NCBI RefSeq assembly: GCF_001583495.1
Contig: NZ_LQAQ01000062.1
Location: forward strand, 1 to 57,390
DNA: 57,390 bases
Reading direction: 5' to 3'
Origin: Flammeovirga sp. SJP92
Lineage (GTDB): Bacteria; Bacteroidota; Bacteroidia; Cytophagales; Flammeovirgaceae
Below, piece by piece: positions 1 to 57,390 of this stretch. Below the pieces are notes generated by a model. That model did no database searches, had not been told where the DNA came from, and worked only from the letters and a program-made list of their open reading frames with translations. Position 1 is the stretch's first letter. Every line of letters starts with the position of its first letter. The position numbers and the translations under genes are program-made.

Positions 1-12
1 TTAGTCTTGAGG

Positions 13-1089
13 TTAAATATGCTCACTTGCCCCTTTGGTCCAAATTCTAGTATTGAGGTTTAGTTCTTGAATAATCACTTTGTTAAAATAGAGTAACGAA
101 TATACTTTTTTAATAGCTCCGATATCATAAACTGTAGAATTCATTGGAGGCTCAAAAAGATCTTCAGTAAAAGAAACAGCACAATACACTCTTGATCCTA
201 CAAAAGAAACATCAATGGGTTTACGTAAGTAATCATGTAGATTAATGAATGCTTCCATGATAGCAGGCGTCAAAATATATCTTGCCTCAATCTGGTTTGT
301 AGCGTTGACAGTAAACAGCCTTGAAAACTCCTCATTCTCCAATTCAACTTTTGGAAGGTCGTTGGAGTCTATTCCATACCTTGTGGATCTGACAAATGTT
401 TTTCCTGAAAAGTGTTTGTTGAAATCAGCATGAAAAAATAAGCCTTTAAAAACCTTACTTGCTTTTGTTTTGCCTGTATCTGAATTCATTTTTTGTCTTG
501 TTCTGAGGAGCAACCTTGCTCTTTCATCCAATTGCCTCTCCTCTGCTACACGGTTTATTTCTTCAATATCCCATGCGCTACCTTCTCCTTGGCCATTATA
601 CCCGGCAAATAGTTCTGAGCACTTAAAATCTGTATGTTCAATCACTCCCGTAATTAAATCATCTCCTACATAATAGTTTACTTCCCTTGAAAATAACTCA
701 CTGTTATTATATTCTTGTCTGGAAACCTTACCTGTTGCATTATAAAACCATGTCTCATCAATTGAGTCAATAACCTTACTTACAATTTTCTCTTTATACT
801 GAGATGCATAAGGTGCTTTTTTCAAATAATAAAAGACAAAGCAGAGTCCACCACCTAAGCCAAGTACAAACCACCCCAACGAGGAAAATATTGCCATGAG
901 AGGATTAACGGTTTCAGTATCATTGGACCCAAAGAAGACTGGAGAAAAGAATGTTAAGAATGCTAATACGAATAAAACTATTGCTGCTCTTCTCAAAGTT
1001 TGAATTTCGCTTCTTTGTCGTTCTAAATCTGCAAGCTCAGATTTTATTTCATAATTATATAAATAGATTAGTTCTTCATTTGAAATCAT
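13..1089 (-). CDS. DUF3137 family membrane protein (copy 1)
   Basis: Membrane protein of 358 aa, recognised as DUF3137-like from its overall pattern; the molecular function of the family is not known to me. Two hydrophobic segments lie at about residues 34-55 and 70-88 after a short charged N-terminus, so the bulk of the protein (from about 95) is probably cytosolic. The conserved core includes FKGLFFHADFNKHFSG and the tail ELNLNTRIWTKG. It is closely similar to the next gene along its whole length, with an extra charged stretch near residues 175-205. The gene is last in a tandem row of three related reading frames on the same strand, with about 75 bp between copies 1 and 2, which suggests cotranscription and recent duplication. 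Family call is from memory of the motif pattern. Confidence 0.75.
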   Translation of the reverse strand: MISNEELIYLYNYEIKSELADLERQRSEIQTLRRAAIVLFVLAFLTFFSPVFFGSNDTETVNPLMAIFSSLGWFVLGLGGGLCFVFYYLKKAPYASQYKEKIVSKVIDSIDETWFYNATGKVSRQEYNNSELFSREVNYYVGDDLITGVIEHTDFKCSELFAGYNGQGEGSAWDIEEINRVAEERQLDERARLLLRTRQKMNSDTGKTKASKVFKGLFFHADFNKHFSGKTFVRSTRYGIDSNDLPKVELENEEFSRLFTVNATNQIEARYILTPAIMEAFINLHDYLRKPIDVSFVGSRVYCAVSFTEDLFEPPMNSTVYDIGAIKKVYSLLYFNKVIIQELNLNTRIWTKGASEHI

Positions 1090-1163
1090 GATTCAGAAAT
1101 TAAAGTTTAAAATGTTTATTGAAGTATTGCGTATAAGTATTCGATATTCGTTTGCTTTTTTAT

Positions 1164-2126
1164 TTATAGTCCTACACCTTTCATCCAAATTCTAGCATTC
1201 AAGTTTAGTTCATCAATCACCACTTGATTGAAATAAAACAATGAACACACTCTTTGAATAACTTCCAAATCATATATTGTATCATAAATTGGGGGGGCAA
1301 AAAGATCTTCATCAAAGGAAACGGCACAATTCACTCTTGAGCCTACAAAAGATACATCAATAGGTTTGCGGTAGTAATTATAAAGATTGATAAAAGCTTC
1401 CATTACATTAGGCGTCAGGATATACCTTGCCTCTAATTGATCGGTAGATTTCACCTTAAATATTTTAGAAAAGTTGGGGTCTTCTAGCTTCACAGTGGAG
1501 TCAGAACCTAATAGATCCAAGTCCCAGCCTTTAGTTCTTACGAATGTTTCTCCTGAAAAATATTTGTTGAAATCTGCATTAAAAAATAGACCTTTGAATA
1601 TGTTATGCCATGACGTTTTTCTGTTCTTCCCGCTTCCCCTTACTTTTTTGTATTGCGTTTGTAATTCAGAACATTCAAATTCGGTAAAACCAATACGTCC
1701 TTTGATGAGATCATCTCCTTTGTAAGCATCAACACTTTTTGTAAACAGCTTACTACGTTCATATTGGCTTTTAGAAATCATGCCCTCTGGAGAGTAAGTC
1801 CATTTTTCATCAATCAAATCCACAATAGATCTTACCACTTTTTCCTTGTACTGCTTTCTATAAGGAGCTTTTTTGTACATAAACAGTCCATAGAGAACAA
1901 CAGAAATGGCAACAATTATATAAGTAAGAACTTCAGTGACAGCCCCTTTCTCTATCCCTAATAAAGAAAAAGGGTTGGGAAGAAAATAAAACAAAACCAA
2001 TATCCCGATACCTACCTTTACTGTGAGATCTAGGTTACGAAGTACTTTTCTTTGCTTTTCTAATTCTCCTAATCCAGCCTCTAGTTTTTCTTTATAAAAA
2101 CTGTTTAGTTCTTCTTGAGAAATCAT
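1164..2126 (-). CDS. DUF3137 family membrane protein (copy 2)
   Basis: Paralogue of the downstream 358-aa protein, here 320 aa. It starts MISQEELN, has two membrane segments near residues 32-50 and 65-82, and keeps the FKGLFFNADFNKYFSG core and the ELNLNARIWMKG tail. It lacks the charged insertion seen in copy 1, having instead a short KKVRGSGKNRK linker. Same strand and close spacing point to one transcription unit with its neighbours. Role unknown; the conserved tail shared by all three tandem frames is likely a structural element of the family. Confidence 0.75.
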   Translation of the reverse strand: MISQEELNSFYKEKLEAGLGELEKQRKVLRNLDLTVKVGIGILVLFYFLPNPFSLLGIEKGAVTEVLTYIIVAISVVLYGLFMYKKAPYRKQYKEKVVRSIVDLIDEKWTYSPEGMISKSQYERSKLFTKSVDAYKGDDLIKGRIGFTEFECSELQTQYKKVRGSGKNRKTSWHNIFKGLFFNADFNKYFSGETFVRTKGWDLDLLGSDSTVKLEDPNFSKIFKVKSTDQLEARYILTPNVMEAFINLYNYYRKPIDVSFVGSRVNCAVSFDEDLFAPPIYDTIYDLEVIQRVCSLFYFNQVVIDELNLNARIWMKGVGL

Positions 2127-2169
2127 GATCGTTTGCTTTAAATAGTTTTGTCATTAGTTGCTTTAAGTA

Positions 2170-2358
2170 TTAGATGGGGAGGTTTGTTCCTTTGACCCAG
2201 ATCCTGGCATTTAGATTAATTTCAGATGATAATATCCAATGAAAATATGGATTACGTAACGCTGAAAGGAACATTCTATATTTCCTTATCAATTCCAGCA
2301 TTTTAAAAGCTTGATTCAGCTTTTGATCTATTTTTTTAAATTCTTTTTGAAAAATCAT
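2170..2358 (-). pseudogene. Internally deleted DUF3137 paralogue (copy 3 remnant)
   Basis: A 62-codon frame that begins MIFQKEFKKI, like the MISQEELN starts of the two downstream DUF3137 genes, and ends SEINLNARIWVKG, like their C-terminal tails. The roughly 260 residues between, including both membrane segments and the family core, are absent. The simplest reading is a third tandem copy that lost its middle by deletion. The frame is still open, so a short coiled peptide could be made, but nothing shows it is used. Confidence 0.65.
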
Positions 2359-2591
2359 GATACACTTACTCAGTAAAAAATAGTCATTTAATATAATCCC
2401 ACCACCATCAGTAGGAGCAGGAAAAGTACACTAGAAACAATTAAATAGTTTGCTTAATTAAAGTCCGATTCAAAACTATAGATATATTTTTTTAATCCAT
2501 ACATTTATTGTCATTCAATTTAGTTTCTAAATACAAATACTAAATAAGATCAAATAAATCCTTCAAAAAGTTCAAAAACCAGATTACAGTT

Positions 2592-2978
2592 ATGAAAAAA
2601 GCATACCTAGGAATTAGTTTTTCTAATAGAAAAAGATTTGATAATGAAATCAATACACTGAAAGAAATCCTACAGGAAAACAATTATGAACTCTTTGTTT
2701 TTGTAGACCAGTACAGATTTCAGTCTCATCAAGAAAAAAAAATGATGGAAACTGCTTTTAAAGAAATTGAAAGTTCTGATCTTTTTATCGCTGAGTTAAC
2801 ACATAAAGCAATTGGTGTCGGGCTTGAAGTCGGCTATGCTCACGCGAAAAATATTCCTATCATCTATATCCGTCAAAAAGGAAGCGAATATTCTACTACT
2901 GTTGCAGGATGTGCGGAAGCCATTTTAGAATATGAAAACGAGACTGATTTGAAGCAAAAAATTGACCCATTATTATAA
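2592..2978 (+). CDS. Nucleoside 2-deoxyribosyltransferase-like protein
   Basis: Small 128-aa protein with the layout of the nucleoside 2-deoxyribosyltransferase superfamily: an N-terminal beta strand (YLGISFSN), a central SSDLFIAEL segment with Asp63, and GLEVGYAHAKNIPIIYI with Glu79 in the position of the family's catalytic Glu. In that family, enzymes swap or hydrolyse the base of deoxynucleosides. The substrate here cannot be told: the family also includes hydrolases acting on modified nucleotides and proteins with regulatory roles. It stands alone, divergent from the DUF3137 row, and is followed directly by a hairpin terminator. Confidence 0.7.
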   Translation: MKKAYLGISFSNRKRFDNEINTLKEILQENNYELFVFVDQYRFQSHQEKKMMETAFKEIESSDLFIAELTHKAIGVGLEVGYAHAKNIPIIYIRQKGSEYSTTVAGCAEAILEYENETDLKQKIDPLL

Positions 2979-2982
2979 AAAT

Positions 2983-3020
2983 AAGGATTAAACGGTTCGG
3001 TTCGCTTAATCCTTTTCTTT
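2983..3020 (+). terminator. Hairpin terminator after the deoxyribosyltransferase-like gene
   Basis: AAGGATTAA at 2983-2991 pairs with TTAATCCTT at 3006-3014 around a GC-rich loop, followed by a T-rich run. It lies just downstream of the stop at 2978. A-runs on the left side mean it may also serve the convergent gene ending at 3032. Confidence 0.75.
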
Positions 3021-3031
3021 AGTTGATATAG

Positions 3032-3646
3032 TTAATCAATTTTTTTTCCTTTTTTAATTTTATCTTCAAGATCCTCAATCTGACTTTCGGCCTTATCTAA
3101 CTTTTCCTTTTCTTCTTTGTACTCCTTATCTGAAACTTTCCCTGCTTTCTTCTCTTTTTCAAGTTTCTCCTTTTTGGCTTTTACCTTTTCTTTGGCTTCA
3201 GACACTTTCTTTTCATTTTCATCAATAGTGTCATCAAGCTCTTTTTTCTTGGCTTTTACTTTAGCCTCAGATGCTCGTTGCTGACCAAATTCTTTACCCT
3301 TCAGATCACCCTTATTTTTACCATAGGCATTTCCTTTTCCATTATACGATTTTTCATCACTATTACCTTTCCCATTATTGGATTTCTCAGCCCTCATTTC
3401 TGCACCCTTTCCTTTTCCTTGTTGTGATTTTTCAGCCTTTTTCGCTTGTCCTTTGCCTTTCCCTTCCTCTTCTTCCTCATCCTCATCCTCATCATTGTCT
3501 TTCTGATGCTTTGATTTCCCCTTGCCTTTACCATTTCCTTTCTGCTCCTTATTTGCCTTGGCTTCTTGTGATTTACCCTGAGCAGTAGCAGCCTCAATGT
3601 TTAATAAAAACAAAGAGATAATGAATAGTCCTATAACTTTTTTCAT
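3032..3646 (-). CDS. Secreted lysine/glycine-rich coiled-coil protein
   Basis: 204 aa with a signal peptide (hydrophobic 5-19, cleavage likely near ATAQ at 20-23). The mature part is low-complexity: repeats of the form NGKGN/KGKGK, an acidic run of Asp/Glu near residues 52-62, then from about 125 a highly charged Lys/Glu coiled coil with heptad-like spacing. No catalytic motif. Such strongly charged secreted proteins may bind envelope polymers or ions, but this is inference. It starts 4 bp after the stop of a small lipoprotein gene (upstream on this strand), which suggests a two-gene operon. I do not recognise the family. Confidence 0.7.
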   Translation of the reverse strand: MKKVIGLFIISLFLLNIEAATAQGKSQEAKANKEQKGNGKGKGKSKHQKDNDEDEDEEEEEGKGKGQAKKAEKSQQGKGKGAEMRAEKSNNGKGNSDEKSYNGKGNAYGKNKGDLKGKEFGQQRASEAKVKAKKKELDDTIDENEKKVSEAKEKVKAKKEKLEKEKKAGKVSDKEYKEEKEKLDKAESQIEDLEDKIKKGKKID

Positions 3647-3649
3647 CTT

Positions 3650-3865
3650 CTAATCTAATTCATTTAATAACTGATCTAATTTCTTTGCTGATTCTTCAAT
3701 CTCTTCGATTGAGTTATTGATCTCTAAAGTATCAACCTGAACAACTGCCTCAACCTGGCTTTGAGATTCATTTTCATGAGATGTTGTATCATCACTTGAA
3801 GAGGAGGCCCCTCCACATCCCATTAGAAAAAAGGATGCAATAAAAAATAGAAATAATTTATTCAT
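3650..3865 (-). CDS. Small lipoprotein
   Basis: 71-aa lipoprotein: signal peptide ending in the lipobox LMGC (Cys17), a Ser/Gly-rich spacer, then an acidic segment with a short predicted coiled coil at the C-terminus (EEIEESAKKLDQLLNEL). It is the first gene of a pair with the Lys-rich secreted protein. An acidic coil next to a basic coil hints that the two products could interact, an inference from charge only. No known family recognised. Confidence 0.65.
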   Translation of the reverse strand: MNKLFLFFIASFFLMGCGGASSSSDDTTSHENESQSQVEAVVQVDTLEINNSIEEIEESAKKLDQLLNELD

Positions 3866-3891
3866 AGTAGTTATAATAATATGATAGTCTA

Positions 3892-4054
3892 AGAGCGTGT
3901 TTGGAATATATATTTTAGAAGGGAAAATTTTCCATTTTAGGTTGTAAGGAAATTAATTTCATAGAAAATAGTGATTTTATAGTTGATGAAATAAATAAAC
4001 TCACGTTCTGAAAGGGTCAATTTTTACTAGAAGAAATCTTTCAAACATGCTCTA
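3892..4054. mobile_element. MITE-like element, copy 1
   Basis: About 163 bp without coding capacity. The left end AGAGCGTGTTTGGA is an imperfect inverted repeat of the right end TTCAAACATGCTCT. A second copy with the same ends and interior words (for example AAACTCACRTTCTGAAAGG and AAATTTTC) lies at about 16586-16710. Two dispersed non-coding copies with terminal inverted repeats fit a miniature inverted-repeat transposable element. No transposase of matching kind is seen in the window. Confidence 0.7.
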
Positions 4055-4212
4055 AATAAATATAACTCCAAATCCGATAGGATAAAATAGATACACTACA
4101 AAAAAGTAATCAGTTCAATAGATTATTTTGCTGTTCTTAAAATTATTAAAGAAATAAATATTTTCTTGAAGTTTTTCTATTTAATTTGCAATACAAACAA
4201 ACTATTAATAAT

Positions 4213-5109
4213 ATGAAACAAGCTATTTTTCTAGTTATCAGCCTACTGATTTTATTTTCATGTAATAACAGCGATGAAGCTTATGAACCAAAATCAGTAA
4301 AACATGTAAGCAGAATTGATTATCGCTTAAGTGATTTCGACTTCAACATGGCATCGGAGTTTATTGCTTACAACGAAGATTATACTTTGAATAATATCAG
4401 AGCAGTTAACTACGAGTTCCCTCATCAAAACAAGGTTTATGAAACTCAAAACCTTACAAATATTAAGTACAATGATGGCTTTGTCACTGAGTTTACAACA
4501 GATTATCATGATTCTAAAGGAGAAATTGAGAAAAAGACAGTAGGATACACATTACATGAAAATCGAATCACTAGATATAATAATTTAAGTACAAAAGAGA
4601 TTGATTATGAATTACTGTTCGATGAAAATAAGGCTCAACCTTACGCTAAGGTGTACTTTCAGAACAATGGTTTATTGATGGCTGTTGAATTATTAGAATG
4701 GACTGATGGCAACCTTACCAAAATGATGTCCTATGCACCTGATGAAAGACATTTACTCAATGCTGATTCAACGAGTGATGTAATTGATATCAATGACTAT
4801 AAAAACCAAACCCCTATTTTGACTACTGAAATAGCATATGATTCTCACCCTAAAGTGGCAACTCACTTGGAAGGTATAGGTGAGTATTTATTTGTTCCTT
4901 TATTTTCTAACACTGTTGATTATTTTGAAACAGAAAACAATCCAATTCACATAAAAACAACTTCTCATGTTAGTACATCATTTTCACTCTCCTTAGATAT
5001 CACTTATGATATGACTTACGATAGAGACAATTATCCATCTAATGCTACAGTCACTTTAGCAGGCCTTGGAGATGAACCTATCTCATTTATATTAAAGTAC
5101 TCTTATTAG
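4213..5109 (+). CDS. Lipoprotein, paralogue of the gene at 42961
   Basis: 298-aa lipoprotein with signal peptide MKQAIFLVISLLILFSC; the start at 4213 is preferred over an in-frame ATG at 4186 because it places the signal peptide at the N-terminus. It is clearly related to the 288-aa lipoprotein at 42961-43827: shared patterns include LLFDENKAQPYAKV, EWTDGNLTKM and a C-terminal MTYDRDNYPSN like KYTYDKDGYIS. The beta-rich body resembles outer-membrane-anchored lipoproteins of Bacteroidota that lack assigned function. A stable hairpin terminator follows at 5181. Confidence 0.7.
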   Translation: MKQAIFLVISLLILFSCNNSDEAYEPKSVKHVSRIDYRLSDFDFNMASEFIAYNEDYTLNNIRAVNYEFPHQNKVYETQNLTNIKYNDGFVTEFTTDYHDSKGEIEKKTVGYTLHENRITRYNNLSTKEIDYELLFDENKAQPYAKVYFQNNGLLMAVELLEWTDGNLTKMMSYAPDERHLLNADSTSDVIDINDYKNQTPILTTEIAYDSHPKVATHLEGIGEYLFVPLFSNTVDYFETENNPIHIKTTSHVSTSFSLSLDITYDMTYDRDNYPSNATVTLAGLGDEPISFILKYSY

Positions 5110-5180
5110 GAAGGCACCTACAAGGCGCTAAATACAGCAGAAATGGTCTAGGTCTAATAATATTGTACTAAATCCACAAA

Positions 5181-5219
5181 ATTAATCCCAATACCTCAAT
5201 TTGAGATATTGGGATTAAT
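5181..5219. terminator. Bidirectional hairpin terminator
   Basis: ATTAATCCCAATA at 5181-5193 pairs with TATTGGGATTAAT at 5207-5219, with an inner CTCAA/TTGAG stem. It lies between convergent genes ending at 5109 and 5239 and probably serves both. Confidence 0.8.
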
Positions 5220-5238
5220 TTTGATTTTGAAAATCATC

Positions 5239-5754
5239 TTAAAATACAGCAATAATAAACCAATCTCTTACTGATACGCTTGAGCAATTTAAAAAACTTT
5301 GTTCTGAGTGGTAACTTAGTGCTTTTTCGTTCAATTCATCAAATGTATATTTCAAGGTAGTACATGAAGGACACCTATATGGATCAAGAACAATGTTTAT
5401 TGAATTACGGCCTTCATCTGTAAAGTACCAGTCCCCGATATCATTAAAATATGTTGCTCCTGCTTCTGCTTCAACCACTATACCATTAGGAAGGAAAGCC
5501 CTGTAAAGCTTGATATCTTGATAATCATTCCTAAAGCTATCATATCCAATATCACAATTATATTTTTGAATGGACTTATCATATTCCCACCATTTAATGT
5601 CTTCTTCTTCAAAATACTCCAAAAGATCACCTTCTGGAAAACCAGTTAAAATCTCAAACCTCTGATCAACAGGAACTAATGCTGGTTCTATTTCAGTACA
5701 TGAAGTGATAAAAAGTAAAGAGATGGAAAATAAGATAAGAGATTTAGTTTGCAT
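5239..5754 (-). CDS. Lipoprotein of unknown function
   Basis: 171 aa with a typical lipoprotein signal (LLFITSC, Cys19). The mature part has four further Cys residues, including a CPSC pair near residues 128-131, which could form disulphides in the periplasm or outside. No family recognised. It stands alone between a shared terminator and a 345-bp gap holding a dispersed repeat. Confidence 0.6.
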   Translation of the reverse strand: MQTKSLILFSISLLFITSCTEIEPALVPVDQRFEILTGFPEGDLLEYFEEEDIKWWEYDKSIQKYNCDIGYDSFRNDYQDIKLYRAFLPNGIVVEAEAGATYFNDIGDWYFTDEGRNSINIVLDPYRCPSCTTLKYTFDELNEKALSYHSEQSFLNCSSVSVRDWFIIAVF

Positions 5755-5922
5755 TTAATTTTGGTTTAGTAATTATTCTGAATTAAACATTGTAGTGTTA
5801 AAAGTAATAATTAATTACCTGTAATGAAAAACCTCAAACTTCGTAATGATAATAATTTTAAGTGTTAACCATTTATCTCATGATTACAATTAGTACCCTC
5901 AAAAAGTAAACAGATATTTCGT

Positions 5923-5980
5923 GCTCCATAATTAAAACTATGGGCAGGTGATAGTCCAACTTAATCAAGACTAAAGTCTT
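5923..5980 (+). repeat. Dispersed repeat family B, copy 1
   Basis: A segment starting GCTCCATAATTAAAACTATG and running through GGGCAGGTGATA to ATCAAGACTAAAGTCTT matches, on the opposite strand, the segment at 28580-28639. It contains a CCATAAT/ACTATGG hairpin and a smaller GACT/AGTC hairpin. It occupies the 345-bp space between the genes at 5754 and 6100, where nothing else but a terminator is seen. Confidence 0.65.
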
Positions 5981-6055
5981 AAAGGTTAGTACCATAAGCT
6001 TCACTTTAGTATTGGTAAAGTCAATATAAGATACATCAAAGATATTTTTAAAAAC

Positions 6056-6088
6056 AAAAAGGAATCAGAGTTAAACCTGATTCCTTTT
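6056..6088 (-). terminator. Terminator of the giant secreted protein gene
   Basis: GGAATCAG at 6061-6068 pairs with CTGATTCC at 6077-6084; on the minus strand the stem is followed by a T-run (the A-run at 6056-6060). It lies just beyond the stop at 6100. Confidence 0.8.
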
Positions 6089-6099
6089 GTAGTTAGTTA

Positions 6100-9000
6100 T
6101 TATTGGTGCTTGATAATTTTCTTATCGATATACTGATCATTGACTTTCATTCGTAGAATGTAAAGGCCATTAGCCCATGTATTGTCTAACTCAATTAAAT
6201 CCTTTTGATCTGAATTGAGAAGAATGTGTTTCTTAAGAACTCCGACTAAGTCATATACCCAAATTTCTTGTAAACCTTCTATCGGTTGGATATAAACCGT
6301 TGAGGTGAAAGGATTAGGAAATACTTTTGTATTTAGCTCTTCTTCTAAATTGAACGTATCACGCTGTCTTGCACTCGACGTATTTTCACAACTTGGAGCG
6401 GTAGTACTATTAGTGAAATATAGTGTTTGCTTACCGGTGATTTCTACCAATACAAAATCACTACCTTCCATTGTCGCATAGTAAGTTCCATCCATTTCTG
6501 GTATTCCTGAAGCCGTGAACGTTAAGGTCGGTTGTGCATCAGCCAAAGTATGTGTGATACTAGCAGTTAGATCAACCCACCAGCTAGGCACTCCATTGTT
6601 GGTGTTCAGAGAGAATTGCCATAAGCCATTATTTGCTAAACTCCAATTTAAGGTAGCATCCTTCACTTGGTCTAAGTTCCAAGTGTCATTGCCCAGAACA
6701 TAAATATGCTCATATGTCACATTTGACAAATCAGGAATTGCCGTTACCGAAGGAGTTCCAAAAGCACAACTCGGAGCATTTGGATTTACTTCTACAGTGA
6801 TCGTTTGAGAAATACTTGCTATTCCTCCTCTTCCATCTTCAACAGTTAATATGACTTCATGAGTCCCCACTCCAAATGTTGCTGAAGTTGTGACGCCTGT
6901 ACCAGGGCTTCCTCCCCCAAAATTCCAAGTGTAGGTCAAAGGATCATTATCTGGATCTGATGAAGTACTTGCATCAAAATCGACAGTCAAAGGTGCAAAA
7001 CCTGTAGTTGCTGATGAAATGAAAGAAGCTAAAGGCAATTGATTTGCCCCTTTTACCGAGATTATAATAGAGTCTGTAGAAGTTAAACCGCTGTCATCAG
7101 TGACGGTTAAATAGACTTTTTGATCACCGACTTGGTTAAATGTATAATTAGTGAGTGCTGTGGCCGCTGTAGTTCCATCAATTTCCCATAGATAAGAAAC
7201 AATTGTTCCATCCATATCACTTGATGATGTTCCATCGAAGGCGACTACCAAAGGAGCTTCTCCACTGCTTTCATCTACAATAATCTTAGCCATTGGAGGT
7301 ACTTGATCCGGCAATACATTGATGTCAATGACTTTCTTAGAAGACATTCCATCTGCATCAGTGACCTTTAAGGTTACACTATGTTGTCCAACGGCGGTGA
7401 AAGTATGCGTCGCTAAGCTTTCAACACTTGTACTTCCGCCACCAAACTCCCATAGGTAAGTCAGTACTGTACCTTCAGGGTCTGTTGAAGCACTTGCATC
7501 AAAGTCAACAATTAATGGGCTCTTGCCTTCAATTGCTGAAGTGGTCACTATTACTTTTGGAGGTTGATTGACATTCACTGGTTCTATCCCCCAAACCAAT
7601 TCCCCTTTTCGATATAAAGTAATTTTTACATTAGGGCCAAAACTGCTTTGTGCGGCATTAAATGAGAAATCGTTGCTTTGATCATTCATTTGATAGCTTG
7701 ATTGATGCATTCTTAATTGTATCTCACCTGTGTTTGACTTTCCATTTAACATTCCAGAAGAAGCAAATGCAAGTTCCACAAACTGTTCTCCTTGATAAGT
7801 TGCAAAAGTACCATCCACTCCTTTAACACTACTGTAATCTGTACCAAAACTCATTGGTGCCACTTCCTCATTTGTAAACCAATACCTGATGGTAAAGTCA
7901 TCCAAAAGAACAGCATCTGCAGAGTCGTTATGAATACGAAGTACTGGTTTTAATTCCTGTGTAAGGACTCCTGCCGAATTATCACGGTATTGTATGCTGA
8001 ATGGCGTTTGTGGCATATTGGCAAATAATGGATCTACTGTAATAGTAATACTCGCTTCTAAGCCATGCGTTGTACCATCGGTATTTACTAAGATCAGCTT
8101 TAATGTATGATCTCCTCCTTCAAGACCTGTAATAGGTATTGAAGCTAAAGTGTAATGTGATGAATGGTAAACATCATCTATATATAAATCAACATGAGGT
8201 CCACCGGGGGCTATATCAAATTTGTATAAAGAGAACCTAATATCGAAATCCGGTCCAACATAACCACCATTAGATGGAGAGTTGAATATTGCTGTAGGCC
8301 CTGCCGGCAAAGGATCGTTGGTGACATTGACCCAAATAGAATCTGTTATATCTGTAGCTGAATTATCACTTCGTTCCATTAAGAAAGTCAGCAGGTGCGG
8401 CCCCTCTGATAAAGCTGTGTTATCTTGGAATACACTATCTTCTGTGATCAGACCTCGGTCACTGCCGTCAATTTTAAATCGCAGTTTATATTCAGTAGAA
8501 GGTAAAGACCAATTTTCTGTTTCAAAGAAGATTTTCAATGGAGCATTTACTAATTCATTTGCTGTTGGCGATGTGAAATAAACATCAGGTAGTTGTTGCA
8601 CTGGCGTATCAGCATTTCCTCCATGCAATGTCCAAATCACAGCCGCATCAAACATTTTCCAGCCATCATCTGAGAAAAGATGCATAAACTGATCTCTCAA
8701 CGGAAAGGCTAACCTCCTAGAAGACGCTACACCACTTCCTTGGTCATATCCAAACAATATTGGTTTCCCTTCCGCTTCTAACATTACAGTGGCTTCTGTT
8801 GATACATTTGAATAAGGTAAGAATTGCACAACACTGTAAAGGTCTACCGAGTCTGAAGTTGAAATACCACTTACGATTGGATGCAAAGGATTGGTGACAC
8901 TTGCTTTTGCATGTCCATTCGTCGTAAATCCATAACCTAAATCCAGGTCTCCGTCAGCTAAACTTAATTTACTATACATAAACGGGTCCCAAGTCATCAC

Positions 9001-12000
9001 AGGAATAATTGTCCTTTCTATATTCTGTCCAATAATACTAGGTTCTACCGTTGAAGACACTAAAATAAGATCATAAGCATTGGTCATTGTAGGTCCTGAA
9101 ACATCATCATCATCAAAAATGTAAACATTGAAGCCAAATTGTTGTTGAATTCTATTTTTGATGAGCAGATCATCTGGAGATAAGTTTTTATCACCCACTA
9201 TAAACATCACATCCATCACTCCTTTGTAAGTCGTTGTGATTTCTGGAGTTAGTGAAGAAGTATTTCCATTATTATAAAAAATACGAGCATTGAGCTTATA
9301 ATTTTTCCAAACTACAGGTGTCCAGGCCCCAATAAAAGGTGCCGTTTCTACTGTACTTACTAGCTCTCCATCCACATAATACTCCACTTTTGTAATGTCA
9401 GGTAAAGCACTGCTTATTTCTAATGCCATTTCTCTGTTTTTATCAATCACTTGACCATCAGCAGGAGAAATAATCTGAGAAACCTCAGGCAACTCAGTTG
9501 TGGTTTCTAACCCATCAATTTGTTTTAAATAGCTGATTAATTGATCAAACTCTTGGGTACTAAGACTAGAAGTGGCACCATGTCCATCCATCGGATTTTT
9601 CGACTTAAAAATAGCTTCCAGTGTAAGTGCTGAACCATCGTGTAGATAAGGAGCAGTGTTCCAAACACCTCTTAAAGTTGGTGTATCAATACCCAATAAG
9701 TCCTTGCCTAATCGATTTCCACTGTTCGCATTTTGAGTTCCGACATCGTGTCGGATCCCTAGATTACTGTCTGTAAAGTGCTCACCACCATGACAGCTTG
9801 CACATTTTAATTGTTGGAAAATCTGCTGTCCAGCAAGGCCATCTGCAGTAAGTGTTCCATCTTCTTCTTTATAAGGACTAGAAGCAAAACTATCTAAAGA
9901 TTCAATGTAGGCCACAAGAGCATCAAGATCTTCTGAGAGGCCCGCTTTAGGAGTTCCAAGAGTAAGTGCATTGGTTTTCGCATGGAAATCGGCATCAGTC
10001 ATAAACCCTTGTCCATTGAAATTATTTCTAATATCATTTTCAAAATCATGTATTTCATCAAAGTTGGCCGACCAGTGCACTGGGCCATGTGCTGTTCCTG
10101 CTCTACCTTTTAAAGTTATGGTATTTCTAAAACCTTCTCCTCGATCTGAAAAATCCCAAACTCTGCCATCTTCCGCTCCATCATTATGACAAGAAGCACA
10201 GCTGATATAACCATCACTGCCCATTTTCGAATTAGAAGCATCATAAAATATTTGCTTTCCTTTGAGCACTTGAGCTGTAAGCAATTCTGAAGTGACTGTT
10301 GAAACCGTAGCGAGTTCTTCTAATTGAAGATTACCATTTTTCACCAAAGCATCAGCATCAAAAACCGAGACCGTTCTATCCATAAAATTTTTAACAAATA
10401 GCTTATTAGTCACTTTATCAAATACCATCCCTTGAGGGGCAAGACCAACGTCTTTTTGTAGTAGTTCTAACCCTTTTTCAGGGTCAATTACCACTACATG
10501 ATTATTTCCCTGCATGGTCACCAAAACATAATTTCCATTGGGTGTATAAGCCACAGAAGAAGGCTGTCCGTGATTATCAATGTCCAAACGGTCTGGTACT
10601 ATTTCTGAAGACAAGCCTAAATCTAAATGAGAGATTGCTGTTCTTACTGAATTATCAAAAGTCAATGGTTTCCCATCTCTCATTCCCCCTCTTAACACAT
10701 TATCTTTCTTGCCTACGGTCCATGCTTTTCCTCCATTTGGATGGATACTGATACCTGAAATATAGTTAGGGATTCCTCGTCCTTGGTTACCATTATCAAT
10801 AGAAAAATCATCTATAGGCAATGAAATTTCCTTTAATGAGAAAGTAGTTAAATCAATCTCCCAAACATTTCCTTGCTCTTGTGGAGAGATAAACTGCGTA
10901 ACATACAATGTATTGGTATTAGGGGCAATAGCCATTGCTCTTGGTGTTGGGCCAACTTCAATACTTTGTTTTATGGAATAATCGGCTGTAGACATTTCTA
11001 TTACTTTGCCACTGCCGTACCCTGCTACAAACCCTCTTGATCCATCCGCATTAAAGACTATACCAAAAGGAAAAGTTCCCCTCGGTAAAGTCACCACCTC
11101 ATCAATGACTTCAGTATCCGCATCAATCACATATACTTTATCATTGTCTCGACATGTCACCCAAATTTTTCGGTTGCCATCCATGGCAATACTAACGGGG
11201 TCAAATGAGACCGGAATTTCCTTTTCAAAAGTCATCAAATCAGCATCAAGAATACTTACTGAATTGTTATCAGGATTGACAACCCAAACATTCCTTTTGA
11301 GTTCATCAACAAGGATTGGTGAAGACTGCATTGGCAGTTCTGTTGGAATATCTCCAATGACATTTACATTCAATGACTTTACCGAAAAACCACCATTATT
11401 ATCAGAAACCTGTACTTGAACAGTGTAATTTCCAGGAGAAGTATAAGTATGACTTACCAATTCACTGCCCCAAGCTGTTTGAGGAGAACCATCACCAAAA
11501 TCCCATCGATATGACATGGTTTGATTTTCATAATCTGAAGCAGAAGCGGTAAAGTTTACTTTATTTCCAGCTAAAAAAGGTGAAGTAATATCAATATCAA
11601 TTGCTGTAATTTCTGGAGATTTGTTGGATGCATCACCACCTGTAGTAAAATAGAAGATGTACTCTTCCATTCCATTGCCCACCGCATCTTTAATACCACC
11701 TTCCACAAATTTTACTTCATAAGTTGTATTCGGAAGCAAGGCCTCTCTTGGTGCGTAATTAACAACATTGTAGGAGGTTGATGTGACATCTCCAACAATT
11801 GGAGTTCCACCAAGAGGGCTTACTTGAATTGTTTGGTCAGTTAGTGTAATATCTTGTAAAGTTTCATTGATCACAAAACCCAAAGTACTCGTTACAGGCA
11901 AGTTGGTTGCTCCTGCTTCAGGAAATTGGAAACCAACGGTAGGCGGTTTTGTATCTAAACCATCTTGGTGACAAAAAATAGTTGTTTTTCCATCTCCACT

Positions 12001-13014
12001 TGCCACTAATATATGTCCCAGAGGCATCCATTGGTTATCAATAAATTGCAAGACTTCATCGTCAGAAGCAGGGGTGAATTCAAGCTCCACTTTCATGGTT
12101 TCAAAATTGAACTTCACCCCTCTGTCAAATCTCCCGGAAAAACCATATTCATCCTGGAACATCATATATCGTCCAAGGGTGATTTCGTCAGAGGATAAAT
12201 CAAAAGCATGCTTGACATTCGTAGGGTCTGAAATATCAAAACCTACCATGCTATTTACTGCTTCGTTACCGCTCATATAAATAATATTATTTCTCCATAC
12301 CTGAATACCCGTGCTGTATTGTTCATGTGGAATATCGCCACCAAACGATCCTAAAAACTTTACATTCTCTGGGTCTCCAAAATCAAACACGCTCATAGCT
12401 CCAGTTTGAGGAACGTAGAAAACGTAATTACCTATACGCATCACAATATCTGGCTTTGAAATAGCTTCTGGCATTGTACCCAAAAACTCACCTGACCTCA
12501 TATCATAAATACGATTGCCGTCTATGGTATGCGGAAAAGTTTCGAGCTTGTCGTAATGAGGATTTCCAGATTCAACAGTATACAATACGTCTGAAGTGGT
12601 GACTGGCTTTAAGTCCAACATGTTGGACATGTCCAGATACTTGTACCCCGTTCCGTCCGTTTGGGGTACAGAATACTCCCGCCAGTACAAGTCGTTAATT
12701 TTCCACCAACGATGGCCGTTATTGGCTCTTTCATCGAATTGTATTCTTTTGGGAGTTGCAGGACTTGAAACATCCCAAATTCCGGTACCTGCCTGTCCGG
12801 CAATCATCAAATAGTTTCTGTGATAGGTATTAATTCTATCTCCTTCAGGGAAGTGAGCCAAGAAGGTACCTGCAGGCCAGGTTTGTGTGGTCATAGCTGG
12901 GCCCATTTCTCCATTATATTGGGCCATTACATGTAAGTGTGCAAAATAGCCTATCAACATAAAAAAGAGGAGCCTTTTTAGGTTGAGAAATTTAGTTAAT
13001 AAACATTCCATCAT
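6100..13014 (-). CDS. Giant secreted multidomain protein: propellers, di-haem cytochrome c, CBM3, PKD, T9SS tail
   Basis: About 2304 aa. I place the start at 13014, or the adjacent ATG at 13011, since the signal peptide (LLFFMLIGYFAHLHVMAQ) follows; the frame opens at 13098. Domains in order, residues from 13014: LVIVD-like propeller about 30-345; Big_5 Ig-like 350-460; PKD 465-558; YVTN propeller 560-908; di-haem cytochrome c peroxidase-like module 908-1168 with two CxxCH sites (CASCH near 939 and 1071) and the family stretch TPTLRGVWNTAPYLHDGSA; Ig-like domain; a GATase1/ThuA-like domain 1262-1460; two Ig-like domains; a CBM3-like domain 1665-1811; three PKD domains to about 2075; an unrecognised Cys-bounded domain; and a T9SS C-terminal sorting domain (VFPNPF to the end). 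Likely a cell-surface or secreted redox protein that binds polysaccharide. Its substrate and electron partner are unknown. Confidence 0.85.
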   Translation of the reverse strand: MMECLLTKFLNLKRLLFFMLIGYFAHLHVMAQYNGEMGPAMTTQTWPAGTFLAHFPEGDRINTYHRNYLMIAGQAGTGIWDVSSPATPKRIQFDERANNGHRWWKINDLYWREYSVPQTDGTGYKYLDMSNMLDLKPVTTSDVLYTVESGNPHYDKLETFPHTIDGNRIYDMRSGEFLGTMPEAISKPDIVMRIGNYVFYVPQTGAMSVFDFGDPENVKFLGSFGGDIPHEQYSTGIQVWRNNIIYMSGNEAVNSMVGFDISDPTNVKHAFDLSSDEITLGRYMMFQDEYGFSGRFDRGVKFNFETMKVELEFTPASDDEVLQFIDNQWMPLGHILVASGDGKTTIFCHQDGLDTKPPTVGFQFPEAGATNLPVTSTLGFVINETLQDITLTDQTIQVSPLGGTPIVGDVTSTSYNVVNYAPREALLPNTTYEVKFVEGGIKDAVGNGMEEYIFYFTTGGDASNKSPEITAIDIDITSPFLAGNKVNFTASASDYENQTMSYRWDFGDGSPQTAWGSELVSHTYTSPGNYTVQVQVSDNNGGFSVKSLNVNVIGDIPTELPMQSSPILVDELKRNVWVVNPDNNSVSILDADLMTFEKEIPVSFDPVSIAMDGNRKIWVTCRDNDKVYVIDADTEVIDEVVTLPRGTFPFGIVFNADGSRGFVAGYGSGKVIEMSTADYSIKQSIEVGPTPRAMAIAPNTNTLYVTQFISPQEQGNVWEIDLTTFSLKEISLPIDDFSIDNGNQGRGIPNYISGISIHPNGGKAWTVGKKDNVLRGGMRDGKPLTFDNSVRTAISHLDLGLSSEIVPDRLDIDNHGQPSSVAYTPNGNYVLVTMQGNNHVVVIDPEKGLELLQKDVGLAPQGMVFDKVTNKLFVKNFMDRTVSVFDADALVKNGNLQLEELATVSTVTSELLTAQVLKGKQIFYDASNSKMGSDGYISCASCHNDGAEDGRVWDFSDRGEGFRNTITLKGRAGTAHGPVHWSANFDEIHDFENDIRNNFNGQGFMTDADFHAKTNALTLGTPKAGLSEDLDALVAYIESLDSFASSPYKEEDGTLTADGLAGQQIFQQLKCASCHGGEHFTDSNLGIRHDVGTQNANSGNRLGKDLLGIDTPTLRGVWNTAPYLHDGSALTLEAIFKSKNPMDGHGATSSLSTQEFDQLISYLKQIDGLETTTELPEVSQIISPADGQVIDKNREMALEISSALPDITKVEYYVDGELVSTVETAPFIGAWTPVVWKNYKLNARIFYNNGNTSSLTPEITTTYKGVMDVMFIVGDKNLSPDDLLIKNRIQQQFGFNVYIFDDDDVSGPTMTNAYDLILVSSTVEPSIIGQNIERTIIPVMTWDPFMYSKLSLADGDLDLGYGFTTNGHAKASVTNPLHPIVSGISTSDSVDLYSVVQFLPYSNVSTEATVMLEAEGKPILFGYDQGSGVASSRRLAFPLRDQFMHLFSDDGWKMFDAAVIWTLHGGNADTPVQQLPDVYFTSPTANELVNAPLKIFFETENWSLPSTEYKLRFKIDGSDRGLITEDSVFQDNTALSEGPHLLTFLMERSDNSATDITDSIWVNVTNDPLPAGPTAIFNSPSNGGYVGPDFDIRFSLYKFDIAPGGPHVDLYIDDVYHSSHYTLASIPITGLEGGDHTLKLILVNTDGTTHGLEASITITVDPLFANMPQTPFSIQYRDNSAGVLTQELKPVLRIHNDSADAVLLDDFTIRYWFTNEEVAPMSFGTDYSSVKGVDGTFATYQGEQFVELAFASSGMLNGKSNTGEIQLRMHQSSYQMNDQSNDFSFNAAQSSFGPNVKITLYRKGELVWGIEPVNVNQPPKVIVTTSAIEGKSPLIVDFDASASTDPEGTVLTYLWEFGGGSTSVESLATHTFTAVGQHSVTLKVTDADGMSSKKVIDINVLPDQVPPMAKIIVDESSGEAPLVVAFDGTSSSDMDGTIVSYLWEIDGTTAATALTNYTFNQVGDQKVYLTVTDDSGLTSTDSIIISVKGANQLPLASFISSATTGFAPLTVDFDASTSSDPDNDPLTYTWNFGGGSPGTGVTTSATFGVGTHEVILTVEDGRGGIASISQTITVEVNPNAPSCAFGTPSVTAIPDLSNVTYEHIYVLGNDTWNLDQVKDATLNWSLANNGLWQFSLNTNNGVPSWWVDLTASITHTLADAQPTLTFTASGIPEMDGTYYATMEGSDFVLVEITGKQTLYFTNSTTAPSCENTSSARQRDTFNLEEELNTKVFPNPFTSTVYIQPIEGLQEIWVYDLVGVLKKHILLNSDQKDLIELDNTWANGLYILRMKVNDQYIDKKIIKHQ

Positions 13015-13098
13015 AAGATATTTTAGTAGTAGCGATAAGATATACTCCAACTTTAAATACTGTTGTTCAATAAGGTAGAAAGGAAAAGTAAGTAGCAA

Positions 13099-13612
13099 TA
13101 AAGTGTTGTTCTCTTATCAAATTAATCGGAAAAAAGATGCGTATACCAGAATGCTTGATTTAAGATTTTAGTTGTAATAAATAGTATTAATTCATTCCAT
13201 TCATTTTGGTAATAGTTCATCGTTTTTTAATGATAATGGGTCATTCTTTAAATGGAAAGAAAATTGGATTGCATTAATACAACAATAATACTACAATAAT
13301 ACGTACAGCGTATTTCAAATGTGACTCAAAGGGGTACAACCCTCTTTCTTTGGTAGTTTTCTATGTGAATTGAGACCATCAGAAAGTCCATATTGAAAAT
13401 GCAGAGTTATACATATTTTTTTATAGGATTTGATAGGTATTACTCCAAAGACTTTGGGGAATTATGATATGCTTAAGGAAGAAACAGAATAAATAATCAA
13501 AGCTGTAGCAAAAAAGTACAAACCATAGCATTATATTTTGTAATATAGTTTATTAATCGTAAATTGATTCAACACTAACTTAAAAGTAAATTATTATAAA
13601 CTCTATTTTATT
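13099..13612. other. Intergenic region without a recognisable gene
   Basis: About 510 bp between the start of the giant secreted-protein gene (minus strand) and a tiny plus-strand ORF. It is AT-rich and must hold the promoters of both divergent genes. I see no exact TAnnTTTG box at a convincing distance, no repeat family of this window, and no coding frame of note. Confidence 0.5.
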
Positions 13613-13765
13613 ATGAATAAATTCAGACTAACTAAAAGAGATGTTTTTTTGTTCTTCTTAGGCATTTTCAGCGTCGTTTCTATTGATCTAATTACAGATT
13701 TTGATTCCTATGTTTCGGCCTTCAATGAAGGAAGAAATGCCGCTAGAAATGAAATTTCTAAATAA
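13613..13765 (+). CDS. Tiny single-span membrane protein (50 aa)
   Basis: A 50-codon ORF: a basic N-terminus (MNKFRLTKRD), one strongly hydrophobic helix (VFLFFLGIFSVVSIDLI), then a short soluble tail ending NEGRNAARNEISK. The layout, a basic head, one helix and a tail with FNEGRNA, recalls small membrane proteins common in Bacteroidota, though I cannot name a family. It is followed 78 bp later by the broken M28 peptidase gene. Coding is supported only by composition and layout. Confidence 0.5.
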   Translation: MNKFRLTKRDVFLFFLGIFSVVSIDLITDFDSYVSAFNEGRNAARNEISK

Positions 13766-13843
13766 CATTACCTTTCACCCTAATAGTGTAAAACTACTAG
13801 GGATTTTTTATACTCTCTTTAAAAGTTGTAAGTTCCAACTGAC

Positions 13844-14236
13844 ATGAAATTAAATAACATCTACCTTGTTACATCAATAGTTTTAATCACTATTGGTCTT
13901 CAATCCTATGCACAAGAATACAGTATCACTTCTGACTCTAATCAGGTCAATATCCTATTTGAAAATCTTTCAAAGGAAAGTCTTAAAACGCATTTAAAAT
14001 ACCTTGCTTCCGATGAGCTTAAATGACGAAACATGGATGACGGAAGTGATCTGATGGCTTCTGAATATATTCAATCTCAATTCAAAGCATTCCATTTAGA
14101 ACAAATTGATAATTCGTGGACACAAGAATTTACGGTACACTACCCTGTTTTTAATTCTTATACTTTATCGAATCAAAATCATACAGTGACCATAGACAGT
14201 CTCCTCATTTCAATCGGGTTTGAAGATATTGATTGA
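13844..14236 (+). pseudogene. M28-family peptidase, interrupted by a stop and truncated
   Basis: The first 60 codons give a signal peptide (ending QSYAQ) and a typical M28 prodomain start, ESLKTHLKYLASDELK. A TGA follows, and the same frame continues without a shift as RNMDDGSDLMASEYIQSQF, which is what follows DELKGR in M28 aminopeptidase-like proteins. One change, GGA (Gly) to TGA, explains the stop. The frame then ends at 14236 after about 130 codons, far short of the metal-binding catalytic domain, so the gene is also cut at its 3' end. No further recognisable remnant occurs before 14416. A dead gene. Confidence 0.8.
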
Positions 14237-14370
14237 AAAGAGTTTTAAAAATGATCTCTTTGAAAATTAATAAAGCCTGTCATTTGTTTACAACAAAGTA
14301 TACCGCGAACAATTGAGATAAATATTGAAATCTGGAATACAATGTTTTAGTAGAAGAAGCTTCATGGAAT

Positions 14371-14378
14371 TATTTTTG
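14371..14378 (+). promoter_or_regulatory. Candidate Bacteroidota -7 box before the TonB-C gene
   Basis: TATTTTTG matches the TAnnTTTG consensus of the primary sigma factor of Bacteroidota, 38 bp before the ATG at 14416. No clear TTG -33 element is seen at the right distance. Confidence 0.45.
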
Positions 14379-14415
14379 TTTTACTAAATTCAATTTTAAA
14401 GACAAACCATTTTTT

Positions 14416-14820
14416 ATGAAAAAGCTACTTATTGTATTATGCTTATTTCTAGGAGCATCGGCACTGGTGAATGCTCAAGAAGCCACTACTGAAAAGAAAG
14501 AAAACGAGAGAGTTTTCGCAGTTGTAGAAGATCCTGCAGCCTTCCCTGGAGGGATGGGAAAATTTTATAAACTGATAGGTAAAAATATGAAATACCCTAA
14601 ACAAGCTAAACAAATGGGTGTTGAAGGAAAAGTATACGTTCAGTTTGTTGTTGAGAAAGATGGCTCATTATCTGACGTCAAAGTTGTTCGTGGACTTGGC
14701 GCTGGCTGTGATGAAGAAGCTTTACGTCTGGTGAAGGAATCACCGAAATGGAAACCTGGTAAAAAAGATGGCTTACCTACAGAACAAAGAATGGTACTGC
14801 CAATTAGCTTTAAGCTATAA
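14416..14820 (+). CDS. Secreted TonB C-terminal domain protein
   Basis: 134 aa: a cleavable signal peptide (ending VNAQ) and a TonB C-terminal domain from about residue 45, with typical features AAFPGGMGKFYKLI, KYPKQAKQMGVEGKVYVQFVV and a final WKPGKKDGLPTEQRMVLPISF. Unlike a classical TonB it has no membrane anchor or Pro-rich spacer, so it should be free in the periplasm. Such stand-alone domains are common in Bacteroidota, where they may assist energy transfer to TonB-dependent receptors or bind envelope components; which applies here is not shown. Confidence 0.8.
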   Translation: MKKLLIVLCLFLGASALVNAQEATTEKKENERVFAVVEDPAAFPGGMGKFYKLIGKNMKYPKQAKQMGVEGKVYVQFVVEKDGSLSDVKVVRGLGAGCDEEALRLVKESPKWKPGKKDGLPTEQRMVLPISFKL

Positions 14821-14840
14821 TTGATACTAAAAGAAAAAAT

Positions 14841-14908
14841 GAGATGTCGCAAAACTATTCGGCCAGTATTCAACCTGGATTTAGGAATAGAACATTCTGC
14901 GACATCTC
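14841..14908. terminator. Long nested hairpin, likely bidirectional terminator
   Basis: GAGATGTCGCA at 14841-14851 pairs perfectly with TGCGACATCTC at 14898-14908. Inside it CTATTC pairs with GAATAG, and inside that CCAG with CTGG. An A-run precedes and a T-run follows, and the genes on both sides converge on it (stops at 14820 and 14932), so termination in both directions is the likely role. The loop is larger and more ordered than usual. Confidence 0.7.
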
Positions 14909-14931
14909 TATTTTTATACTAAATTCTCTAC

Positions 14932-16275
14932 TTACATTTCTTCCTCTTCTGCCACTAAACTGAGTATCAAATCTCCATAATGGCTAAAAAACTTTAATTG
15001 GTTACCTTCAAAAAAGTAGAGAAGTTCACCTGCTTTAGATTTTTCATTTTCTCTTAAGAAAATAACATTATTCTCGATATCAAATTCCCAATACCCTTTC
15101 TCTGCTTCCCTATTAGGCCTTGTTTCTACAAAAACATTTTGAGGTAAAAATTCAATATAAGCTCCCTCACGGTCTTCTACTTTCCATTTTTTTAGAAATG
15201 CTTTCTCTGCTACTTTCTGAGTAAAACCTTTATTGATGACAGGCGTTCTTTTTTCAAGTTTTATCGTCTCATCAAGCTCTTTTTGATACAGATATAACAA
15301 CCCTCCTTTGGAACTACAATAAAGTACTATTTCCTCTTCTTTGCCTGTTTGATCCAAAATCAGCTTTTGTTTCTTTGTTTTCAAAGACCAAGACCCTGTG
15401 AGTTCTTCTAAATCTTTATTTTTCAATAGGAAAGTATAATCCTTCTTAAAATGAAAACTACTTTGCTTTGTTCCATACACAAACCATTCTCCTATAAGCT
15501 TATCTATACTCACCTCTTCTTTTTCCTTCTCATAAGTGATATTTCTAATGGTAACGTACTGTAATATTCTGTTTTTATCGAACTGATATTGCTTTATCCA
15601 ATTTCCTTTTTGGTCATAATCATATTCATAAAATTTAGTTTTCGGGTCTACACCTTCAGCCTCTATATTCTTTTCTTTAATGATATCCCCCGATGGATTA
15701 CGCTCATATTGTATTGAATACTTTATTTTGCCTGAAGGTAGTTTTTTAGTAATCGATGCAACAAATCCATCTTTATCTTTGTAATCTGTGACTGAAGAAA
15801 TTTTTCCATCAGCATCAAATTCTGTCACTGTACGAGCCCCATCATCATCATATTCATTTACACGACTATATTTGATTTGACCATTTTCATCGTAATATAC
15901 TTCCTCTACTACTATGTCATCAATAATCTTATTCTTGATAGTTGTTTCTAATTTATCTTCATAAAATATAGAGGTTACTGTCATATTCCCTCTAGCATCA
16001 AAATCGCTATCAAAATACCAATACACCTCACCCTCACCATTGACATACTCTCTTTTCTTAATCACATTTTGTTGATTGTAGATGTACACTTTATGAGATA
16101 AATCATCCTCATAATTAATCAAAAACTCCCCTTTCTTCATCTGAGTTTTGTATTTTTTCTCAACGATTTGAAGGACATCTCCCTTGATTAACTTTGGCTT
16201 TGTAAAACATTTAGCTGTGGGGCTCATGCCTAAAGAAAAAGTCACTGTTAGAAGTAAAAGTAAATACTTTGTCAT
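14932..16275 (-). CDS. Exported protein with lipocalin-like domains, paralogue of the gene at 44033
   Basis: 447 aa. The start MTKYLLLLL is identical to that of the lipoprotein at 44033-45373, and the two align throughout. This copy has an ordinary signal peptide (no lipobox Cys at the expected place), while the other is a lipoprotein. The N-terminal half is a run of short beta-hairpin units (EVYYDENGQIKYSRVNEY and the like, as in antitoxin/RHS-type YD-rich repeats). The C-terminal half has two lipocalin-like units, each with an IGEWFV/LKKWKV start and a GSWS or GYWEFD strand. Function unknown; probably an envelope-associated binding protein. Confidence 0.7.
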   Translation of the reverse strand: MTKYLLLLLTVTFSLGMSPTAKCFTKPKLIKGDVLQIVEKKYKTQMKKGEFLINYEDDLSHKVYIYNQQNVIKKREYVNGEGEVYWYFDSDFDARGNMTVTSIFYEDKLETTIKNKIIDDIVVEEVYYDENGQIKYSRVNEYDDDGARTVTEFDADGKISSVTDYKDKDGFVASITKKLPSGKIKYSIQYERNPSGDIIKEKNIEAEGVDPKTKFYEYDYDQKGNWIKQYQFDKNRILQYVTIRNITYEKEKEEVSIDKLIGEWFVYGTKQSSFHFKKDYTFLLKNKDLEELTGSWSLKTKKQKLILDQTGKEEEIVLYCSSKGGLLYLYQKELDETIKLEKRTPVINKGFTQKVAEKAFLKKWKVEDREGAYIEFLPQNVFVETRPNREAEKGYWEFDIENNVIFLRENEKSKAGELLYFFEGNQLKFFSHYGDLILSLVAEEEEM

Positions 16276-16765
16276 TTATTTGTTTTGGTTAAAAGAATAA
16301 AATTAGATTTTGAGTAAATATACTCCTGTATTAAGTAATACAATAAATTATTAAGCATTTTTAAAAAATGTAGATATGATTTTATTAAGATAAAAATGAA
16401 GCTCAAAACACATTGTAAACTAAATTATCGTCAACTTTTAATCAATATTCCTACGAGCTTTTAAGGTCCCACTTCCAAGCTTCCTTCTTCTTCATTTTTT
16501 TAACACAAAAACGAAGTAAACATCTCATTTCAGAAAATGATATTTCAAAATAATCCTATTAAATTGAAATGCAAACTGATTTTTAAGAGCATGTTTAGAG
16601 TAAATATTTCAGAAGTAAAAATTTTCTCTTTTAGTTTGTGAAGAAATTAATAAACTCACATTCTGAAAGGACAATTTTTTACTGAAAGAGATGTTTCAAG
16701 TATGCTTTAAAGAAACATTATATCATCAATGATATACCACTACTTAAATTTCAACTATTCATACC
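16276..16765. other. Intergenic region containing MITE copy 2
   Basis: A 490-bp gap between divergent genes. Apart from the MITE-like copy at 16586-16710 I see no gene, RNA or other repeat; promoters of both neighbours must lie here but no exact TAnnTTTG box stands out. Confidence 0.5.
16586..16710. mobile_element. MITE-like element, copy 2
   Basis: Shares ends (AGAGCATGTTTAGA at the left, a degenerate TTTCAAGTATGCTTTAA at the right) and interior words (AAACTCACATTCTGAAAGG, GAAATTAATAAACTC) with the copy at 3892-4054. It is about 38 bp shorter, by a loss in the middle where copy 1 has an extra ATAGAAAATAGTGATTTTAT stretch. Confidence 0.65.
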
Positions 16766-17434
16766 ATGATTAGGCTAACACTATCACTCCTTCTTATATA
16801 TTCTTTTTTCTCTTGTTCCTCAACGAATGAAAGCAATATGGAGCAACTCAAAAGATCCTTGAAAGATGCACAAGTTCAAGTTGATCAATTGAAAAAACAA
16901 GTTGAAAAAGAAGCTAAAATCAAGAACGATTTAGCTCAAAACATCAGAAAACAATCCAAAGCATTAGACTCACTGAAAAGGGCATTGAAAACTGTTCATG
17001 ATGAAAAAGTGATCAAAATTTATGATAGGAAATTTCAAAAAGATACTATTGATATCTATGAAAATAAAGAAGTTGTTCTTTTTGAAAGGGAAAATCAAAT
17101 CAAGGAAATTGATAATAGTACTTTAGGTGAAATAATGGGCAGAGTTACTCAATTTTATGTTGTTCCAGGTTATCGCATCTTTGTTGTCTATGATGGTGAA
17201 TCTCTCAATCTGGAATATTGTAACCAATCAGCCAATATCTATATCGTCAAAGAAAATGGCTTGGATATGGATGATACCGTTGTAAAGGTATCCACTTACA
17301 GTCAAATCGATATTGTTGAAGTTCAGAAAAATATTGTGGATTACAATAACACGGAATACATCTTAGTCTACGAAAATGGAAGGTACCCCAAAAAGATTCA
17401 AAAGCTGAACTTGAATACTTTTAAGTTCATATAG
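16766..17434 (+). CDS. Lipoprotein with N-terminal coiled coil
   Basis: 222 aa. Lipoprotein signal with Cys17 (LLIYSFFSC). Residues about 24-85 form a long coiled coil (MEQLKRSLKDAQVQVDQLKKQVEKE region, heptad Leu/Val), followed by a compact beta-rich C-terminal domain of about 120 aa. The layout suits a protein that extends from a lipid anchor into the periplasm. Family not recognised. Confidence 0.65.
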   Translation: MIRLTLSLLLIYSFFSCSSTNESNMEQLKRSLKDAQVQVDQLKKQVEKEAKIKNDLAQNIRKQSKALDSLKRALKTVHDEKVIKIYDRKFQKDTIDIYENKEVVLFERENQIKEIDNSTLGEIMGRVTQFYVVPGYRIFVVYDGESLNLEYCNQSANIYIVKENGLDMDDTVVKVSTYSQIDIVEVQKNIVDYNNTEYILVYENGRYPKKIQKLNLNTFKFI

Positions 17435-17543
17435 AAAGTGTCAGCTGAACGGTGATTTTACCTTCTTCATCTTCATTTTACTATTGCTGAAAATACAAAT
17501 CCAAAAAAAAATGTAAATCATCCACACAGTATTGATAATCAAA

Positions 17544-18692
17544 TTACAGGTCGTCAGTTGTTTGATAAACCAATTGGTTGGTGCTGTGATCTAATTTCCC
17601 TTCCTTTATCAAAGTTCCATCTTTTTTATAAGAAGCATGATAAATAAGTTTATCATTTTTGTACTTTCTGTGGATTTTCAATTGTCCAGAACGATACCAT
17701 TTTTTACTGTCACCTTCTTTTATCCCTTGAACATAAGTGATCAATGTTTCTAACGTATCTGTATTCTCAAAATAAAAGAGTTCCTCTCCATCAAGCAATC
17801 CATTTATAAAGAACTTTTCAACATAAACTTTTCCTTCTAATCCTTCTGAAAATTCTAAATATTGTCCTTCAAGTCTTCCGTTTTTATAATGACATTCCAG
17901 CTCCTTAAAACCATTATCATAGAAAGATCGATATTCACCATCTCTTCTTCCTTCCACATAAAAGCATAAGGTTTTTAATTGTCCATTCTCATGAAAAGCT
18001 TGATACTTTCCTACTTTCTTCTGGTCCTCATATCGTATTTTTTCCTGTAGCTGACCATTATCATAATAGGTGAGCTCGTCTCCCATTCTCTTCCCTTCCT
18101 TATATTCTCTTTCTACAAATAATTGATTGTTTTTAGTGTAATAGAAGTACTTACCATCTTTGAGTCCATTGATATAATGAATCTTCTCTTTAATGTTTCC
18201 ATCACTGTAATACTTCTTATATTCTCCCTCTAGTTTTCCATTTTTAAAATGGGATTCTTCCTCAGTCTTTCCATCTTCAAAGTAATAAAAACTTTTCCCC
18301 TCAGGAACTCCATTTTCATAATGCCTCAAGTAACTTAATGTACCATCATCATAATATCTTTTATGATCTCCAGATAGTTTACCCTTATCATAATTTTTCT
18401 CAGAAATGATAACTCCTTCAGGTGTAAACTTTTTAAACACACCATGTTTTATTCCATTATCATACGTTTCAATTCTATAAATCAAGTGGTTATCTTTGAT
18501 TGATTTAAAATAATATTTCCACTCTCCATGCTTTTCACCATTCAGAAGGTGCCCTTTTGACTTCACTAACTTACTACTTGCATAATTCACTTGTTCTACC
18601 AAGCTATCATTGACAACTTGTCCGTAAATTATCACAGGCAAAGAGAAAATAAGAAAATTGAGCAGGATATATATTTTATTTTGGAAACGCAT
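17544..18692 (-). CDS. Secreted MORN-repeat-variant protein (YwqK-like)
   Basis: About 382 aa from the start at 18692, chosen because a signal peptide (IYILLNFLIFSLPVIIYGQ) follows at once; the frame is open back to 18806. The mature part is about a dozen repeats of 20-24 residues of the pattern G.Y..YY.NG.L.E...Y..GK.EG, the MORN_2 variant seen in proteins annotated as YwqK-family antitoxin. In Bacteroidota such secreted repeat proteins are frequent, and a toxin-antitoxin role is unproven for them. No toxin gene stands next to it here, so I would not call it an antitoxin. Confidence 0.75.
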   Translation of the reverse strand: MRFQNKIYILLNFLIFSLPVIIYGQVVNDSLVEQVNYASSKLVKSKGHLLNGEKHGEWKYYFKSIKDNHLIYRIETYDNGIKHGVFKKFTPEGVIISEKNYDKGKLSGDHKRYYDDGTLSYLRHYENGVPEGKSFYYFEDGKTEEESHFKNGKLEGEYKKYYSDGNIKEKIHYINGLKDGKYFYYTKNNQLFVEREYKEGKRMGDELTYYDNGQLQEKIRYEDQKKVGKYQAFHENGQLKTLCFYVEGRRDGEYRSFYDNGFKELECHYKNGRLEGQYLEFSEGLEGKVYVEKFFINGLLDGEELFYFENTDTLETLITYVQGIKEGDSKKWYRSGQLKIHRKYKNDKLIYHASYKKDGTLIKEGKLDHSTNQLVYQTTDDL

Positions 18693-18859
18693 ATTGCAAT
18701 GTATTCTGGGAAATTGATTATTGAAATTATAGTTTTCGTGGCAATAAAAAAATAAGGAATCGTATAAAAAGTAATTTACCGATTTCTGAACGCTATAAAT
18801 GGTCAAAATTTAATTTACAATGCAAGGAGATATACATTACATTTCACTGAAAATAAAAA

Positions 18860-18886
18860 GTGCACCACAGCGTAAACTATGATGCA
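18860..18886 (-). terminator. Probable terminator of the HAD phosphatase gene
   Basis: GTGCACCA pairs, with one mismatch, with TGATGCAC across a short loop, and on the minus strand it is followed by a T-run. It lies about 45 bp beyond the stop at 18929. Confidence 0.5.
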
Positions 18887-18928
18887 CACATCATTATTAT
18901 TTCTTTAAAAAACGGCAATGAAAGAGGA

Positions 18929-19762
18929 TTATACTACCTCTATGTTCATTTCTGTTCTCAAGATAAATTTCTCTACCACTTCAGCAACTCCATCATCATT
19001 ATTAGAAGCCACAATGACATCCGCTTTATCTCTCAATTCAGGAGTAACATTGTCTACCCATACTCCTAAACCAGCATATTCTACCATTGACAAATCATTG
19101 CCTGCATTACCAACAGCAATAATTTGTTCTCTTTTAATGCCTGTTGTCTCTGCCAATCTTGCCAATGTAGCCGCCTTATCAATTCCTGTTTGCGTCACTT
19201 CTAAGAAGAAAGGTTTAGAGAAAGAAACACTCAGTTCTGGAAAAGCATCTTCTAGTAAAGGCTTGACCTCTTGAAGTTTAGAAGGCTCCTCTAGCATTAT
19301 ACATTTCACTCCATCAAAGTCAACTGCTTTTTTGAAGTCAGTCACTTTTTCAAAATCCATTTTAGTTAGATCTATCTCCACTTGAATGTATTCTGAATGA
19401 GATTCGCTATAAATTTTATCAGATGAATAAGTGATTATATCCACATTATTTTTTGAAGCAAAATCATATAAGTCATGAATATTATTCACCGTCAGGCTTT
19501 GAGAATAAATAATACTTTCATCAACCATATCGATAAGAGCACCGCCATTGTAAGAGATGATATATGATCCATATCGATCAAGTTCTAATTCTCTGGCATA
19601 AGAGAGCATTGCAGGAGTAGGTCTGCCAGAAGCTAATACCACTTTCACACCTTCGTCCTGTGCCTTGAGAAGCATTTCTTTATTTCTTTCAGATATGATA
19701 TGATCATCCGTTAATAATGTATCGTCCATATCAAGGACTAGCATTTTATAGCCTAAGTTCAT
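18929..19762 (-). CDS. HAD-superfamily (Cof-type IIB) phosphatase
   Basis: 277 aa, the usual length for Cof-type HAD hydrolases. Motif I is DMDDTLLTDD with nucleophile Asp11 and acid/base Asp13; motif II is VVLASGRPTP; the cap follows SYNGGALI; GIDKAATLARL carries the conserved Lys. Motif IV reads GNAGND instead of the usual GD(x3)ND: the first metal-binding Asp is Asn219, while Asp223 is kept. Family enzymes dephosphorylate sugar phosphates, FMN, PLP and similar small molecules; the substrate here cannot be predicted. The Asn change might lower metal affinity or alter activity. Confidence 0.85.
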   Translation of the reverse strand: MNLGYKMLVLDMDDTLLTDDHIISERNKEMLLKAQDEGVKVVLASGRPTPAMLSYARELELDRYGSYIISYNGGALIDMVDESIIYSQSLTVNNIHDLYDFASKNNVDIITYSSDKIYSESHSEYIQVEIDLTKMDFEKVTDFKKAVDFDGVKCIMLEEPSKLQEVKPLLEDAFPELSVSFSKPFFLEVTQTGIDKAATLARLAETTGIKREQIIAVGNAGNDLSMVEYAGLGVWVDNVTPELRDKADVIVASNNDDGVAEVVEKFILRTEMNIEVV

Positions 19763-19973
19763 TTATATTTAGTTGATTTGAAACACACGAATATTTTATG
19801 CTACATAGTTACTATATTATTTTCAAAACTGATGTTAATGGATTAAAAGGTTCGTTATTAATGTTTACTTCTGTTTTGGATGTTAGGGATTTTGAGGACA
19901 GATCTTCTTTTTATTAAAGAAATACGATCCTGAAGCTCATTGTGAAACTATTTAAAGTGAAATCTAAAGCACT

Positions 19974-21356
19974 TCACCTTATCAGATAAGGGTTCTTCCA
20001 AGTCTCTTCATATTCGTTTTCTTTGAGTAGAACAGGCTTGATATTTTCCAGCCAATCCATCTCTTTTAGCAAGACGTACTCTGCTGATAACCTCTTAATT
20101 TTGTAATCTTCAATAATTGATAGAAAACCAATTTTATTATGAGGTGGAATATACACTAACCGGTATACTTTATTGGTTGCCTCTTCCCTAGAAATTCCCC
20201 ATGGAAGTACATCAATTCCCAATTGATAGGAAATAAACTCTGCTAAGGATTTATGAGCAATAAGCAATTCTGAATTTTCTATTTCCTCAATTTTCGCTAA
20301 TGAAGAGCTTAAAAATGAATACTTCTTATAAGGTGGATCGTGTAGTTTGGGTTGGTAAGTAGAAAATGAAAATAATCCTATTAAAACTGAAATACCTATT
20401 AGCAGTACTCCATACATTTTTCTCAACTCCACTAATAATAATGGTGAGATCACTCCAAATACCATCCAGAACCGAAAGGAATATTCTAAGGCATCCCATT
20501 TTAGAAACGGCAAGAAAAGTACACTGAGTACAATCAGAAAACTGTATTGAAAATGATCTAATTGTTTTGGAAAAAATATACCCTTCCCTAACCTAAAAAT
20601 AAACAGGAAGGATGCTCCCACCACGTATATTTTCCAAATTAAATTTATTACATCATGATGAGAATCTATAAAGGAAATTACGGGTAGTTGAAATGACTCC
20701 GACAATTGTGAAGGCAGTAAAATTAAAATCAGAAAATATGCTACTATTGGCAAAGCCACCAAAGAAATCGATGCCCCCTTCTCAAAATACTTTTTGAAAA
20801 TACTGTAAGAGAGAAAAGCCAATACATATATTACTGCTAACGCCAAGATTAATTTATGAGATAATACACAGCCCATAAATACAATGACACCCCAAGTTAC
20901 TTTTCTTTTCTCCATCATGATTAATAACAGAAGGAAAAAATTAAGTCCTATGAGGTTCTTTGTAAACTGACTTGCAAAATAAATGAGCTGAGGGTTAAAC
21001 AGCATGATTAACCCTACTCCAATACTCCATATTAGATTTTTACTTTTAAAATAAGAGAAGTAAAAAATTAGTACTATAAAGCTACTATAGCTTAAAATAG
21101 TGACGATCTTATACGATAACAAATAGTCACCTATTATAAATTGAAATACAATTAATATAGGATAAACAATATTTATTCTTGGTGAATGCAGAGCACCATG
21201 TTCAAACCAGCTTTTGGTCTGAGCCATGTAAAAATAGCTGTCCCATCCCGTCGCATAGTGGGTCTGAAATAATGAAAAGCCACATAAGAAGGCACCTATT
21301 ATAAATAAGAATACAGAGGTAATCGATACCTTCTTAGACTCTAAAAGATTCATCAT
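19974..21356 (-). CDS. Polytopic membrane protein, GT-C glycosyltransferase-like
   Basis: 460 aa with about ten hydrophobic helices in the first 350 residues and a soluble C-terminal tail of about 90. Between the first two helices lies QTHYATGWDSYFYMAQTKSW, an acidic loop in the place where GT-C enzymes (ArnT/PMT type) carry the catalytic acidic residue. This supports, but does not prove, a lipid-linked-sugar glycosyltransferase. Its start overlaps the stop of the upstream discoidin-domain gene by one base (shared at 21356), so the two are almost surely translationally coupled. Confidence 0.6.
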   Translation of the reverse strand: MMNLLESKKVSITSVFLFIIGAFLCGFSLFQTHYATGWDSYFYMAQTKSWFEHGALHSPRINIVYPILIVFQFIIGDYLLSYKIVTILSYSSFIVLIFYFSYFKSKNLIWSIGVGLIMLFNPQLIYFASQFTKNLIGLNFFLLLLIMMEKRKVTWGVIVFMGCVLSHKLILALAVIYVLAFLSYSIFKKYFEKGASISLVALPIVAYFLILILLPSQLSESFQLPVISFIDSHHDVINLIWKIYVVGASFLFIFRLGKGIFFPKQLDHFQYSFLIVLSVLFLPFLKWDALEYSFRFWMVFGVISPLLLVELRKMYGVLLIGISVLIGLFSFSTYQPKLHDPPYKKYSFLSSSLAKIEEIENSELLIAHKSLAEFISYQLGIDVLPWGISREEATNKVYRLVYIPPHNKIGFLSIIEDYKIKRLSAEYVLLKEMDWLENIKPVLLKENEYEETWKNPYLIR

Positions 21357-22756
21357 TAGAATATTCTTATAGGTGCTAATACTTTCTGTCCTTTTACTTC
21401 GTCATGAGTTATTGTTAAGTTATCTTGGAATATTCTTAATGAAGAATTTGTAACTTTTCCTTTATATAAATCACTTGAATTTAGAGGCGTGAACTTCTTC
21501 CCGAAAATTCTAATTACAACTTTATCATCTTCTATACTTTTTATTTCCCAATTGCCATCAGCAATGATTTCAGATATTACATTACTTTCTTCCTCCTCAT
21601 AAGGTTCATCATCTTCTGAATCGTTATAATTGACCACTCTTGTTTCTTCCTCTCTATCATAGAGTACAAATGTATTATTTGACCTTAAGGATAGTGATGA
21701 AGTCCTGTAAATTGTAGCATTTTCACCTACTGATTCTTCTTTTGAATCATTTAATCGTTTGTCTAAAACTCTTTGAAGAATTTTATGATTCAAAGCGAAG
21801 TTATCTTTCACTCTTTTTTCTTCTTCACCTGTAAAGACGGTCACTGAAGAATTACCATTTTGCAGAAGTATCTCACTTATAACAAGGTCCTGATATTTTG
21901 TTCCAGCATCTGCTCCAGTAATTTCTAATTCAAATTCTTTACCGCTAAAAGTTGTCCCAAGATCTATGACTTGTCCTCCTTCTTTTCTCTTAATTGTATA
22001 GCTCTTCTTCTCTCCTCCTTTAGTTCCGAAAGTAAAAGACTGCATAGAGGCATTGGCCACAAAATGTTCTTTAGAGCGTTGATAGCCGTTCCATATTTTC
22101 AGTTGCTTCACTTGAACTTCTTCTTCTAAAGAAAAATTGATTTTCTGACCAACCCCTAACCCTTTCACTGCTTCTGACCACGCATTTTCTTTTTGACCAT
22201 CTACTAAATTATTTGGTGAATATGCAATTTCAGGAGTTAACGCACTAGAAGCTTTGACCTGTCCTTTTATTAATTTTGGAGTGTTAATAGCATAAGGATT
22301 TTCATTTTCATCTAGAAGCTCTATTTCAGAAACTCCAAAAGAATAGCGTCCATTTTTATGCTGATTAGAACCTGTGAACTTGATAAATAAGCTTGATATT
22401 TTTTGATCGATAGTTCCCCAATAAGCAGAACGTCCGTCATAGTACTTTTCAAACCTTGATGTTGTTTTTCCATCCACATCATATAACACAATATCATAGA
22501 TATATGTTGGCTCCGGAAAGTAAATCATTATACCTTCATTCTCATAAATACCATCCATTGTTTGCCATATAGTGGTCGTATCACCATCAAAACAATTTAA
22601 AACATGATTCTGATATTGAGGAACCTTCGTCGTAGTGGCATAGACATTCTCTATAGTTATCCTTTGAGGATCGAAATTTTCATTTTCACTAAAAATAGAA
22701 TTGGCACTAAATAACAATGCCAATAATGGCAAGAAAAAGTAATAGTTTGTATGCAT
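21356..22756 (-). CDS. Secreted discoidin and NADase-type glycan-binding domain protein
   Basis: 466 aa with signal peptide (FFLPLLALLFSANSIFS). Residues about 30-155 look like a discoidin (F5/8 type C) domain: NCFDGDTTTIWQT and LFIKFTGSN. Residues about 165-300 match the NADase-type glycan-binding domain pattern: NNLVDGQKENAWSEAVKGLG, KIWNGYQRSKEHF, and QDLVISEILL. The C-terminal part is a beta-rich domain with an acidic stretch near 390. The tight coupling to the GT-C-like membrane protein downstream suggests both act on surface glycans. No catalytic motif is visible. Confidence 0.75.
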   Translation of the reverse strand: MHTNYYFFLPLLALLFSANSIFSENENFDPQRITIENVYATTTKVPQYQNHVLNCFDGDTTTIWQTMDGIYENEGIMIYFPEPTYIYDIVLYDVDGKTTSRFEKYYDGRSAYWGTIDQKISSLFIKFTGSNQHKNGRYSFGVSEIELLDENENPYAINTPKLIKGQVKASSALTPEIAYSPNNLVDGQKENAWSEAVKGLGVGQKINFSLEEEVQVKQLKIWNGYQRSKEHFVANASMQSFTFGTKGGEKKSYTIKRKEGGQVIDLGTTFSGKEFELEITGADAGTKYQDLVISEILLQNGNSSVTVFTGEEEKRVKDNFALNHKILQRVLDKRLNDSKEESVGENATIYRTSSLSLRSNNTFVLYDREEETRVVNYNDSEDDEPYEEEESNVISEIIADGNWEIKSIEDDKVVIRIFGKKFTPLNSSDLYKGKVTNSSLRIFQDNLTITHDEVKGQKVLAPIRIF

Positions 22757-23134
22757 GACTTTAAGTTTAGATTATTTGAGCTTCCAATATATGAAAATTA
22801 GTATTGAGATTGGATCATTTTAAGTAATTATATAGGTCACTTCTGAAATCAGAAGGTCTTCTCATTACCCTATAGTTTCAATTGTAAAGCTGTGGAATTT
22901 ACCTGCAATACCACTCAAAACATATTATAAAAAACGTATTCATTAAAGATTAAAATAACATCTTTATTAATACTCTATTTTATTGGAGTTCTACACCTTC
23001 TATTCAAAGTGCTCCTTGTTATACTTACAGATATATGGTAATATTGTCTAGCTTTATGAAGATAAAGAAATACAGTTCATAAGAACTTTCTGTACTCTGA
23101 AATAAACTAATTTTCAAATACCAATTTAATTATC
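22757..23134. other. Intergenic region between divergent genes
   Basis: A 378-bp gap. The only structure noticed is a small hairpin, CTTCTGA/TCAGAAG, near 22842-22857. It must hold the promoters of the discoidin gene (minus) and the S9 peptidase (plus); no exact -7 box stands out. Confidence 0.45.
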
Positions 23135-25567
23135 ATGAAATATTTTTTAAGCATCCTTTTAACATTCATCCTGACAAGTACTTTCGCCCAAGATAACTTG
23201 GAGTACCAAAAACCACCGGAAGAAATTCTTGAACTTGTAGACGTGCCAAGGGCTCCAAGTGTATTATTAAACGACAGCAAGGACACCATGATTCTTTTGT
23301 ACAGAAACTCCTACAAATCCATAGAGGAGTTATCAAAAGAAGAACTACGTTTGGGAGGATTGAGAATTGATCCTAAAACAAATATTGGCAGTAGAGTTAC
23401 CTACTTCAATAATGTGAAAATCAAAAAACTTAATGACAAAAAAGCTGAAGTTGTACAAGTAGAAGGGTTACCTGAAAACCCTAAACTCACGAACTTCAAA
23501 TGGTCTCCTGATCAATCAAAAATTGCTTTGACCAATACAACATTGGAAGGTGTTGAACTTTGGGTATTGGATTTAAACAAAGCAAGTGTAACAAAAATTA
23601 CAGACGCTAATTTAAATGCTAATGTTGGTGATGTCATCAATTGGTTTGAAGATGGAAACGCATTATTGGTAAAAATGATTGCTGAGAAAAGAAAGCCTTT
23701 AATCAATACTAAAAATGCTGTTCCAACAGGACCTACGGTTTCTGAAAACAATGGTAAAAAGGCACAAAACAGAACGTACCAAGACTTATTGAAAAACAAA
23801 AATGATGAGCACAACTTTGAACAGTTAGCCATGTCTGATATGTACAAAGTAGCACTAGACGGTCAAAAAGAAAAATGGTTAGAAGGAAGTCTTTATACCT
23901 CAATTGATTTTTCTCCTGATGGCAACTATGTATTGGTAACAACTGTAGAAAAGCCATTTTCATATTTAGTGACTTATAGAAGGTTTCCTTCTAAAACGAC
24001 CGTTTATAACAAGAAAGGCCAAAAAGTAGAAACCGTATTGGAAGTTCCTTTGATTGAAGATTTACCTCAAGGATTTATGGCGGTAAGAACTGGAAAACGT
24101 AGATTTTCTTGGAGAGACGATAAACCTGCAACACTGACATATGCTGTAGCTTTAGATGGCGGTGATCCTGCAAACGAAGTAGAGTACCGTGATGAAGTTT
24201 TCGAGTTAGAAGCACCTTACAAAGGGGATGGAAAATCCATCTTAAAAACAATCAATCGGTTTGCAGGTGTTCAATGGGGTAATGATGAAGTGGCCGTAGC
24301 TTACGATTACTGGTGGAATACTAGAAATACGAAAAAGTATTTATTCAATCCTTCGGATGCTTCCCAAAAAGCCATTGTTATCACTGATAGAAATTACCAA
24401 GACAGGTACAGTGATCCAGGAAGTTTTGTTACTGAAAGAAATGCAATGGGAAGTTCAGTGCTGACAATTGTCAATGATCAATTATTTACTATTGGTGATG
24501 GATTTACAAAAGAAGGTCAATTCCCTTTTGTGGATCAAATGAGTATCAAAACACAAGAGAAAAAGAGAATTTATCAATCTACTTACACTGATAAAATTGA
24601 AGATATTCAAAAGTATGACCCTAAGAAAAAAGAGCTACTTGTACGTATCGAATCAGCAAAGGAATATCCGAATTATTTCTTTAGAAGTATCCGTAATAAA
24701 AAGCTAACGCAAATTACTTCTTTTGAGAACCCTTTCAAAAGTATTCAAGATGTACACAAAGAAGTGATTACTTACAAGCGTGAAGATGGGCTGGAGCTTT
24801 CTGCTACTTTATATTTACCAGTAGGCTATGACAAGGAGAAGAAGGAAAAAATGCCTATGATTATGTGGGCCTATCCGACTGAGTTTAAAGACAAATCAAG
24901 TGCTTCGCAAAGCACTCAAAACCCTAATGAATTCACCTATCCTTATTACGGCTCAATGGTGTATTGGGTAACAAGAGGCTATGTAGTTTTAGATGATGCG
25001 TCATTCCCTATTGTTGGTGAAGGTGATGAAGAACCTAATGATTCGTTCAGAACACAACTTGTTGCCAATGCGAAAGCGGCAATTGATGCTGTGGATAATT
25101 TAGGTTACATAGACAGAGAAAGAGTAGCTGTAGGTGGTCACAGCTATGGTGCATTTATGGTCGCAAATTTACTTTCTCATTCTGATTTATTCGCTGCAGG
25201 TATTGCAAGAAGTGGTGCCTACAACAGAACACTGACGCCATTTGGCTTCCAAAGCGAAGAGAGAAACTATTGGGAAGCTCCAGAGGTGTATTACACAATG
25301 TCTCCATTTATGCATGCTGATAAAATGAACCAACCGTTATTACTTGTACACGGTGAAGCTGATAATAATTCAGGTACTTACCCTATGCAAAGTGAACGTT
25401 ACTTTAATGCTTTAAAAGGATTAGGTGCCACTGTTCGATTGGTAATGTTACCAAAAGAAAGTCATGGCTACCGCTCTAAAGAAAGCATCCTGCACTTATT
25501 GTGGGAACAAGACCAATGGTTAGAAAAACATGTGAAAAACAAAAAAACACTTCAAGAGAATAAGTAA
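23135..25567 (+). CDS. S9 family prolyl-oligopeptidase-type peptidase
   Basis: 810 aa with a signal peptide (ILLTFILTSTFAQ). The N-terminal two thirds is a beta-propeller with short TolB/WD-like blades (FKWSPDQSKIALTN, DFSPDGNYVLVTT). The C-terminal alpha/beta-hydrolase has the full catalytic triad: Ser670 in GGHSYGAFM, Asp743 in HGEADNNSGT and His777 in ESHGYRSKE. The segment PIVGEGDEEPNDSF is like that of glutamyl endopeptidase/acylaminoacyl-peptidase-like S9 members of Bacteroidota and plants. Likely a periplasmic or outer-face peptidase acting on peptides. A strong terminator follows. Confidence 0.9.
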   Translation: MKYFLSILLTFILTSTFAQDNLEYQKPPEEILELVDVPRAPSVLLNDSKDTMILLYRNSYKSIEELSKEELRLGGLRIDPKTNIGSRVTYFNNVKIKKLNDKKAEVVQVEGLPENPKLTNFKWSPDQSKIALTNTTLEGVELWVLDLNKASVTKITDANLNANVGDVINWFEDGNALLVKMIAEKRKPLINTKNAVPTGPTVSENNGKKAQNRTYQDLLKNKNDEHNFEQLAMSDMYKVALDGQKEKWLEGSLYTSIDFSPDGNYVLVTTVEKPFSYLVTYRRFPSKTTVYNKKGQKVETVLEVPLIEDLPQGFMAVRTGKRRFSWRDDKPATLTYAVALDGGDPANEVEYRDEVFELEAPYKGDGKSILKTINRFAGVQWGNDEVAVAYDYWWNTRNTKKYLFNPSDASQKAIVITDRNYQDRYSDPGSFVTERNAMGSSVLTIVNDQLFTIGDGFTKEGQFPFVDQMSIKTQEKKRIYQSTYTDKIEDIQKYDPKKKELLVRIESAKEYPNYFFRSIRNKKLTQITSFENPFKSIQDVHKEVITYKREDGLELSATLYLPVGYDKEKKEKMPMIMWAYPTEFKDKSSASQSTQNPNEFTYPYYGSMVYWVTRGYVVLDDASFPIVGEGDEEPNDSFRTQLVANAKAAIDAVDNLGYIDRERVAVGGHSYGAFMVANLLSHSDLFAAGIARSGAYNRTLTPFGFQSEERNYWEAPEVYYTMSPFMHADKMNQPLLLVHGEADNNSGTYPMQSERYFNALKGLGATVRLVMLPKESHGYRSKESILHLLWEQDQWLEKHVKNKKTLQENK

Positions 25568-25577
25568 CTTTTATAGT

Positions 25578-25607
25578 AGAGGCACCTGATGAGGGTGCCT
25601 CTTTTTT
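25578..25607 (+). terminator. Terminator after the S9 peptidase gene
   Basis: GAGGCACC at 25579-25586 pairs with GGTGCCTC at 25594-25601 and is followed by six T. Confidence 0.9.
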
Positions 25608-25834
25608 CTCAGTACATCATCATTATCTACTAACTTTCCAATTAAAATCATGGTTTACGAAATGCACATTTAGAACTATTGCTTACAATACAGATATGAA
25701 TGCTCCTACTTTTCAGTAAATCCAAAAACAAAATACACCACAACTGAAGAGCTTACTTTTCTGTTAATATCACTTCTTTAACATCACGCTAAATATTCTT
25801 AAAACAACATCTTTACAGCAGTGTAATACGTTAA

Positions 25835-25842
25835 TACATTTG
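25835..25842 (+). promoter_or_regulatory. Candidate Bacteroidota -7 box before the SPFH gene
   Basis: TACATTTG matches TAnnTTTG 41 bp before the ATG at 25884. The -33 element is not clear. Confidence 0.45.
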
Positions 25843-25883
25843 TGAATATTATTTAATTAATCAGCAACTATTAATTTATCATT

Positions 25884-27173
25884 ATGACTATGTTATTTTA
25901 TATTATCGTCTTCTTTTGTTTAGTGTACAGTGCATTATCAATATTCCCGAAACTACAAGAAAACTATCCTATCTTGAATCCGAAGTTTGGTATTATGTCT
26001 TTCTTCTTCGCTATTTTCACAATTGCCTTATCCAGTGCAATTATGTGGGCAGAACCAGGATATCAATATTTTGTCACTTACCCCAACGGTAAGAAAGCAG
26101 CGATCATGAGTGAAGGATATCATTTTACATGGTTCGGTAAAGTTCAACCTTGGAGTAAGTATATTGACATCACTACGGAAGATGTAGATGATGATGACAA
26201 CTCTTCGATGAAACCTGTCAACATTCGTTTCATTGACCAAGTAACAGCATTAGGGTATCCCTCTGTTAGAGTACAGATGCCCAACACTGAAGAGTCATTT
26301 ATTGACGTGGCTGTAAAATTTAGATCACAAGAAAACCTTGTGGCAATGACCTTAATTCCAACCATCAGAGAGCAATTGGTCAATACTGCTTATATGTATG
26401 CAGCACAAGACTATATTTCTGGTGATGCACAATCTTTCCGTCAAACTTTTGAAGAACAATTGAAAGATGGTTCTTATGAAGTAAGAAAGATAGAAATAGC
26501 AGATACTTTATTTGATCAAGCTATTCAAAAAGATGTCAGAGGAATCAAAGAAATTCGCAAAAAGTATCTTGTTGAAAAAGTAGCCGATGAACAAGGCAGG
26601 TTTAAAAGAATACCTAATGAAATTTCTGAAAACCACATTCTAATTTCTCAAGTGGTTTTACCTTCTATTGACATGGAATCTTCTTTTAAAAAGAGATTAG
26701 AATCTCAAAGAGATGAATCTGCTAAACGTCAATTGGAGATTCAAAGAATTGAAACCGCAAAGGCTGCTCAATCAAGAATTTTGGCAGAAGGTGAAAGAGA
26801 TAAAGCACAAGAAAGAGTAAAAAGAGAAAAGGAACAGGTCTCTAGTTTGATTGCTATTGAAACACAATTAAAGCAAGAAGAGACCAATAAGAAATTGGCC
26901 AAAATAAAATTTGAAACCGCTCAATTAGAAGCAAAAACAGAAAAGATTATAGCTGAAACAAAAGCTTACGCCAACAAACAATTAGTTTCTTCAGGTTTGA
27001 CGCCTGAGCAAAAATCACTTTGGGAGTACCGCAAGGATTCTGTAAAGTGGGCTAATATCAGTAAAATCAAATTGCCTGAGCAATATTTCTCTGGTCAAGG
27101 TGGTAGCAAAGGTGGTGATTTACTTTCTACCATTATTGCGGGTCAGATTGCCACTTCGAATATGAAGAAATAA
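25884..27173 (+). CDS. SPFH/band 7 domain membrane protein
   Basis: 429 aa: two N-terminal hydrophobic segments (about 3-22 and 36-54), then an SPFH-type domain (AEPGYQYFVTYPNGKKAAIMSEGYHFTWFG to about 290), a long charged helical coil (about 255-365, many Glu/Lys/Ala/Gln), and a Gly-rich end. The order fits flotillin/HflC-like scaffolds, which form oligomeric rings at membranes and may recruit proteases or organise lipids. It is a single gene with its own terminator, so its partner is not evident. Confidence 0.8.
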   Translation: MTMLFYIIVFFCLVYSALSIFPKLQENYPILNPKFGIMSFFFAIFTIALSSAIMWAEPGYQYFVTYPNGKKAAIMSEGYHFTWFGKVQPWSKYIDITTEDVDDDDNSSMKPVNIRFIDQVTALGYPSVRVQMPNTEESFIDVAVKFRSQENLVAMTLIPTIREQLVNTAYMYAAQDYISGDAQSFRQTFEEQLKDGSYEVRKIEIADTLFDQAIQKDVRGIKEIRKKYLVEKVADEQGRFKRIPNEISENHILISQVVLPSIDMESSFKKRLESQRDESAKRQLEIQRIETAKAAQSRILAEGERDKAQERVKREKEQVSSLIAIETQLKQEETNKKLAKIKFETAQLEAKTEKIIAETKAYANKQLVSSGLTPEQKSLWEYRKDSVKWANISKIKLPEQYFSGQGGSKGGDLLSTIIAGQIATSNMKK

Positions 27174-27197
27174 AGTAGCTAAAATCATTTGTCATTC

Positions 27198-27243
27198 AAC
27201 TCCAACTTTAGAGTATAACATACTTTAGAGTTGGAGTTTTTTA
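27198..27243 (+). terminator. Terminator after the SPFH gene
   Basis: AACTCCAAC pairs with GTTGGAGTT, with an inner AGTAT/ATACT stem, and is followed by a T-run. Confidence 0.85.
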
Positions 27244-27334
27244 TTCAGAATTCCTCAAAAGAGTGTAATATAGTTTGACCTTCTTTATTTTTGATAAAAA
27301 TTTATCATGTCAAATACAAAAAATAATATTAGCA

Positions 27335-28294
27335 ATGGGTTTCTTTGATTTTTTTTCGAGTACTATAGGTGTTGATCCTGGGAGTGAAAACTTAAGATTG
27401 ATTCATGAAAATAATATCGTTTTTGATGAAAGTACTCTCATTTCCGTTTATAAAGAAAATGGTAAAGTGACTGGTATTGGAAATAAGATTATATCAGATA
27501 ATAACCATAAAGTATTTATTCCCATAAATAGAATAATTAAAGATTTTCACGCATTTGAGCAACTACTAAGAAATGCCATAAAAAATTCTATTTACCCAAA
27601 TAGAATGATCTTGCCTTCACACACTTTTTTTGTGGCAATACCACCATCTTATTCAGAAGTCGACAAAAGAGCTTATAGAGACTCAGGTGAACATTCGGGT
27701 GGAAAAAAAGTCAATATGATTCACCAATCAATTTGTCAGGCCATCAACATGAATATTCTTTACAAAAAGAAACACTTCGTACTCGTCGATTTTGGAGCAA
27801 GTAAAATTGAAGTATCGATTTTTGCCGATTCAAAAGAAATTAGTTCTACCTTAATTCCCCTAGGAACTAAAAAATTACAAGATGCATTAAGAAATCATTT
27901 TTTAAGAAAACATCAACTAAAGTTGAATGAAAGTCAAGTGATTAAAATACTAAAAGAGATTTCAAATAGTGGAGAAAGCATGATGATTGAAAATAAAACA
28001 ATCGCTACTAAAGAGGTCAAAAGAGTTCTAGCACCTTACTTTGAAATCATAGAAGATTACTTACTCCAAACCATAGAACAGGAGGTTAATCATTCAAAAA
28101 TCAATCAGATTATTTCAAATGGTTTTTATTTCACAGGAGGAGGTGCTACCATGCCTTGGATAATAAAAGAAATTACGAAAAACACTCCACAAATTAATAC
28201 CAATTTAAGTGATGATCCATTTCATGATACGATAAAAGGATTAAATACAATCATTCATGATAGTGAGAAATATCAGAGTGTCATTTTACTTTAA
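27335..28294 (+). CDS. Divergent MreB-like actin-fold protein
   Basis: 319 aa from the ATG at 27335, chosen because MGFFDFFSSTIGVDPGSEN matches the usual start of MreB (MGxFxFFSxDIGIDLGTAN); the frame opens 20 codons earlier. Other MreB landmarks: FVAIPPSYSEVDKRAYRDS, VDFGASKIEVSIF at the phosphate-2 site, and FTGGGATMPWI at the adenosine site. The phosphate-1 loop is PGSE rather than LGTA and phosphate 2 lacks the GGGT glycines, so nucleotide handling is probably weakened. True MreB is normally followed by mreC; here it stands alone before a terminator. A paralogue with an unknown, perhaps regulatory or scaffolding, role. Confidence 0.8.
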   Translation: MGFFDFFSSTIGVDPGSENLRLIHENNIVFDESTLISVYKENGKVTGIGNKIISDNNHKVFIPINRIIKDFHAFEQLLRNAIKNSIYPNRMILPSHTFFVAIPPSYSEVDKRAYRDSGEHSGGKKVNMIHQSICQAINMNILYKKKHFVLVDFGASKIEVSIFADSKEISSTLIPLGTKKLQDALRNHFLRKHQLKLNESQVIKILKEISNSGESMMIENKTIATKEVKRVLAPYFEIIEDYLLQTIEQEVNHSKINQIISNGFYFTGGGATMPWIIKEITKNTPQINTNLSDDPFHDTIKGLNTIIHDSEKYQSVILL

Positions 28295-28346
28295 CCATTG
28301 AAAGGATATAATTACTCATAATCCACTTATTATTCTTCATAAAAAG

Positions 28347-28390
28347 CCCCCTAAAAAGCTTATTTAGACATTTTTAGGGGGGGGGTATTT
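28347..28390 (+). terminator. Terminator after the MreB-like gene
   Basis: CCCCCTAAAAA at 28347-28357 pairs with TTTTTAGGGGG at 28371-28381. The G-run is extended to nine and leads into TATTTTAT. Confidence 0.8.
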
Positions 28391-28675
28391 TATGTTCTTT
28401 ATACTTGAATAAATATTATGTCATTATTTGATTTCACTCTAAAAAGTGAGGGTCGGTTTCCTTTCAATTGTATTTCTGAATCAAACAAAATATCATAATA
28501 TTCTTCTATTAAAAACTTTAGTGAAGTATAAAAAAGTGCATTATGAATGAAGTCATGGGCAAGTGATATTGAATCCATCAACACTTCAGTCTTGATAAAG
28601 TTACTTTATCACCTACCCATAGTTTTTAATTATGGTGCAAGAAACACCTATTCACTCTATTCATTGTACTTTAGA
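28382..28675. other. Intergenic region with repeat-derived hairpins
   Basis: About 290 bp between convergent genes. The right half is dispersed repeat family B. A 61-codon minus-strand frame (28399-28584) runs into the repeat and lacks any family signal; I do not call it a gene. Confidence 0.5.
28580..28639 (-). repeat. Dispersed repeat family B, copy 2
   Basis: Read on the minus strand it gives GCACCATAATTAAAAACTAT, GGGTAGGTGATA and ATCAAGACTGAAGTGTT, matching the copy at 5923-5980. An inverted partial copy (GGGCAAGTGATA) sits at about 28557-28568, making the element foldable. It lies at the 3' end of the GH86 gene and could add a transcription-end structure. Confidence 0.65.
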
Positions 28676-31600
28676 TTACTTAATCTGAATTTTTATGAAT
28701 TCATGAATACTATTGTTATGAATATTCACGATATAAATTCCAGCTGTCAATTCACTCACATTCAATTGATCTCCTGACTGGTAATTCATTACTTCAGATA
28801 TCAAAACTTTACCATTCGTATCACTTACAGTAAACTCATAACGACCGTTTGGTAAGTTATTGAATTGAATAAAGTCCTCTGCTGGCACAGGGTAAGCGGA
28901 GATTTTACTTCTTAAGTCATCTGTTAATGATAAAATTGCCCCTTCTGCCGTTACTTCTACTGACGCTGTAAAACCACCATCGGCTGTTGATACGGTTATA
29001 GTTGCAGTACCAGGAGATACGGCTGTAATCATTCCTAATTCGTCTACCTTTACCACCTTATCATCTGATGTAGTCCAAGTATGGTTCAAATTAGTTGCAT
29101 TTTCTGGAGTAATTGTCGCGGTTAATTGATGCGTTCCGTCAACGATTAGATTTACTGTTGATTCAGGTAATGTTACTCCTGTCACTGACACCTCTTCAAC
29201 TAGTTGATTGACCGTAAATACAATTTTATCTGAGAAGTCACCTTCACTTGAGCTCGCTGTAACTTCAGCTGTACCTGATCCTATGGCAGTCACCAAACCA
29301 TTATTATCAACCGTAACTACGCTTTCATCTGATGATGACCATGTGATCTCTCCTGTACAGTCTCCGGTATAATCAATTGTGGCATTGACTGTAAATGTAC
29401 CGTCAACATCCAACGTTTGATCTGCGTCGGTGATTGTTACATTAGTTACAACACAAGGAGTTGGAGCAGGTGCATTGACTGTAATTACAATTTTAGCTGT
29501 CAATTCACTTTCACTTGAACTTGCTACAACCTCTGCAGAACCTGCTCCTATAGCAGTCACCAATCCATTATTATCTACCCTAACTACACTTTCGTCTGAT
29601 GAGGACCAAATAATTTCTCCCGTACAATCTCCAGTATAATCCACCGTCGCATTCACAGTAAATGTAGCATCAATTTCTAATGTTTGATCTGCATCAGTGA
29701 TCGTTAAATTGGATACTTCACATAGAACAACTGTAGATTGATTGACAGTAAAGACTATTTTATCTGTGAAGTTGCCTTCAGTTGAGGTCGCTACAACTTC
29801 TGCAGTACCAGCTCCTATCGCAGTCACTTTGCCATTATTATCTACGGTTACTACACTTTCATCTGATGAAGACCAAGTAATCTCTCCCGTACATTCTCCG
29901 GTATAATCTACTATTGCATTTACAGTAAATGTATCGTTGAAGTCTAATGTTTGATCAGTATCAGTGATCGTTACATTGGATGCAACACATGATGAAGAAG
30001 GAGTAGAAATATCTGTTTTTATCAAAATGATCTTATCCAAATTCCATTGCCATTGTTGGGTCCCTGAAGCAAGAATTTTCAATACGTAATTTCCAGCATT
30101 CGTTATTTCAATACTTCCATCTGCTTTTAACTCTTGATAGGCATCCCAAGAACCATTATTCGGTACTGTTGTTACAATAGATTGCTCATTTAAAGTAATG
30201 GTCACTTCAGCATTATCATTAGGAGATGAAATCAAATATTTCACTTCATAACTTCCTGCTTCAAGTTGGATATCAAATTCTGCATAATCACCCGAGTTCA
30301 CCCAATTAATACCTACGCCTTCTGCTTTATTGACTCCGAAAGGTACTTTTCCATCATCAAAAGTTCCGCCTGTTCTATCAAAGTCTTCCGCTTCGATCAC
30401 AATATCTTGAGCAATTGAAGTGATCGTAAATGTAGCTGTACCTAGAATAGTGTTATCCACTTCAGAAGTAGCTGTTATATCTACAGTCTGACCTGATGCG
30501 CCTGCTTGTGCCTCCAATAGTCCTGTCGCGTCAACCGTAGCCAATGCATCATTTGATGAACTCCAGATCACTTTTGCATTACAAATGCCTTCTGGTAAAA
30601 CTTCCGCGCTTAGTTGGAGTGTTCCGCCCTCAGCAATCGTTCTATTTGAAGGAAGAATAGTAATTGATGTTGGAGCCGAAGCTTCTGTAATCGTTACTTG
30701 AGAAGTTACTTCACCTAATTCTGTTGTTAAACGTAGCGTTGTTGTACCAACAGATACTCCTACCAATTGTCCATTTTCATCAATCGTTGTCACTCCTTCA
30801 TCATCGATCGACCATTGTACTTGAGTTGGATCACAAGCTGTTGAAGGTATTTTAGAGAAGGTCACTTGTACTGTTTGACAAGTGGTTAAAGTAATATTTT
30901 CTGACAAAGAAACTGAGGTTAAATCCTCACAAGAGACGTCACCATTAAATAATAACTCGAAGTGCTCTAAATTCCATTGATATGGCGTAGTACCTGAAGC
31001 AACAACTCCAACTTCATGAACACCTGCCGAAGCAATTGTAATGGTTTCTGTCAATTTATACGGCTCAAAGTTATCCCAGCCATTGTTATTAATAACCGTA
31101 CTTCCTTGTAATTGGCTGTCTACATATAAATCGAGTTTCGAATCAGCTGACGCAGTGCCTGCAAAGAAAGTTGCAGAGTAATCCCCTTCCGCTGGGAAGT
31201 AAATATGATACACTACATAGTTTCCAGTTTTTACTGCATTAATACCTTTTACTCCGGCTGTTGGTTCATAAATACCCAGTTCGTCACCAAACTTCTCATC
31301 GAAATCTTCTGCCTCAATATAGAGCACATTTCCTACCGTCAATTCTAAAGAAGTCGAAACAGAAGGAGCCTCTTTTGAAGTCGCCGTAATCGTCACTTTA
31401 CCTTCAGTATTCCCTGCCACAACAAGACCATTTTCGTCAATAGTTACAAGATCGTTACTTGCTGTCCAATTGACCTCTTTGGCATTGGTGAAATCAGGAA
31501 CAAAACCAACAATTTCCATTGGTAAAGTACTATTAGGGAATACTGTTGTTCGCTTCGCTAAATGGATTTCTGTAGGAAGTACAACCACAGCTTCTGCCTG

Positions 31601-34600
31601 ACATGTGATGGTAAGGTTTGAAGTCTCCACAGCATTATCCGCATTGGCAACTCCTTTGATTTCTGCTGTTCCTGCTTTTAATCCTGTAATCACACCGTTC
31701 TCAATGGAGATGATATCAGCACCAGAAATGATCTCCCAATTCACTGATTTATCAAATGCGTTTTCTGGAATTACATCCGTTTCAATCGTTAATGTCCCTC
31801 CCACTTGCACTGTTCTTAAACCATCTTTTACAGTGATTGATGTTGGTAGAATTGGAGCATCAATAGCCAACGTACTTTCACAAGTAGACAACGTTGAGCT
31901 ACCATCTAATAAAGTCAACTTTAAAGAATAATCAGTGCTAATTTCAGCTAATTGATCTAATTGAATAGTGATAGGCAAGTACTGTTCTCCGTTTTTAGTC
32001 AATGTCTTTTCAGCATCACCTAAAACAGTTGATCCTTTTAGTAATTCAGCCTTTACAGTTCTATTCGCTAAAGCATTCACGCCGATATCAAAGGTATAAA
32101 CATCATTACCGATAAAAGCTTCTTCGTACTCAAAACAATACACTTCTTCAGTACCGCTGATCATTACAGAGACATCAATATCATCTGTAAATACCGTACC
32201 TCCATTTTCTGTATCGACTACAGTTGCTGTTATTTTAGCTGTACCTCCAATGGTTAACCCTTGAATTTTACCCGTAAAAGCATCTACTTTTACAGCCTTC
32301 TCATTAGAGCTTGACCATACCACTTCATAATTTTCGGCTCCTTCAGGAAGAACATTTACAATTAATGGAGTCGTGATATTTACTTCAGTTTTGAATGTTG
32401 CACCTTGTGCAATGGAAACTTCTGTAATTGGCGTCGATGCATATGGAACTGCAGTAACTACAACTGTTTTTACAATTGAACCATCTTCTGAAGTGGCTGT
32501 GATTGTTACCTCTCCAGCATCTGCTTTGGACGTTAGCATTCCAAACTCATCAACTACGATTTTAGTATCATCCGATGACGTCCAAGTGATCTTTTTATTC
32601 GTTGCATTTTCAGGAGTAAAAGCTACTTCCAAAGCTTCATACTTTCCATTCATCAAATCAAAGGCTTCATTTGTGATGGAAATATCCGTTAGGGCAATCA
32701 AGTTGGATGAATTTGAAGAACGGGCAGGTGTTGCCGACATATCAAATACTTGAAGAGAAACCGTAGTATAGGTTACTTTATTTCCGCGGATTTCAATCGT
32801 CACTTCATTGCTTTCTTGTAAATACTCTAATGGAACATCTACTTCCATGGTACCAAACCAGAAGTTTCTCGAATCCTCGTACTCTCCTCTCCAATCTGTG
32901 GTATACTCCAAATCGTTACCATTCACAGTGATATAAGCAGGCACCATCGCATTTTCAGGGAATTTACCCGAGAATCTTAAAGTTGCTTCACCTTGGCTAG
33001 GAACTACTACATTATTGATTTGGGTGGTCATTGGTGTACGACCCGGAACTTCCTTTCTAAATAATAAACCACCAATTGCTGTCGTCTCATTATTTAGCGC
33101 CACACTCATGTATTTTTCTTCAATTGATGTTTGATCCAGCACTACATCTTTTTCAAAATTGTACACTAAAATCACGGTACCACCACCTGAAATAGTCATT
33201 GATCCCGGAGCCGTATTTAATCGCGTTTCATCTAAAGATACTCCACCTGTCGTTCCTTTATTTTCATCAAAATACATGTATCGCTTATCTACAAACTGTA
33301 CTTTTGTGGCCTCCGTATCAAAAATATTCAAATCTACTGTTGCTTCATCAAACTGTAAGTTGTTGACGATAAGGTAGACTTTATTGTTATCTACATAAGC
33401 ATCTACCTGAATATCTCTATCTGTTGCTTTTGTATCGATACGAGTTCCATCCACATCTCTCCATAGCTCATACCACTTTACAAAATCTGACCATTCCCAT
33501 TCACAAGAAGCATCATAAGCCGTACAGTTTGGATCTACTCTGTCCATTAATACTGAACCGTATCTTGTCGTTACATTACCGTTGGCATCTCTTACGTCTC
33601 CCCATTCTGCTTTTACAGGAGCGAAAGGCATAGAATAAACCACTTGAGAAGGGCGCTCCAAGAATTGCATAAACATGCCATTGAAAGGACGTAAATTCTC
33701 CCACGCTTTTCGTTCCATTTCTTGGTTATTGATCCAGCTAGAAACCGCACCAAATTCAGATAAAACGATGTCTTTTTTCTTACCGAATTTATGGATATCG
33801 TACCATTCCAACATGTCTAACATGGCTTCTACATGACCGCCTGTACGGATCACACCTTTGCCTCTCTCCCCCACTGACCAATCGTAAATATGAATACCAT
33901 AGAAATCCATATTATCACCACAGTTATCAATAAAGCCCTGCCACATCACATCCCATTGATACCAATCCGATGTTCTCGTATCATTAACAGTTGAAGCCGT
34001 CATTTCTTGTAAATAAGGCATGAGGTCATCAGAGAACCATTGCTCATATTGATTATCTGCCACTCTATTGATTCCATCTTTCCAATAGAAATCGTGCATA
34101 CCCCAAGTCATACCACCAATTTTAGGTGCTTTATCCCCTAAACGGTTTTTCACTCCTTCAGCTACAAGGTTGTGGTATTCCCAAAGTTTTTCTTGACTAC
34201 TTGCATAGATCCAGCTTTTTCCGCCGACCATCATCTCCATATCAGGCTCGTTGATCACTTCCCAATAATCGGGTAACGGTTCTCCTTTTTCACCTGAAGA
34301 TTTAGCAAAATAGTGGTCAAGGTATTCTGTCACCCACTCCGCTGAAGTTTCCACCTCTAAAGGTTGCCAACCATGCCACGTTTTACCTCTTTCTCCCCAG
34401 TCCAATGTTGGATAAGTAGGGTGAGGATTTGTCCCCTGAATCATGAAACCTTTTCCTTCGTATTGTTTCGCATTCAGTTTACTTTCATACCAGTTTTTCA
34501 GCTCTTCAGCCTTAAACTTCATTGCCGAAACATCGGGCTTGTTGGGGCGGTTAGGATCTTCCGGCGTATCGGAAAATTTCCAGCTTGCCGCTCCATTATC

Positions 34601-34849
34601 CCTTCCCCAATACACATCGAGGTCATTGATAAAATAGTCGAGTTTGTCTTCTTGCCCGTCCCAATCTCTTTCGGTGGCTGCAGAGTGGACAGTAATGTGC
34701 CTGTCTCTCCCAAAATCCGATATTCCTTCTACAGAGTGCACCATGTTGAGGTTCACATCTACCTGTACGTTTTGAGCCGAGACTCCAATAGAAATAAAGA
34801 AAAAGAGGAATAGAAAAACACTTCTTGTAAAAGTCGTTTTAATCTTCAT
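28676..34849 (-). CDS. GH86 beta-agarase/porphyranase-type enzyme with many accessory domains
   Basis: 2057 aa, secreted. Signal peptide 1-26 (ending GVSAQ). The catalytic domain (about 30-560) has the GH86 pattern, with likely acid/base Glu201 in YWEVINEPD and nucleophile Glu365 in VLSEFGA; GH86 enzymes cut agarose or porphyran of red algae. After a beta-sandwich (about 600-700) come Big_2 domains (about 715-800, 805-895, 1000-1080, 1089-1172), a CBM6-like domain (about 1174-1300, IEAEDFD start), more Big_2, a second CBM6-like domain (about 1482-1613), three nearly identical Big_2 repeats (about 1618-1880), a last Big_2 and a T9SS sorting tail (AYPVPAEDFIQF to the end). The regulator lies directly upstream. 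Whether agarose or porphyran is the substrate cannot be decided from the sequence. Confidence 0.88.
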   Translation of the reverse strand: MKIKTTFTRSVFLFLFFFISIGVSAQNVQVDVNLNMVHSVEGISDFGRDRHITVHSAATERDWDGQEDKLDYFINDLDVYWGRDNGAASWKFSDTPEDPNRPNKPDVSAMKFKAEELKNWYESKLNAKQYEGKGFMIQGTNPHPTYPTLDWGERGKTWHGWQPLEVETSAEWVTEYLDHYFAKSSGEKGEPLPDYWEVINEPDMEMMVGGKSWIYASSQEKLWEYHNLVAEGVKNRLGDKAPKIGGMTWGMHDFYWKDGINRVADNQYEQWFSDDLMPYLQEMTASTVNDTRTSDWYQWDVMWQGFIDNCGDNMDFYGIHIYDWSVGERGKGVIRTGGHVEAMLDMLEWYDIHKFGKKKDIVLSEFGAVSSWINNQEMERKAWENLRPFNGMFMQFLERPSQVVYSMPFAPVKAEWGDVRDANGNVTTRYGSVLMDRVDPNCTAYDASCEWEWSDFVKWYELWRDVDGTRIDTKATDRDIQVDAYVDNNKVYLIVNNLQFDEATVDLNIFDTEATKVQFVDKRYMYFDENKGTTGGVSLDETRLNTAPGSMTISGGGTVILVYNFEKDVVLDQTSIEEKYMSVALNNETTAIGGLLFRKEVPGRTPMTTQINNVVVPSQGEATLRFSGKFPENAMVPAYITVNGNDLEYTTDWRGEYEDSRNFWFGTMEVDVPLEYLQESNEVTIEIRGNKVTYTTVSLQVFDMSATPARSSNSSNLIALTDISITNEAFDLMNGKYEALEVAFTPENATNKKITWTSSDDTKIVVDEFGMLTSKADAGEVTITATSEDGSIVKTVVVTAVPYASTPITEVSIAQGATFKTEVNITTPLIVNVLPEGAENYEVVWSSSNEKAVKVDAFTGKIQGLTIGGTAKITATVVDTENGGTVFTDDIDVSVMISGTEEVYCFEYEEAFIGNDVYTFDIGVNALANRTVKAELLKGSTVLGDAEKTLTKNGEQYLPITIQLDQLAEISTDYSLKLTLLDGSSTLSTCESTLAIDAPILPTSITVKDGLRTVQVGGTLTIETDVIPENAFDKSVNWEIISGADIISIENGVITGLKAGTAEIKGVANADNAVETSNLTITCQAEAVVVLPTEIHLAKRTTVFPNSTLPMEIVGFVPDFTNAKEVNWTASNDLVTIDENGLVVAGNTEGKVTITATSKEAPSVSTSLELTVGNVLYIEAEDFDEKFGDELGIYEPTAGVKGINAVKTGNYVVYHIYFPAEGDYSATFFAGTASADSKLDLYVDSQLQGSTVINNNGWDNFEPYKLTETITIASAGVHEVGVVASGTTPYQWNLEHFELLFNGDVSCEDLTSVSLSENITLTTCQTVQVTFSKIPSTACDPTQVQWSIDDEGVTTIDENGQLVGVSVGTTTLRLTTELGEVTSQVTITEASAPTSITILPSNRTIAEGGTLQLSAEVLPEGICNAKVIWSSSNDALATVDATGLLEAQAGASGQTVDITATSEVDNTILGTATFTITSIAQDIVIEAEDFDRTGGTFDDGKVPFGVNKAEGVGINWVNSGDYAEFDIQLEAGSYEVKYLISSPNDNAEVTITLNEQSIVTTVPNNGSWDAYQELKADGSIEITNAGNYVLKILASGTQQWQWNLDKIILIKTDISTPSSSCVASNVTITDTDQTLDFNDTFTVNAIVDYTGECTGEITWSSSDESVVTVDNNGKVTAIGAGTAEVVATSTEGNFTDKIVFTVNQSTVVLCEVSNLTITDADQTLEIDATFTVNATVDYTGDCTGEIIWSSSDESVVRVDNNGLVTAIGAGSAEVVASSSESELTAKIVITVNAPAPTPCVVTNVTITDADQTLDVDGTFTVNATIDYTGDCTGEITWSSSDESVVTVDNNGLVTAIGSGTAEVTASSSEGDFSDKIVFTVNQLVEEVSVTGVTLPESTVNLIVDGTHQLTATITPENATNLNHTWTTSDDKVVKVDELGMITAVSPGTATITVSTADGGFTASVEVTAEGAILSLTDDLRSKISAYPVPAEDFIQFNNLPNGRYEFTVSDTNGKVLISEVMNYQSGDQLNVSELTAGIYIVNIHNNSIHEFIKIQIK
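29205..29990 (-). repeat. Three tandem in-frame repeats of about 260 bp encoding Big_2 domains
   Basis: Three consecutive units of about 260 bp within the GH86 gene, each encoding a Big_2 domain with the same words (TITDxDQTL, CTGEITWSSSDESVV, VDNNGxVTAIG). They are far more alike than the other Big_2 domains of the protein, which indicates recent tandem duplication and a site prone to copy-number change. Confidence 0.8.
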
Positions 34850-34974
34850 AATAACAATTCATTTCAAATAAAAAATTCAGTGTTTAGTTCTAGAAAAGAG
34901 GTTTTTGAAAGAGGGGAAATTGATATTTCAATCACTAAAAAAATACCCCCCAAAAAAGCTATTTTCATCATGCT

Positions 34975-34982
34975 CAAACTTA
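34975..34982 (-). promoter_or_regulatory. Candidate -7 box for the GH86 gene
   Basis: On the minus strand TAAGTTTG matches TAnnTTTG about 126 bp before the GH86 start, leaving a long leader. No clear -33 element; a regulator-dependent promoter would not need one. Confidence 0.35.
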
Positions 34983-35148
34983 GAATTTTAGGCAGATTTA
35001 CACCCTAGGTATTTGATACGAATAGCATAGGCATTTACACTTTAAGTGTATAAAAGACTTATTTTCATGTATTTATGAGAGGATTATTTGTTTTTTGGTG
35101 AGGTGTTTCGTGAAGGATGGTTGTATATGGTTTTTATGGTGGTACGTG

Positions 35149-35168
35149 AGCCACAAGGCATTGTGGCT
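35149..35168. repeat. Hairpin repeat family C (AGCCACAA type)
   Basis: AGCCACAA-GGCA-TTGTGGCT, a perfect 8-bp stem. The same hairpin, with flanking GGTACGTRA and CTACWAAGCGG words, occurs at 46261-46280 and 50680-50699. Confidence 0.75.
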
Positions 35169-35224
35169 CTACAAGACGACACTTTTTCAATTTAATAATT
35201 CAGTGAATTGAAAAGATACCTGTA

Positions 35225-35246
35225 GAGACGCAATGCTTTGCGTCTC
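35225..35246. repeat. Hairpin repeat family C variant (GAGACGCAA type)
   Basis: GAGACGCAA-TGCT-TTGCGTCTC, a perfect 9-bp stem. Its outer flank CACGAACCA mirrors the GGTACGTGAG flank of the hairpin at 35149, so the pair forms one inverted unit of about 120 bp. Confidence 0.7.
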
Positions 35247-35281
35247 ACGAACCACAGCACGCCCCATTTTTCTTAATCTTT

Positions 35282-38200
35282 CTACTGAACTTTACTTTCA
35301 CCTTCCTGCACAAATTCAGATGGGCTGACACCAAATTTTTCTTTGAATCGTTTTCTAAAAGTTCCTAGATCAGAATAGCCTACTTTCCAGGTTACTTCAG
35401 AAATATTGGTGTTGCCATTTCGGAATAATTCGGCGGCGTGCTTCAATCGAATATTGCGGATAAATGCAATGGTAGTTTCCCCTGTTAAGGCTTTGATTTT
35501 TTTGTTTAGGTGATTTCTCGAAAGGCCATATTCAACCGCTAGTTTATCGACATTAAAAGAGGTATCATCAAGGTTATTTTCGATGATGGAAAGAATCTTG
35601 TTTATGAACGCTACGTCAGGGGCAGTCTTGGAGATTAAGGAAGGATTAATTTTAATTTCTCTATCAAATTTTTCTATCAAACGCTCTCTATTTTTGAGAA
35701 TAGAAAAGGCTATAGAATACAAAACATTTTGATCGAATGGCTTTGAAACATATGCATCGGCTCCTTCCATTAAACCTTCAATTTTATTTTCATTAGTACT
35801 TTTTGCAGTCAATAAAACCACAGGAATGTGGGAGACTTTTAAATCATTCTTGATGGTATGAAGCAGTTCCAAACCATTCATTTTAGGCATCATGACATCA
35901 CTGATCACAATATCTGGCAAGTGCTCTACACATTGCTGGTGTCCTTGAAATCCATCTTCCGCTTCTATCACATGATGGTTTTTATTAAAAATAGAAGCAA
36001 TCGTGCCTCTCAATTCCTCATTATCTTCTACTATTAGAAAAGTATATTTTTTAGAATAAGTCAATAATTCATCTTTTAAAGTTTCGATGGAAAACCTTTG
36101 TGGTGTCTCTTCAATATACATTTCCTTTGAAAGCTCTTCTGTTATCGTTCCCTCATTGATTTTAGGGAGATAGACTTTAAAAGTTGCTCCTTTTCCCTCT
36201 TCACTATCCACTTCAATAGTTCCATTATGAAGTTCCACTAAGTTTTTAATTAAGTTCAACCCAATACCGCTTCCATTTCTGTAAAACTTATTCTTCTCAG
36301 ACTTTTGAAAATACCTCTTGAACAAGTGTTGCTGATCATTTTCATTAATACCAATACCAGTATCCGATACTTTAATCAAGACCTTATTTTGGAAAGACTG
36401 AATTGCTAAAGTCACCATACCCTTTTTAGGTGTAAATTTGATGGCGTTGGACAATAGATTATTGACGATTTTTTCTAGAAAGTCAGGATCAAATGACATG
36501 TTTATTTCATCCTGCTCTGTTATAAACTGAAGTGTCACTTCCTTATTTTCTGCTAAGGGTTGAAAGCCGTCAAAAATTGTATTAATAAACTTTACAATAT
36601 TGATGGATTGCATGGAAAGCTGAATTTTATTCTGTTCTAGTTTTCGAAAATCTAGAATCTGATTGACCAAGCGGAGCATCAAATCAGCATTGTACTTGAT
36701 TATTTTTAATTGTTGATTTCTCTCGTTAGCTGTTAAATCAATAGCGTTGATTAAACGATCTAAGGGGATCGTAATTAATGTCAGAGGTGTTCTAAATTCA
36801 TGGGAGATATTGGTGAAAAATCGAAGTTTAGATTGGGCTGCTTCCTCTGCATTTTTCTTTTCCAATTCAGCAATAAACACCTCTCTTTTTTGCTTTCTAA
36901 TACGATTGTATATTGTCAAAATAAAACCGCTAAGAAATACAAAACAGCAACCATACATAACCAAAGCCCAAACACTCAAAAGGGGGTGCCGAGCAATATT
37001 AATTTCCAATGCTATCGGTTGGTCTAACCACACTTCATCACTATTTGCCGCATTCACTTTTAAGGTATACTTCCCTGTGGGAATATTGGTATATTTCGCC
37101 TGTCGGCTATCATTTCTTGTGACTGTCCATTTTTCATCAAAACCTTCCAACTTATATCGAAATTTCACTTTGTGCTGACTATTGAATTGAAAGGCTTCAA
37201 AAGAGAGCGTAAAGCTGTTTTGGGAATGACTAAGATTAATTTTATCTGTATGTTCAATGCTGTGTTTAAGAATGACCCTCTGATTATATTTTTTATTGGG
37301 TGCTATCGTTTCATTTAGGATTTGAAGTTCTGAAAAGTACAAATTGGGTCGAGTGCTATCATTTACAATTTGGGAGGGATAAAACGTATTGAGTCCATTG
37401 ACACCGCCAAACAGCATTTGCCCATCTTTACGTCTGCAACTCACCAAATCTTCAAATTCATTGGCCTGAAGCCCATCCGATTCATAGTAATTGACAAATT
37501 TATGAGATACTGGATTGTATTTGATCAACCCCTGATTACTGCTGAGCCATAAACAGCCTTTCTCATCTTCCTCCATTGATTTGATAGAGTTGCTCACCAA
37601 TCCTTCTTCGATAGTGAGGGCATTAAATACTATTCTTTTATCCTTCCTAATGGCATCAAAATGTATTAATCCTCCCCCAATCGTTCCGATCCAAATTGTA
37701 CCATTCTTCGCTTCAAAAATCTTAAGGAGGTATTCACTAGGAAGGTCGTATTTCGTTTTTCCTTCCCTATACGTATAGATTTTAGGATGCTGTTTTGGCA
37801 ATTCTTCCTTCGGAATGAAGTTCAATCCTTTGTCTGTACCTATGAATAGATTTCCATTGGAATCCAATAAAATACTGCGGATAATATCTGACGTCAACCC
37901 TCCATTTTCCTTATTGGAATCAAATTGTTGAGCACTTCTAATTTCTCCATTTTGATTGGTTTCCAGTCGCCACAACCCTTCGTTATAAGTGCCTAACCAT
38001 AAAACAGAATCGTTTTGGATTTTGATATCAAACACAAACCCTAATTGTTTTGCTAAAGGAGATTGAGGCAACAGCTTCATCGTATTGGGATCTAATGCCA
38101 CTAAAAAAGTAGGAAAAGTAGTTCCCAACCAAATCAGTCTATTCCTGATTGTTGAATGGGGTAAATGCTGTTCTGCAATGGCATATACTCTATTATTTCC

Positions 38201-39436
38201 AACGGGATAATTTTTTACCGAAAGCTGTCCAAACCCGTTGTCATAATTGTATTTATTCTTCCCAATAAGATAATTAAGACCTCCTATTTCAGTGCCTATC
38301 CAAAGGTTTTGCTTGCTGTCCTCAAAAATTGCTTTGATATGATCGTCAAATAAAGAATTCTTATTGGTCTGCTGATAATGTTCAAACAGGCGGTTAGGAT
38401 CAGAAATACAATATACGCCACCTCCCGTTGTAGCTACCCAAACTTGATTTTTATCTATACTAATTGATGTGACAGGATGATGCGACCTACCATTATTACT
38501 AGACGTTTGAAAGTGCTTTAAAAGCTGTAATTGTTGTTGGTGATAGACATAAGCAAAGACGCCTTTTCGATTACCTACCCATAATACACCATCTTGATAA
38601 GCAATTGTCTGACCTGAATTATATATTAAGTCCCTTAGATAAAACTCCAATTGATTTTTACGTTTCAATAAGGAAATAAACTCACCTGAAGTAATGATTT
38701 GCTCATCGCAATAAGTCATATCAGAAACATTCCCTGATGTTTTATCATAGTCTATCAAATGTAAATCTTGAAGACTGTTATTGATTCTAACTAACCCCGT
38801 ATTTAACCCCAGCCAAATCTCATTGCCCTTCCCTTTAAAAATAGTTTGTACCACCACTTGATGCAATGAGTGATCAATTTCTGACAAAGGAATAGAAGTA
38901 CTCCCTTTGATTTTATCATTTGCATCATCCAATTGAATCTTAATAAGCCGATCCCAATTCCCAATCCAAATACAATGATCATCAATTAAAAAAGAAGAAA
39001 TGTCGTTCGTTTCTATTCGATAATCCTCTTCACTTTCCATCGTATAATTGGTAAACTTCTCTTTCTTTATATCCAACTTAGAAAGCCCTTTCCCAAAAGT
39101 CGAAACCCATATATTTCCCCATTTATCTTCAGTGATTTTTCGGGTCATATTACTGCCAATCGTGTTTTCAGATTTCCCCACTCTATATATTTTACTATCC
39201 AGACCATTGTACCGAACCAATCCATCGGAAGTAGCCAACCACAAAAAACCTTTGGAATCTTTGAACACATCCCTAATATCCAACTGGGCAATATCCTTTA
39301 CTTTTTTGATCTCATAATTTATGTCTTGAATAGGGAAAGCATACAAACTATTACTGATAATAAAGCATAGAAATACAATAGTTTTAAGGAGATTAGACTT
39401 ACTTGAGGTGAAATAGAACGAAAAATTGGTAGTCAT
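35282..39436 (-). CDS. Hybrid two-component system regulator (HTCS)
   Basis: 1384 aa in the classical HTCS order: signal/TM near the N-terminus (TIVFLCFIISNSLYAF), two seven-bladed-type Reg_prop propellers (about 45-740; blades of the form DSKGFLWLATSDGLVRYNG), Y_Y_Y domain (about 742-810), one TM (about 817-845), HisKA with His879 in ISHEFRTPLT, HATPase (about 985-1095; NLLSNAIKF, DTGIGI, GSGIGLNLI), receiver (about 1125-1240; phospho-acceptor Asp1180 in ISDVMMPKMNG) and an AraC-type HTH (about 1275-1380). HTCS proteins sense oligosaccharide in the periplasm and switch on the neighbouring polysaccharide-utilisation genes. With the GH86 gene just downstream on the same strand, a red-algal galactan oligosaccharide is the probable signal (inference). 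Confidence 0.93.
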   Translation of the reverse strand: MTTNFSFYFTSSKSNLLKTIVFLCFIISNSLYAFPIQDINYEIKKVKDIAQLDIRDVFKDSKGFLWLATSDGLVRYNGLDSKIYRVGKSENTIGSNMTRKITEDKWGNIWVSTFGKGLSKLDIKKEKFTNYTMESEEDYRIETNDISSFLIDDHCIWIGNWDRLIKIQLDDANDKIKGSTSIPLSEIDHSLHQVVVQTIFKGKGNEIWLGLNTGLVRINNSLQDLHLIDYDKTSGNVSDMTYCDEQIITSGEFISLLKRKNQLEFYLRDLIYNSGQTIAYQDGVLWVGNRKGVFAYVYHQQQLQLLKHFQTSSNNGRSHHPVTSISIDKNQVWVATTGGGVYCISDPNRLFEHYQQTNKNSLFDDHIKAIFEDSKQNLWIGTEIGGLNYLIGKNKYNYDNGFGQLSVKNYPVGNNRVYAIAEQHLPHSTIRNRLIWLGTTFPTFLVALDPNTMKLLPQSPLAKQLGFVFDIKIQNDSVLWLGTYNEGLWRLETNQNGEIRSAQQFDSNKENGGLTSDIIRSILLDSNGNLFIGTDKGLNFIPKEELPKQHPKIYTYREGKTKYDLPSEYLLKIFEAKNGTIWIGTIGGGLIHFDAIRKDKRIVFNALTIEEGLVSNSIKSMEEDEKGCLWLSSNQGLIKYNPVSHKFVNYYESDGLQANEFEDLVSCRRKDGQMLFGGVNGLNTFYPSQIVNDSTRPNLYFSELQILNETIAPNKKYNQRVILKHSIEHTDKINLSHSQNSFTLSFEAFQFNSQHKVKFRYKLEGFDEKWTVTRNDSRQAKYTNIPTGKYTLKVNAANSDEVWLDQPIALEINIARHPLLSVWALVMYGCCFVFLSGFILTIYNRIRKQKREVFIAELEKKNAEEAAQSKLRFFTNISHEFRTPLTLITIPLDRLINAIDLTANERNQQLKIIKYNADLMLRLVNQILDFRKLEQNKIQLSMQSINIVKFINTIFDGFQPLAENKEVTLQFITEQDEINMSFDPDFLEKIVNNLLSNAIKFTPKKGMVTLAIQSFQNKVLIKVSDTGIGINENDQQHLFKRYFQKSEKNKFYRNGSGIGLNLIKNLVELHNGTIEVDSEEGKGATFKVYLPKINEGTITEELSKEMYIEETPQRFSIETLKDELLTYSKKYTFLIVEDNEELRGTIASIFNKNHHVIEAEDGFQGHQQCVEHLPDIVISDVMMPKMNGLELLHTIKNDLKVSHIPVVLLTAKSTNENKIEGLMEGADAYVSKPFDQNVLYSIAFSILKNRERLIEKFDREIKINPSLISKTAPDVAFINKILSIIENNLDDTSFNVDKLAVEYGLSRNHLNKKIKALTGETTIAFIRNIRLKHAAELFRNGNTNISEVTWKVGYSDLGTFRKRFKEKFGVSPSEFVQEGESKVQ

Positions 39437-39750
39437 AAGTTATGATAATTTATATCAGAATTCAGAGCGTTGCCTTATTTCAAGATATGCTATTGAAGAG
39501 TGTCTGAAGTATACATTAAAGCTAGTACAATCTGAGGAAATGACTTTTGATTTATACTCCAAAAACACCTTTGTTCATTTATTGTCTAGTTAAAAATGGA
39601 GGGGGTAAAGGCTTAGAGTGTATTTCTGAGGGTATCCGCAAACAACGTAGCCCACGACTGAAGTCATGGGCTTTTGGGAAGCTACACTAAGCCTCAACTT
39701 TCTTGATAAATTTGGGGTATTAAAATGCTAAAGACCAATTAAAAGAGTGC
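39437..39750. other. Intergenic region with a hairpin repeat
   Basis: 314 bp between two minus-strand regulator genes. It contains the family D hairpin at 39650-39671 and no gene. Confidence 0.55.
39650..39671. repeat. Hairpin repeat family D, copy 1
   Basis: GCCCACGACT-GA-AGTCATGGGC, a stem with one mismatch and a two-base turn, followed by TTTTGGG. A sibling is at 46166-46185. It may also end transcription from either side. Confidence 0.7.
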
Positions 39751-40653
39751 TTACTCTAGATTAAGTGCATTCAACATATAATCACTAAATTCTATTATAG
39801 CTTCATTCTCTTTAACCGTTACGTCTAAAGCTATTTGTAACTTTTCACCTGCATAATGGTGAATCTCTTCAAAAGCATTCAACATCTTTTCCAGCTTAAA
39901 AGGTATTTTAATTTCATACACACCATCAACTTGTTCCAAAGTCTCCAAATTCATAAAAAATCTAATTAAGAAAAGAATTGAAAAAAGTTTTGTTAAAGCA
40001 TATGTCAACTCATTCTTTCCTTTCTTGGTCTCTTTCAGAATAATCATATATAAAATTAAACTTTCACTCATATCAAGTTTGTAAATATCAGAATCTCGAA
40101 ATGATAATCCTTTATACTCTCGTAGTAAATTTAAAACTTTACTATAGTCTAACAATAATGAAAACTTATCTTCAAACTCCTCATTTTCGATCGCAATTCT
40201 ATCCAAATACTTTTCTTGATCTAAGGCTTCTATGTATTCCATAAGCCTATCTTTTTTCATTCGGTATTTGAAATTATCAATAAAAATTATTTCAGAACTC
40301 ACAATAAATTGTTCCCAAATTTTAAATTCTCCACTTTGAATTTGTTTTACACTTAGACTAAATCTCTTACGTATTGCATTCGACAATCCCTCAGGTGTGA
40401 AATCATATTTATATGCAACTTCTTTTAAAATGGTTCCACCCATTATTTCTTTGATACATAAAAATATTCTGTACTCTTCTGACATACCAAAAGGTGTCTT
40501 TTTTGAGTATTGCTTAAAAATTCTATCAAAATGTCTTCTGCTCACCCCCATTTCTTTAGCAATATCATCTCCCTTTAACTTCCCTCTCTCAAGTATGTCG
40601 TATTGTTTCATGAAGGCTATAAAATTCAATACCTTCTCAAATTCTTCGTTCAT
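39751..40653 (-). CDS. AraC-like HTH transcriptional regulator
   Basis: 300 aa. Residues about 20-100 look like an AraC-type double HTH: GDDIAKEMGVSRRHFDRIFKQYSKKTP, then ILKEVAYKYDFTPEGLSNAIRKRFSLS. The DNA-binding domain is at the N-terminus, the reverse of common AraC proteins, and the remaining 200 residues are helical, with no recognised ligand domain. It lies upstream of the HTCS gene on the same strand, but the 314-bp gap with a hairpin argues against a shared transcript. The target is unknown. Confidence 0.65.
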   Translation of the reverse strand: MNEEFEKVLNFIAFMKQYDILERGKLKGDDIAKEMGVSRRHFDRIFKQYSKKTPFGMSEEYRIFLCIKEIMGGTILKEVAYKYDFTPEGLSNAIRKRFSLSVKQIQSGEFKIWEQFIVSSEIIFIDNFKYRMKKDRLMEYIEALDQEKYLDRIAIENEEFEDKFSLLLDYSKVLNLLREYKGLSFRDSDIYKLDMSESLILYMIILKETKKGKNELTYALTKLFSILFLIRFFMNLETLEQVDGVYEIKIPFKLEKMLNAFEEIHHYAGEKLQIALDVTVKENEAIIEFSDYMLNALNLE

Positions 40654-40826
40654 AATCAGCCATTATTTAGTTACTCTAGCAATATTAAAGGGCAAAAAAT
40701 AAAAGCAGACAATCGAAATGGACTTTCTAAAATTATTACCTATTTCCAATGAAGCTGTATATATTGCTAGTTCAAAGATAAGTCAATTTAAAAGGTAATT
40801 TTCCAATCCCAAAAACTATAAATATC

Positions 40827-41489
40827 ATGAAACGACTTTTTGCTATTGGTGATATCCATGGGTGTCTTGATCCATTAAAAGAACTAATAGAAAAACATAT
40901 TCAACTTACAAAAGTGGATCGTTTAATATTACTCGGAGATTATATTGATCGTGGTAGTCAAAGTAAACAGGTGGTTGATTACATCATTGAACTACAAAAA
41001 AATAATTACGACATAATTCCATTAATGGGTAATCATGAAGCCTTACTACTTGATAGTATAAATAATGAGTATCTTCAGAATAAATGGCTTAATAATGGAG
41101 GAAATAAAACACTAATGAGTTTTAAAGTTGAATCCGCTAAAGATATTCCCCTTCAATACATTAACTTTTTCAATAGTCTTCCATATTTCTATCATTTCAA
41201 AAATTTCATTTTTGTTCATGCTGGTTTTAATGATAGTCATAAGACCCCGTTTCATGATAAATATTCCATGTTATGGAAAAGTCAAAAAGCATACTCCAAT
41301 CATTTGCTTTCAAACAAGATAATTATACATGGGCACCGACCTATTTCAATTGAAAGGTGTAAAAAACAAATTGAGAATAATAATCAAGTGATTAATATTG
41401 ATACAGGATGTGTTTATAGCCATAACATCAATCATGGTAAACTTACTTCAATAGAATTAATTCCAAATACACGTTTATACTTTGTTTGA
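40827..41489 (+). CDS. Serine/threonine-phosphatase-like metallophosphoesterase
   Basis: 220 aa with the full signature of PPP-type bacterial phosphatases: GDIHG (Asp9, His11), GDYIDRG (Asp38, Asp41, Arg42), GNHE (Asn69, His70), then HAGF and HGHRP histidines for the two-metal centre. Members act on phosphoproteins or dinucleoside polyphosphates (PrpE/ApaH-like); the size fits the small single-domain type. It is followed within 60 bp by the toxin-antitoxin pair, but that pair has its own promoter. Confidence 0.85.
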   Translation: MKRLFAIGDIHGCLDPLKELIEKHIQLTKVDRLILLGDYIDRGSQSKQVVDYIIELQKNNYDIIPLMGNHEALLLDSINNEYLQNKWLNNGGNKTLMSFKVESAKDIPLQYINFFNSLPYFYHFKNFIFVHAGFNDSHKTPFHDKYSMLWKSQKAYSNHLLSNKIIIHGHRPISIERCKKQIENNNQVINIDTGCVYSHNINHGKLTSIELIPNTRLYFV

Positions 41490-41503
41490 TAGAATCTTAA
41501 TAT

Positions 41504-41511
41504 TAAATTTG
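41504..41511 (+). promoter_or_regulatory. Promoter of the wHTH/nucleotidyltransferase operon
   Basis: TAAATTTG is an exact TAnnTTTG -7 box. A TTTG at 41481-41484 lies 19 bp upstream, in the range for a -33 element. It directly precedes a palindrome. Confidence 0.7.
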
Positions 41512-41512
41512 T

Positions 41513-41531
41513 GATTCGCGATTTGCGAATC
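41513..41531. promoter_or_regulatory. Palindromic operator of the toxin-antitoxin operon
   Basis: GATTCGC-GATTT-GCGAATC: two perfect 7-bp arms and a 5-bp spacer. It begins 2 bp after the -7 box, so it covers the expected transcription start, and ends 15 bp before the chosen ATG at 41547. This is the placement expected of an operator through which the wHTH protein represses its own operon. Confidence 0.75.
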
Positions 41532-41546
41532 GAAAATAATCATGAT

Positions 41547-42068
41547 ATGAAAAAGCATAATGGAATGCGTCCTCAGGATATTGTAATTCTATTAAAAATA
41601 GTTGCATATAGAAGTAAGGAATGGCGTAATATTGACTTGGCAAATGATATTAAAATTAGTGCATCTGAAGTTTCTGAAGCATTAAATAGATGCAAAATAT
41701 CAGGTTTAATTAACTCGAAAAAGAGAAAGGTGAATGTAAATTCTCTAATGGAGTTCTTAATTTATGGACTAAAATATGTGTTCCCTGCTCAACCTGGACC
41801 AGTGCTAAAAGGTATACCAACAGCACATTCTGCTTCACCAATCAATGAATTTATCGTAAACGGTCTAGATACTTATGTTTGGCCTAGTGTAAGAGGTACA
41901 CACCGAGGACAATCGATAGAACCTCTTTTTAAATCAATACCTCAAATTGTACAAGAAGATCAGTTATTTTATGAACTACTCACTATTGTCGATACTATTA
42001 GAATCGGGCGAGTAAGAGAAGTCAACATTGCAAAAGAAGAACTTGAAAAAAGATTAAAGCATGCATAG
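41547..42068 (+). CDS. wHTH protein, likely antitoxin/repressor of the pair
   Basis: 173 aa from ATG 41547; an in-frame GTG at 41511 would place the operator inside the gene and overlap the -7 box, so it is rejected. Residues about 5-65 form a winged HTH (MRPQDIVILLKIVA, DLANDIKISASEVSEALNRCKISGLI). The rest has the conserved stretches KYVFPAQPGP, GIPTAHSASP, YVWPSVRGTHRGQSIEPL and VDTIRIGRVREVNIAKEEL. This type is regularly found next to AbiEii-like nucleotidyltransferases (established genome context, from memory). The gene overlaps the next by 8 bases. Its role as antitoxin and autorepressor is inferred. Confidence 0.75.
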   Translation: MKKHNGMRPQDIVILLKIVAYRSKEWRNIDLANDIKISASEVSEALNRCKISGLINSKKRKVNVNSLMEFLIYGLKYVFPAQPGPVLKGIPTAHSASPINEFIVNGLDTYVWPSVRGTHRGQSIEPLFKSIPQIVQEDQLFYELLTIVDTIRIGRVREVNIAKEELEKRLKHA

Positions 42069-42756
42069 TTCAAATATTGAGATGTTACAAACTGTAGCAA
42101 AAGGATTGGAAGGCTTGACAGAAGAAATGGTATTTGTAGGAGGTGCTGTAGCTGAACTGTATGCAAGTCACCCTGAATTATCAGATATTAGACCTACCCT
42201 AGATGTAGATTGTGTCATTGAATTACAATCAAGAATTCATTTAGCAAAATTAGAAGATGATTTAAGAAGAATAGGATTTGCAAATGACATCTCTGAAGAT
42301 GCTCCAATTTGTAGATGGGTATATAAAGGTATTAAAGTCGATATAATGCCATCTGATCCTACACTTTTAGGTTTTAGCAATGCTTGGTATAATGAAGGTA
42401 TTGAAAATAAAATTGTAAAAATACTTCCTGATAAAACTGAAATTAATGTTTTTGCTCCAGAATATTATTTAGCCGCTAAATTTGAAGCACATAACGGTAG
42501 AGGTGGGAATGACTTAAGACAAAGTCACGATTTCGAAGACATCATTTATATTTTAGGTAATTGTGATGAACTCCTTAATAGGTTTAAAAAGTCTAATGAA
42601 ACAGTAAAAGAGTACTTAAAAGAGCAATGCATTAATTTATTAAGTAATGACGGCTTAGAAGAAGGTATTGAAAGTGCATTACCCTATGGTTCTGAAGAGG
42701 AAGAAATTGAAATAATAATGGAACTTATCCAAAATATAGCAGAGCCTAAATGGTAA
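42061..42756 (+). CDS. AbiEii-like nucleotidyltransferase, likely toxin
   Basis: 231 aa. The nucleotidyltransferase core is visible as VFVGGAVAELY (Gly27-Gly28) and RPTLDVDCVIEL, with Thr46, Asp48 and Asp50 as the metal-binding acidic pair; a third acid may be Asp in KVDIMPSD. The C-terminal part has AAKFEAHNGRG and DFEDIIYIL, typical of the AbiEii/AbiGii toxin group, where the enzyme adds nucleotides to tRNA or another acceptor and is held in check by the wHTH partner without stable binding (type IV TA, known for AbiE). Same-operon, overlapping arrangement. Whether this copy is toxic is untested. Confidence 0.75.
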   Translation: MHSSNIEMLQTVAKGLEGLTEEMVFVGGAVAELYASHPELSDIRPTLDVDCVIELQSRIHLAKLEDDLRRIGFANDISEDAPICRWVYKGIKVDIMPSDPTLLGFSNAWYNEGIENKIVKILPDKTEINVFAPEYYLAAKFEAHNGRGGNDLRQSHDFEDIIYILGNCDELLNRFKKSNETVKEYLKEQCINLLSNDGLEEGIESALPYGSEEEEIEIIMELIQNIAEPKW

Positions 42757-42924
42757 ATATCAGAATATAAAATCTCACAAAAGTATATAATTTCAATCTA
42801 TACAATTTACACAACACACAGGTTGAAAAGTTACCTGTAACGACTTACTAAGCATAACAATAAAAAAATAGAATCAACAGATATTTTTCACATCAAACTC
42901 AGCTGATTTAATCATAAAAAATAT

Positions 42925-42932
42925 TAGTTTTG
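42925..42932 (+). promoter_or_regulatory. Candidate -7 box before the lipoprotein at 42961
   Basis: TAGTTTTG matches TAnnTTTG, 28 bp before the ATG. No clear -33 element. Confidence 0.45.
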
Positions 42933-42960
42933 GTCTCAAATCTCATTAAAGCAAACAAAT

Positions 42961-43827
42961 ATGAAACTATTTTATTTTCTCTCTTTTAGTTTAATTTTCC
43001 TCATTTCATGTGACTCTGACGAGTTGAGTTATATGGAAAAACATGTAAAAACTGTTCGATATTACCTACCAACAGAAATCGATAATCAAAAATCCTTCAC
43101 TGTAGAATACAATAATGATTTTAGCGTTAAAAGCTTTGACAACATTGACAATATCACATACGACAATGGACGTCTAATTTCATACACTAAAGAAAGTAGC
43201 AACAATCAAACTGAGAATATATCACTTGAGTTAGATGGAGATAAATTGATGAAGAAAGTAGAGGTTGCAGGTGAAGAAACAGAGGATTTTATTTTATACT
43301 TTGATGGAAATAAAGGCCAACCTTACGGTAAATTAAAAATATTTGACTCGTTCTCTTTAGTTGAAATATACGAATGGACTAACCACAATATAACTAAAAT
43401 TTCAAACTATGAAGTTCCATCATTAAATGGACAAACAGAAAAAATACCTGATAATCTTTATACTTTTATTGGAAACTCAAACCCTTACTTTACTACTACT
43501 ATCCAATATGATAATCATCCTAAAACTTTTAAGTTTTTCGAAGGGGTTTATGAATATCAAAGTTACTTTACTGAACTTTCTCCCATAGAGTCATTCCAAA
43601 CTATGAACAATCCTACGCTAATCACAAGAAAAATCTATTCATTTGATTTGCCTAATTTTGATATTTCTAATATGGAAATTAACACACACTTTAAATATAC
43701 CTACGATAAAGATGGATACATCTCTAGACAAGAAACTTTTCTTCGTCAAACGTGGGAATCCGAAGGAAGAGACAATTTGTATGAGCACGATGGGGTAATT
43801 TTAGAATTTGATTATGTGGAAGATTAA
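42961..43827 (+). CDS. Lipoprotein, paralogue of the gene at 4213
   Basis: 288 aa with lipobox LISC (Cys17). Shares with the lipoprotein at 4213-5109 the patterns ILYFDGNKGQPYGKL, YEWTNHNITKISNY, DNHPKTFKFFEGVYEYQ, MNNPTLITRK and a final KYTYDKDGYIS. Function of the family not known to me. Its neighbour 44033-45373 is likewise the second copy of a gene found near the first copy, though at 4 and 15 kb the two are not adjacent. Confidence 0.7.
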   Translation: MKLFYFLSFSLIFLISCDSDELSYMEKHVKTVRYYLPTEIDNQKSFTVEYNNDFSVKSFDNIDNITYDNGRLISYTKESSNNQTENISLELDGDKLMKKVEVAGEETEDFILYFDGNKGQPYGKLKIFDSFSLVEIYEWTNHNITKISNYEVPSLNGQTEKIPDNLYTFIGNSNPYFTTTIQYDNHPKTFKFFEGVYEYQSYFTELSPIESFQTMNNPTLITRKIYSFDLPNFDISNMEINTHFKYTYDKDGYISRQETFLRQTWESEGRDNLYEHDGVILEFDYVED

Positions 43828-43836
43828 ATGCTCAAC

Positions 43837-43912
43837 ACTGTTATTGGTCTCAAGCCGTTAAGCGATACTACGAACTGGCGTTTTGTATAAATCATAGAAT
43901 TATACAAAACAC
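43837..43912. repeat. Divergent REP-like element
   Basis: Contains ACTGTTATTGGTCTCAAGCC, like the ACTGTTCTTGGTGTCAAGCC of the REP family further right, followed by an 11-bp hairpin, GTTTTGTATAA at 43880-43890 with TTATACAAAAC at 43900-43910. An old or distinct member of the same group, 3' to the lipoprotein gene. Confidence 0.55.
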
Positions 43913-44032
43913 CATAAGAAGGCTAGTGAAATTCCATACCAAAATAATCCCACCACAACTTGTTACAAAATTGAGGAAGAGATGCTGTTTTATATGGGGA
44001 GTGTTACAAAATCTGCGTAAACTTCACTTACA

Positions 44033-45373
44033 CTAAAGTGTCGCTTTAATAGGTTCCAACGTCAACACCTCCTCCAAATAATGATTATAAAATTTCAATT
44101 GTCCTTTCTCGAAGAAATAAGGATATTCATTTAATTCCTCAGATCCTTTTTTCATATGAAAGAGCGCCTTTTCAAAATCAAAATCCCAATATGCTTTTTG
44201 AGGTTCATCGTTAGCAGAAGTGATGATAAGTTCATGATCCGGTAAAAATTCAATCGTTTTTTCTTCTCCTTTCACTACTTTCCATTTTCCTAGAAATGCC
44301 TTTTCAGCGACTTTGATAGTATACTTATCTTCTATGAAAGCTGATCTTCTTTCTAATTTCAATACCTTTTCTTCGTCATCCTTAGAAAAGCGTAATAATC
44401 CACCTTTTAATTCACAATTGAATTCCATCTCCCTTTCATTTCCGTCCATTTCAATTAAAGTGAGTACGCTCTTTTTAGCATCAAATGACCAAGAACCCAG
44501 TTTTTCAGACTTATCAGCCAAATAAAAAGTATGGTTTTCATTAAAGGTAAATCCATCATTTTCCTTTCCTAATATGAACCACTCACCCAAAATATCAGAC
44601 TCCGTCATCTTCTTATTTTCATCAGAATAAGTAATATGTCTAACGTTTACACCTACCAATATTCGATCTTTATTGTATCTATATTGACGTATCCAATTTT
44701 CATTTTGGTCATACTCATATTCATAATATACGACCCTAGTGTCTTCTTTCTCAGGATTGAATTCTACCTCTTTTATTGCATCACCAAAAGAATTATGCTC
44801 AATTTTTATGGTCTCTTTTACTTTATCAGAGGGAAGTTTCTTAGTCATTAATATCAGCTTACCATCCTTATAATCACATTCGGTAACTTGTACTACTTTA
44901 CCCTCAGCATCTAAATCAGTCCTTTTAGAGATGACCTTATCGCTATTGTATTCCTTTAAATTTGAGTATTTAATTTGATCCTCATCGTCATAATAAATCT
45001 CTTCTACAACTAAACCATCTACAATTTTGCTCCTCATTAATGTATTGAGTTTTCCTCTCACAAAAATCGAAACAGTGGTTACATTTCCAGAGGAGTTAAA
45101 AGTACTTTCATAGTTCCAATACACCTCACCTTTATCATCTATAAAATCAGCATCTGCGATCACATTTTGCTCGTTATATTTATAGATATTGTAGGAGTAA
45201 TCATCAAAATATTCTATTGAAAACTTTCCTTTTTCACTTGAGATATCATGATGACTTTGGATGACTTGAACCTTTTTCGGTTGGTCCAAATCTGTCTTTT
45301 TCAAACTTCGAGGAAAAGAAGAAACACATGCTGTCAGTCCTGCAATAAGGAGTAAAAGTAAATACTTGGTCAT
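44033..45373 (-). CDS. Lipoprotein with lipocalin-like domains, paralogue of the gene at 14932
   Basis: 446 aa starting MTKYLLLLLIAGLTAC: a lipobox with Cys16, whereas the paralogue at 14932-16275 has a plain signal peptide. The two share the order of YD-rich beta-hairpin repeats (EIYYDDEDQIKYSNLKEY) and two lipocalin-like units (LGEWFILG with GSWSF, GKWKVV with AYWDFD). The change of sorting signal suggests the duplicates work at different places, one anchored to a membrane and one soluble. Function unknown. Confidence 0.7.
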   Translation of the reverse strand: MTKYLLLLLIAGLTACVSSFPRSLKKTDLDQPKKVQVIQSHHDISSEKGKFSIEYFDDYSYNIYKYNEQNVIADADFIDDKGEVYWNYESTFNSSGNVTTVSIFVRGKLNTLMRSKIVDGLVVEEIYYDDEDQIKYSNLKEYNSDKVISKRTDLDAEGKVVQVTECDYKDGKLILMTKKLPSDKVKETIKIEHNSFGDAIKEVEFNPEKEDTRVVYYEYEYDQNENWIRQYRYNKDRILVGVNVRHITYSDENKKMTESDILGEWFILGKENDGFTFNENHTFYLADKSEKLGSWSFDAKKSVLTLIEMDGNEREMEFNCELKGGLLRFSKDDEEKVLKLERRSAFIEDKYTIKVAEKAFLGKWKVVKGEEKTIEFLPDHELIITSANDEPQKAYWDFDFEKALFHMKKGSEELNEYPYFFEKGQLKFYNHYLEEVLTLEPIKATL

Positions 45374-45569
45374 AATTTGTTTTAGGCTAAAAATATAAAA
45401 TTAGATTTCAGGCAAATATACAGATCTATTAGGTATTACGATAATTTAAAGTGTTTTACTTAAAAGTAACTTATTTATAGTTAAACAAATACAAAAGATT
45501 AATATTAAACAACTATTTTTATTGAAATTTATACCTTAAAATAAATGAGGAGCTTAATATAAATTACAA

Positions 45570-45977
45570 ATGATCAATAATGATATTATATTCAGAGATA
45601 TAGAAAAATCTTTAGAGGATATTGATCGAATTTTCAAAGAGTCTAGAGAAATAGAAGCAAAACTTAAAGCGAGTATCGAAAGAACAAACGAAGCAGTAAA
45701 AGAACCTCAACCTACCAAAATTGATGAGTTGAAGGATTGGCACCGTGATCAAAAAGCTCAATTAAATAAAATACATCAAGATAACTTAGAGAAAAAAGAG
45801 GCCTTTGTTAGGCTTCATAAAAAGAGGTTAAATGAAAAACTAAGCAAATTAGAAGACTCTCTATCTCAATCAAAAATATCTCAAATCAAAGATAAAGTGA
45901 ATCAACAGAGAGTCAAAGACTTGGAAAAACTTGAATTGATTAAAGTGAAACTAATTGAGAAAATTAGGATACAATAA
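45570..45977 (+). CDS. Small cytosolic coiled-coil protein
   Basis: 135 aa, no signal peptide, almost wholly helical and charged, with long heptad stretches (IEKSLEDIDRIFKESREIEAKLKASIERT region and again 70-135). Nothing catalytic. The start at 45570 is the first ATG after a long AT-rich leader. It has no close partner gene. Family not recognised. Confidence 0.55.
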   Translation: MINNDIIFRDIEKSLEDIDRIFKESREIEAKLKASIERTNEAVKEPQPTKIDELKDWHRDQKAQLNKIHQDNLEKKEAFVRLHKKRLNEKLSKLEDSLSQSKISQIKDKVNQQRVKDLEKLELIKVKLIEKIRIQ

Positions 45978-46165
45978 ACACTCTAAATCAGATATATCTA
46001 GTACTTCAATACTCTTTTGAGGCAGTACCTTAAAATAGTGTTATACCTCCTCTTCAATCTACATATATAATGAAACAAGAATCTACCAATCCAAATGTAA
46101 TTCTGAGGTTAGAAGATAAAATGAATTTACAGATCAATCATCTCCTCTATTATTTATGCTGAGTA

Positions 46166-46185
46166 GACCCATAATTGAAATTATG
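46166..46185. repeat. Hairpin repeat family D, copy 2
   Basis: CCCATAATT-GA-AATTATGGG, a perfect 9-bp stem followed by CTTTTGAG, resembling the 39650 copy with its CTTTTGGG tail. The stems differ by compensating pairs, which favours a selected structure. Confidence 0.7.
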
Positions 46186-46260
46186 GGCTTTTGAGAAGAC
46201 ATCCCATTGATCGGGTTTTGATTATCCATATTTGACCTATTCGTATTGAAATGGTCCGCA

Positions 46261-46280
46261 AGCCACAAAGCATTGTGGCT
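46261..46280. repeat. Hairpin repeat family C
   Basis: AGCCACAA-AGCA-TTGTGGCT, then CTACTAAGCGGTAAACTTCC and AATAATAG, words also found after the copy at 50680 and, without the hairpin, near 47311. Confidence 0.7.
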
Positions 46281-46390
46281 CTACTAAGCGGTAAACTTCC
46301 AATAATAGGATTTTTTATGAGTAAATTTTAAACTTCAAATGAATAAACTACTTTTACCTTCATAAAGTAAACAAACAATCTATTAGTGAC

Positions 46391-47038
46391 ATGAAACAAA
46401 CAATTTATCTACTAGTACTACTTATTATCACAATATCTTGTACTGAAAATGAAGTCGAACCAACAGTAGACAGCTGGAAAAAACCTTATATAGACTATTT
46501 GGTGGGATCTGATAATAAAATGTGGTTACTTGATAAAGGTAACTGGGGACATCTTGCTATTGGTTCTGGAGAATCATACGAACCTGATTGGTGGATATCT
46601 GAAATTAATGATTTTGAAGGAAGAGGAATTTATGATGATCAAATGAGTTTTTCTTTAGAAGATAGCTTATTTACCCTGAGCAATAATCAAACTACAATGG
46701 TTTTTGATGATAAAGACCAAAAGAATAAAAACTATTTTGATAGTTTAGGAGGGAAGTTATTAAATGATGATACCTTCTTAACTTATGAAATTGATTTTCC
46801 TAATAAAGAGCAGTGGAAATGGGGCCTATATAAAGAAGATGATAAAGTATTTCTTGATTTTAAGAATGGTGCTTTTCCAATATATCATAGAGACTCCAAT
46901 TTATCTTACGAGATCACTTTATTGAATGAAAATGAATTAGAATTAAGAGCTTTAAGTAAAGATAAAATTGTAGCTAATTATTTTATTTTCATAAGAGAAG
47001 GTTATACAAGACCTGATGTTAGTGCAGAAGTTAAGTAA
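46391..47038 (+). CDS. Lipoprotein of unknown function
   Basis: 215 aa with lipobox TISC (Cys17). The mature part is rich in Trp and acidic residues, with short beta strands (KMWLLDKGNWGHLAIGSG, YEPDWWISEI, EQWKWGLYKEDDKVFLDF), reminiscent of lipocalin-like beta-barrels. It appears in a row of small lipoproteins. Its 3' end overlaps, in another frame, a leucine-rich-repeat remnant, so its last codons may come from a rearrangement. Confidence 0.65.
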   Translation: MKQTIYLLVLLIITISCTENEVEPTVDSWKKPYIDYLVGSDNKMWLLDKGNWGHLAIGSGESYEPDWWISEINDFEGRGIYDDQMSFSLEDSLFTLSNNQTTMVFDDKDQKNKNYFDSLGGKLLNDDTFLTYEIDFPNKEQWKWGLYKEDDKVFLDFKNGAFPIYHRDSNLSYEITLLNENELELRALSKDKIVANYFIFIREGYTRPDVSAEVK

Positions 47039-47122
47039 AGGTTTAAAAGGTAATATTCCATCTTCTATGAGCAATTTGAAAGACCTTAAATCCTTGTACT
47101 TAAATGATCCTTATAAAAATTA
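47028..47122 (+). pseudogene. Leucine-rich-repeat protein remnant
   Basis: In the frame that passes 47046 the DNA encodes LKGNIPSSMSNLKDLKSLYL followed by ND and soon a stop. That is one complete LRR of the plant-like type (GxIPxxxxNLxxLxxLxLxxN), which is improbable by chance. No start codon or further repeat is joined to it. It is the tail of a lost LRR gene, fused by deletion or insertion behind the lipoprotein at 46391. Confidence 0.6.
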
Positions 47123-47160
47123 AGTAGGAATATATAATATATCACAAGAATATAAAAAAG

Positions 47161-47200
47161 ACCCCGAACAATGTCTAATTGGGCATTGTTCGGGGTTTTA
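47161..47200. terminator. Strong bidirectional terminator
   Basis: ACCCCGAACAATG at 47161-47173 pairs perfectly with CATTGTTCGGGGT at 47184-47196; A-run before, T-run after. Confidence 0.85.
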
Positions 47201-47208
47201 ACTCCCTC

Positions 47209-47279
47209 ACTGTTCTTGGTGTTAAGCCGAAAGGTGTCACTGAGAACTTGTATTTTGTTATAGTCTGTGACTTATCACC
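47209..47279 (+). repeat. REP element (family A)
   Basis: ACTGTTCTTGGTGTTAAGCC then GAAAGGTGTCACTGAGAAC and a TTATAGTCTGTGACTTATCA tail. The first half can form GCC-GAAA-GGT with outer pairs; the tail is the common 3' palindrome of the family in slightly worn form. Confidence 0.75.
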
Positions 47280-47493
47280 AATCACCACAAAACATTATCC
47301 CCATAAAAGACGGTGAACTTCCAATAATAGACCTAACCTAATAAACCGCACATGTAGAAGCGTTGCCTGCAACGCTGGTTATCAGTTATTAGTATCTCAT
47401 TTTCAACATCTATTTCTTCTTTTAAGAAAGTTTTATGGAGTTTTTTAATCGATTTAATTAATTCAATCATAATAAGGTTTTAATAATTTCCCT

Positions 47494-47566
47494 CTGTTCT
47501 TGGTGTCAAGCCGAAAGGCGTCACTGAGAACTTGTATTTTGTGATAGTCTGTGACTTATAACAAAG
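47494..47566 (+). repeat. REP element (family A)
   Basis: CTGTTCTTGGTGTCAAGCC, GAAA, GGCGTCACTGAGAAC and GATAGTCTGTGACTTATAAC. A direct copy of the element at 47209, about 285 bp on. Confidence 0.8.
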
Positions 47567-47651
47567 AACCACAAACTTTTTTTAAAGAAAAATTCATTTT
47601 AGATATTTATATTTAGAGTAATATTGAACTAAACTTTACTTTTTTTTCTTT
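47567..47651. other. Short leader before the lipoprotein at 47652
   Basis: AT-rich; nothing beyond a presumed promoter. Confidence 0.35.
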
Positions 47652-48104
47652 ATGCAAGCTATAACAAAGTTATTTTACATCGTATTTATTCAATTAGTTT
47701 TTTTATTAATATTTCCTTCATGCCAAAACGAAAATAAAAAAGATAAAGATGATATTACTATGGTAAAAACAAGTATAACTGAAACTAAAAAAAATATTAA
47801 ATTAGAACTACAAAATAATACCCTAGATTCACAAAAGATTAATCTTTATAAAAAACAAATAATTGGGAAATGGGTAAATAAAGAAGCTGAAAAAGGAGTT
47901 ACGAAGTTCTATCAAGACTACTATATTTCATTGAATCATCCTGATAAAAAAGTAAAATATTCCATTACAAAAGATAATCAATTAGTTTTTCATTTTAGTG
48001 ATGACTTGAATGTTGAATACGATATTATTTCCTTTACAGAAGATTCTATTCATGGTGTCAATGCATTTGATTATAACCTAATTTTATATAAGATTAAAAA
48101 GTAA
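47652..48104 (+). CDS. Small lipoprotein, possibly lipocalin-like
   Basis: 150 aa. Long hydrophobic signal with a lipobox near FPSC (Cys24). After a Lys-rich helical linker, residues from about 70 read IIGKWVNKEAEKGVTKFYQD and on through KVKYSITKDNQLVFHF, a pattern of lipocalin-like small domains also seen at the ends of the larger lipoproteins at 14932 and 44033. It is bracketed by REP elements on both sides. Function unknown. Confidence 0.65.
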   Translation: MQAITKLFYIVFIQLVFLLIFPSCQNENKKDKDDITMVKTSITETKKNIKLELQNNTLDSQKINLYKKQIIGKWVNKEAEKGVTKFYQDYYISLNHPDKKVKYSITKDNQLVFHFSDDLNVEYDIISFTEDSIHGVNAFDYNLILYKIKK

Positions 48105-48123
48105 ACTACACTTCTCATCATTG

Positions 48124-48284
48124 TTGTTATAAGTCACAGACTATAACAATAACCAAGTTCTCAGTGACGCCTCTCGGCTTGACACTAAAAACAGTGATGT
48201 CTACTTTCAAGCCACACTGTTTGAAATGTGAAGCGGTAGCGTCATTTCGAACTTGGGTTTTGTGATAGTCTGTGACTTATCACC
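48124..48284. repeat. REP pair in inverted arrangement (BIME-like)
   Basis: The left half (48124-48195) is a family A REP on the minus strand, starting TTGTTATAAGTCACAGACTA. The right half (48214-48284) is a plus-strand REP of the second subtype, with GAAATGTGAAGCGGTAGCG. The two tails are inverted, so the 160-bp block can fold into one long hairpin. Confidence 0.8.
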
Positions 48285-48588
48285 AATAATCCAAAAATCA
48301 AATCTCCAACCCAAAACTAATTGCTAATGGTACGTGAACCACAAATACCCCTTCCTTCTCACCCCAAAATTCCCACAAATCCCTTGACTATTCGAGAATT
48401 AACCCTTAACATTACATCCGATTTGAATACTAACACTCATTGCATGATGCGATAACGATCATACCTAAAGCAAATTACTTTTCAGAAAGTAAACTAAACC
48501 ATCCCACAGGGGTATACTGCTAAATCTCACACACAATGATTCATTCAACATCACTAAATTATTTTTAACCAAAAAGCTGACTTAAACG
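48285..48588. other. Intergenic leader of the HU-like gene
   Basis: About 300 bp. A GGTACGTGAACCACAA scrap of repeat family C lies near 48329. No gene or clear promoter box. Confidence 0.4.
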
Positions 48589-49314
48589 ATGGCTATTGAA
48601 AACAATCAAGTAGACATACAATTGTATGATCTGACTGTTACTCCCGATCCTAACGACTTTTTCGGTAGAGTAAGAAGCAAAGGAACTTTAACGAATGAGG
48701 CAATTGCAAGCCGTATCAAGAAAGAGGGTTCTGAATACCAAGCGGAAACGATTATTGAATTGCTCAACCGTGCTGACCGTATTAAAAGTGAAGGTCTGGC
48801 ACAAGGGTACAGCATCAACACACAGTTTATCAATGCTCGATTGGGCGTAAGCGGTGTATTTTATGAGCAGGTGTTCAATCCACTCAAACAACAACTGAAA
48901 GCCGTTATCAATCTCACGTCGAACAGTCGTGAAATGATTGAGAAAACCAAAGTAACGGTATTAGGGCAAGCACAGACGGGACCTGTATTGTTAAGAGTGG
49001 TCGATAGTTTGACGGGAGAAACCAACAATCAAATCACCCCTAATAATGCGGTAACACTTTTCGGAGATCGTATTAAAATTGAAGGGGATGATGCACATCA
49101 AGAGGAAGTAGGATTATACTTTGTCAACCTTGATGATCAGTCTAAAACAAAAGTGGCACAGTTGATCAGCAATGAAAACAAAGCGGTGATCTTTATGGTG
49201 CCCTCTCTTCCAAAAGGGAACTACGAGCTGGAGTTGGTGACGCAAAGGAGTTTGAATAAACTGCTCAAATCACCAAGAACAGAACGTCTGGAAAATGTTT
49301 TAATTGTGAATTAA
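48589..49314 (+). CDS. HU/IHF-like DNA-binding protein with DUF4469 domain
   Basis: 241 aa. Residues about 1-125 have the pattern of Bacteroidota HU-like proteins of the Bvu_2165 type: NDFFGRVRSKGTLTNEAIASRI, then YQAETIIELLNRADRIKSEGLAQGYSINTQFINARLGVSGVF. Residues about 135-241 look like a DUF4469 Ig-like domain (VTLFGDRIKIEG, GLYFVNLDD, LPKGNYELELVTQ). Likely nucleoid-associated, with an added beta-sandwich of unknown use. Codon use and base composition are more balanced than in the neighbouring small lipoproteins, which suggests a well-expressed core gene. A terminator follows. Confidence 0.8.
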   Translation: MAIENNQVDIQLYDLTVTPDPNDFFGRVRSKGTLTNEAIASRIKKEGSEYQAETIIELLNRADRIKSEGLAQGYSINTQFINARLGVSGVFYEQVFNPLKQQLKAVINLTSNSREMIEKTKVTVLGQAQTGPVLLRVVDSLTGETNNQITPNNAVTLFGDRIKIEGDDAHQEEVGLYFVNLDDQSKTKVAQLISNENKAVIFMVPSLPKGNYELELVTQRSLNKLLKSPRTERLENVLIVN

Positions 49315-49325
49315 AAAATTAAAGA

Positions 49326-49367
49326 AGGTCATTTAAAGTGAAAAAATCTCTGAATGACCTCTTTTTA
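49326..49367 (+). terminator. Terminator after the HU-like gene
   Basis: AGGTCATT at 49326-49333 pairs with AATGACCT at 49353-49360, followed by CTTTTTAT. Confidence 0.8.
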
Positions 49368-49386
49368 TAGCTATTTCAAGCCTTTT

Positions 49387-49487
49387 GACAAGGGTGACGT
49401 CTTCACCCTTATAAGGGAAGACACTGCGACCTATGAAGGGTGAACACTGCGACCTACTAAGGGTGAAGACCACTCCCTTATAAGGAT
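49387..49487. repeat. Compound short repeat
   Basis: Two tandem 23-bp units, 49421-49443 and 49444-49466, differing at two or three bases (ACACTGCGACCTATGAAGGG against ACACTGCGACCTACTAAGGG). They are flanked by two copies of an AAGGGTGA...CCCTTATAAGG module (palindrome CCCTTATAAGGG at 49406-49417, shorter at 49475-49485). It looks like a small tandemly grown site, not a gene. Confidence 0.6.
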
Positions 49488-49497
49488 AGAGAGCTCA

Positions 49498-49571
49498 CCC
49501 ACTGTTCTTGATGTCAAGCCGAAAGGCGTCACTGAGGACCTAATAATTGGATAAGCCTGTGACTTATAACT
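49498..49571 (+). repeat. REP element (family A), worn tail
   Basis: ACTGTTCTTGATGTCAAGCC, GAAA, GGCGTCACTGAGGAC, then a degraded tail GATAAGCCTGTGACTTATAA. Single element, same orientation as those at 47209 and 47494. Confidence 0.7.
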
Positions 49572-49619
49572 TGGTCAAACATATAAAATATGCACTACTG
49601 AAGATCAACAATGAAAGCA

Positions 49620-49798
49620 TTGTTATAAATCACAGACTATAACAATAACCAAGTTCGAAATGCGCTACCGCTTAACATTTCAAACAGTGAGGCATTGTGG
49701 TACAATTGAAAGCTTCTGCCACCACCACTGTTTTGAGTGTCAAGCCGAAAGGCGTCACTGAGAACTACCACTTTGTTATAGTCTGTGACTTATAACAA
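49620..49798. repeat. BIME-like REP block, left of the RAYT gene
   Basis: A 179-bp block bounded by perfect 26-bp inverted ends: TTGTTATA at 49620 to TATAACAA at 49798. Each end is itself nearly palindromic (TTGTTATA, a GTC/GAC core, TATAACAA). Inside, the left arm has a GAAATG/CATTTC hairpin with a CGCTACCGC core (minus subtype), and the right arm has GTGTCAAGCC-GAAA-GGCGTCAC. It is nearly repeated at 50437-50616. Confidence 0.85.
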
Positions 49799-49869
49799 AA
49801 AAACATTTCATTCCCACCTCCCTTATCACTAACTTCGATAAATAAAAAACTAATTAATAACGATTCATC

Positions 49870-50421
49870 ATGGGTAGAACACACTCCTTCTACGATCAAG
49901 AAGCAACCTATTTCATAACAATGACAGTAGTCTATTGGATAGATGTATTCACAAGAGAAGAATACCGTAATATCATCCTAGATAGTTTCAAATATTGCCA
50001 AGAACACAAAGGCTTAAAAATTCATGCCTATGTGATAATGAGTAATCATATTCATATGATCATCACAAAAGGACGCCACAAAAACCTGTCTGATATTTTG
50101 AGAGATCTCAAAAAACACACCGCTAAGACTATTGTAAAAAGCATTGAAGAAAACACCAAAGAAAGTCGAAGAGAATGGATGCTTTGGATGTTTCAGAGGG
50201 CTGGTCAAAAAAATCCCAAAAACAAAGAATTCCAATTTTGGCAACAGCACAACCAACCCATTATTCTAGATACTTCTGAAAAACTTTTACAACGATTAGG
50301 CTACATTCATGACAACCCTGTTAAAGCAGGAATAGTACTAGACGCAAAAGATTACCTCTACTCAAGTGCATCCAATTATCATGGAATGAAATACAATTTA
50401 TTGAAAGTAGACCTGTTATAA
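49870..50421 (+). CDS. REP-associated tyrosine transposase (RAYT, TnpA_REP)
   Basis: 183 aa, Y1 (HUH) transposase family. The HUH motif is His60-Ile-His62 in IMSNHIHMII, and the catalytic Tyr is Tyr145 in LGYIHDNPVKAG, both typical of RAYT proteins. RAYTs are single-copy domesticated relatives of IS200/IS605 transposases that recognise and are thought to spread REP hairpins. Here the gene lies between two near-identical REP blocks with more family A elements around it, the textbook REPtron arrangement, with no sign of an intact IS. All key residues are present, so it could be active. Confidence 0.9.
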   Translation: MGRTHSFYDQEATYFITMTVVYWIDVFTREEYRNIILDSFKYCQEHKGLKIHAYVIMSNHIHMIITKGRHKNLSDILRDLKKHTAKTIVKSIEENTKESRREWMLWMFQRAGQKNPKNKEFQFWQQHNQPIILDTSEKLLQRLGYIHDNPVKAGIVLDAKDYLYSSASNYHGMKYNLLKVDLL

Positions 50422-50436
50422 TTATTATTTAAATCA

Positions 50437-50616
50437 TTGTTATAAGTCATAGACTATAACAATAACCAAGTTCGAAATGACGCTACCGCTTAACATTTCA
50501 AACAGTAAGTGATTGTGAGAAAATTGAAAGCTACTACTACCACTACTGTTTTTAGTATCAAGCCGAAAGGCGTCACTGAGAACTAACCTTTTGTTATAGT
50601 CTGTGACTTATAACAA
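50437..50616. repeat. BIME-like REP block, right of the RAYT gene
   Basis: Near-copy of the block at 49620-49798, in the same orientation, with matching ends and interior hairpins. The left end has one change (GTCATAGAC against GTCACAGAC). Together the blocks flank the transposase gene as direct repeats of about 180 bp. Confidence 0.85.
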
Positions 50617-50870
50617 ATACCCACAAACTAGAGCCTTTATATCTCCTCCTTCATGAAAGTGTATTCCTTATGGTACGTAAGCCACAAGGCATTGTGGCTC
50701 TACAAAGCGGTGAACTTCCAATAATAGAACTAACCTAAATCACACACTTAGAAGCGTTACCTGTAACAGCTTACAAACCACAAGTACTTATAATACCCAT
50801 AAAGGAAGATTCTACTTTTATAAAGGAAAATTATGAAATAAAAATTGACTCACTATTGGATAAACAATAA
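50617..50870. other. Intergenic region between REPtron and methyltransferase cassette
   Basis: About 250 bp. Contains the family C hairpin at 50680-50699 with its AAGCGGTGAACTTCCAATAA tail, and a degenerate GCGTTACCTGTAAC motif related to one near 47360. No gene. Confidence 0.5.
50680..50699. repeat. Hairpin repeat family C
   Basis: AGCCACAA-GGCA-TTGTGGCT, the same stem as at 35149, preceded by TGGTACGTA. Confidence 0.75.
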
Positions 50871-50871
50871 T

Positions 50872-50913
50872 TGTCCGTAATTTTGTCCGTGTACGTAAAA
50901 ATGTCCGTAAAAC
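50872..50913 (+). promoter_or_regulatory. Four direct repeats before the methyltransferase start
   Basis: TGTCCGT at 50872, 50884 and 50902, and the variant TGTACGT at 50890, with steps of 12, 6 and 12 bp, most followed by AA. The last unit ends at the ATG of the methyltransferase. Same-direction repeats touching the start codon look like a protein-binding array, possibly for autoregulation. Confidence 0.6.
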
Positions 50914-53127
50914 ATGGCAACAATAAATTATTATTTAGATAAAGAAGATAAAAAAGGATATGCTCCAATTCATATGCGTATCAATTGTAGCGGTTCTCAA
51001 GTAAAAATTTCTACTAGAAGAAAAATTGAACCTAAATATTTCGATAAATCTACCCAAACAGTAATTAATGAATTTGAAAATTCAATTGAGTATAATCATT
51101 ATCTTAATTTCCTCAAGAATAGGGCTGATGAGCTATTAAATCCTTCTTATGGAAAAACATATTCTGAAAAAGAACTAAAAAAAATACTGAACGATCATAT
51201 TGTGAATTATAAAGAGAATAACGAGGTAAATATTATTAGAGAACAACTTTCTCTTTATGGTAAATCATTTAAATTTGTTGACTTATTTGCAGGTGCAGGA
51301 GGATTTAGTGAAGGCTTTTTACAGGCAAAAGCAAATAACAAATTCTTTGATTTTATTGTGGCTAATGATATTAATGAAAATTGTGAGCTGACGCACGTAG
51401 TTCGTTATAATCATCAACTAGGACTTGATGCTCAATTTTTATGTCAAGATATAACTGAACCTGATTTTTTAGACAACTTATTAGAAAAAGTCGGGAAACA
51501 TAAAATTGACGTTGTTTGTGGAGGGCCTCCTTGTCAAAGTTTTAGTTTGGCTGGAAAACGTAAAAAGTTCGATAAAAAAGATGATTTATTTTCTCACTAC
51601 TTAGAAGTAATCAAGGTTTTACAACCTAAATACTTCGTGATGGAAAATGTAAAAGGTATTCTAACTAAAGAAAAAGGCAAAATAAAAGATTTAATATTGA
51701 GGGAGATAAATTCAATTATTGATATCAAAGAAGTTCCTCAATTAACTGCCTTTTTAAAATCTCTAAGACATAAATCATCTTTAGATGAATTTGTAATTGA
51801 TAGCTTAATTAAACGTATTGAAATAGAAAGATTACCTGAATCCAAAAAATCATCAGGAAAAGAAGCCTTTATTAAACATATTGAAGCTAAGTTCAGAAAT
51901 ATCACTCCAAAAATAGTTGATTACCGTACGAGTAAAACAGATGAACGTATAAGTACAATCCGTCATGGTTTTAACATTTTACTTCGTAATAAAGAATGGG
52001 AAAAACTGAAAAGAGATATCATAAAAGAAAAAGATCAATGCAATATTGATAATGACTTTTTTGTTGAGTCATTTACAAACTTCATTTCAGACTTAGGTGT
52101 TGATAATATTATTGAAAAAATTAAAACTGCATTTTCTCAATTAGATGTTCCTGATGCCTACAGTAGTGATATTAATAATATTCTTACTTCTCTTAGAATC
52201 TACACACTTTCTTTTGATGAAATCATTGAATTTTTGAAAGAAAAATGTGATCCTAAACAAACTAAAGAATTAGATGTAATTGTAGATAACATTCGTTTAT
52301 ACCGAATAGAGAAGCCTTTTGTTGCAAATGCTTCCAATTATGGTGTGCCACAAAATCGGGAAAGGGTTTTATTTATTGGATGTAGAAAAGATCAAAAGTT
52401 TATTTCAGAAATTCCTCCAACAGTTTCAGAAGAAGAGAAAGTTACTATTTTTGAAGCTTTGCATGATCTTGACTTCATTGGAAATAATCAAGAAAAACAC
52501 CATTATGAGGAAGTTGATATTACAGCTCAATATAATGGTTCTGCAAAGAAAATGAAGCAACTCATTAAACCAAGAACAATTGATGGAAAACCCAATTCTA
52601 AAAAAGGTAAGACTTTTGCTGAATGGAGTCGTGAAGGTCGTTTATTAGAACAATATCAAAATGCTAATAAACCATTTTACGTAAGAAATACAGAAGCTTT
52701 AGAAAATGGAGAAAAAAACTATGATATTCTTAACAATCATAAAACCAGTAATCAAAATGAAACTGTTGTAAAACGTCTAGAAATAATATTAAAATCAGGT
52801 AGTTATAAAGAGGCACAAATTGAATTAGCAAAGAATAATCTTTCTTCTAACAAACGAAATTATAATGTTCTAAAACCAGAGGAACAAAGCTCTACAATTA
52901 TGACAATACCTGATGATTATATTCACTATAATTCTCCAAGGGCATTAACTGTTAGGGAGATGGCAAGACTACAGTCTTTTGATGACTCTTTTGTTTTTCA
53001 AGGTAAAAGAACAACTGGCGGTAGCGATAGAAAAATAACTGTTCCACAATATACTCTTGTAGGAAATGCAGTCCCTCCATTAATGGCTAAGGCTATTGGA
53101 ATAGAAATATTAAAGAACATCAAATAA
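50914..53127 (+). CDS. Cytosine-C5 DNA methyltransferase with N-terminal integrase arm-type domain
   Basis: 737 aa. Residues 1-100 look like the arm DNA-binding domain of Bacteroidota tyrosine recombinases (MATINYYLDKEDKKGYAPIH, then VKISTRRKIEPKYFDKSTQT). From about 118 it is a cytosine-5 methyltransferase: motif I DLFAGAGGF (Asp123), motif IV GGPPCQSFS with catalytic Cys207, motif VI MENVKG (Glu244), motif VIII GVPQNRERVLFIG (Gln480), motif IX ALTVREMARLQSF and motif X LVGNAVPPLMAKAIG. All catalytic motifs are kept. About 235 residues, mostly helical, separate motifs VI and VIII, far more than in M.HhaI (about 40). The next gene starts one base after the stop. Target sequence unknown. It should mark host DNA in a restriction-like system. 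Confidence 0.9.
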   Translation: MATINYYLDKEDKKGYAPIHMRINCSGSQVKISTRRKIEPKYFDKSTQTVINEFENSIEYNHYLNFLKNRADELLNPSYGKTYSEKELKKILNDHIVNYKENNEVNIIREQLSLYGKSFKFVDLFAGAGGFSEGFLQAKANNKFFDFIVANDINENCELTHVVRYNHQLGLDAQFLCQDITEPDFLDNLLEKVGKHKIDVVCGGPPCQSFSLAGKRKKFDKKDDLFSHYLEVIKVLQPKYFVMENVKGILTKEKGKIKDLILREINSIIDIKEVPQLTAFLKSLRHKSSLDEFVIDSLIKRIEIERLPESKKSSGKEAFIKHIEAKFRNITPKIVDYRTSKTDERISTIRHGFNILLRNKEWEKLKRDIIKEKDQCNIDNDFFVESFTNFISDLGVDNIIEKIKTAFSQLDVPDAYSSDINNILTSLRIYTLSFDEIIEFLKEKCDPKQTKELDVIVDNIRLYRIEKPFVANASNYGVPQNRERVLFIGCRKDQKFISEIPPTVSEEEKVTIFEALHDLDFIGNNQEKHHYEEVDITAQYNGSAKKMKQLIKPRTIDGKPNSKKGKTFAEWSREGRLLEQYQNANKPFYVRNTEALENGEKNYDILNNHKTSNQNETVVKRLEIILKSGSYKEAQIELAKNNLSSNKRNYNVLKPEEQSSTIMTIPDDYIHYNSPRALTVREMARLQSFDDSFVFQGKRTTGGSDRKITVPQYTLVGNAVPPLMAKAIGIEILKNIK

Positions 53128-53748
53128 ATGGATATTGCAGCTTTTAAAAAAGATAGTCTTAATTTATCACACGAAGATGTTGTCCAAAAATATCTTCTTG
53201 ATGGATCATGCTTTTTCTTTGATAAAATAGAAAAAACAAATGAATTCCAATTTAAAAAAGATCTAGCTAATTCTCTTGATGTACATATAAGAGACATTGC
53301 TATAGTTGGTTCAGCAAAACTAGGTTTTAGTATAAAACCTGATAAAGGAACTGAAGGTCTATATTCTTTTAAAGAGTTTGACTTCGATTATTCCAAAGAC
53401 ACAAATAAAAAAAAATCAGATTTAGATATTGCAATAGTTTCAAATACATTATTTGACAACCAGCTAAAAATGATTTATGAATATACTGGAAGTTATTCAA
53501 ACTTAGATCTATTCAGTAAAAAAGGAGGCCGAAATGAATTTGCTAAATACATTTTAAAAGGTTGGATAAGACCTGATTTAGTCCCTGATAATTATAAAAT
53601 ATCAGAAGCAATAAAAGATATCCAAGATAAATATAAAACCCTTTTCAAAAGAGATGTTAATATTGGTATTTATAAAAATTGGTATTATTTCGAAAATTAC
53701 CATATTGAAAACATTAGAAAGATATATTTAAATTTAATAGCAACATGA
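53128..53748 (+). CDS. Nucleotidyltransferase-fold protein of the methyltransferase/DUF262 cassette
   Basis: 206 aa, no signal peptide. It carries the hallmarks of a minimal nucleotidyltransferase: AIVGSAKLGFSI (Gly61-Ser62) and KKSDLDIAIVS with Asp98 and Asp100. The N-terminal part (about 1-55) is helical and predicted to be an extra cap. I know related GSAKLG/DSDIDxAI proteins from defence-like loci but cannot name a family or an activity. It starts at the base after the methyltransferase stop, and the next gene starts inside its stop (ATGA), so the three are translated together. It could modify a nucleotide or tRNA, or be a non-catalytic partner. Confidence 0.65.
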   Translation: MDIAAFKKDSLNLSHEDVVQKYLLDGSCFFFDKIEKTNEFQFKKDLANSLDVHIRDIAIVGSAKLGFSIKPDKGTEGLYSFKEFDFDYSKDTNKKKSDLDIAIVSNTLFDNQLKMIYEYTGSYSNLDLFSKKGGRNEFAKYILKGWIRPDLVPDNYKISEAIKDIQDKYKTLFKRDVNIGIYKNWYYFENYHIENIRKIYLNLIAT

Positions 53749-55259
53749 ATAATAAAAAATTACCTGACAGCATACCAACAACAAGTGTCAAGATAATCGA
53801 AATTTACAACAAAATTGATAATGAATTATTAGAAACACAACCAGGTTATCAAAGAAAACTTGTTTGGAAAAAACAACACAAGTATGCTTTTATTGAAACA
53901 ATTTTAAAGAATTTCCCTTTTCCTGAAGTATATATTGCTAGTTCAGATATTGATATTGATCAAATGATAGCTAAAGAAGAAATAGTAGATGGTCAACAAA
54001 GACTTTCTACTATTGTAGAATATATCAAAGGCTCTGGAGATTTTAAATCACAAAATAAAATTCCTTCATTTAATCAATTAACTCCATCTGAAAAAAAAGA
54101 GTTTTTGAATTACAAAGTTTCGGTTAAAGATTTAAAAGACATTGATAGAGGTATTGTTACAGAAATCTTTCAAAGAATTAATAGTACCGATTATTCTCTA
54201 AATGGAAATGAAAAAAATAATGCTATGTATGGAGATGGTGAAATTTCTATTTTTTGTAAATTATTAGTTGATCCCTCTTTTGATATTGATAAATCAATGA
54301 CAGACATTAGGATTGAAAAATCCGAAAGAGAATTTATTAATTCATTTTTTACAGAAAATGAAGTATTCTCCGAAAATGATATTAAAAGAATGTTTGATTT
54401 TCAATATACAATGTTAATAATTTCCACACTGATTGAAGGTAATTACTTTGGGAGAAGTACAAAAATAAACCAATACCTTGAAGAGTATAATGCAGCATTT
54501 GAAAAGTCGAACACAATATTAAAGTTGCTTTTAAAATCAATTCAAACTATAAAATCTATTGGACTTCCAAAGGAGAGTTATTGGTTTAATAAAGCTAACT
54601 TATTTACATTAATTATCGAACTATCTAAAGTTGATGAAAGTCAACTTAACCTAGAACTATTAATGTCAGCTTTATTAGAATTAGAATCTAAGGTAGATAT
54701 TTACTTTGATGCAGACACTGTTAAAGATCTTGAAGATATTTCAGAAAATGAAAGAAGATATTTTGAAGTCGCTAGACAAGGTAGCCACGAAAAATCTTCA
54801 AGAGATCATAGAGGTCGTGTCATTTCTGAATTAATAGAAAAATGTAAAACTAAAGAGGTATTTGAGAATAACCCTATAAAATCAATTTCAGATTATTTTA
54901 TAGAAAATAATATAGCATTTAGCAGGTTAATTCCCACAAAAACAGGTCTTTCTAAATCCATAATGGATGCTACACTTCCAGTTCGTGATTTTTTTAAAAA
55001 TACAAACTTTCATGATTATGACTCACAATCAAAAGGACCTGAACATAAAATTTCAAAAAAAGCAATCATTATTGATAATACTCAAGATGAAGTTGACGTA
55101 ACATTATATAAAGCTAATAAAAGAGGAGATACTAGAATATGGTTCAGCGGATTAAAAGAATACTGTAACGCTAATGATACCTTATTTCTATTCTGGAAGA
55201 ATAATAGCCTTTATGTTATAAATTCAAATAAATTTGGTATTGACAAGCTTCCAAAATAA
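53745..55259 (+). CDS. DUF262 (ParB/Srx-fold) protein with unknown C-terminal domain
   Basis: 504 aa. Residues 1-200 form a DUF262 domain with its known signatures: QRKLVW (36-41), VDGQQRLSTI (DGQQR at 82-86) and IFQRINS (142-147). In GmrSD and other defence proteins this domain is an NTP-dependent sensor or nuclease subunit. Residues about 200-390 are helical. Residues about 395-504 form a separate domain with PVRDFFKNTNFHDYDSQSKG and TLYKANKRGDTRIWFSGLKE; the latter part vaguely recalls effector or DNA-binding domains of type II restriction enzymes, but I cannot name it. No HNH or PD-(D/E)XK motif is obvious. It overlaps the upstream gene by 4 bases. Confidence 0.8.
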   Translation: MNNKKLPDSIPTTSVKIIEIYNKIDNELLETQPGYQRKLVWKKQHKYAFIETILKNFPFPEVYIASSDIDIDQMIAKEEIVDGQQRLSTIVEYIKGSGDFKSQNKIPSFNQLTPSEKKEFLNYKVSVKDLKDIDRGIVTEIFQRINSTDYSLNGNEKNNAMYGDGEISIFCKLLVDPSFDIDKSMTDIRIEKSEREFINSFFTENEVFSENDIKRMFDFQYTMLIISTLIEGNYFGRSTKINQYLEEYNAAFEKSNTILKLLLKSIQTIKSIGLPKESYWFNKANLFTLIIELSKVDESQLNLELLMSALLELESKVDIYFDADTVKDLEDISENERRYFEVARQGSHEKSSRDHRGRVISELIEKCKTKEVFENNPIKSISDYFIENNIAFSRLIPTKTGLSKSIMDATLPVRDFFKNTNFHDYDSQSKGPEHKISKKAIIIDNTQDEVDVTLYKANKRGDTRIWFSGLKEYCNANDTLFLFWKNNSLYVINSNKFGIDKLPK

Positions 55260-55293
55260 AAATCATTATATTTTTCTACATTATACAAAAAAA

Positions 55294-55320
55294 GACCCCG
55301 TCGCCAAAAGCCACGGGGTC
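55294..55320 (-). terminator. Terminator of the pfaD gene
   Basis: GACCCCGT at 55294-55301 pairs with ACGGGGTC at 55313-55320. On the minus strand a run of seven T follows. It also lies just after the DUF262 gene and may block read-through from it. Confidence 0.8.
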
Positions 55321-55363
55321 AATCAGAATAAATAAGATATGAATGAACAGCGAAGCGTGAAGC

Positions 55364-56995
55364 CTAATATTTCACACTTGCTGCTTTGAATTTGCCGTCG
55401 ATTTGTACGCCATGCATTTCTAAGTATTGCAATCTGTACAAGTAGGCAGCGCCGTTGAACAATGCGTGAGCAACGTCTACTGCTTTACGGTTTTCCCAGT
55501 TTTCAAGAGGAGTACCTTTTACCCACTCGTTGAATGCACCCATGGCAGGACCACACCAGATTTGGTAATCCAACTCTCTGCCTTTCACACCACGGTTAGC
55601 CCATGATGAAGAAAGTCCTAAGTACCAACGGAAGATCAATGCCATCTTACGCTTTGGATTGTTTTCTGATCTTGTGATTTGCTCTGGATCACGCTCTTGG
55701 AAAAACTCAATACACATCTTCCAGATGTTCTCTAAAGTATCTTGAAAGACCGTCTTTTCTAACGTAGCACGCTCTTTGACTGGAATCGCATCGATGCCGT
55801 CATAAGCGATGTACGTATCATATAATTTTTGTGCTCTTAAAGCGAACAATGTTCCCTTCTTCAACACTTGTAATTTCACTCCCAACTCAAACATATCTGA
55901 TGCTGGCGCCATCATGATGTCTGTCATTCCTGCTTGTGCTAAAACCTTACGAGAGTGGTCTGATGCACCTGATTCTAAACATGCTTGGTTGATTGAACCT
56001 GTTACTACAAACGCCGCACCCATAGCGAAAGCCGCTAATACCGATTGAGGCGTTGAGATACCACCTGCAGCACCTACACGTACTTGCTCAGGGTAGTTCA
56101 ATTCTTCTTGGATTCTGTTTCTTAACAATAACACTGATGGTAATAATGATACCAACGGTCTATTGTCTGTATGTCCACCCGAATCCGCTTCTACAGTGAT
56201 GTCGTCTGCCATTGGTACAGATAATGCCAATGTTGCTTGCTCAGCTGTAATCTGACCTTCTGCTACCAACTTGTCTAAGATCGACTTTGGCGCTGGACGC
56301 ATGAATTTCTCCGCTACTTCTAAACGAGATACTTTTGCGATGATCTTGTTTTCCATATGGATCGATCCATCCGCATTTTTGCGTAACCCTGCTGCTCTGA
56401 ACTTCACTACAAATGGTGTTAAGTCCATAAATGCAGAGGCTTCAATCACTTTCACACCACGCTTTAAGAACAACTCACAAGCTTCACGCTCTAAAGCTAC
56501 CTCATTTGGTGAGTGAATTAAGTTGAACGCATACGGTCCGTTTGGTAATGCCGCTTGGATTTTGTCGATCGCCTGCTCAATTCTTGAAGGAATCAATCCA
56601 CCTGCACCAAATGAACATAACATACCTGCTTTACCCAATGCAATCACTAGGTCTTCCGAAGAAATACCGTTGGCCATTGCACCACCCATATAGTTATATT
56701 TCAAACCATACGCCGCTCTGAATGAAGGATCACCCAATGCTTCAGGAGCATAAGCTGGAATGTTCGCTAAAAGTTCTGCAGACTGTAAATCCGATGAAGA
56801 GGCTGTTCCCATTCCATCTGCTACACCTACTGTACCTTCTTGGTTTCTGATCACAAAAAGCTGTTTGTCTAATTTCTCAAACTGCTGCTTGATCTCCTCC
56901 GTTGTATATTTTGCAAAGCTTGAAGCACCAAACCACTTTGATGTGGACTTGGCAGCTGTCTTTAAGCCGTTGTTTTTTGTCAATGTCGTATTCAT
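55364..56995 (-). CDS. pfaD: PfaD-type enoyl reductase of PUFA synthase
   Basis: 543 aa from the ATG at 56995, chosen because MNTTLTKNNGLK and then the conserved region follow; the frame opens 10 codons upstream. It is the stand-alone flavin-dependent enoyl reductase of anaerobic-type polyunsaturated fatty acid or polyketide synthesis. Landmarks: GVADGMGTASSSDLQ, KYNYMGGAMANGISS, GMLCSFGAGGL, VEADSGGHTDNRP, and the FMN-phosphate region VGAAGGISTPQSVLAAFAMGAAFVVTGSINQ, all of the nitronate-monooxygenase-like TIM-barrel. The long C-terminal extension (about 430-543, FRWYLGLSSSWANRG, WCGPAMGAFN) is the PfaD-specific part. It follows the pfaC-like gene, as in known pfaABCD clusters. Confidence 0.93.
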   Translation of the reverse strand: MNTTLTKNNGLKTAAKSTSKWFGASSFAKYTTEEIKQQFEKLDKQLFVIRNQEGTVGVADGMGTASSSDLQSAELLANIPAYAPEALGDPSFRAAYGLKYNYMGGAMANGISSEDLVIALGKAGMLCSFGAGGLIPSRIEQAIDKIQAALPNGPYAFNLIHSPNEVALEREACELFLKRGVKVIEASAFMDLTPFVVKFRAAGLRKNADGSIHMENKIIAKVSRLEVAEKFMRPAPKSILDKLVAEGQITAEQATLALSVPMADDITVEADSGGHTDNRPLVSLLPSVLLLRNRIQEELNYPEQVRVGAAGGISTPQSVLAAFAMGAAFVVTGSINQACLESGASDHSRKVLAQAGMTDIMMAPASDMFELGVKLQVLKKGTLFALRAQKLYDTYIAYDGIDAIPVKERATLEKTVFQDTLENIWKMCIEFFQERDPEQITRSENNPKRKMALIFRWYLGLSSSWANRGVKGRELDYQIWCGPAMGAFNEWVKGTPLENWENRKAVDVAHALFNGAAYLYRLQYLEMHGVQIDGKFKAASVKY

Positions 56996-57032
56996 CTTTT
57001 TGAATGAATAATTAAGTGTTATCAATATGTTT

Positions 57033-57171
57033 CAAGTGTTAAGCGCTAGCGTCACTTGGAACTGTTTATTGGCGAAGTCTCCCGACTTCGAATCCTACTT
57101 TGTGTTTATTTCGAAGTCGGGAGACTTCGCCAATGTGTCATCACAAGTGACGCCTATCGGCTTAACACTTG
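57033..57171. repeat. Large cruciform-forming repeat between the pfaC-like gene and pfaD
   Basis: Outer arms 57033-57058 and 57144-57171 (CAAGTGTTAAGC...GTCACTTG and CAAGTGACGCC...GGCTTAACACTTG) are inverted to each other and each self-complementary. Inside are two perfect 25-bp inverted arms, 57068-57092 and 57110-57134 (core CGAAGTCTCCCGACTTCG), around a 17-base loop. The outer arms share the AGTG..AAGCC..GGCGTCACT plan of the family A REPs. A BIME-like structure, or an attenuator inside the operon. Confidence 0.8.
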
Positions 57172-57184
57172 CGATATAGGCATT

Positions 57185-57214
57185 ATCAACCCATGATTTA
57201 AATCATGGGTTGAT
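57185..57214. repeat. Perfect 30-bp palindrome
   Basis: ATCAACCCATGATTT followed directly by AAATCATGGGTTGAT, 15-bp arms without spacer. The CCCATGATT/AATCATGGG core resembles the family D hairpins at 39650 and 46166. It lies 14 bp downstream of the pfaC-like stop. Confidence 0.8.
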
Positions 57215-57227
57215 GATGTGGATTGAA

Positions 57228-57390
57228 TTAACCAATTACTAAAGAAAGGTCCGTTAATTCATAGATTCTCAAATCGCCTTTCCAAAGGTTCGCATCTACA
57301 AGGATTACGACTTTACCGTTTTCCTTCGTTACTTCTTTGATATGGCAATCCAAGTTCATTGTTGGGTCACCTTGAAGGATTTGACCTCTG
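57228..57390 (-). CDS. C-terminal end of a pfaC-like PUFA synthase subunit (partial)
   Basis: The last 53 codons of a gene running in from the right edge, read on the minus strand from 57389: RGQILQGDPTMNLDCHIKEV, then an ILVDANLWKGDLRIYELTDL stretch and a stop at 57228-57230. This fits the end of a FabA-like hotdog dehydratase domain, where the last strands read as xIxVDGxxIYxxxDLxV. In PUFA synthases the FabA-like domains close PfaC, and the gene just before pfaD is pfaC, so this identity is likely. Confidence 0.7.
   Translation of the reverse strand, partial: RGQILQGDPTMNLDCHIKEVTKENGKVVILVDANLWKGDLRIYELTDLSLVIG

What the first reader, a model, noticed from the sequence alone, without database searches (positions are those of the whole stretch)
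50914..55259. Three-gene cassette: arm-domain DNA methyltransferase, nucleotidyltransferase-fold protein and DUF262 protein
The sequence shows three genes with a 0-bp gap and a 4-bp overlap: a complete cytosine-C5 methyltransferase, a 206-aa protein with GS..DxD nucleotidyltransferase marks, and a DUF262 protein with a C-terminal domain I cannot name. C5 methyltransferases with a coupled nuclease are restriction-modification systems, and DUF262 occurs in GmrSD-type defence (established). But there is no standard restriction nuclease here, and a nucleotidyltransferase-fold partner is not part of the restriction-modification types I know. The inference is a modification-guided defence or abortive system in which DUF262 senses or cuts unmodified DNA and the nucleotidyltransferase is an effector or signal maker. 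It sits beside a transposase/REP hot spot.
Basis: partly seen in the sequence, partly recalled or inferred. Interest (0 to 1): 0.9.

Follow-up and report, generated by a model that had tools for sequence, protein, structure and literature searches.

The report
Restriction system that swapped its nuclease
This looks like a bacterial restriction-modification system in which the DNA-cutting part was replaced by a two-protein module with a nucleotidyltransferase, so that unmethylated invader DNA would probably trigger a toxin-like enzyme instead of being cut.

Summary
The three genes are real, at the stated coordinates. The unnamed C-terminal domain of the DUF262 protein is a B3-type DNA-recognition domain, homologous to the N-terminal domain of MvaI/BcnI-type nucleases paired with the same methyltransferase family. 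Relatives form a graded series: methyltransferase + B3-nuclease (L196); methyltransferase + NT + DUF262 + B3-nuclease (L004, L012); methyltransferase + NT + DUF262-B3, nuclease gone (window, nine genome loci, one viral contig). The core is the NT-DUF262 pair, adjacent in 79 of 79 genome loci and 15 of 15 viral loci, in most of them without a methyltransferase beside it. DUF262 relatives often carry HEPN toxins in the partner slot, which points to NT as executor. The cassette is absent at this spot from eight congeners, one of which carries type II CBASS there and another SIR2/NACHT-type genes. Best reading: methylation-gated defence derived from a type II restriction-modification system, with a nucleotidyltransferase executor. 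Protection, target site and NT substrate are untested. I saw no description of an NT-DUF262 pair.

The parts
50872..50913 (+). TGTCCG repeat array (copies at 50872, 50884, 50902) directly before the methyltransferase start; probable operator bound by its Arm domain (inferred)
   Evidence: array present before 8 of 8 Arm-type methyltransferases examined, no TGTCCG before 4 of 4 non-Arm ones; two further genomes found by the repeat alone, both before an Arm-type methyltransferase
50914..53127 (+). C5 cytosine DNA methyltransferase, 737 aa, with N-terminal Arm-DNA-bind_5 domain (residues 10-75) and catalytic C207
53128..53748 (+). NT: nucleotidyltransferase-like protein, 206 aa, GS (61-62) and DxD (98, 100); probable executor
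53745..54842 (+). DUF262 core of the third protein (residues 1-366), ParB/BrxU/SspE-like, DGQQR at 82-86; probable nucleotide-driven switch
54864..55250 (+). B3 DNA-recognition domain of the third protein (residues 374-502), homologous to residues 8-134 of the B3-MvaI nuclease of L004
55284..55289 (.). Right-hand boundary: homology with eight congeners resumes here

Best explanation
It is a defence cassette descended from a type II restriction-modification system in which an NT-DUF262 module took over the job of the nuclease. The C5 methyltransferase marks a short site in host DNA (inferred from family). The B3 domain fused to DUF262 binds the same site when it is unmethylated, as on incoming phage DNA (inferred from its homology to the recognition domain of B3-MvaI nucleases that are paired with the same methyltransferase family). 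Binding switches the nucleotide-driven DUF262 domain, which activates or releases its partner NT (inferred). NT then executes by transferring nucleotides onto a host target, most likely tRNA or another part of translation, and stops growth before the phage matures (inferred; NT holds the slot that HEPN toxins hold in sister systems). Shown here, by comparison only: gene order, the B3 fold, the series M-R, M-NT-DUF262-R, M-NT-DUF262-B3, the NT-DUF262 pairing, and the location at a spot where congeners carry other defence genes.
For: NT-DUF262 adjacent in 79 of 79 genome loci and 15 of 15 viral loci. B3 fold and homology to B3-MvaI nucleases. All 12 B3-bearing loci (window included) have a C5 methyltransferase directly upstream of NT, in pieces in L013, against 2 of 68 other loci with one adjacent on the same strand. 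Graded series L196, L004/L012, window and matching tree. HEPN in the partner slot of DUF262 relatives, and a DUF262-like + Rx4H-motif pair in the same M-R slot in L195. A second methyltransferase-NT-DUF262 trio with another methyltransferase in L078 and L144. Congeners carry type II CBASS or SIR2/NACHT-type genes at the same spot.
Confidence: 0.5

Rival explanations
1. DUF262-B3 is itself the restriction enzyme (a ParB-like DNA cutter or nicker), and NT is its regulator or antitoxin, for example silencing it by AMPylation as MNT does to HEPN in type VII toxin-antitoxin systems.
Against: In BrxU/GmrSD the nuclease is the DUF1524 domain (PMC8565348, passages), absent here. HEPN, a toxin, takes the partner slot in relatives. 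The NT matches are weak.
Confidence: 0.22
2. NT is a signal maker: on sensing unmethylated DNA it makes a small nucleotide that acts on DUF262 or a host protein, as in CBASS or Pycsar.
For: NT signature; a distant NT relative in L102 lies two genes from a protein with a CAP12/Pycsar-type TIR domain.
Against: No PADLOC cyclase model matches NT at E up to 1; no effector gene in the cassette; the second distant relative L103 has no such TIR gene within the stretch held.
Confidence: 0.12
3. A toxin-antitoxin or addiction module that hitch-hikes on R-M genes and maintains mobile DNA, with little role against phages.
For: Pair on a small Cronobacter plasmid and on viral contigs; foreign base composition of the cassette.
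Against: Fusion of DUF262 to a restriction recognition domain in two orders, the tie of B3 to the methyltransferase, and the location shared with CBASS.
Confidence: 0.1
4. A decayed R-M system: the nuclease was lost by an accidental fusion and what remains is not functional.
For: The nuclease domain is missing.
Against: The fused form is one well-supported clade found in several genera with the NT and DUF262 signatures invariant; a B3-DUF262 fusion arose again in the reverse order.
Confidence: 0.05

Closest known systems
Type II R-M systems with a B3-MvaI/BcnI nuclease (UbaLAI-like architecture; architecture recalled, B3 domain titled so in PDB 5o63)
   Same: Same methyltransferase family and same B3 domain family; L196, L104 and L105 are such systems
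   Different: The window has no MvaI/BcnI nuclease; its B3 domain is fused to DUF262 and an NT gene is added
DUF262 + HEPN systems: HEPN MAE_28990 operons with ParB and DNA methylase (PMC3710099) and PD-T4-2, which PMC10952713 lists under both DUF262 and HEPN
   Same: DUF262 with a tightly linked partner gene; sometimes a C5 methyltransferase upstream, as in L168
   Different: NT instead of HEPN, NT lies before DUF262 instead of after it, and B3 domain at the C-terminus
GmrSD / BrxU / SspE
   Same: DUF262 domain with DGQQR
   Different: No DUF1524 nuclease domain; paired with a methyltransferase and NT
Menshen (NsnA) and ptuXYZ (PMC11980606, passages)
   Same: DUF262 protein; PADLOC NsnA matches nearly the whole DUF262 core (7.9e-26); ptuXYZ also couples DUF262 to a translation-type toxin
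   Different: No ATPase partner in the cassette
MenT/AbiEii and MNT nucleotidyltransferases
   Same: GS..DxD signature; MenT toxins modify tRNA (PMC10435456, passages), MNT AMPylates HEPN (PMC11586414, passages)
   Different: NT reaches no family cut-off (MntA 15.1 bits against 60) and pairs with DUF262

Membership tests
Type II restriction-modification system | C5 DNA methyltransferase with intact motifs | tested here: met
   PF00145 6.9e-55; PPC C207, ENV, GNA present
Type II restriction-modification system | cognate restriction nuclease in the cassette | tested here: not met
   No nuclease family match among the three proteins; MvaI/BcnI domain present in L004, L012, L195, L196 but absent here
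Type II restriction-modification system | methyltransferase and restriction side read the same site | not testable with these tools
   Only indirect: same B3 and methyltransferase families as complete systems; B3 does not track methyltransferase type
GmrSD-type (type IV) restriction | DUF262 domain with DGQQR | tested here: met
   GmrSD_N 1e-18; DGQQR at 82-86
GmrSD-type (type IV) restriction | DUF1524 nuclease domain | tested here: not met
   No such match at E up to 1; C-terminal part is B3
Menshen | NsnA-like DUF262 protein | tested here: met
   PDLC03877 7.9e-26, residues 10-367
Menshen | NsnB ATPase partner | tested here: not met
DUF262-HEPN systems | HEPN partner | tested here: not met
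   NT has no HEPN match at E up to 1
Type VII MntA antitoxin | reaches the MntA family cut-off | tested here: not met
   15.1 bits against 60
CBASS | CD-NTase | tested here: inconclusive
   No PADLOC cyclase model matches NT at E up to 1, but NT is divergent and fold matches are weak
CBASS | effector (Cap) gene beside it | tested here: not met
   Cassette holds only methyltransferase, NT and DUF262-B3
B3 domain of restriction enzymes | B3 fold | tested here: met

The most novel reading that the evidence does not exclude
A restriction-modification system without a restriction nuclease: self is marked by 5mC, unmarked DNA is read by a B3-DUF262 switch protein, and the response is nucleotidyl transfer (probably on tRNA) by a dedicated enzyme. 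NT-DUF262 would be an undescribed defence module found across phyla that repeatedly joins methyltransferases and R-M recognition domains, interchangeably with DUF262-HEPN modules.
Probability: 0.45. Interest if true: 0.85.

Novelty: new variant of a known kind. Interest (0 to 1): 0.75.

Why it matters
It would show how a DNA-cutting immune system turns into a toxin-triggering one, with the steps still visible in living genomes. It points to an NT-DUF262 pair found across phyla for which I saw no description, and it makes the role of DUF262 testable: with methyltransferase and B3 domain in hand, the trigger should be one defined unmethylated sequence. It also suggests DUF262 as a general switch with exchangeable executors.

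Tried and rejected
Rejected: a fixed three-gene system (most NT-DUF262 pairs have no adjacent methyltransferase). Rejected: Menshen (NsnA matches, no NsnB). The NsnB genome search rang in 198 of 198 genomes and in all 14 controls, because the model hits ATPases in general, so it is useless as a count.

Led nowhere: PDB sequence searches with NT (none) and DUF262 (none); with the B3 alignment only chance-level hits and no B3 protein; with the DUF262 alignment DndI and BrxU weakly. Foldseek with the NT model gave nothing below E 1. NT in phage records: no match.

Defence-gene test by PADLOC on nearest genes (136 of the 139 listed; I dropped the L004 and L012 nucleases and the L013 methyltransferase fragment, and the script had already left out methyltransferases with E below 1e-30) against outer genes (116): both lists held defence-type matches, only 25 of 119 and 25 of 92 families are shown, and I see no clear excess. 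Inconclusive.

Co-divergence of methyltransferase type and B3 was looked for and not found. The genomic context of the Pectobacterium reverse fusion (P0138) could not be fetched (one search found none in viral contigs; two searches gave only relatives). The repeat pattern occurs once in the own genome, but its reversed control also once; in 198 genomes it gave 13 places against 5 for the control. The claim rests on conservation before the gene. An early note miscounted the 18 B3 proteins as 10 + 8; one search shows 6 + 5 + 7. The Fisher test used 2 of 67 other loci; 2 of 68 is right.

Literature: searches (18 returned only unrelated papers). The library holds CC0, CC BY and CC BY-SA papers only. 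Millman et al. 2022 is not held, so Menshen beyond the PADLOC models and PMC10952713 is recalled. The UbaLAI paper is not held: I saw its title in a reference list; its B3 + MvaI-like layout is recalled.
Full report
1. The observation. Three genes lie at 50914-53127, 53128-53748 and 53745-55259. The first is a C5 methyltransferase with an N-terminal Arm-DNA-bind_5 domain; the second (NT) matches nucleotidyltransferase families only below their cut-offs; the third is a DUF262 (GmrSD_N) protein. Across 77 aligned NT sequences only G61, S62, G66, S97, D98 and D100 are invariant; no third acidic residue is.

2. The core is a pair. A scan of the genome collection with an NT alignment found 111 relatives; the best 80 were kept, as 79 loci. 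NT is followed directly by DUF262 on the same strand in 77 of the 77 loci where my script called an NT gene (split in L013), and tblastn shows the same order in the other two, L047 and L071. The scan used NT peptide patterns, so it samples near relatives. By record title the loci include Bacteroidota, Proteobacteria, Cyanobacteria, Actinobacteria, Firmicutes, Poribacteria and Planctomycetota. In viral contigs the count is 15 of 15. One of 72,556 plasmid records carries a relative, a 6.2-kb Cronobacter plasmid with the pair 12 bp apart; 50,697 phage records gave none. In 395 genomes drawn from the phylum, NT was found in 5 including the window's own. Of the other four, L100 is paired with DUF262; the distant relatives L101-L103 are not, in the stretches held.

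4. Descent from a type II R-M system. In L004 and L012 the DUF262 protein is short and the next gene is B3 + MvaI_BcnI nuclease (Pfam 5.6e-79 and 3e-74). In L196 the Arm-type methyltransferase is followed 6 bp later by a B3-MvaI nuclease with nothing between. Window residues 5-364 align to the L004 DUF262 protein (55%) and residues 374-502 to residues 8-134 of the L004 nuclease (37%), so the window protein looks like a fusion of two such neighbours with the nuclease part lost. In a FastTree tree of NT + DUF262, rooted at midpoint, the fused form is one clade (1.00) with L004 as sister (0.95), inside a 16-tip group (0.98) that also holds L012, L005, L002, L003 and L007; the deepest position of L012 there is weak (0.56).

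5. Methyltransferase coupling. All 12 B3-bearing loci (window included) have a C5 methyltransferase directly upstream of NT; in L013 it is in pieces. Of the 68 other loci, 2 have a methyltransferase recognisable with the window's one adjacent on the same strand: L078 upstream, L005 downstream. Some loci end too near NT to show an upstream gene. Fisher (with 67 instead of 68) gave 1.8e-12, ignoring relatedness. The methyltransferases are of two types: Arm type, and a type without Arm, about 30% identical to the first. The second type in L001, L009 and L010 is 43-44% identical over full length to the Moritella methyltransferase beside a B3-MvaI nuclease, and the L013 piece 50% over 178 residues. 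B3 similarity does not track methyltransferase type, so either both types share a site or B3 adapts quickly. L009 and L013 have Vsr genes close by, which fits real 5mC. L078 (Clostridiaceae) and viral contig L144 show another C5 methyltransferase directly before NT-DUF262, without B3.

7. Location. Eight same-genus genomes have the flanking PfaD-like gene (89-99% identical). None has a close DUF262 relative; one has two weak matches (about 1e-4) elsewhere. None of the eight fetched stretches matches the cassette, and homology resumes at 55284-55289 in all eight. At this spot G397 (L119) carries a type II CBASS set (cyclase, E1-E2, JAB, SAVED effector) and G399 (L117) SIR2_2 and NACHT genes. 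The scanned genes of L118, L121 and L122 have no match, one in L124 has a weak PADLOC match, L120 and L123 were not scanned, and L118 is short. The cassette has 28.0% G+C against 34.4% in window 1-50000 and 43.0% in the PfaD-like gene.

8. Control of the methyltransferase. TGTCCG repeats lie just before 8 of 8 Arm-type methyltransferases examined and before none of 4 others. TGTCCGTNNNTTTGTCCG in 198 genomes gave 13 places in 10 genomes, 5 for the reversed control. The two places with TGTCCGTAAATTTGTCCG (G029, G016) precede Arm-type methyltransferases; the other ten outside the window do not. I infer that the Arm domain binds this array and controls its own gene. L010 and L130/L145 have a helix-turn-helix gene upstream instead.

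9. Standing. It is not a member of type II R-M (nuclease absent), GmrSD (DUF1524 absent), Menshen (partner absent) or DUF262-HEPN (HEPN absent), but it would work most like a methylation-gated DUF262 + toxin system. The nearest printed precedents I saw are a table line of PMC3710099 (HEPN MAE_28990 'in operon with a ParB nuclease and DNA methylase genes') and PD-T4-2, listed under DUF262 and under HEPN in PMC10952713 (passages). None of the listings, nor the passages read, showed an NT-DUF262 system.

Noticed in passing
L102:804-3134, L103:1465-2791: Distant NT relatives lie beside a short transglycosylase-family gene instead of DUF262 (Transgly 6.7e-28 in L102, similar-looking in L103); L102 also has a CAP12/Pycsar-type TIR gene (3.3e-38) downstream. 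Possibly another NT-based defence system.
   Followed up: partly
L146:3917-4339 and L147:702-1124: Two viral contigs encode a stand-alone 140-aa protein with a B3-like match (2.6e-13); possibly a phage protein related to the recognition domain.
   Followed up: no
L127:676-6694 (Phaeobacter gallaeciensis plasmid pP75_g): A C5 methyltransferase + B3-MvaI R-M system lies about 1.7 kb from a DUF262-HEPN pair on one plasmid.
   Followed up: partly
L128 (E. coli plasmid pLR-27_3, 3948 bp): A very small plasmid whose largest genes are DUF262 and HEPN.
   Followed up: no
window 50872-50913: TGTCCG repeat array conserved before Arm-type methyltransferases; likely self-control of the gene by its Arm domain.
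   Followed up: partly
L117, L119 (left of the PfaD-like gene): The stretch next to the PfaD-like gene is an exchange site for defence genes in this genus.
   Followed up: partly
L005:10001-15227: NT-DUF262 followed by two C5 methyltransferases and an HNH-domain protein (HNH_2 1.8e-11), perhaps another R-M system joined to the pair.
   Followed up: partly
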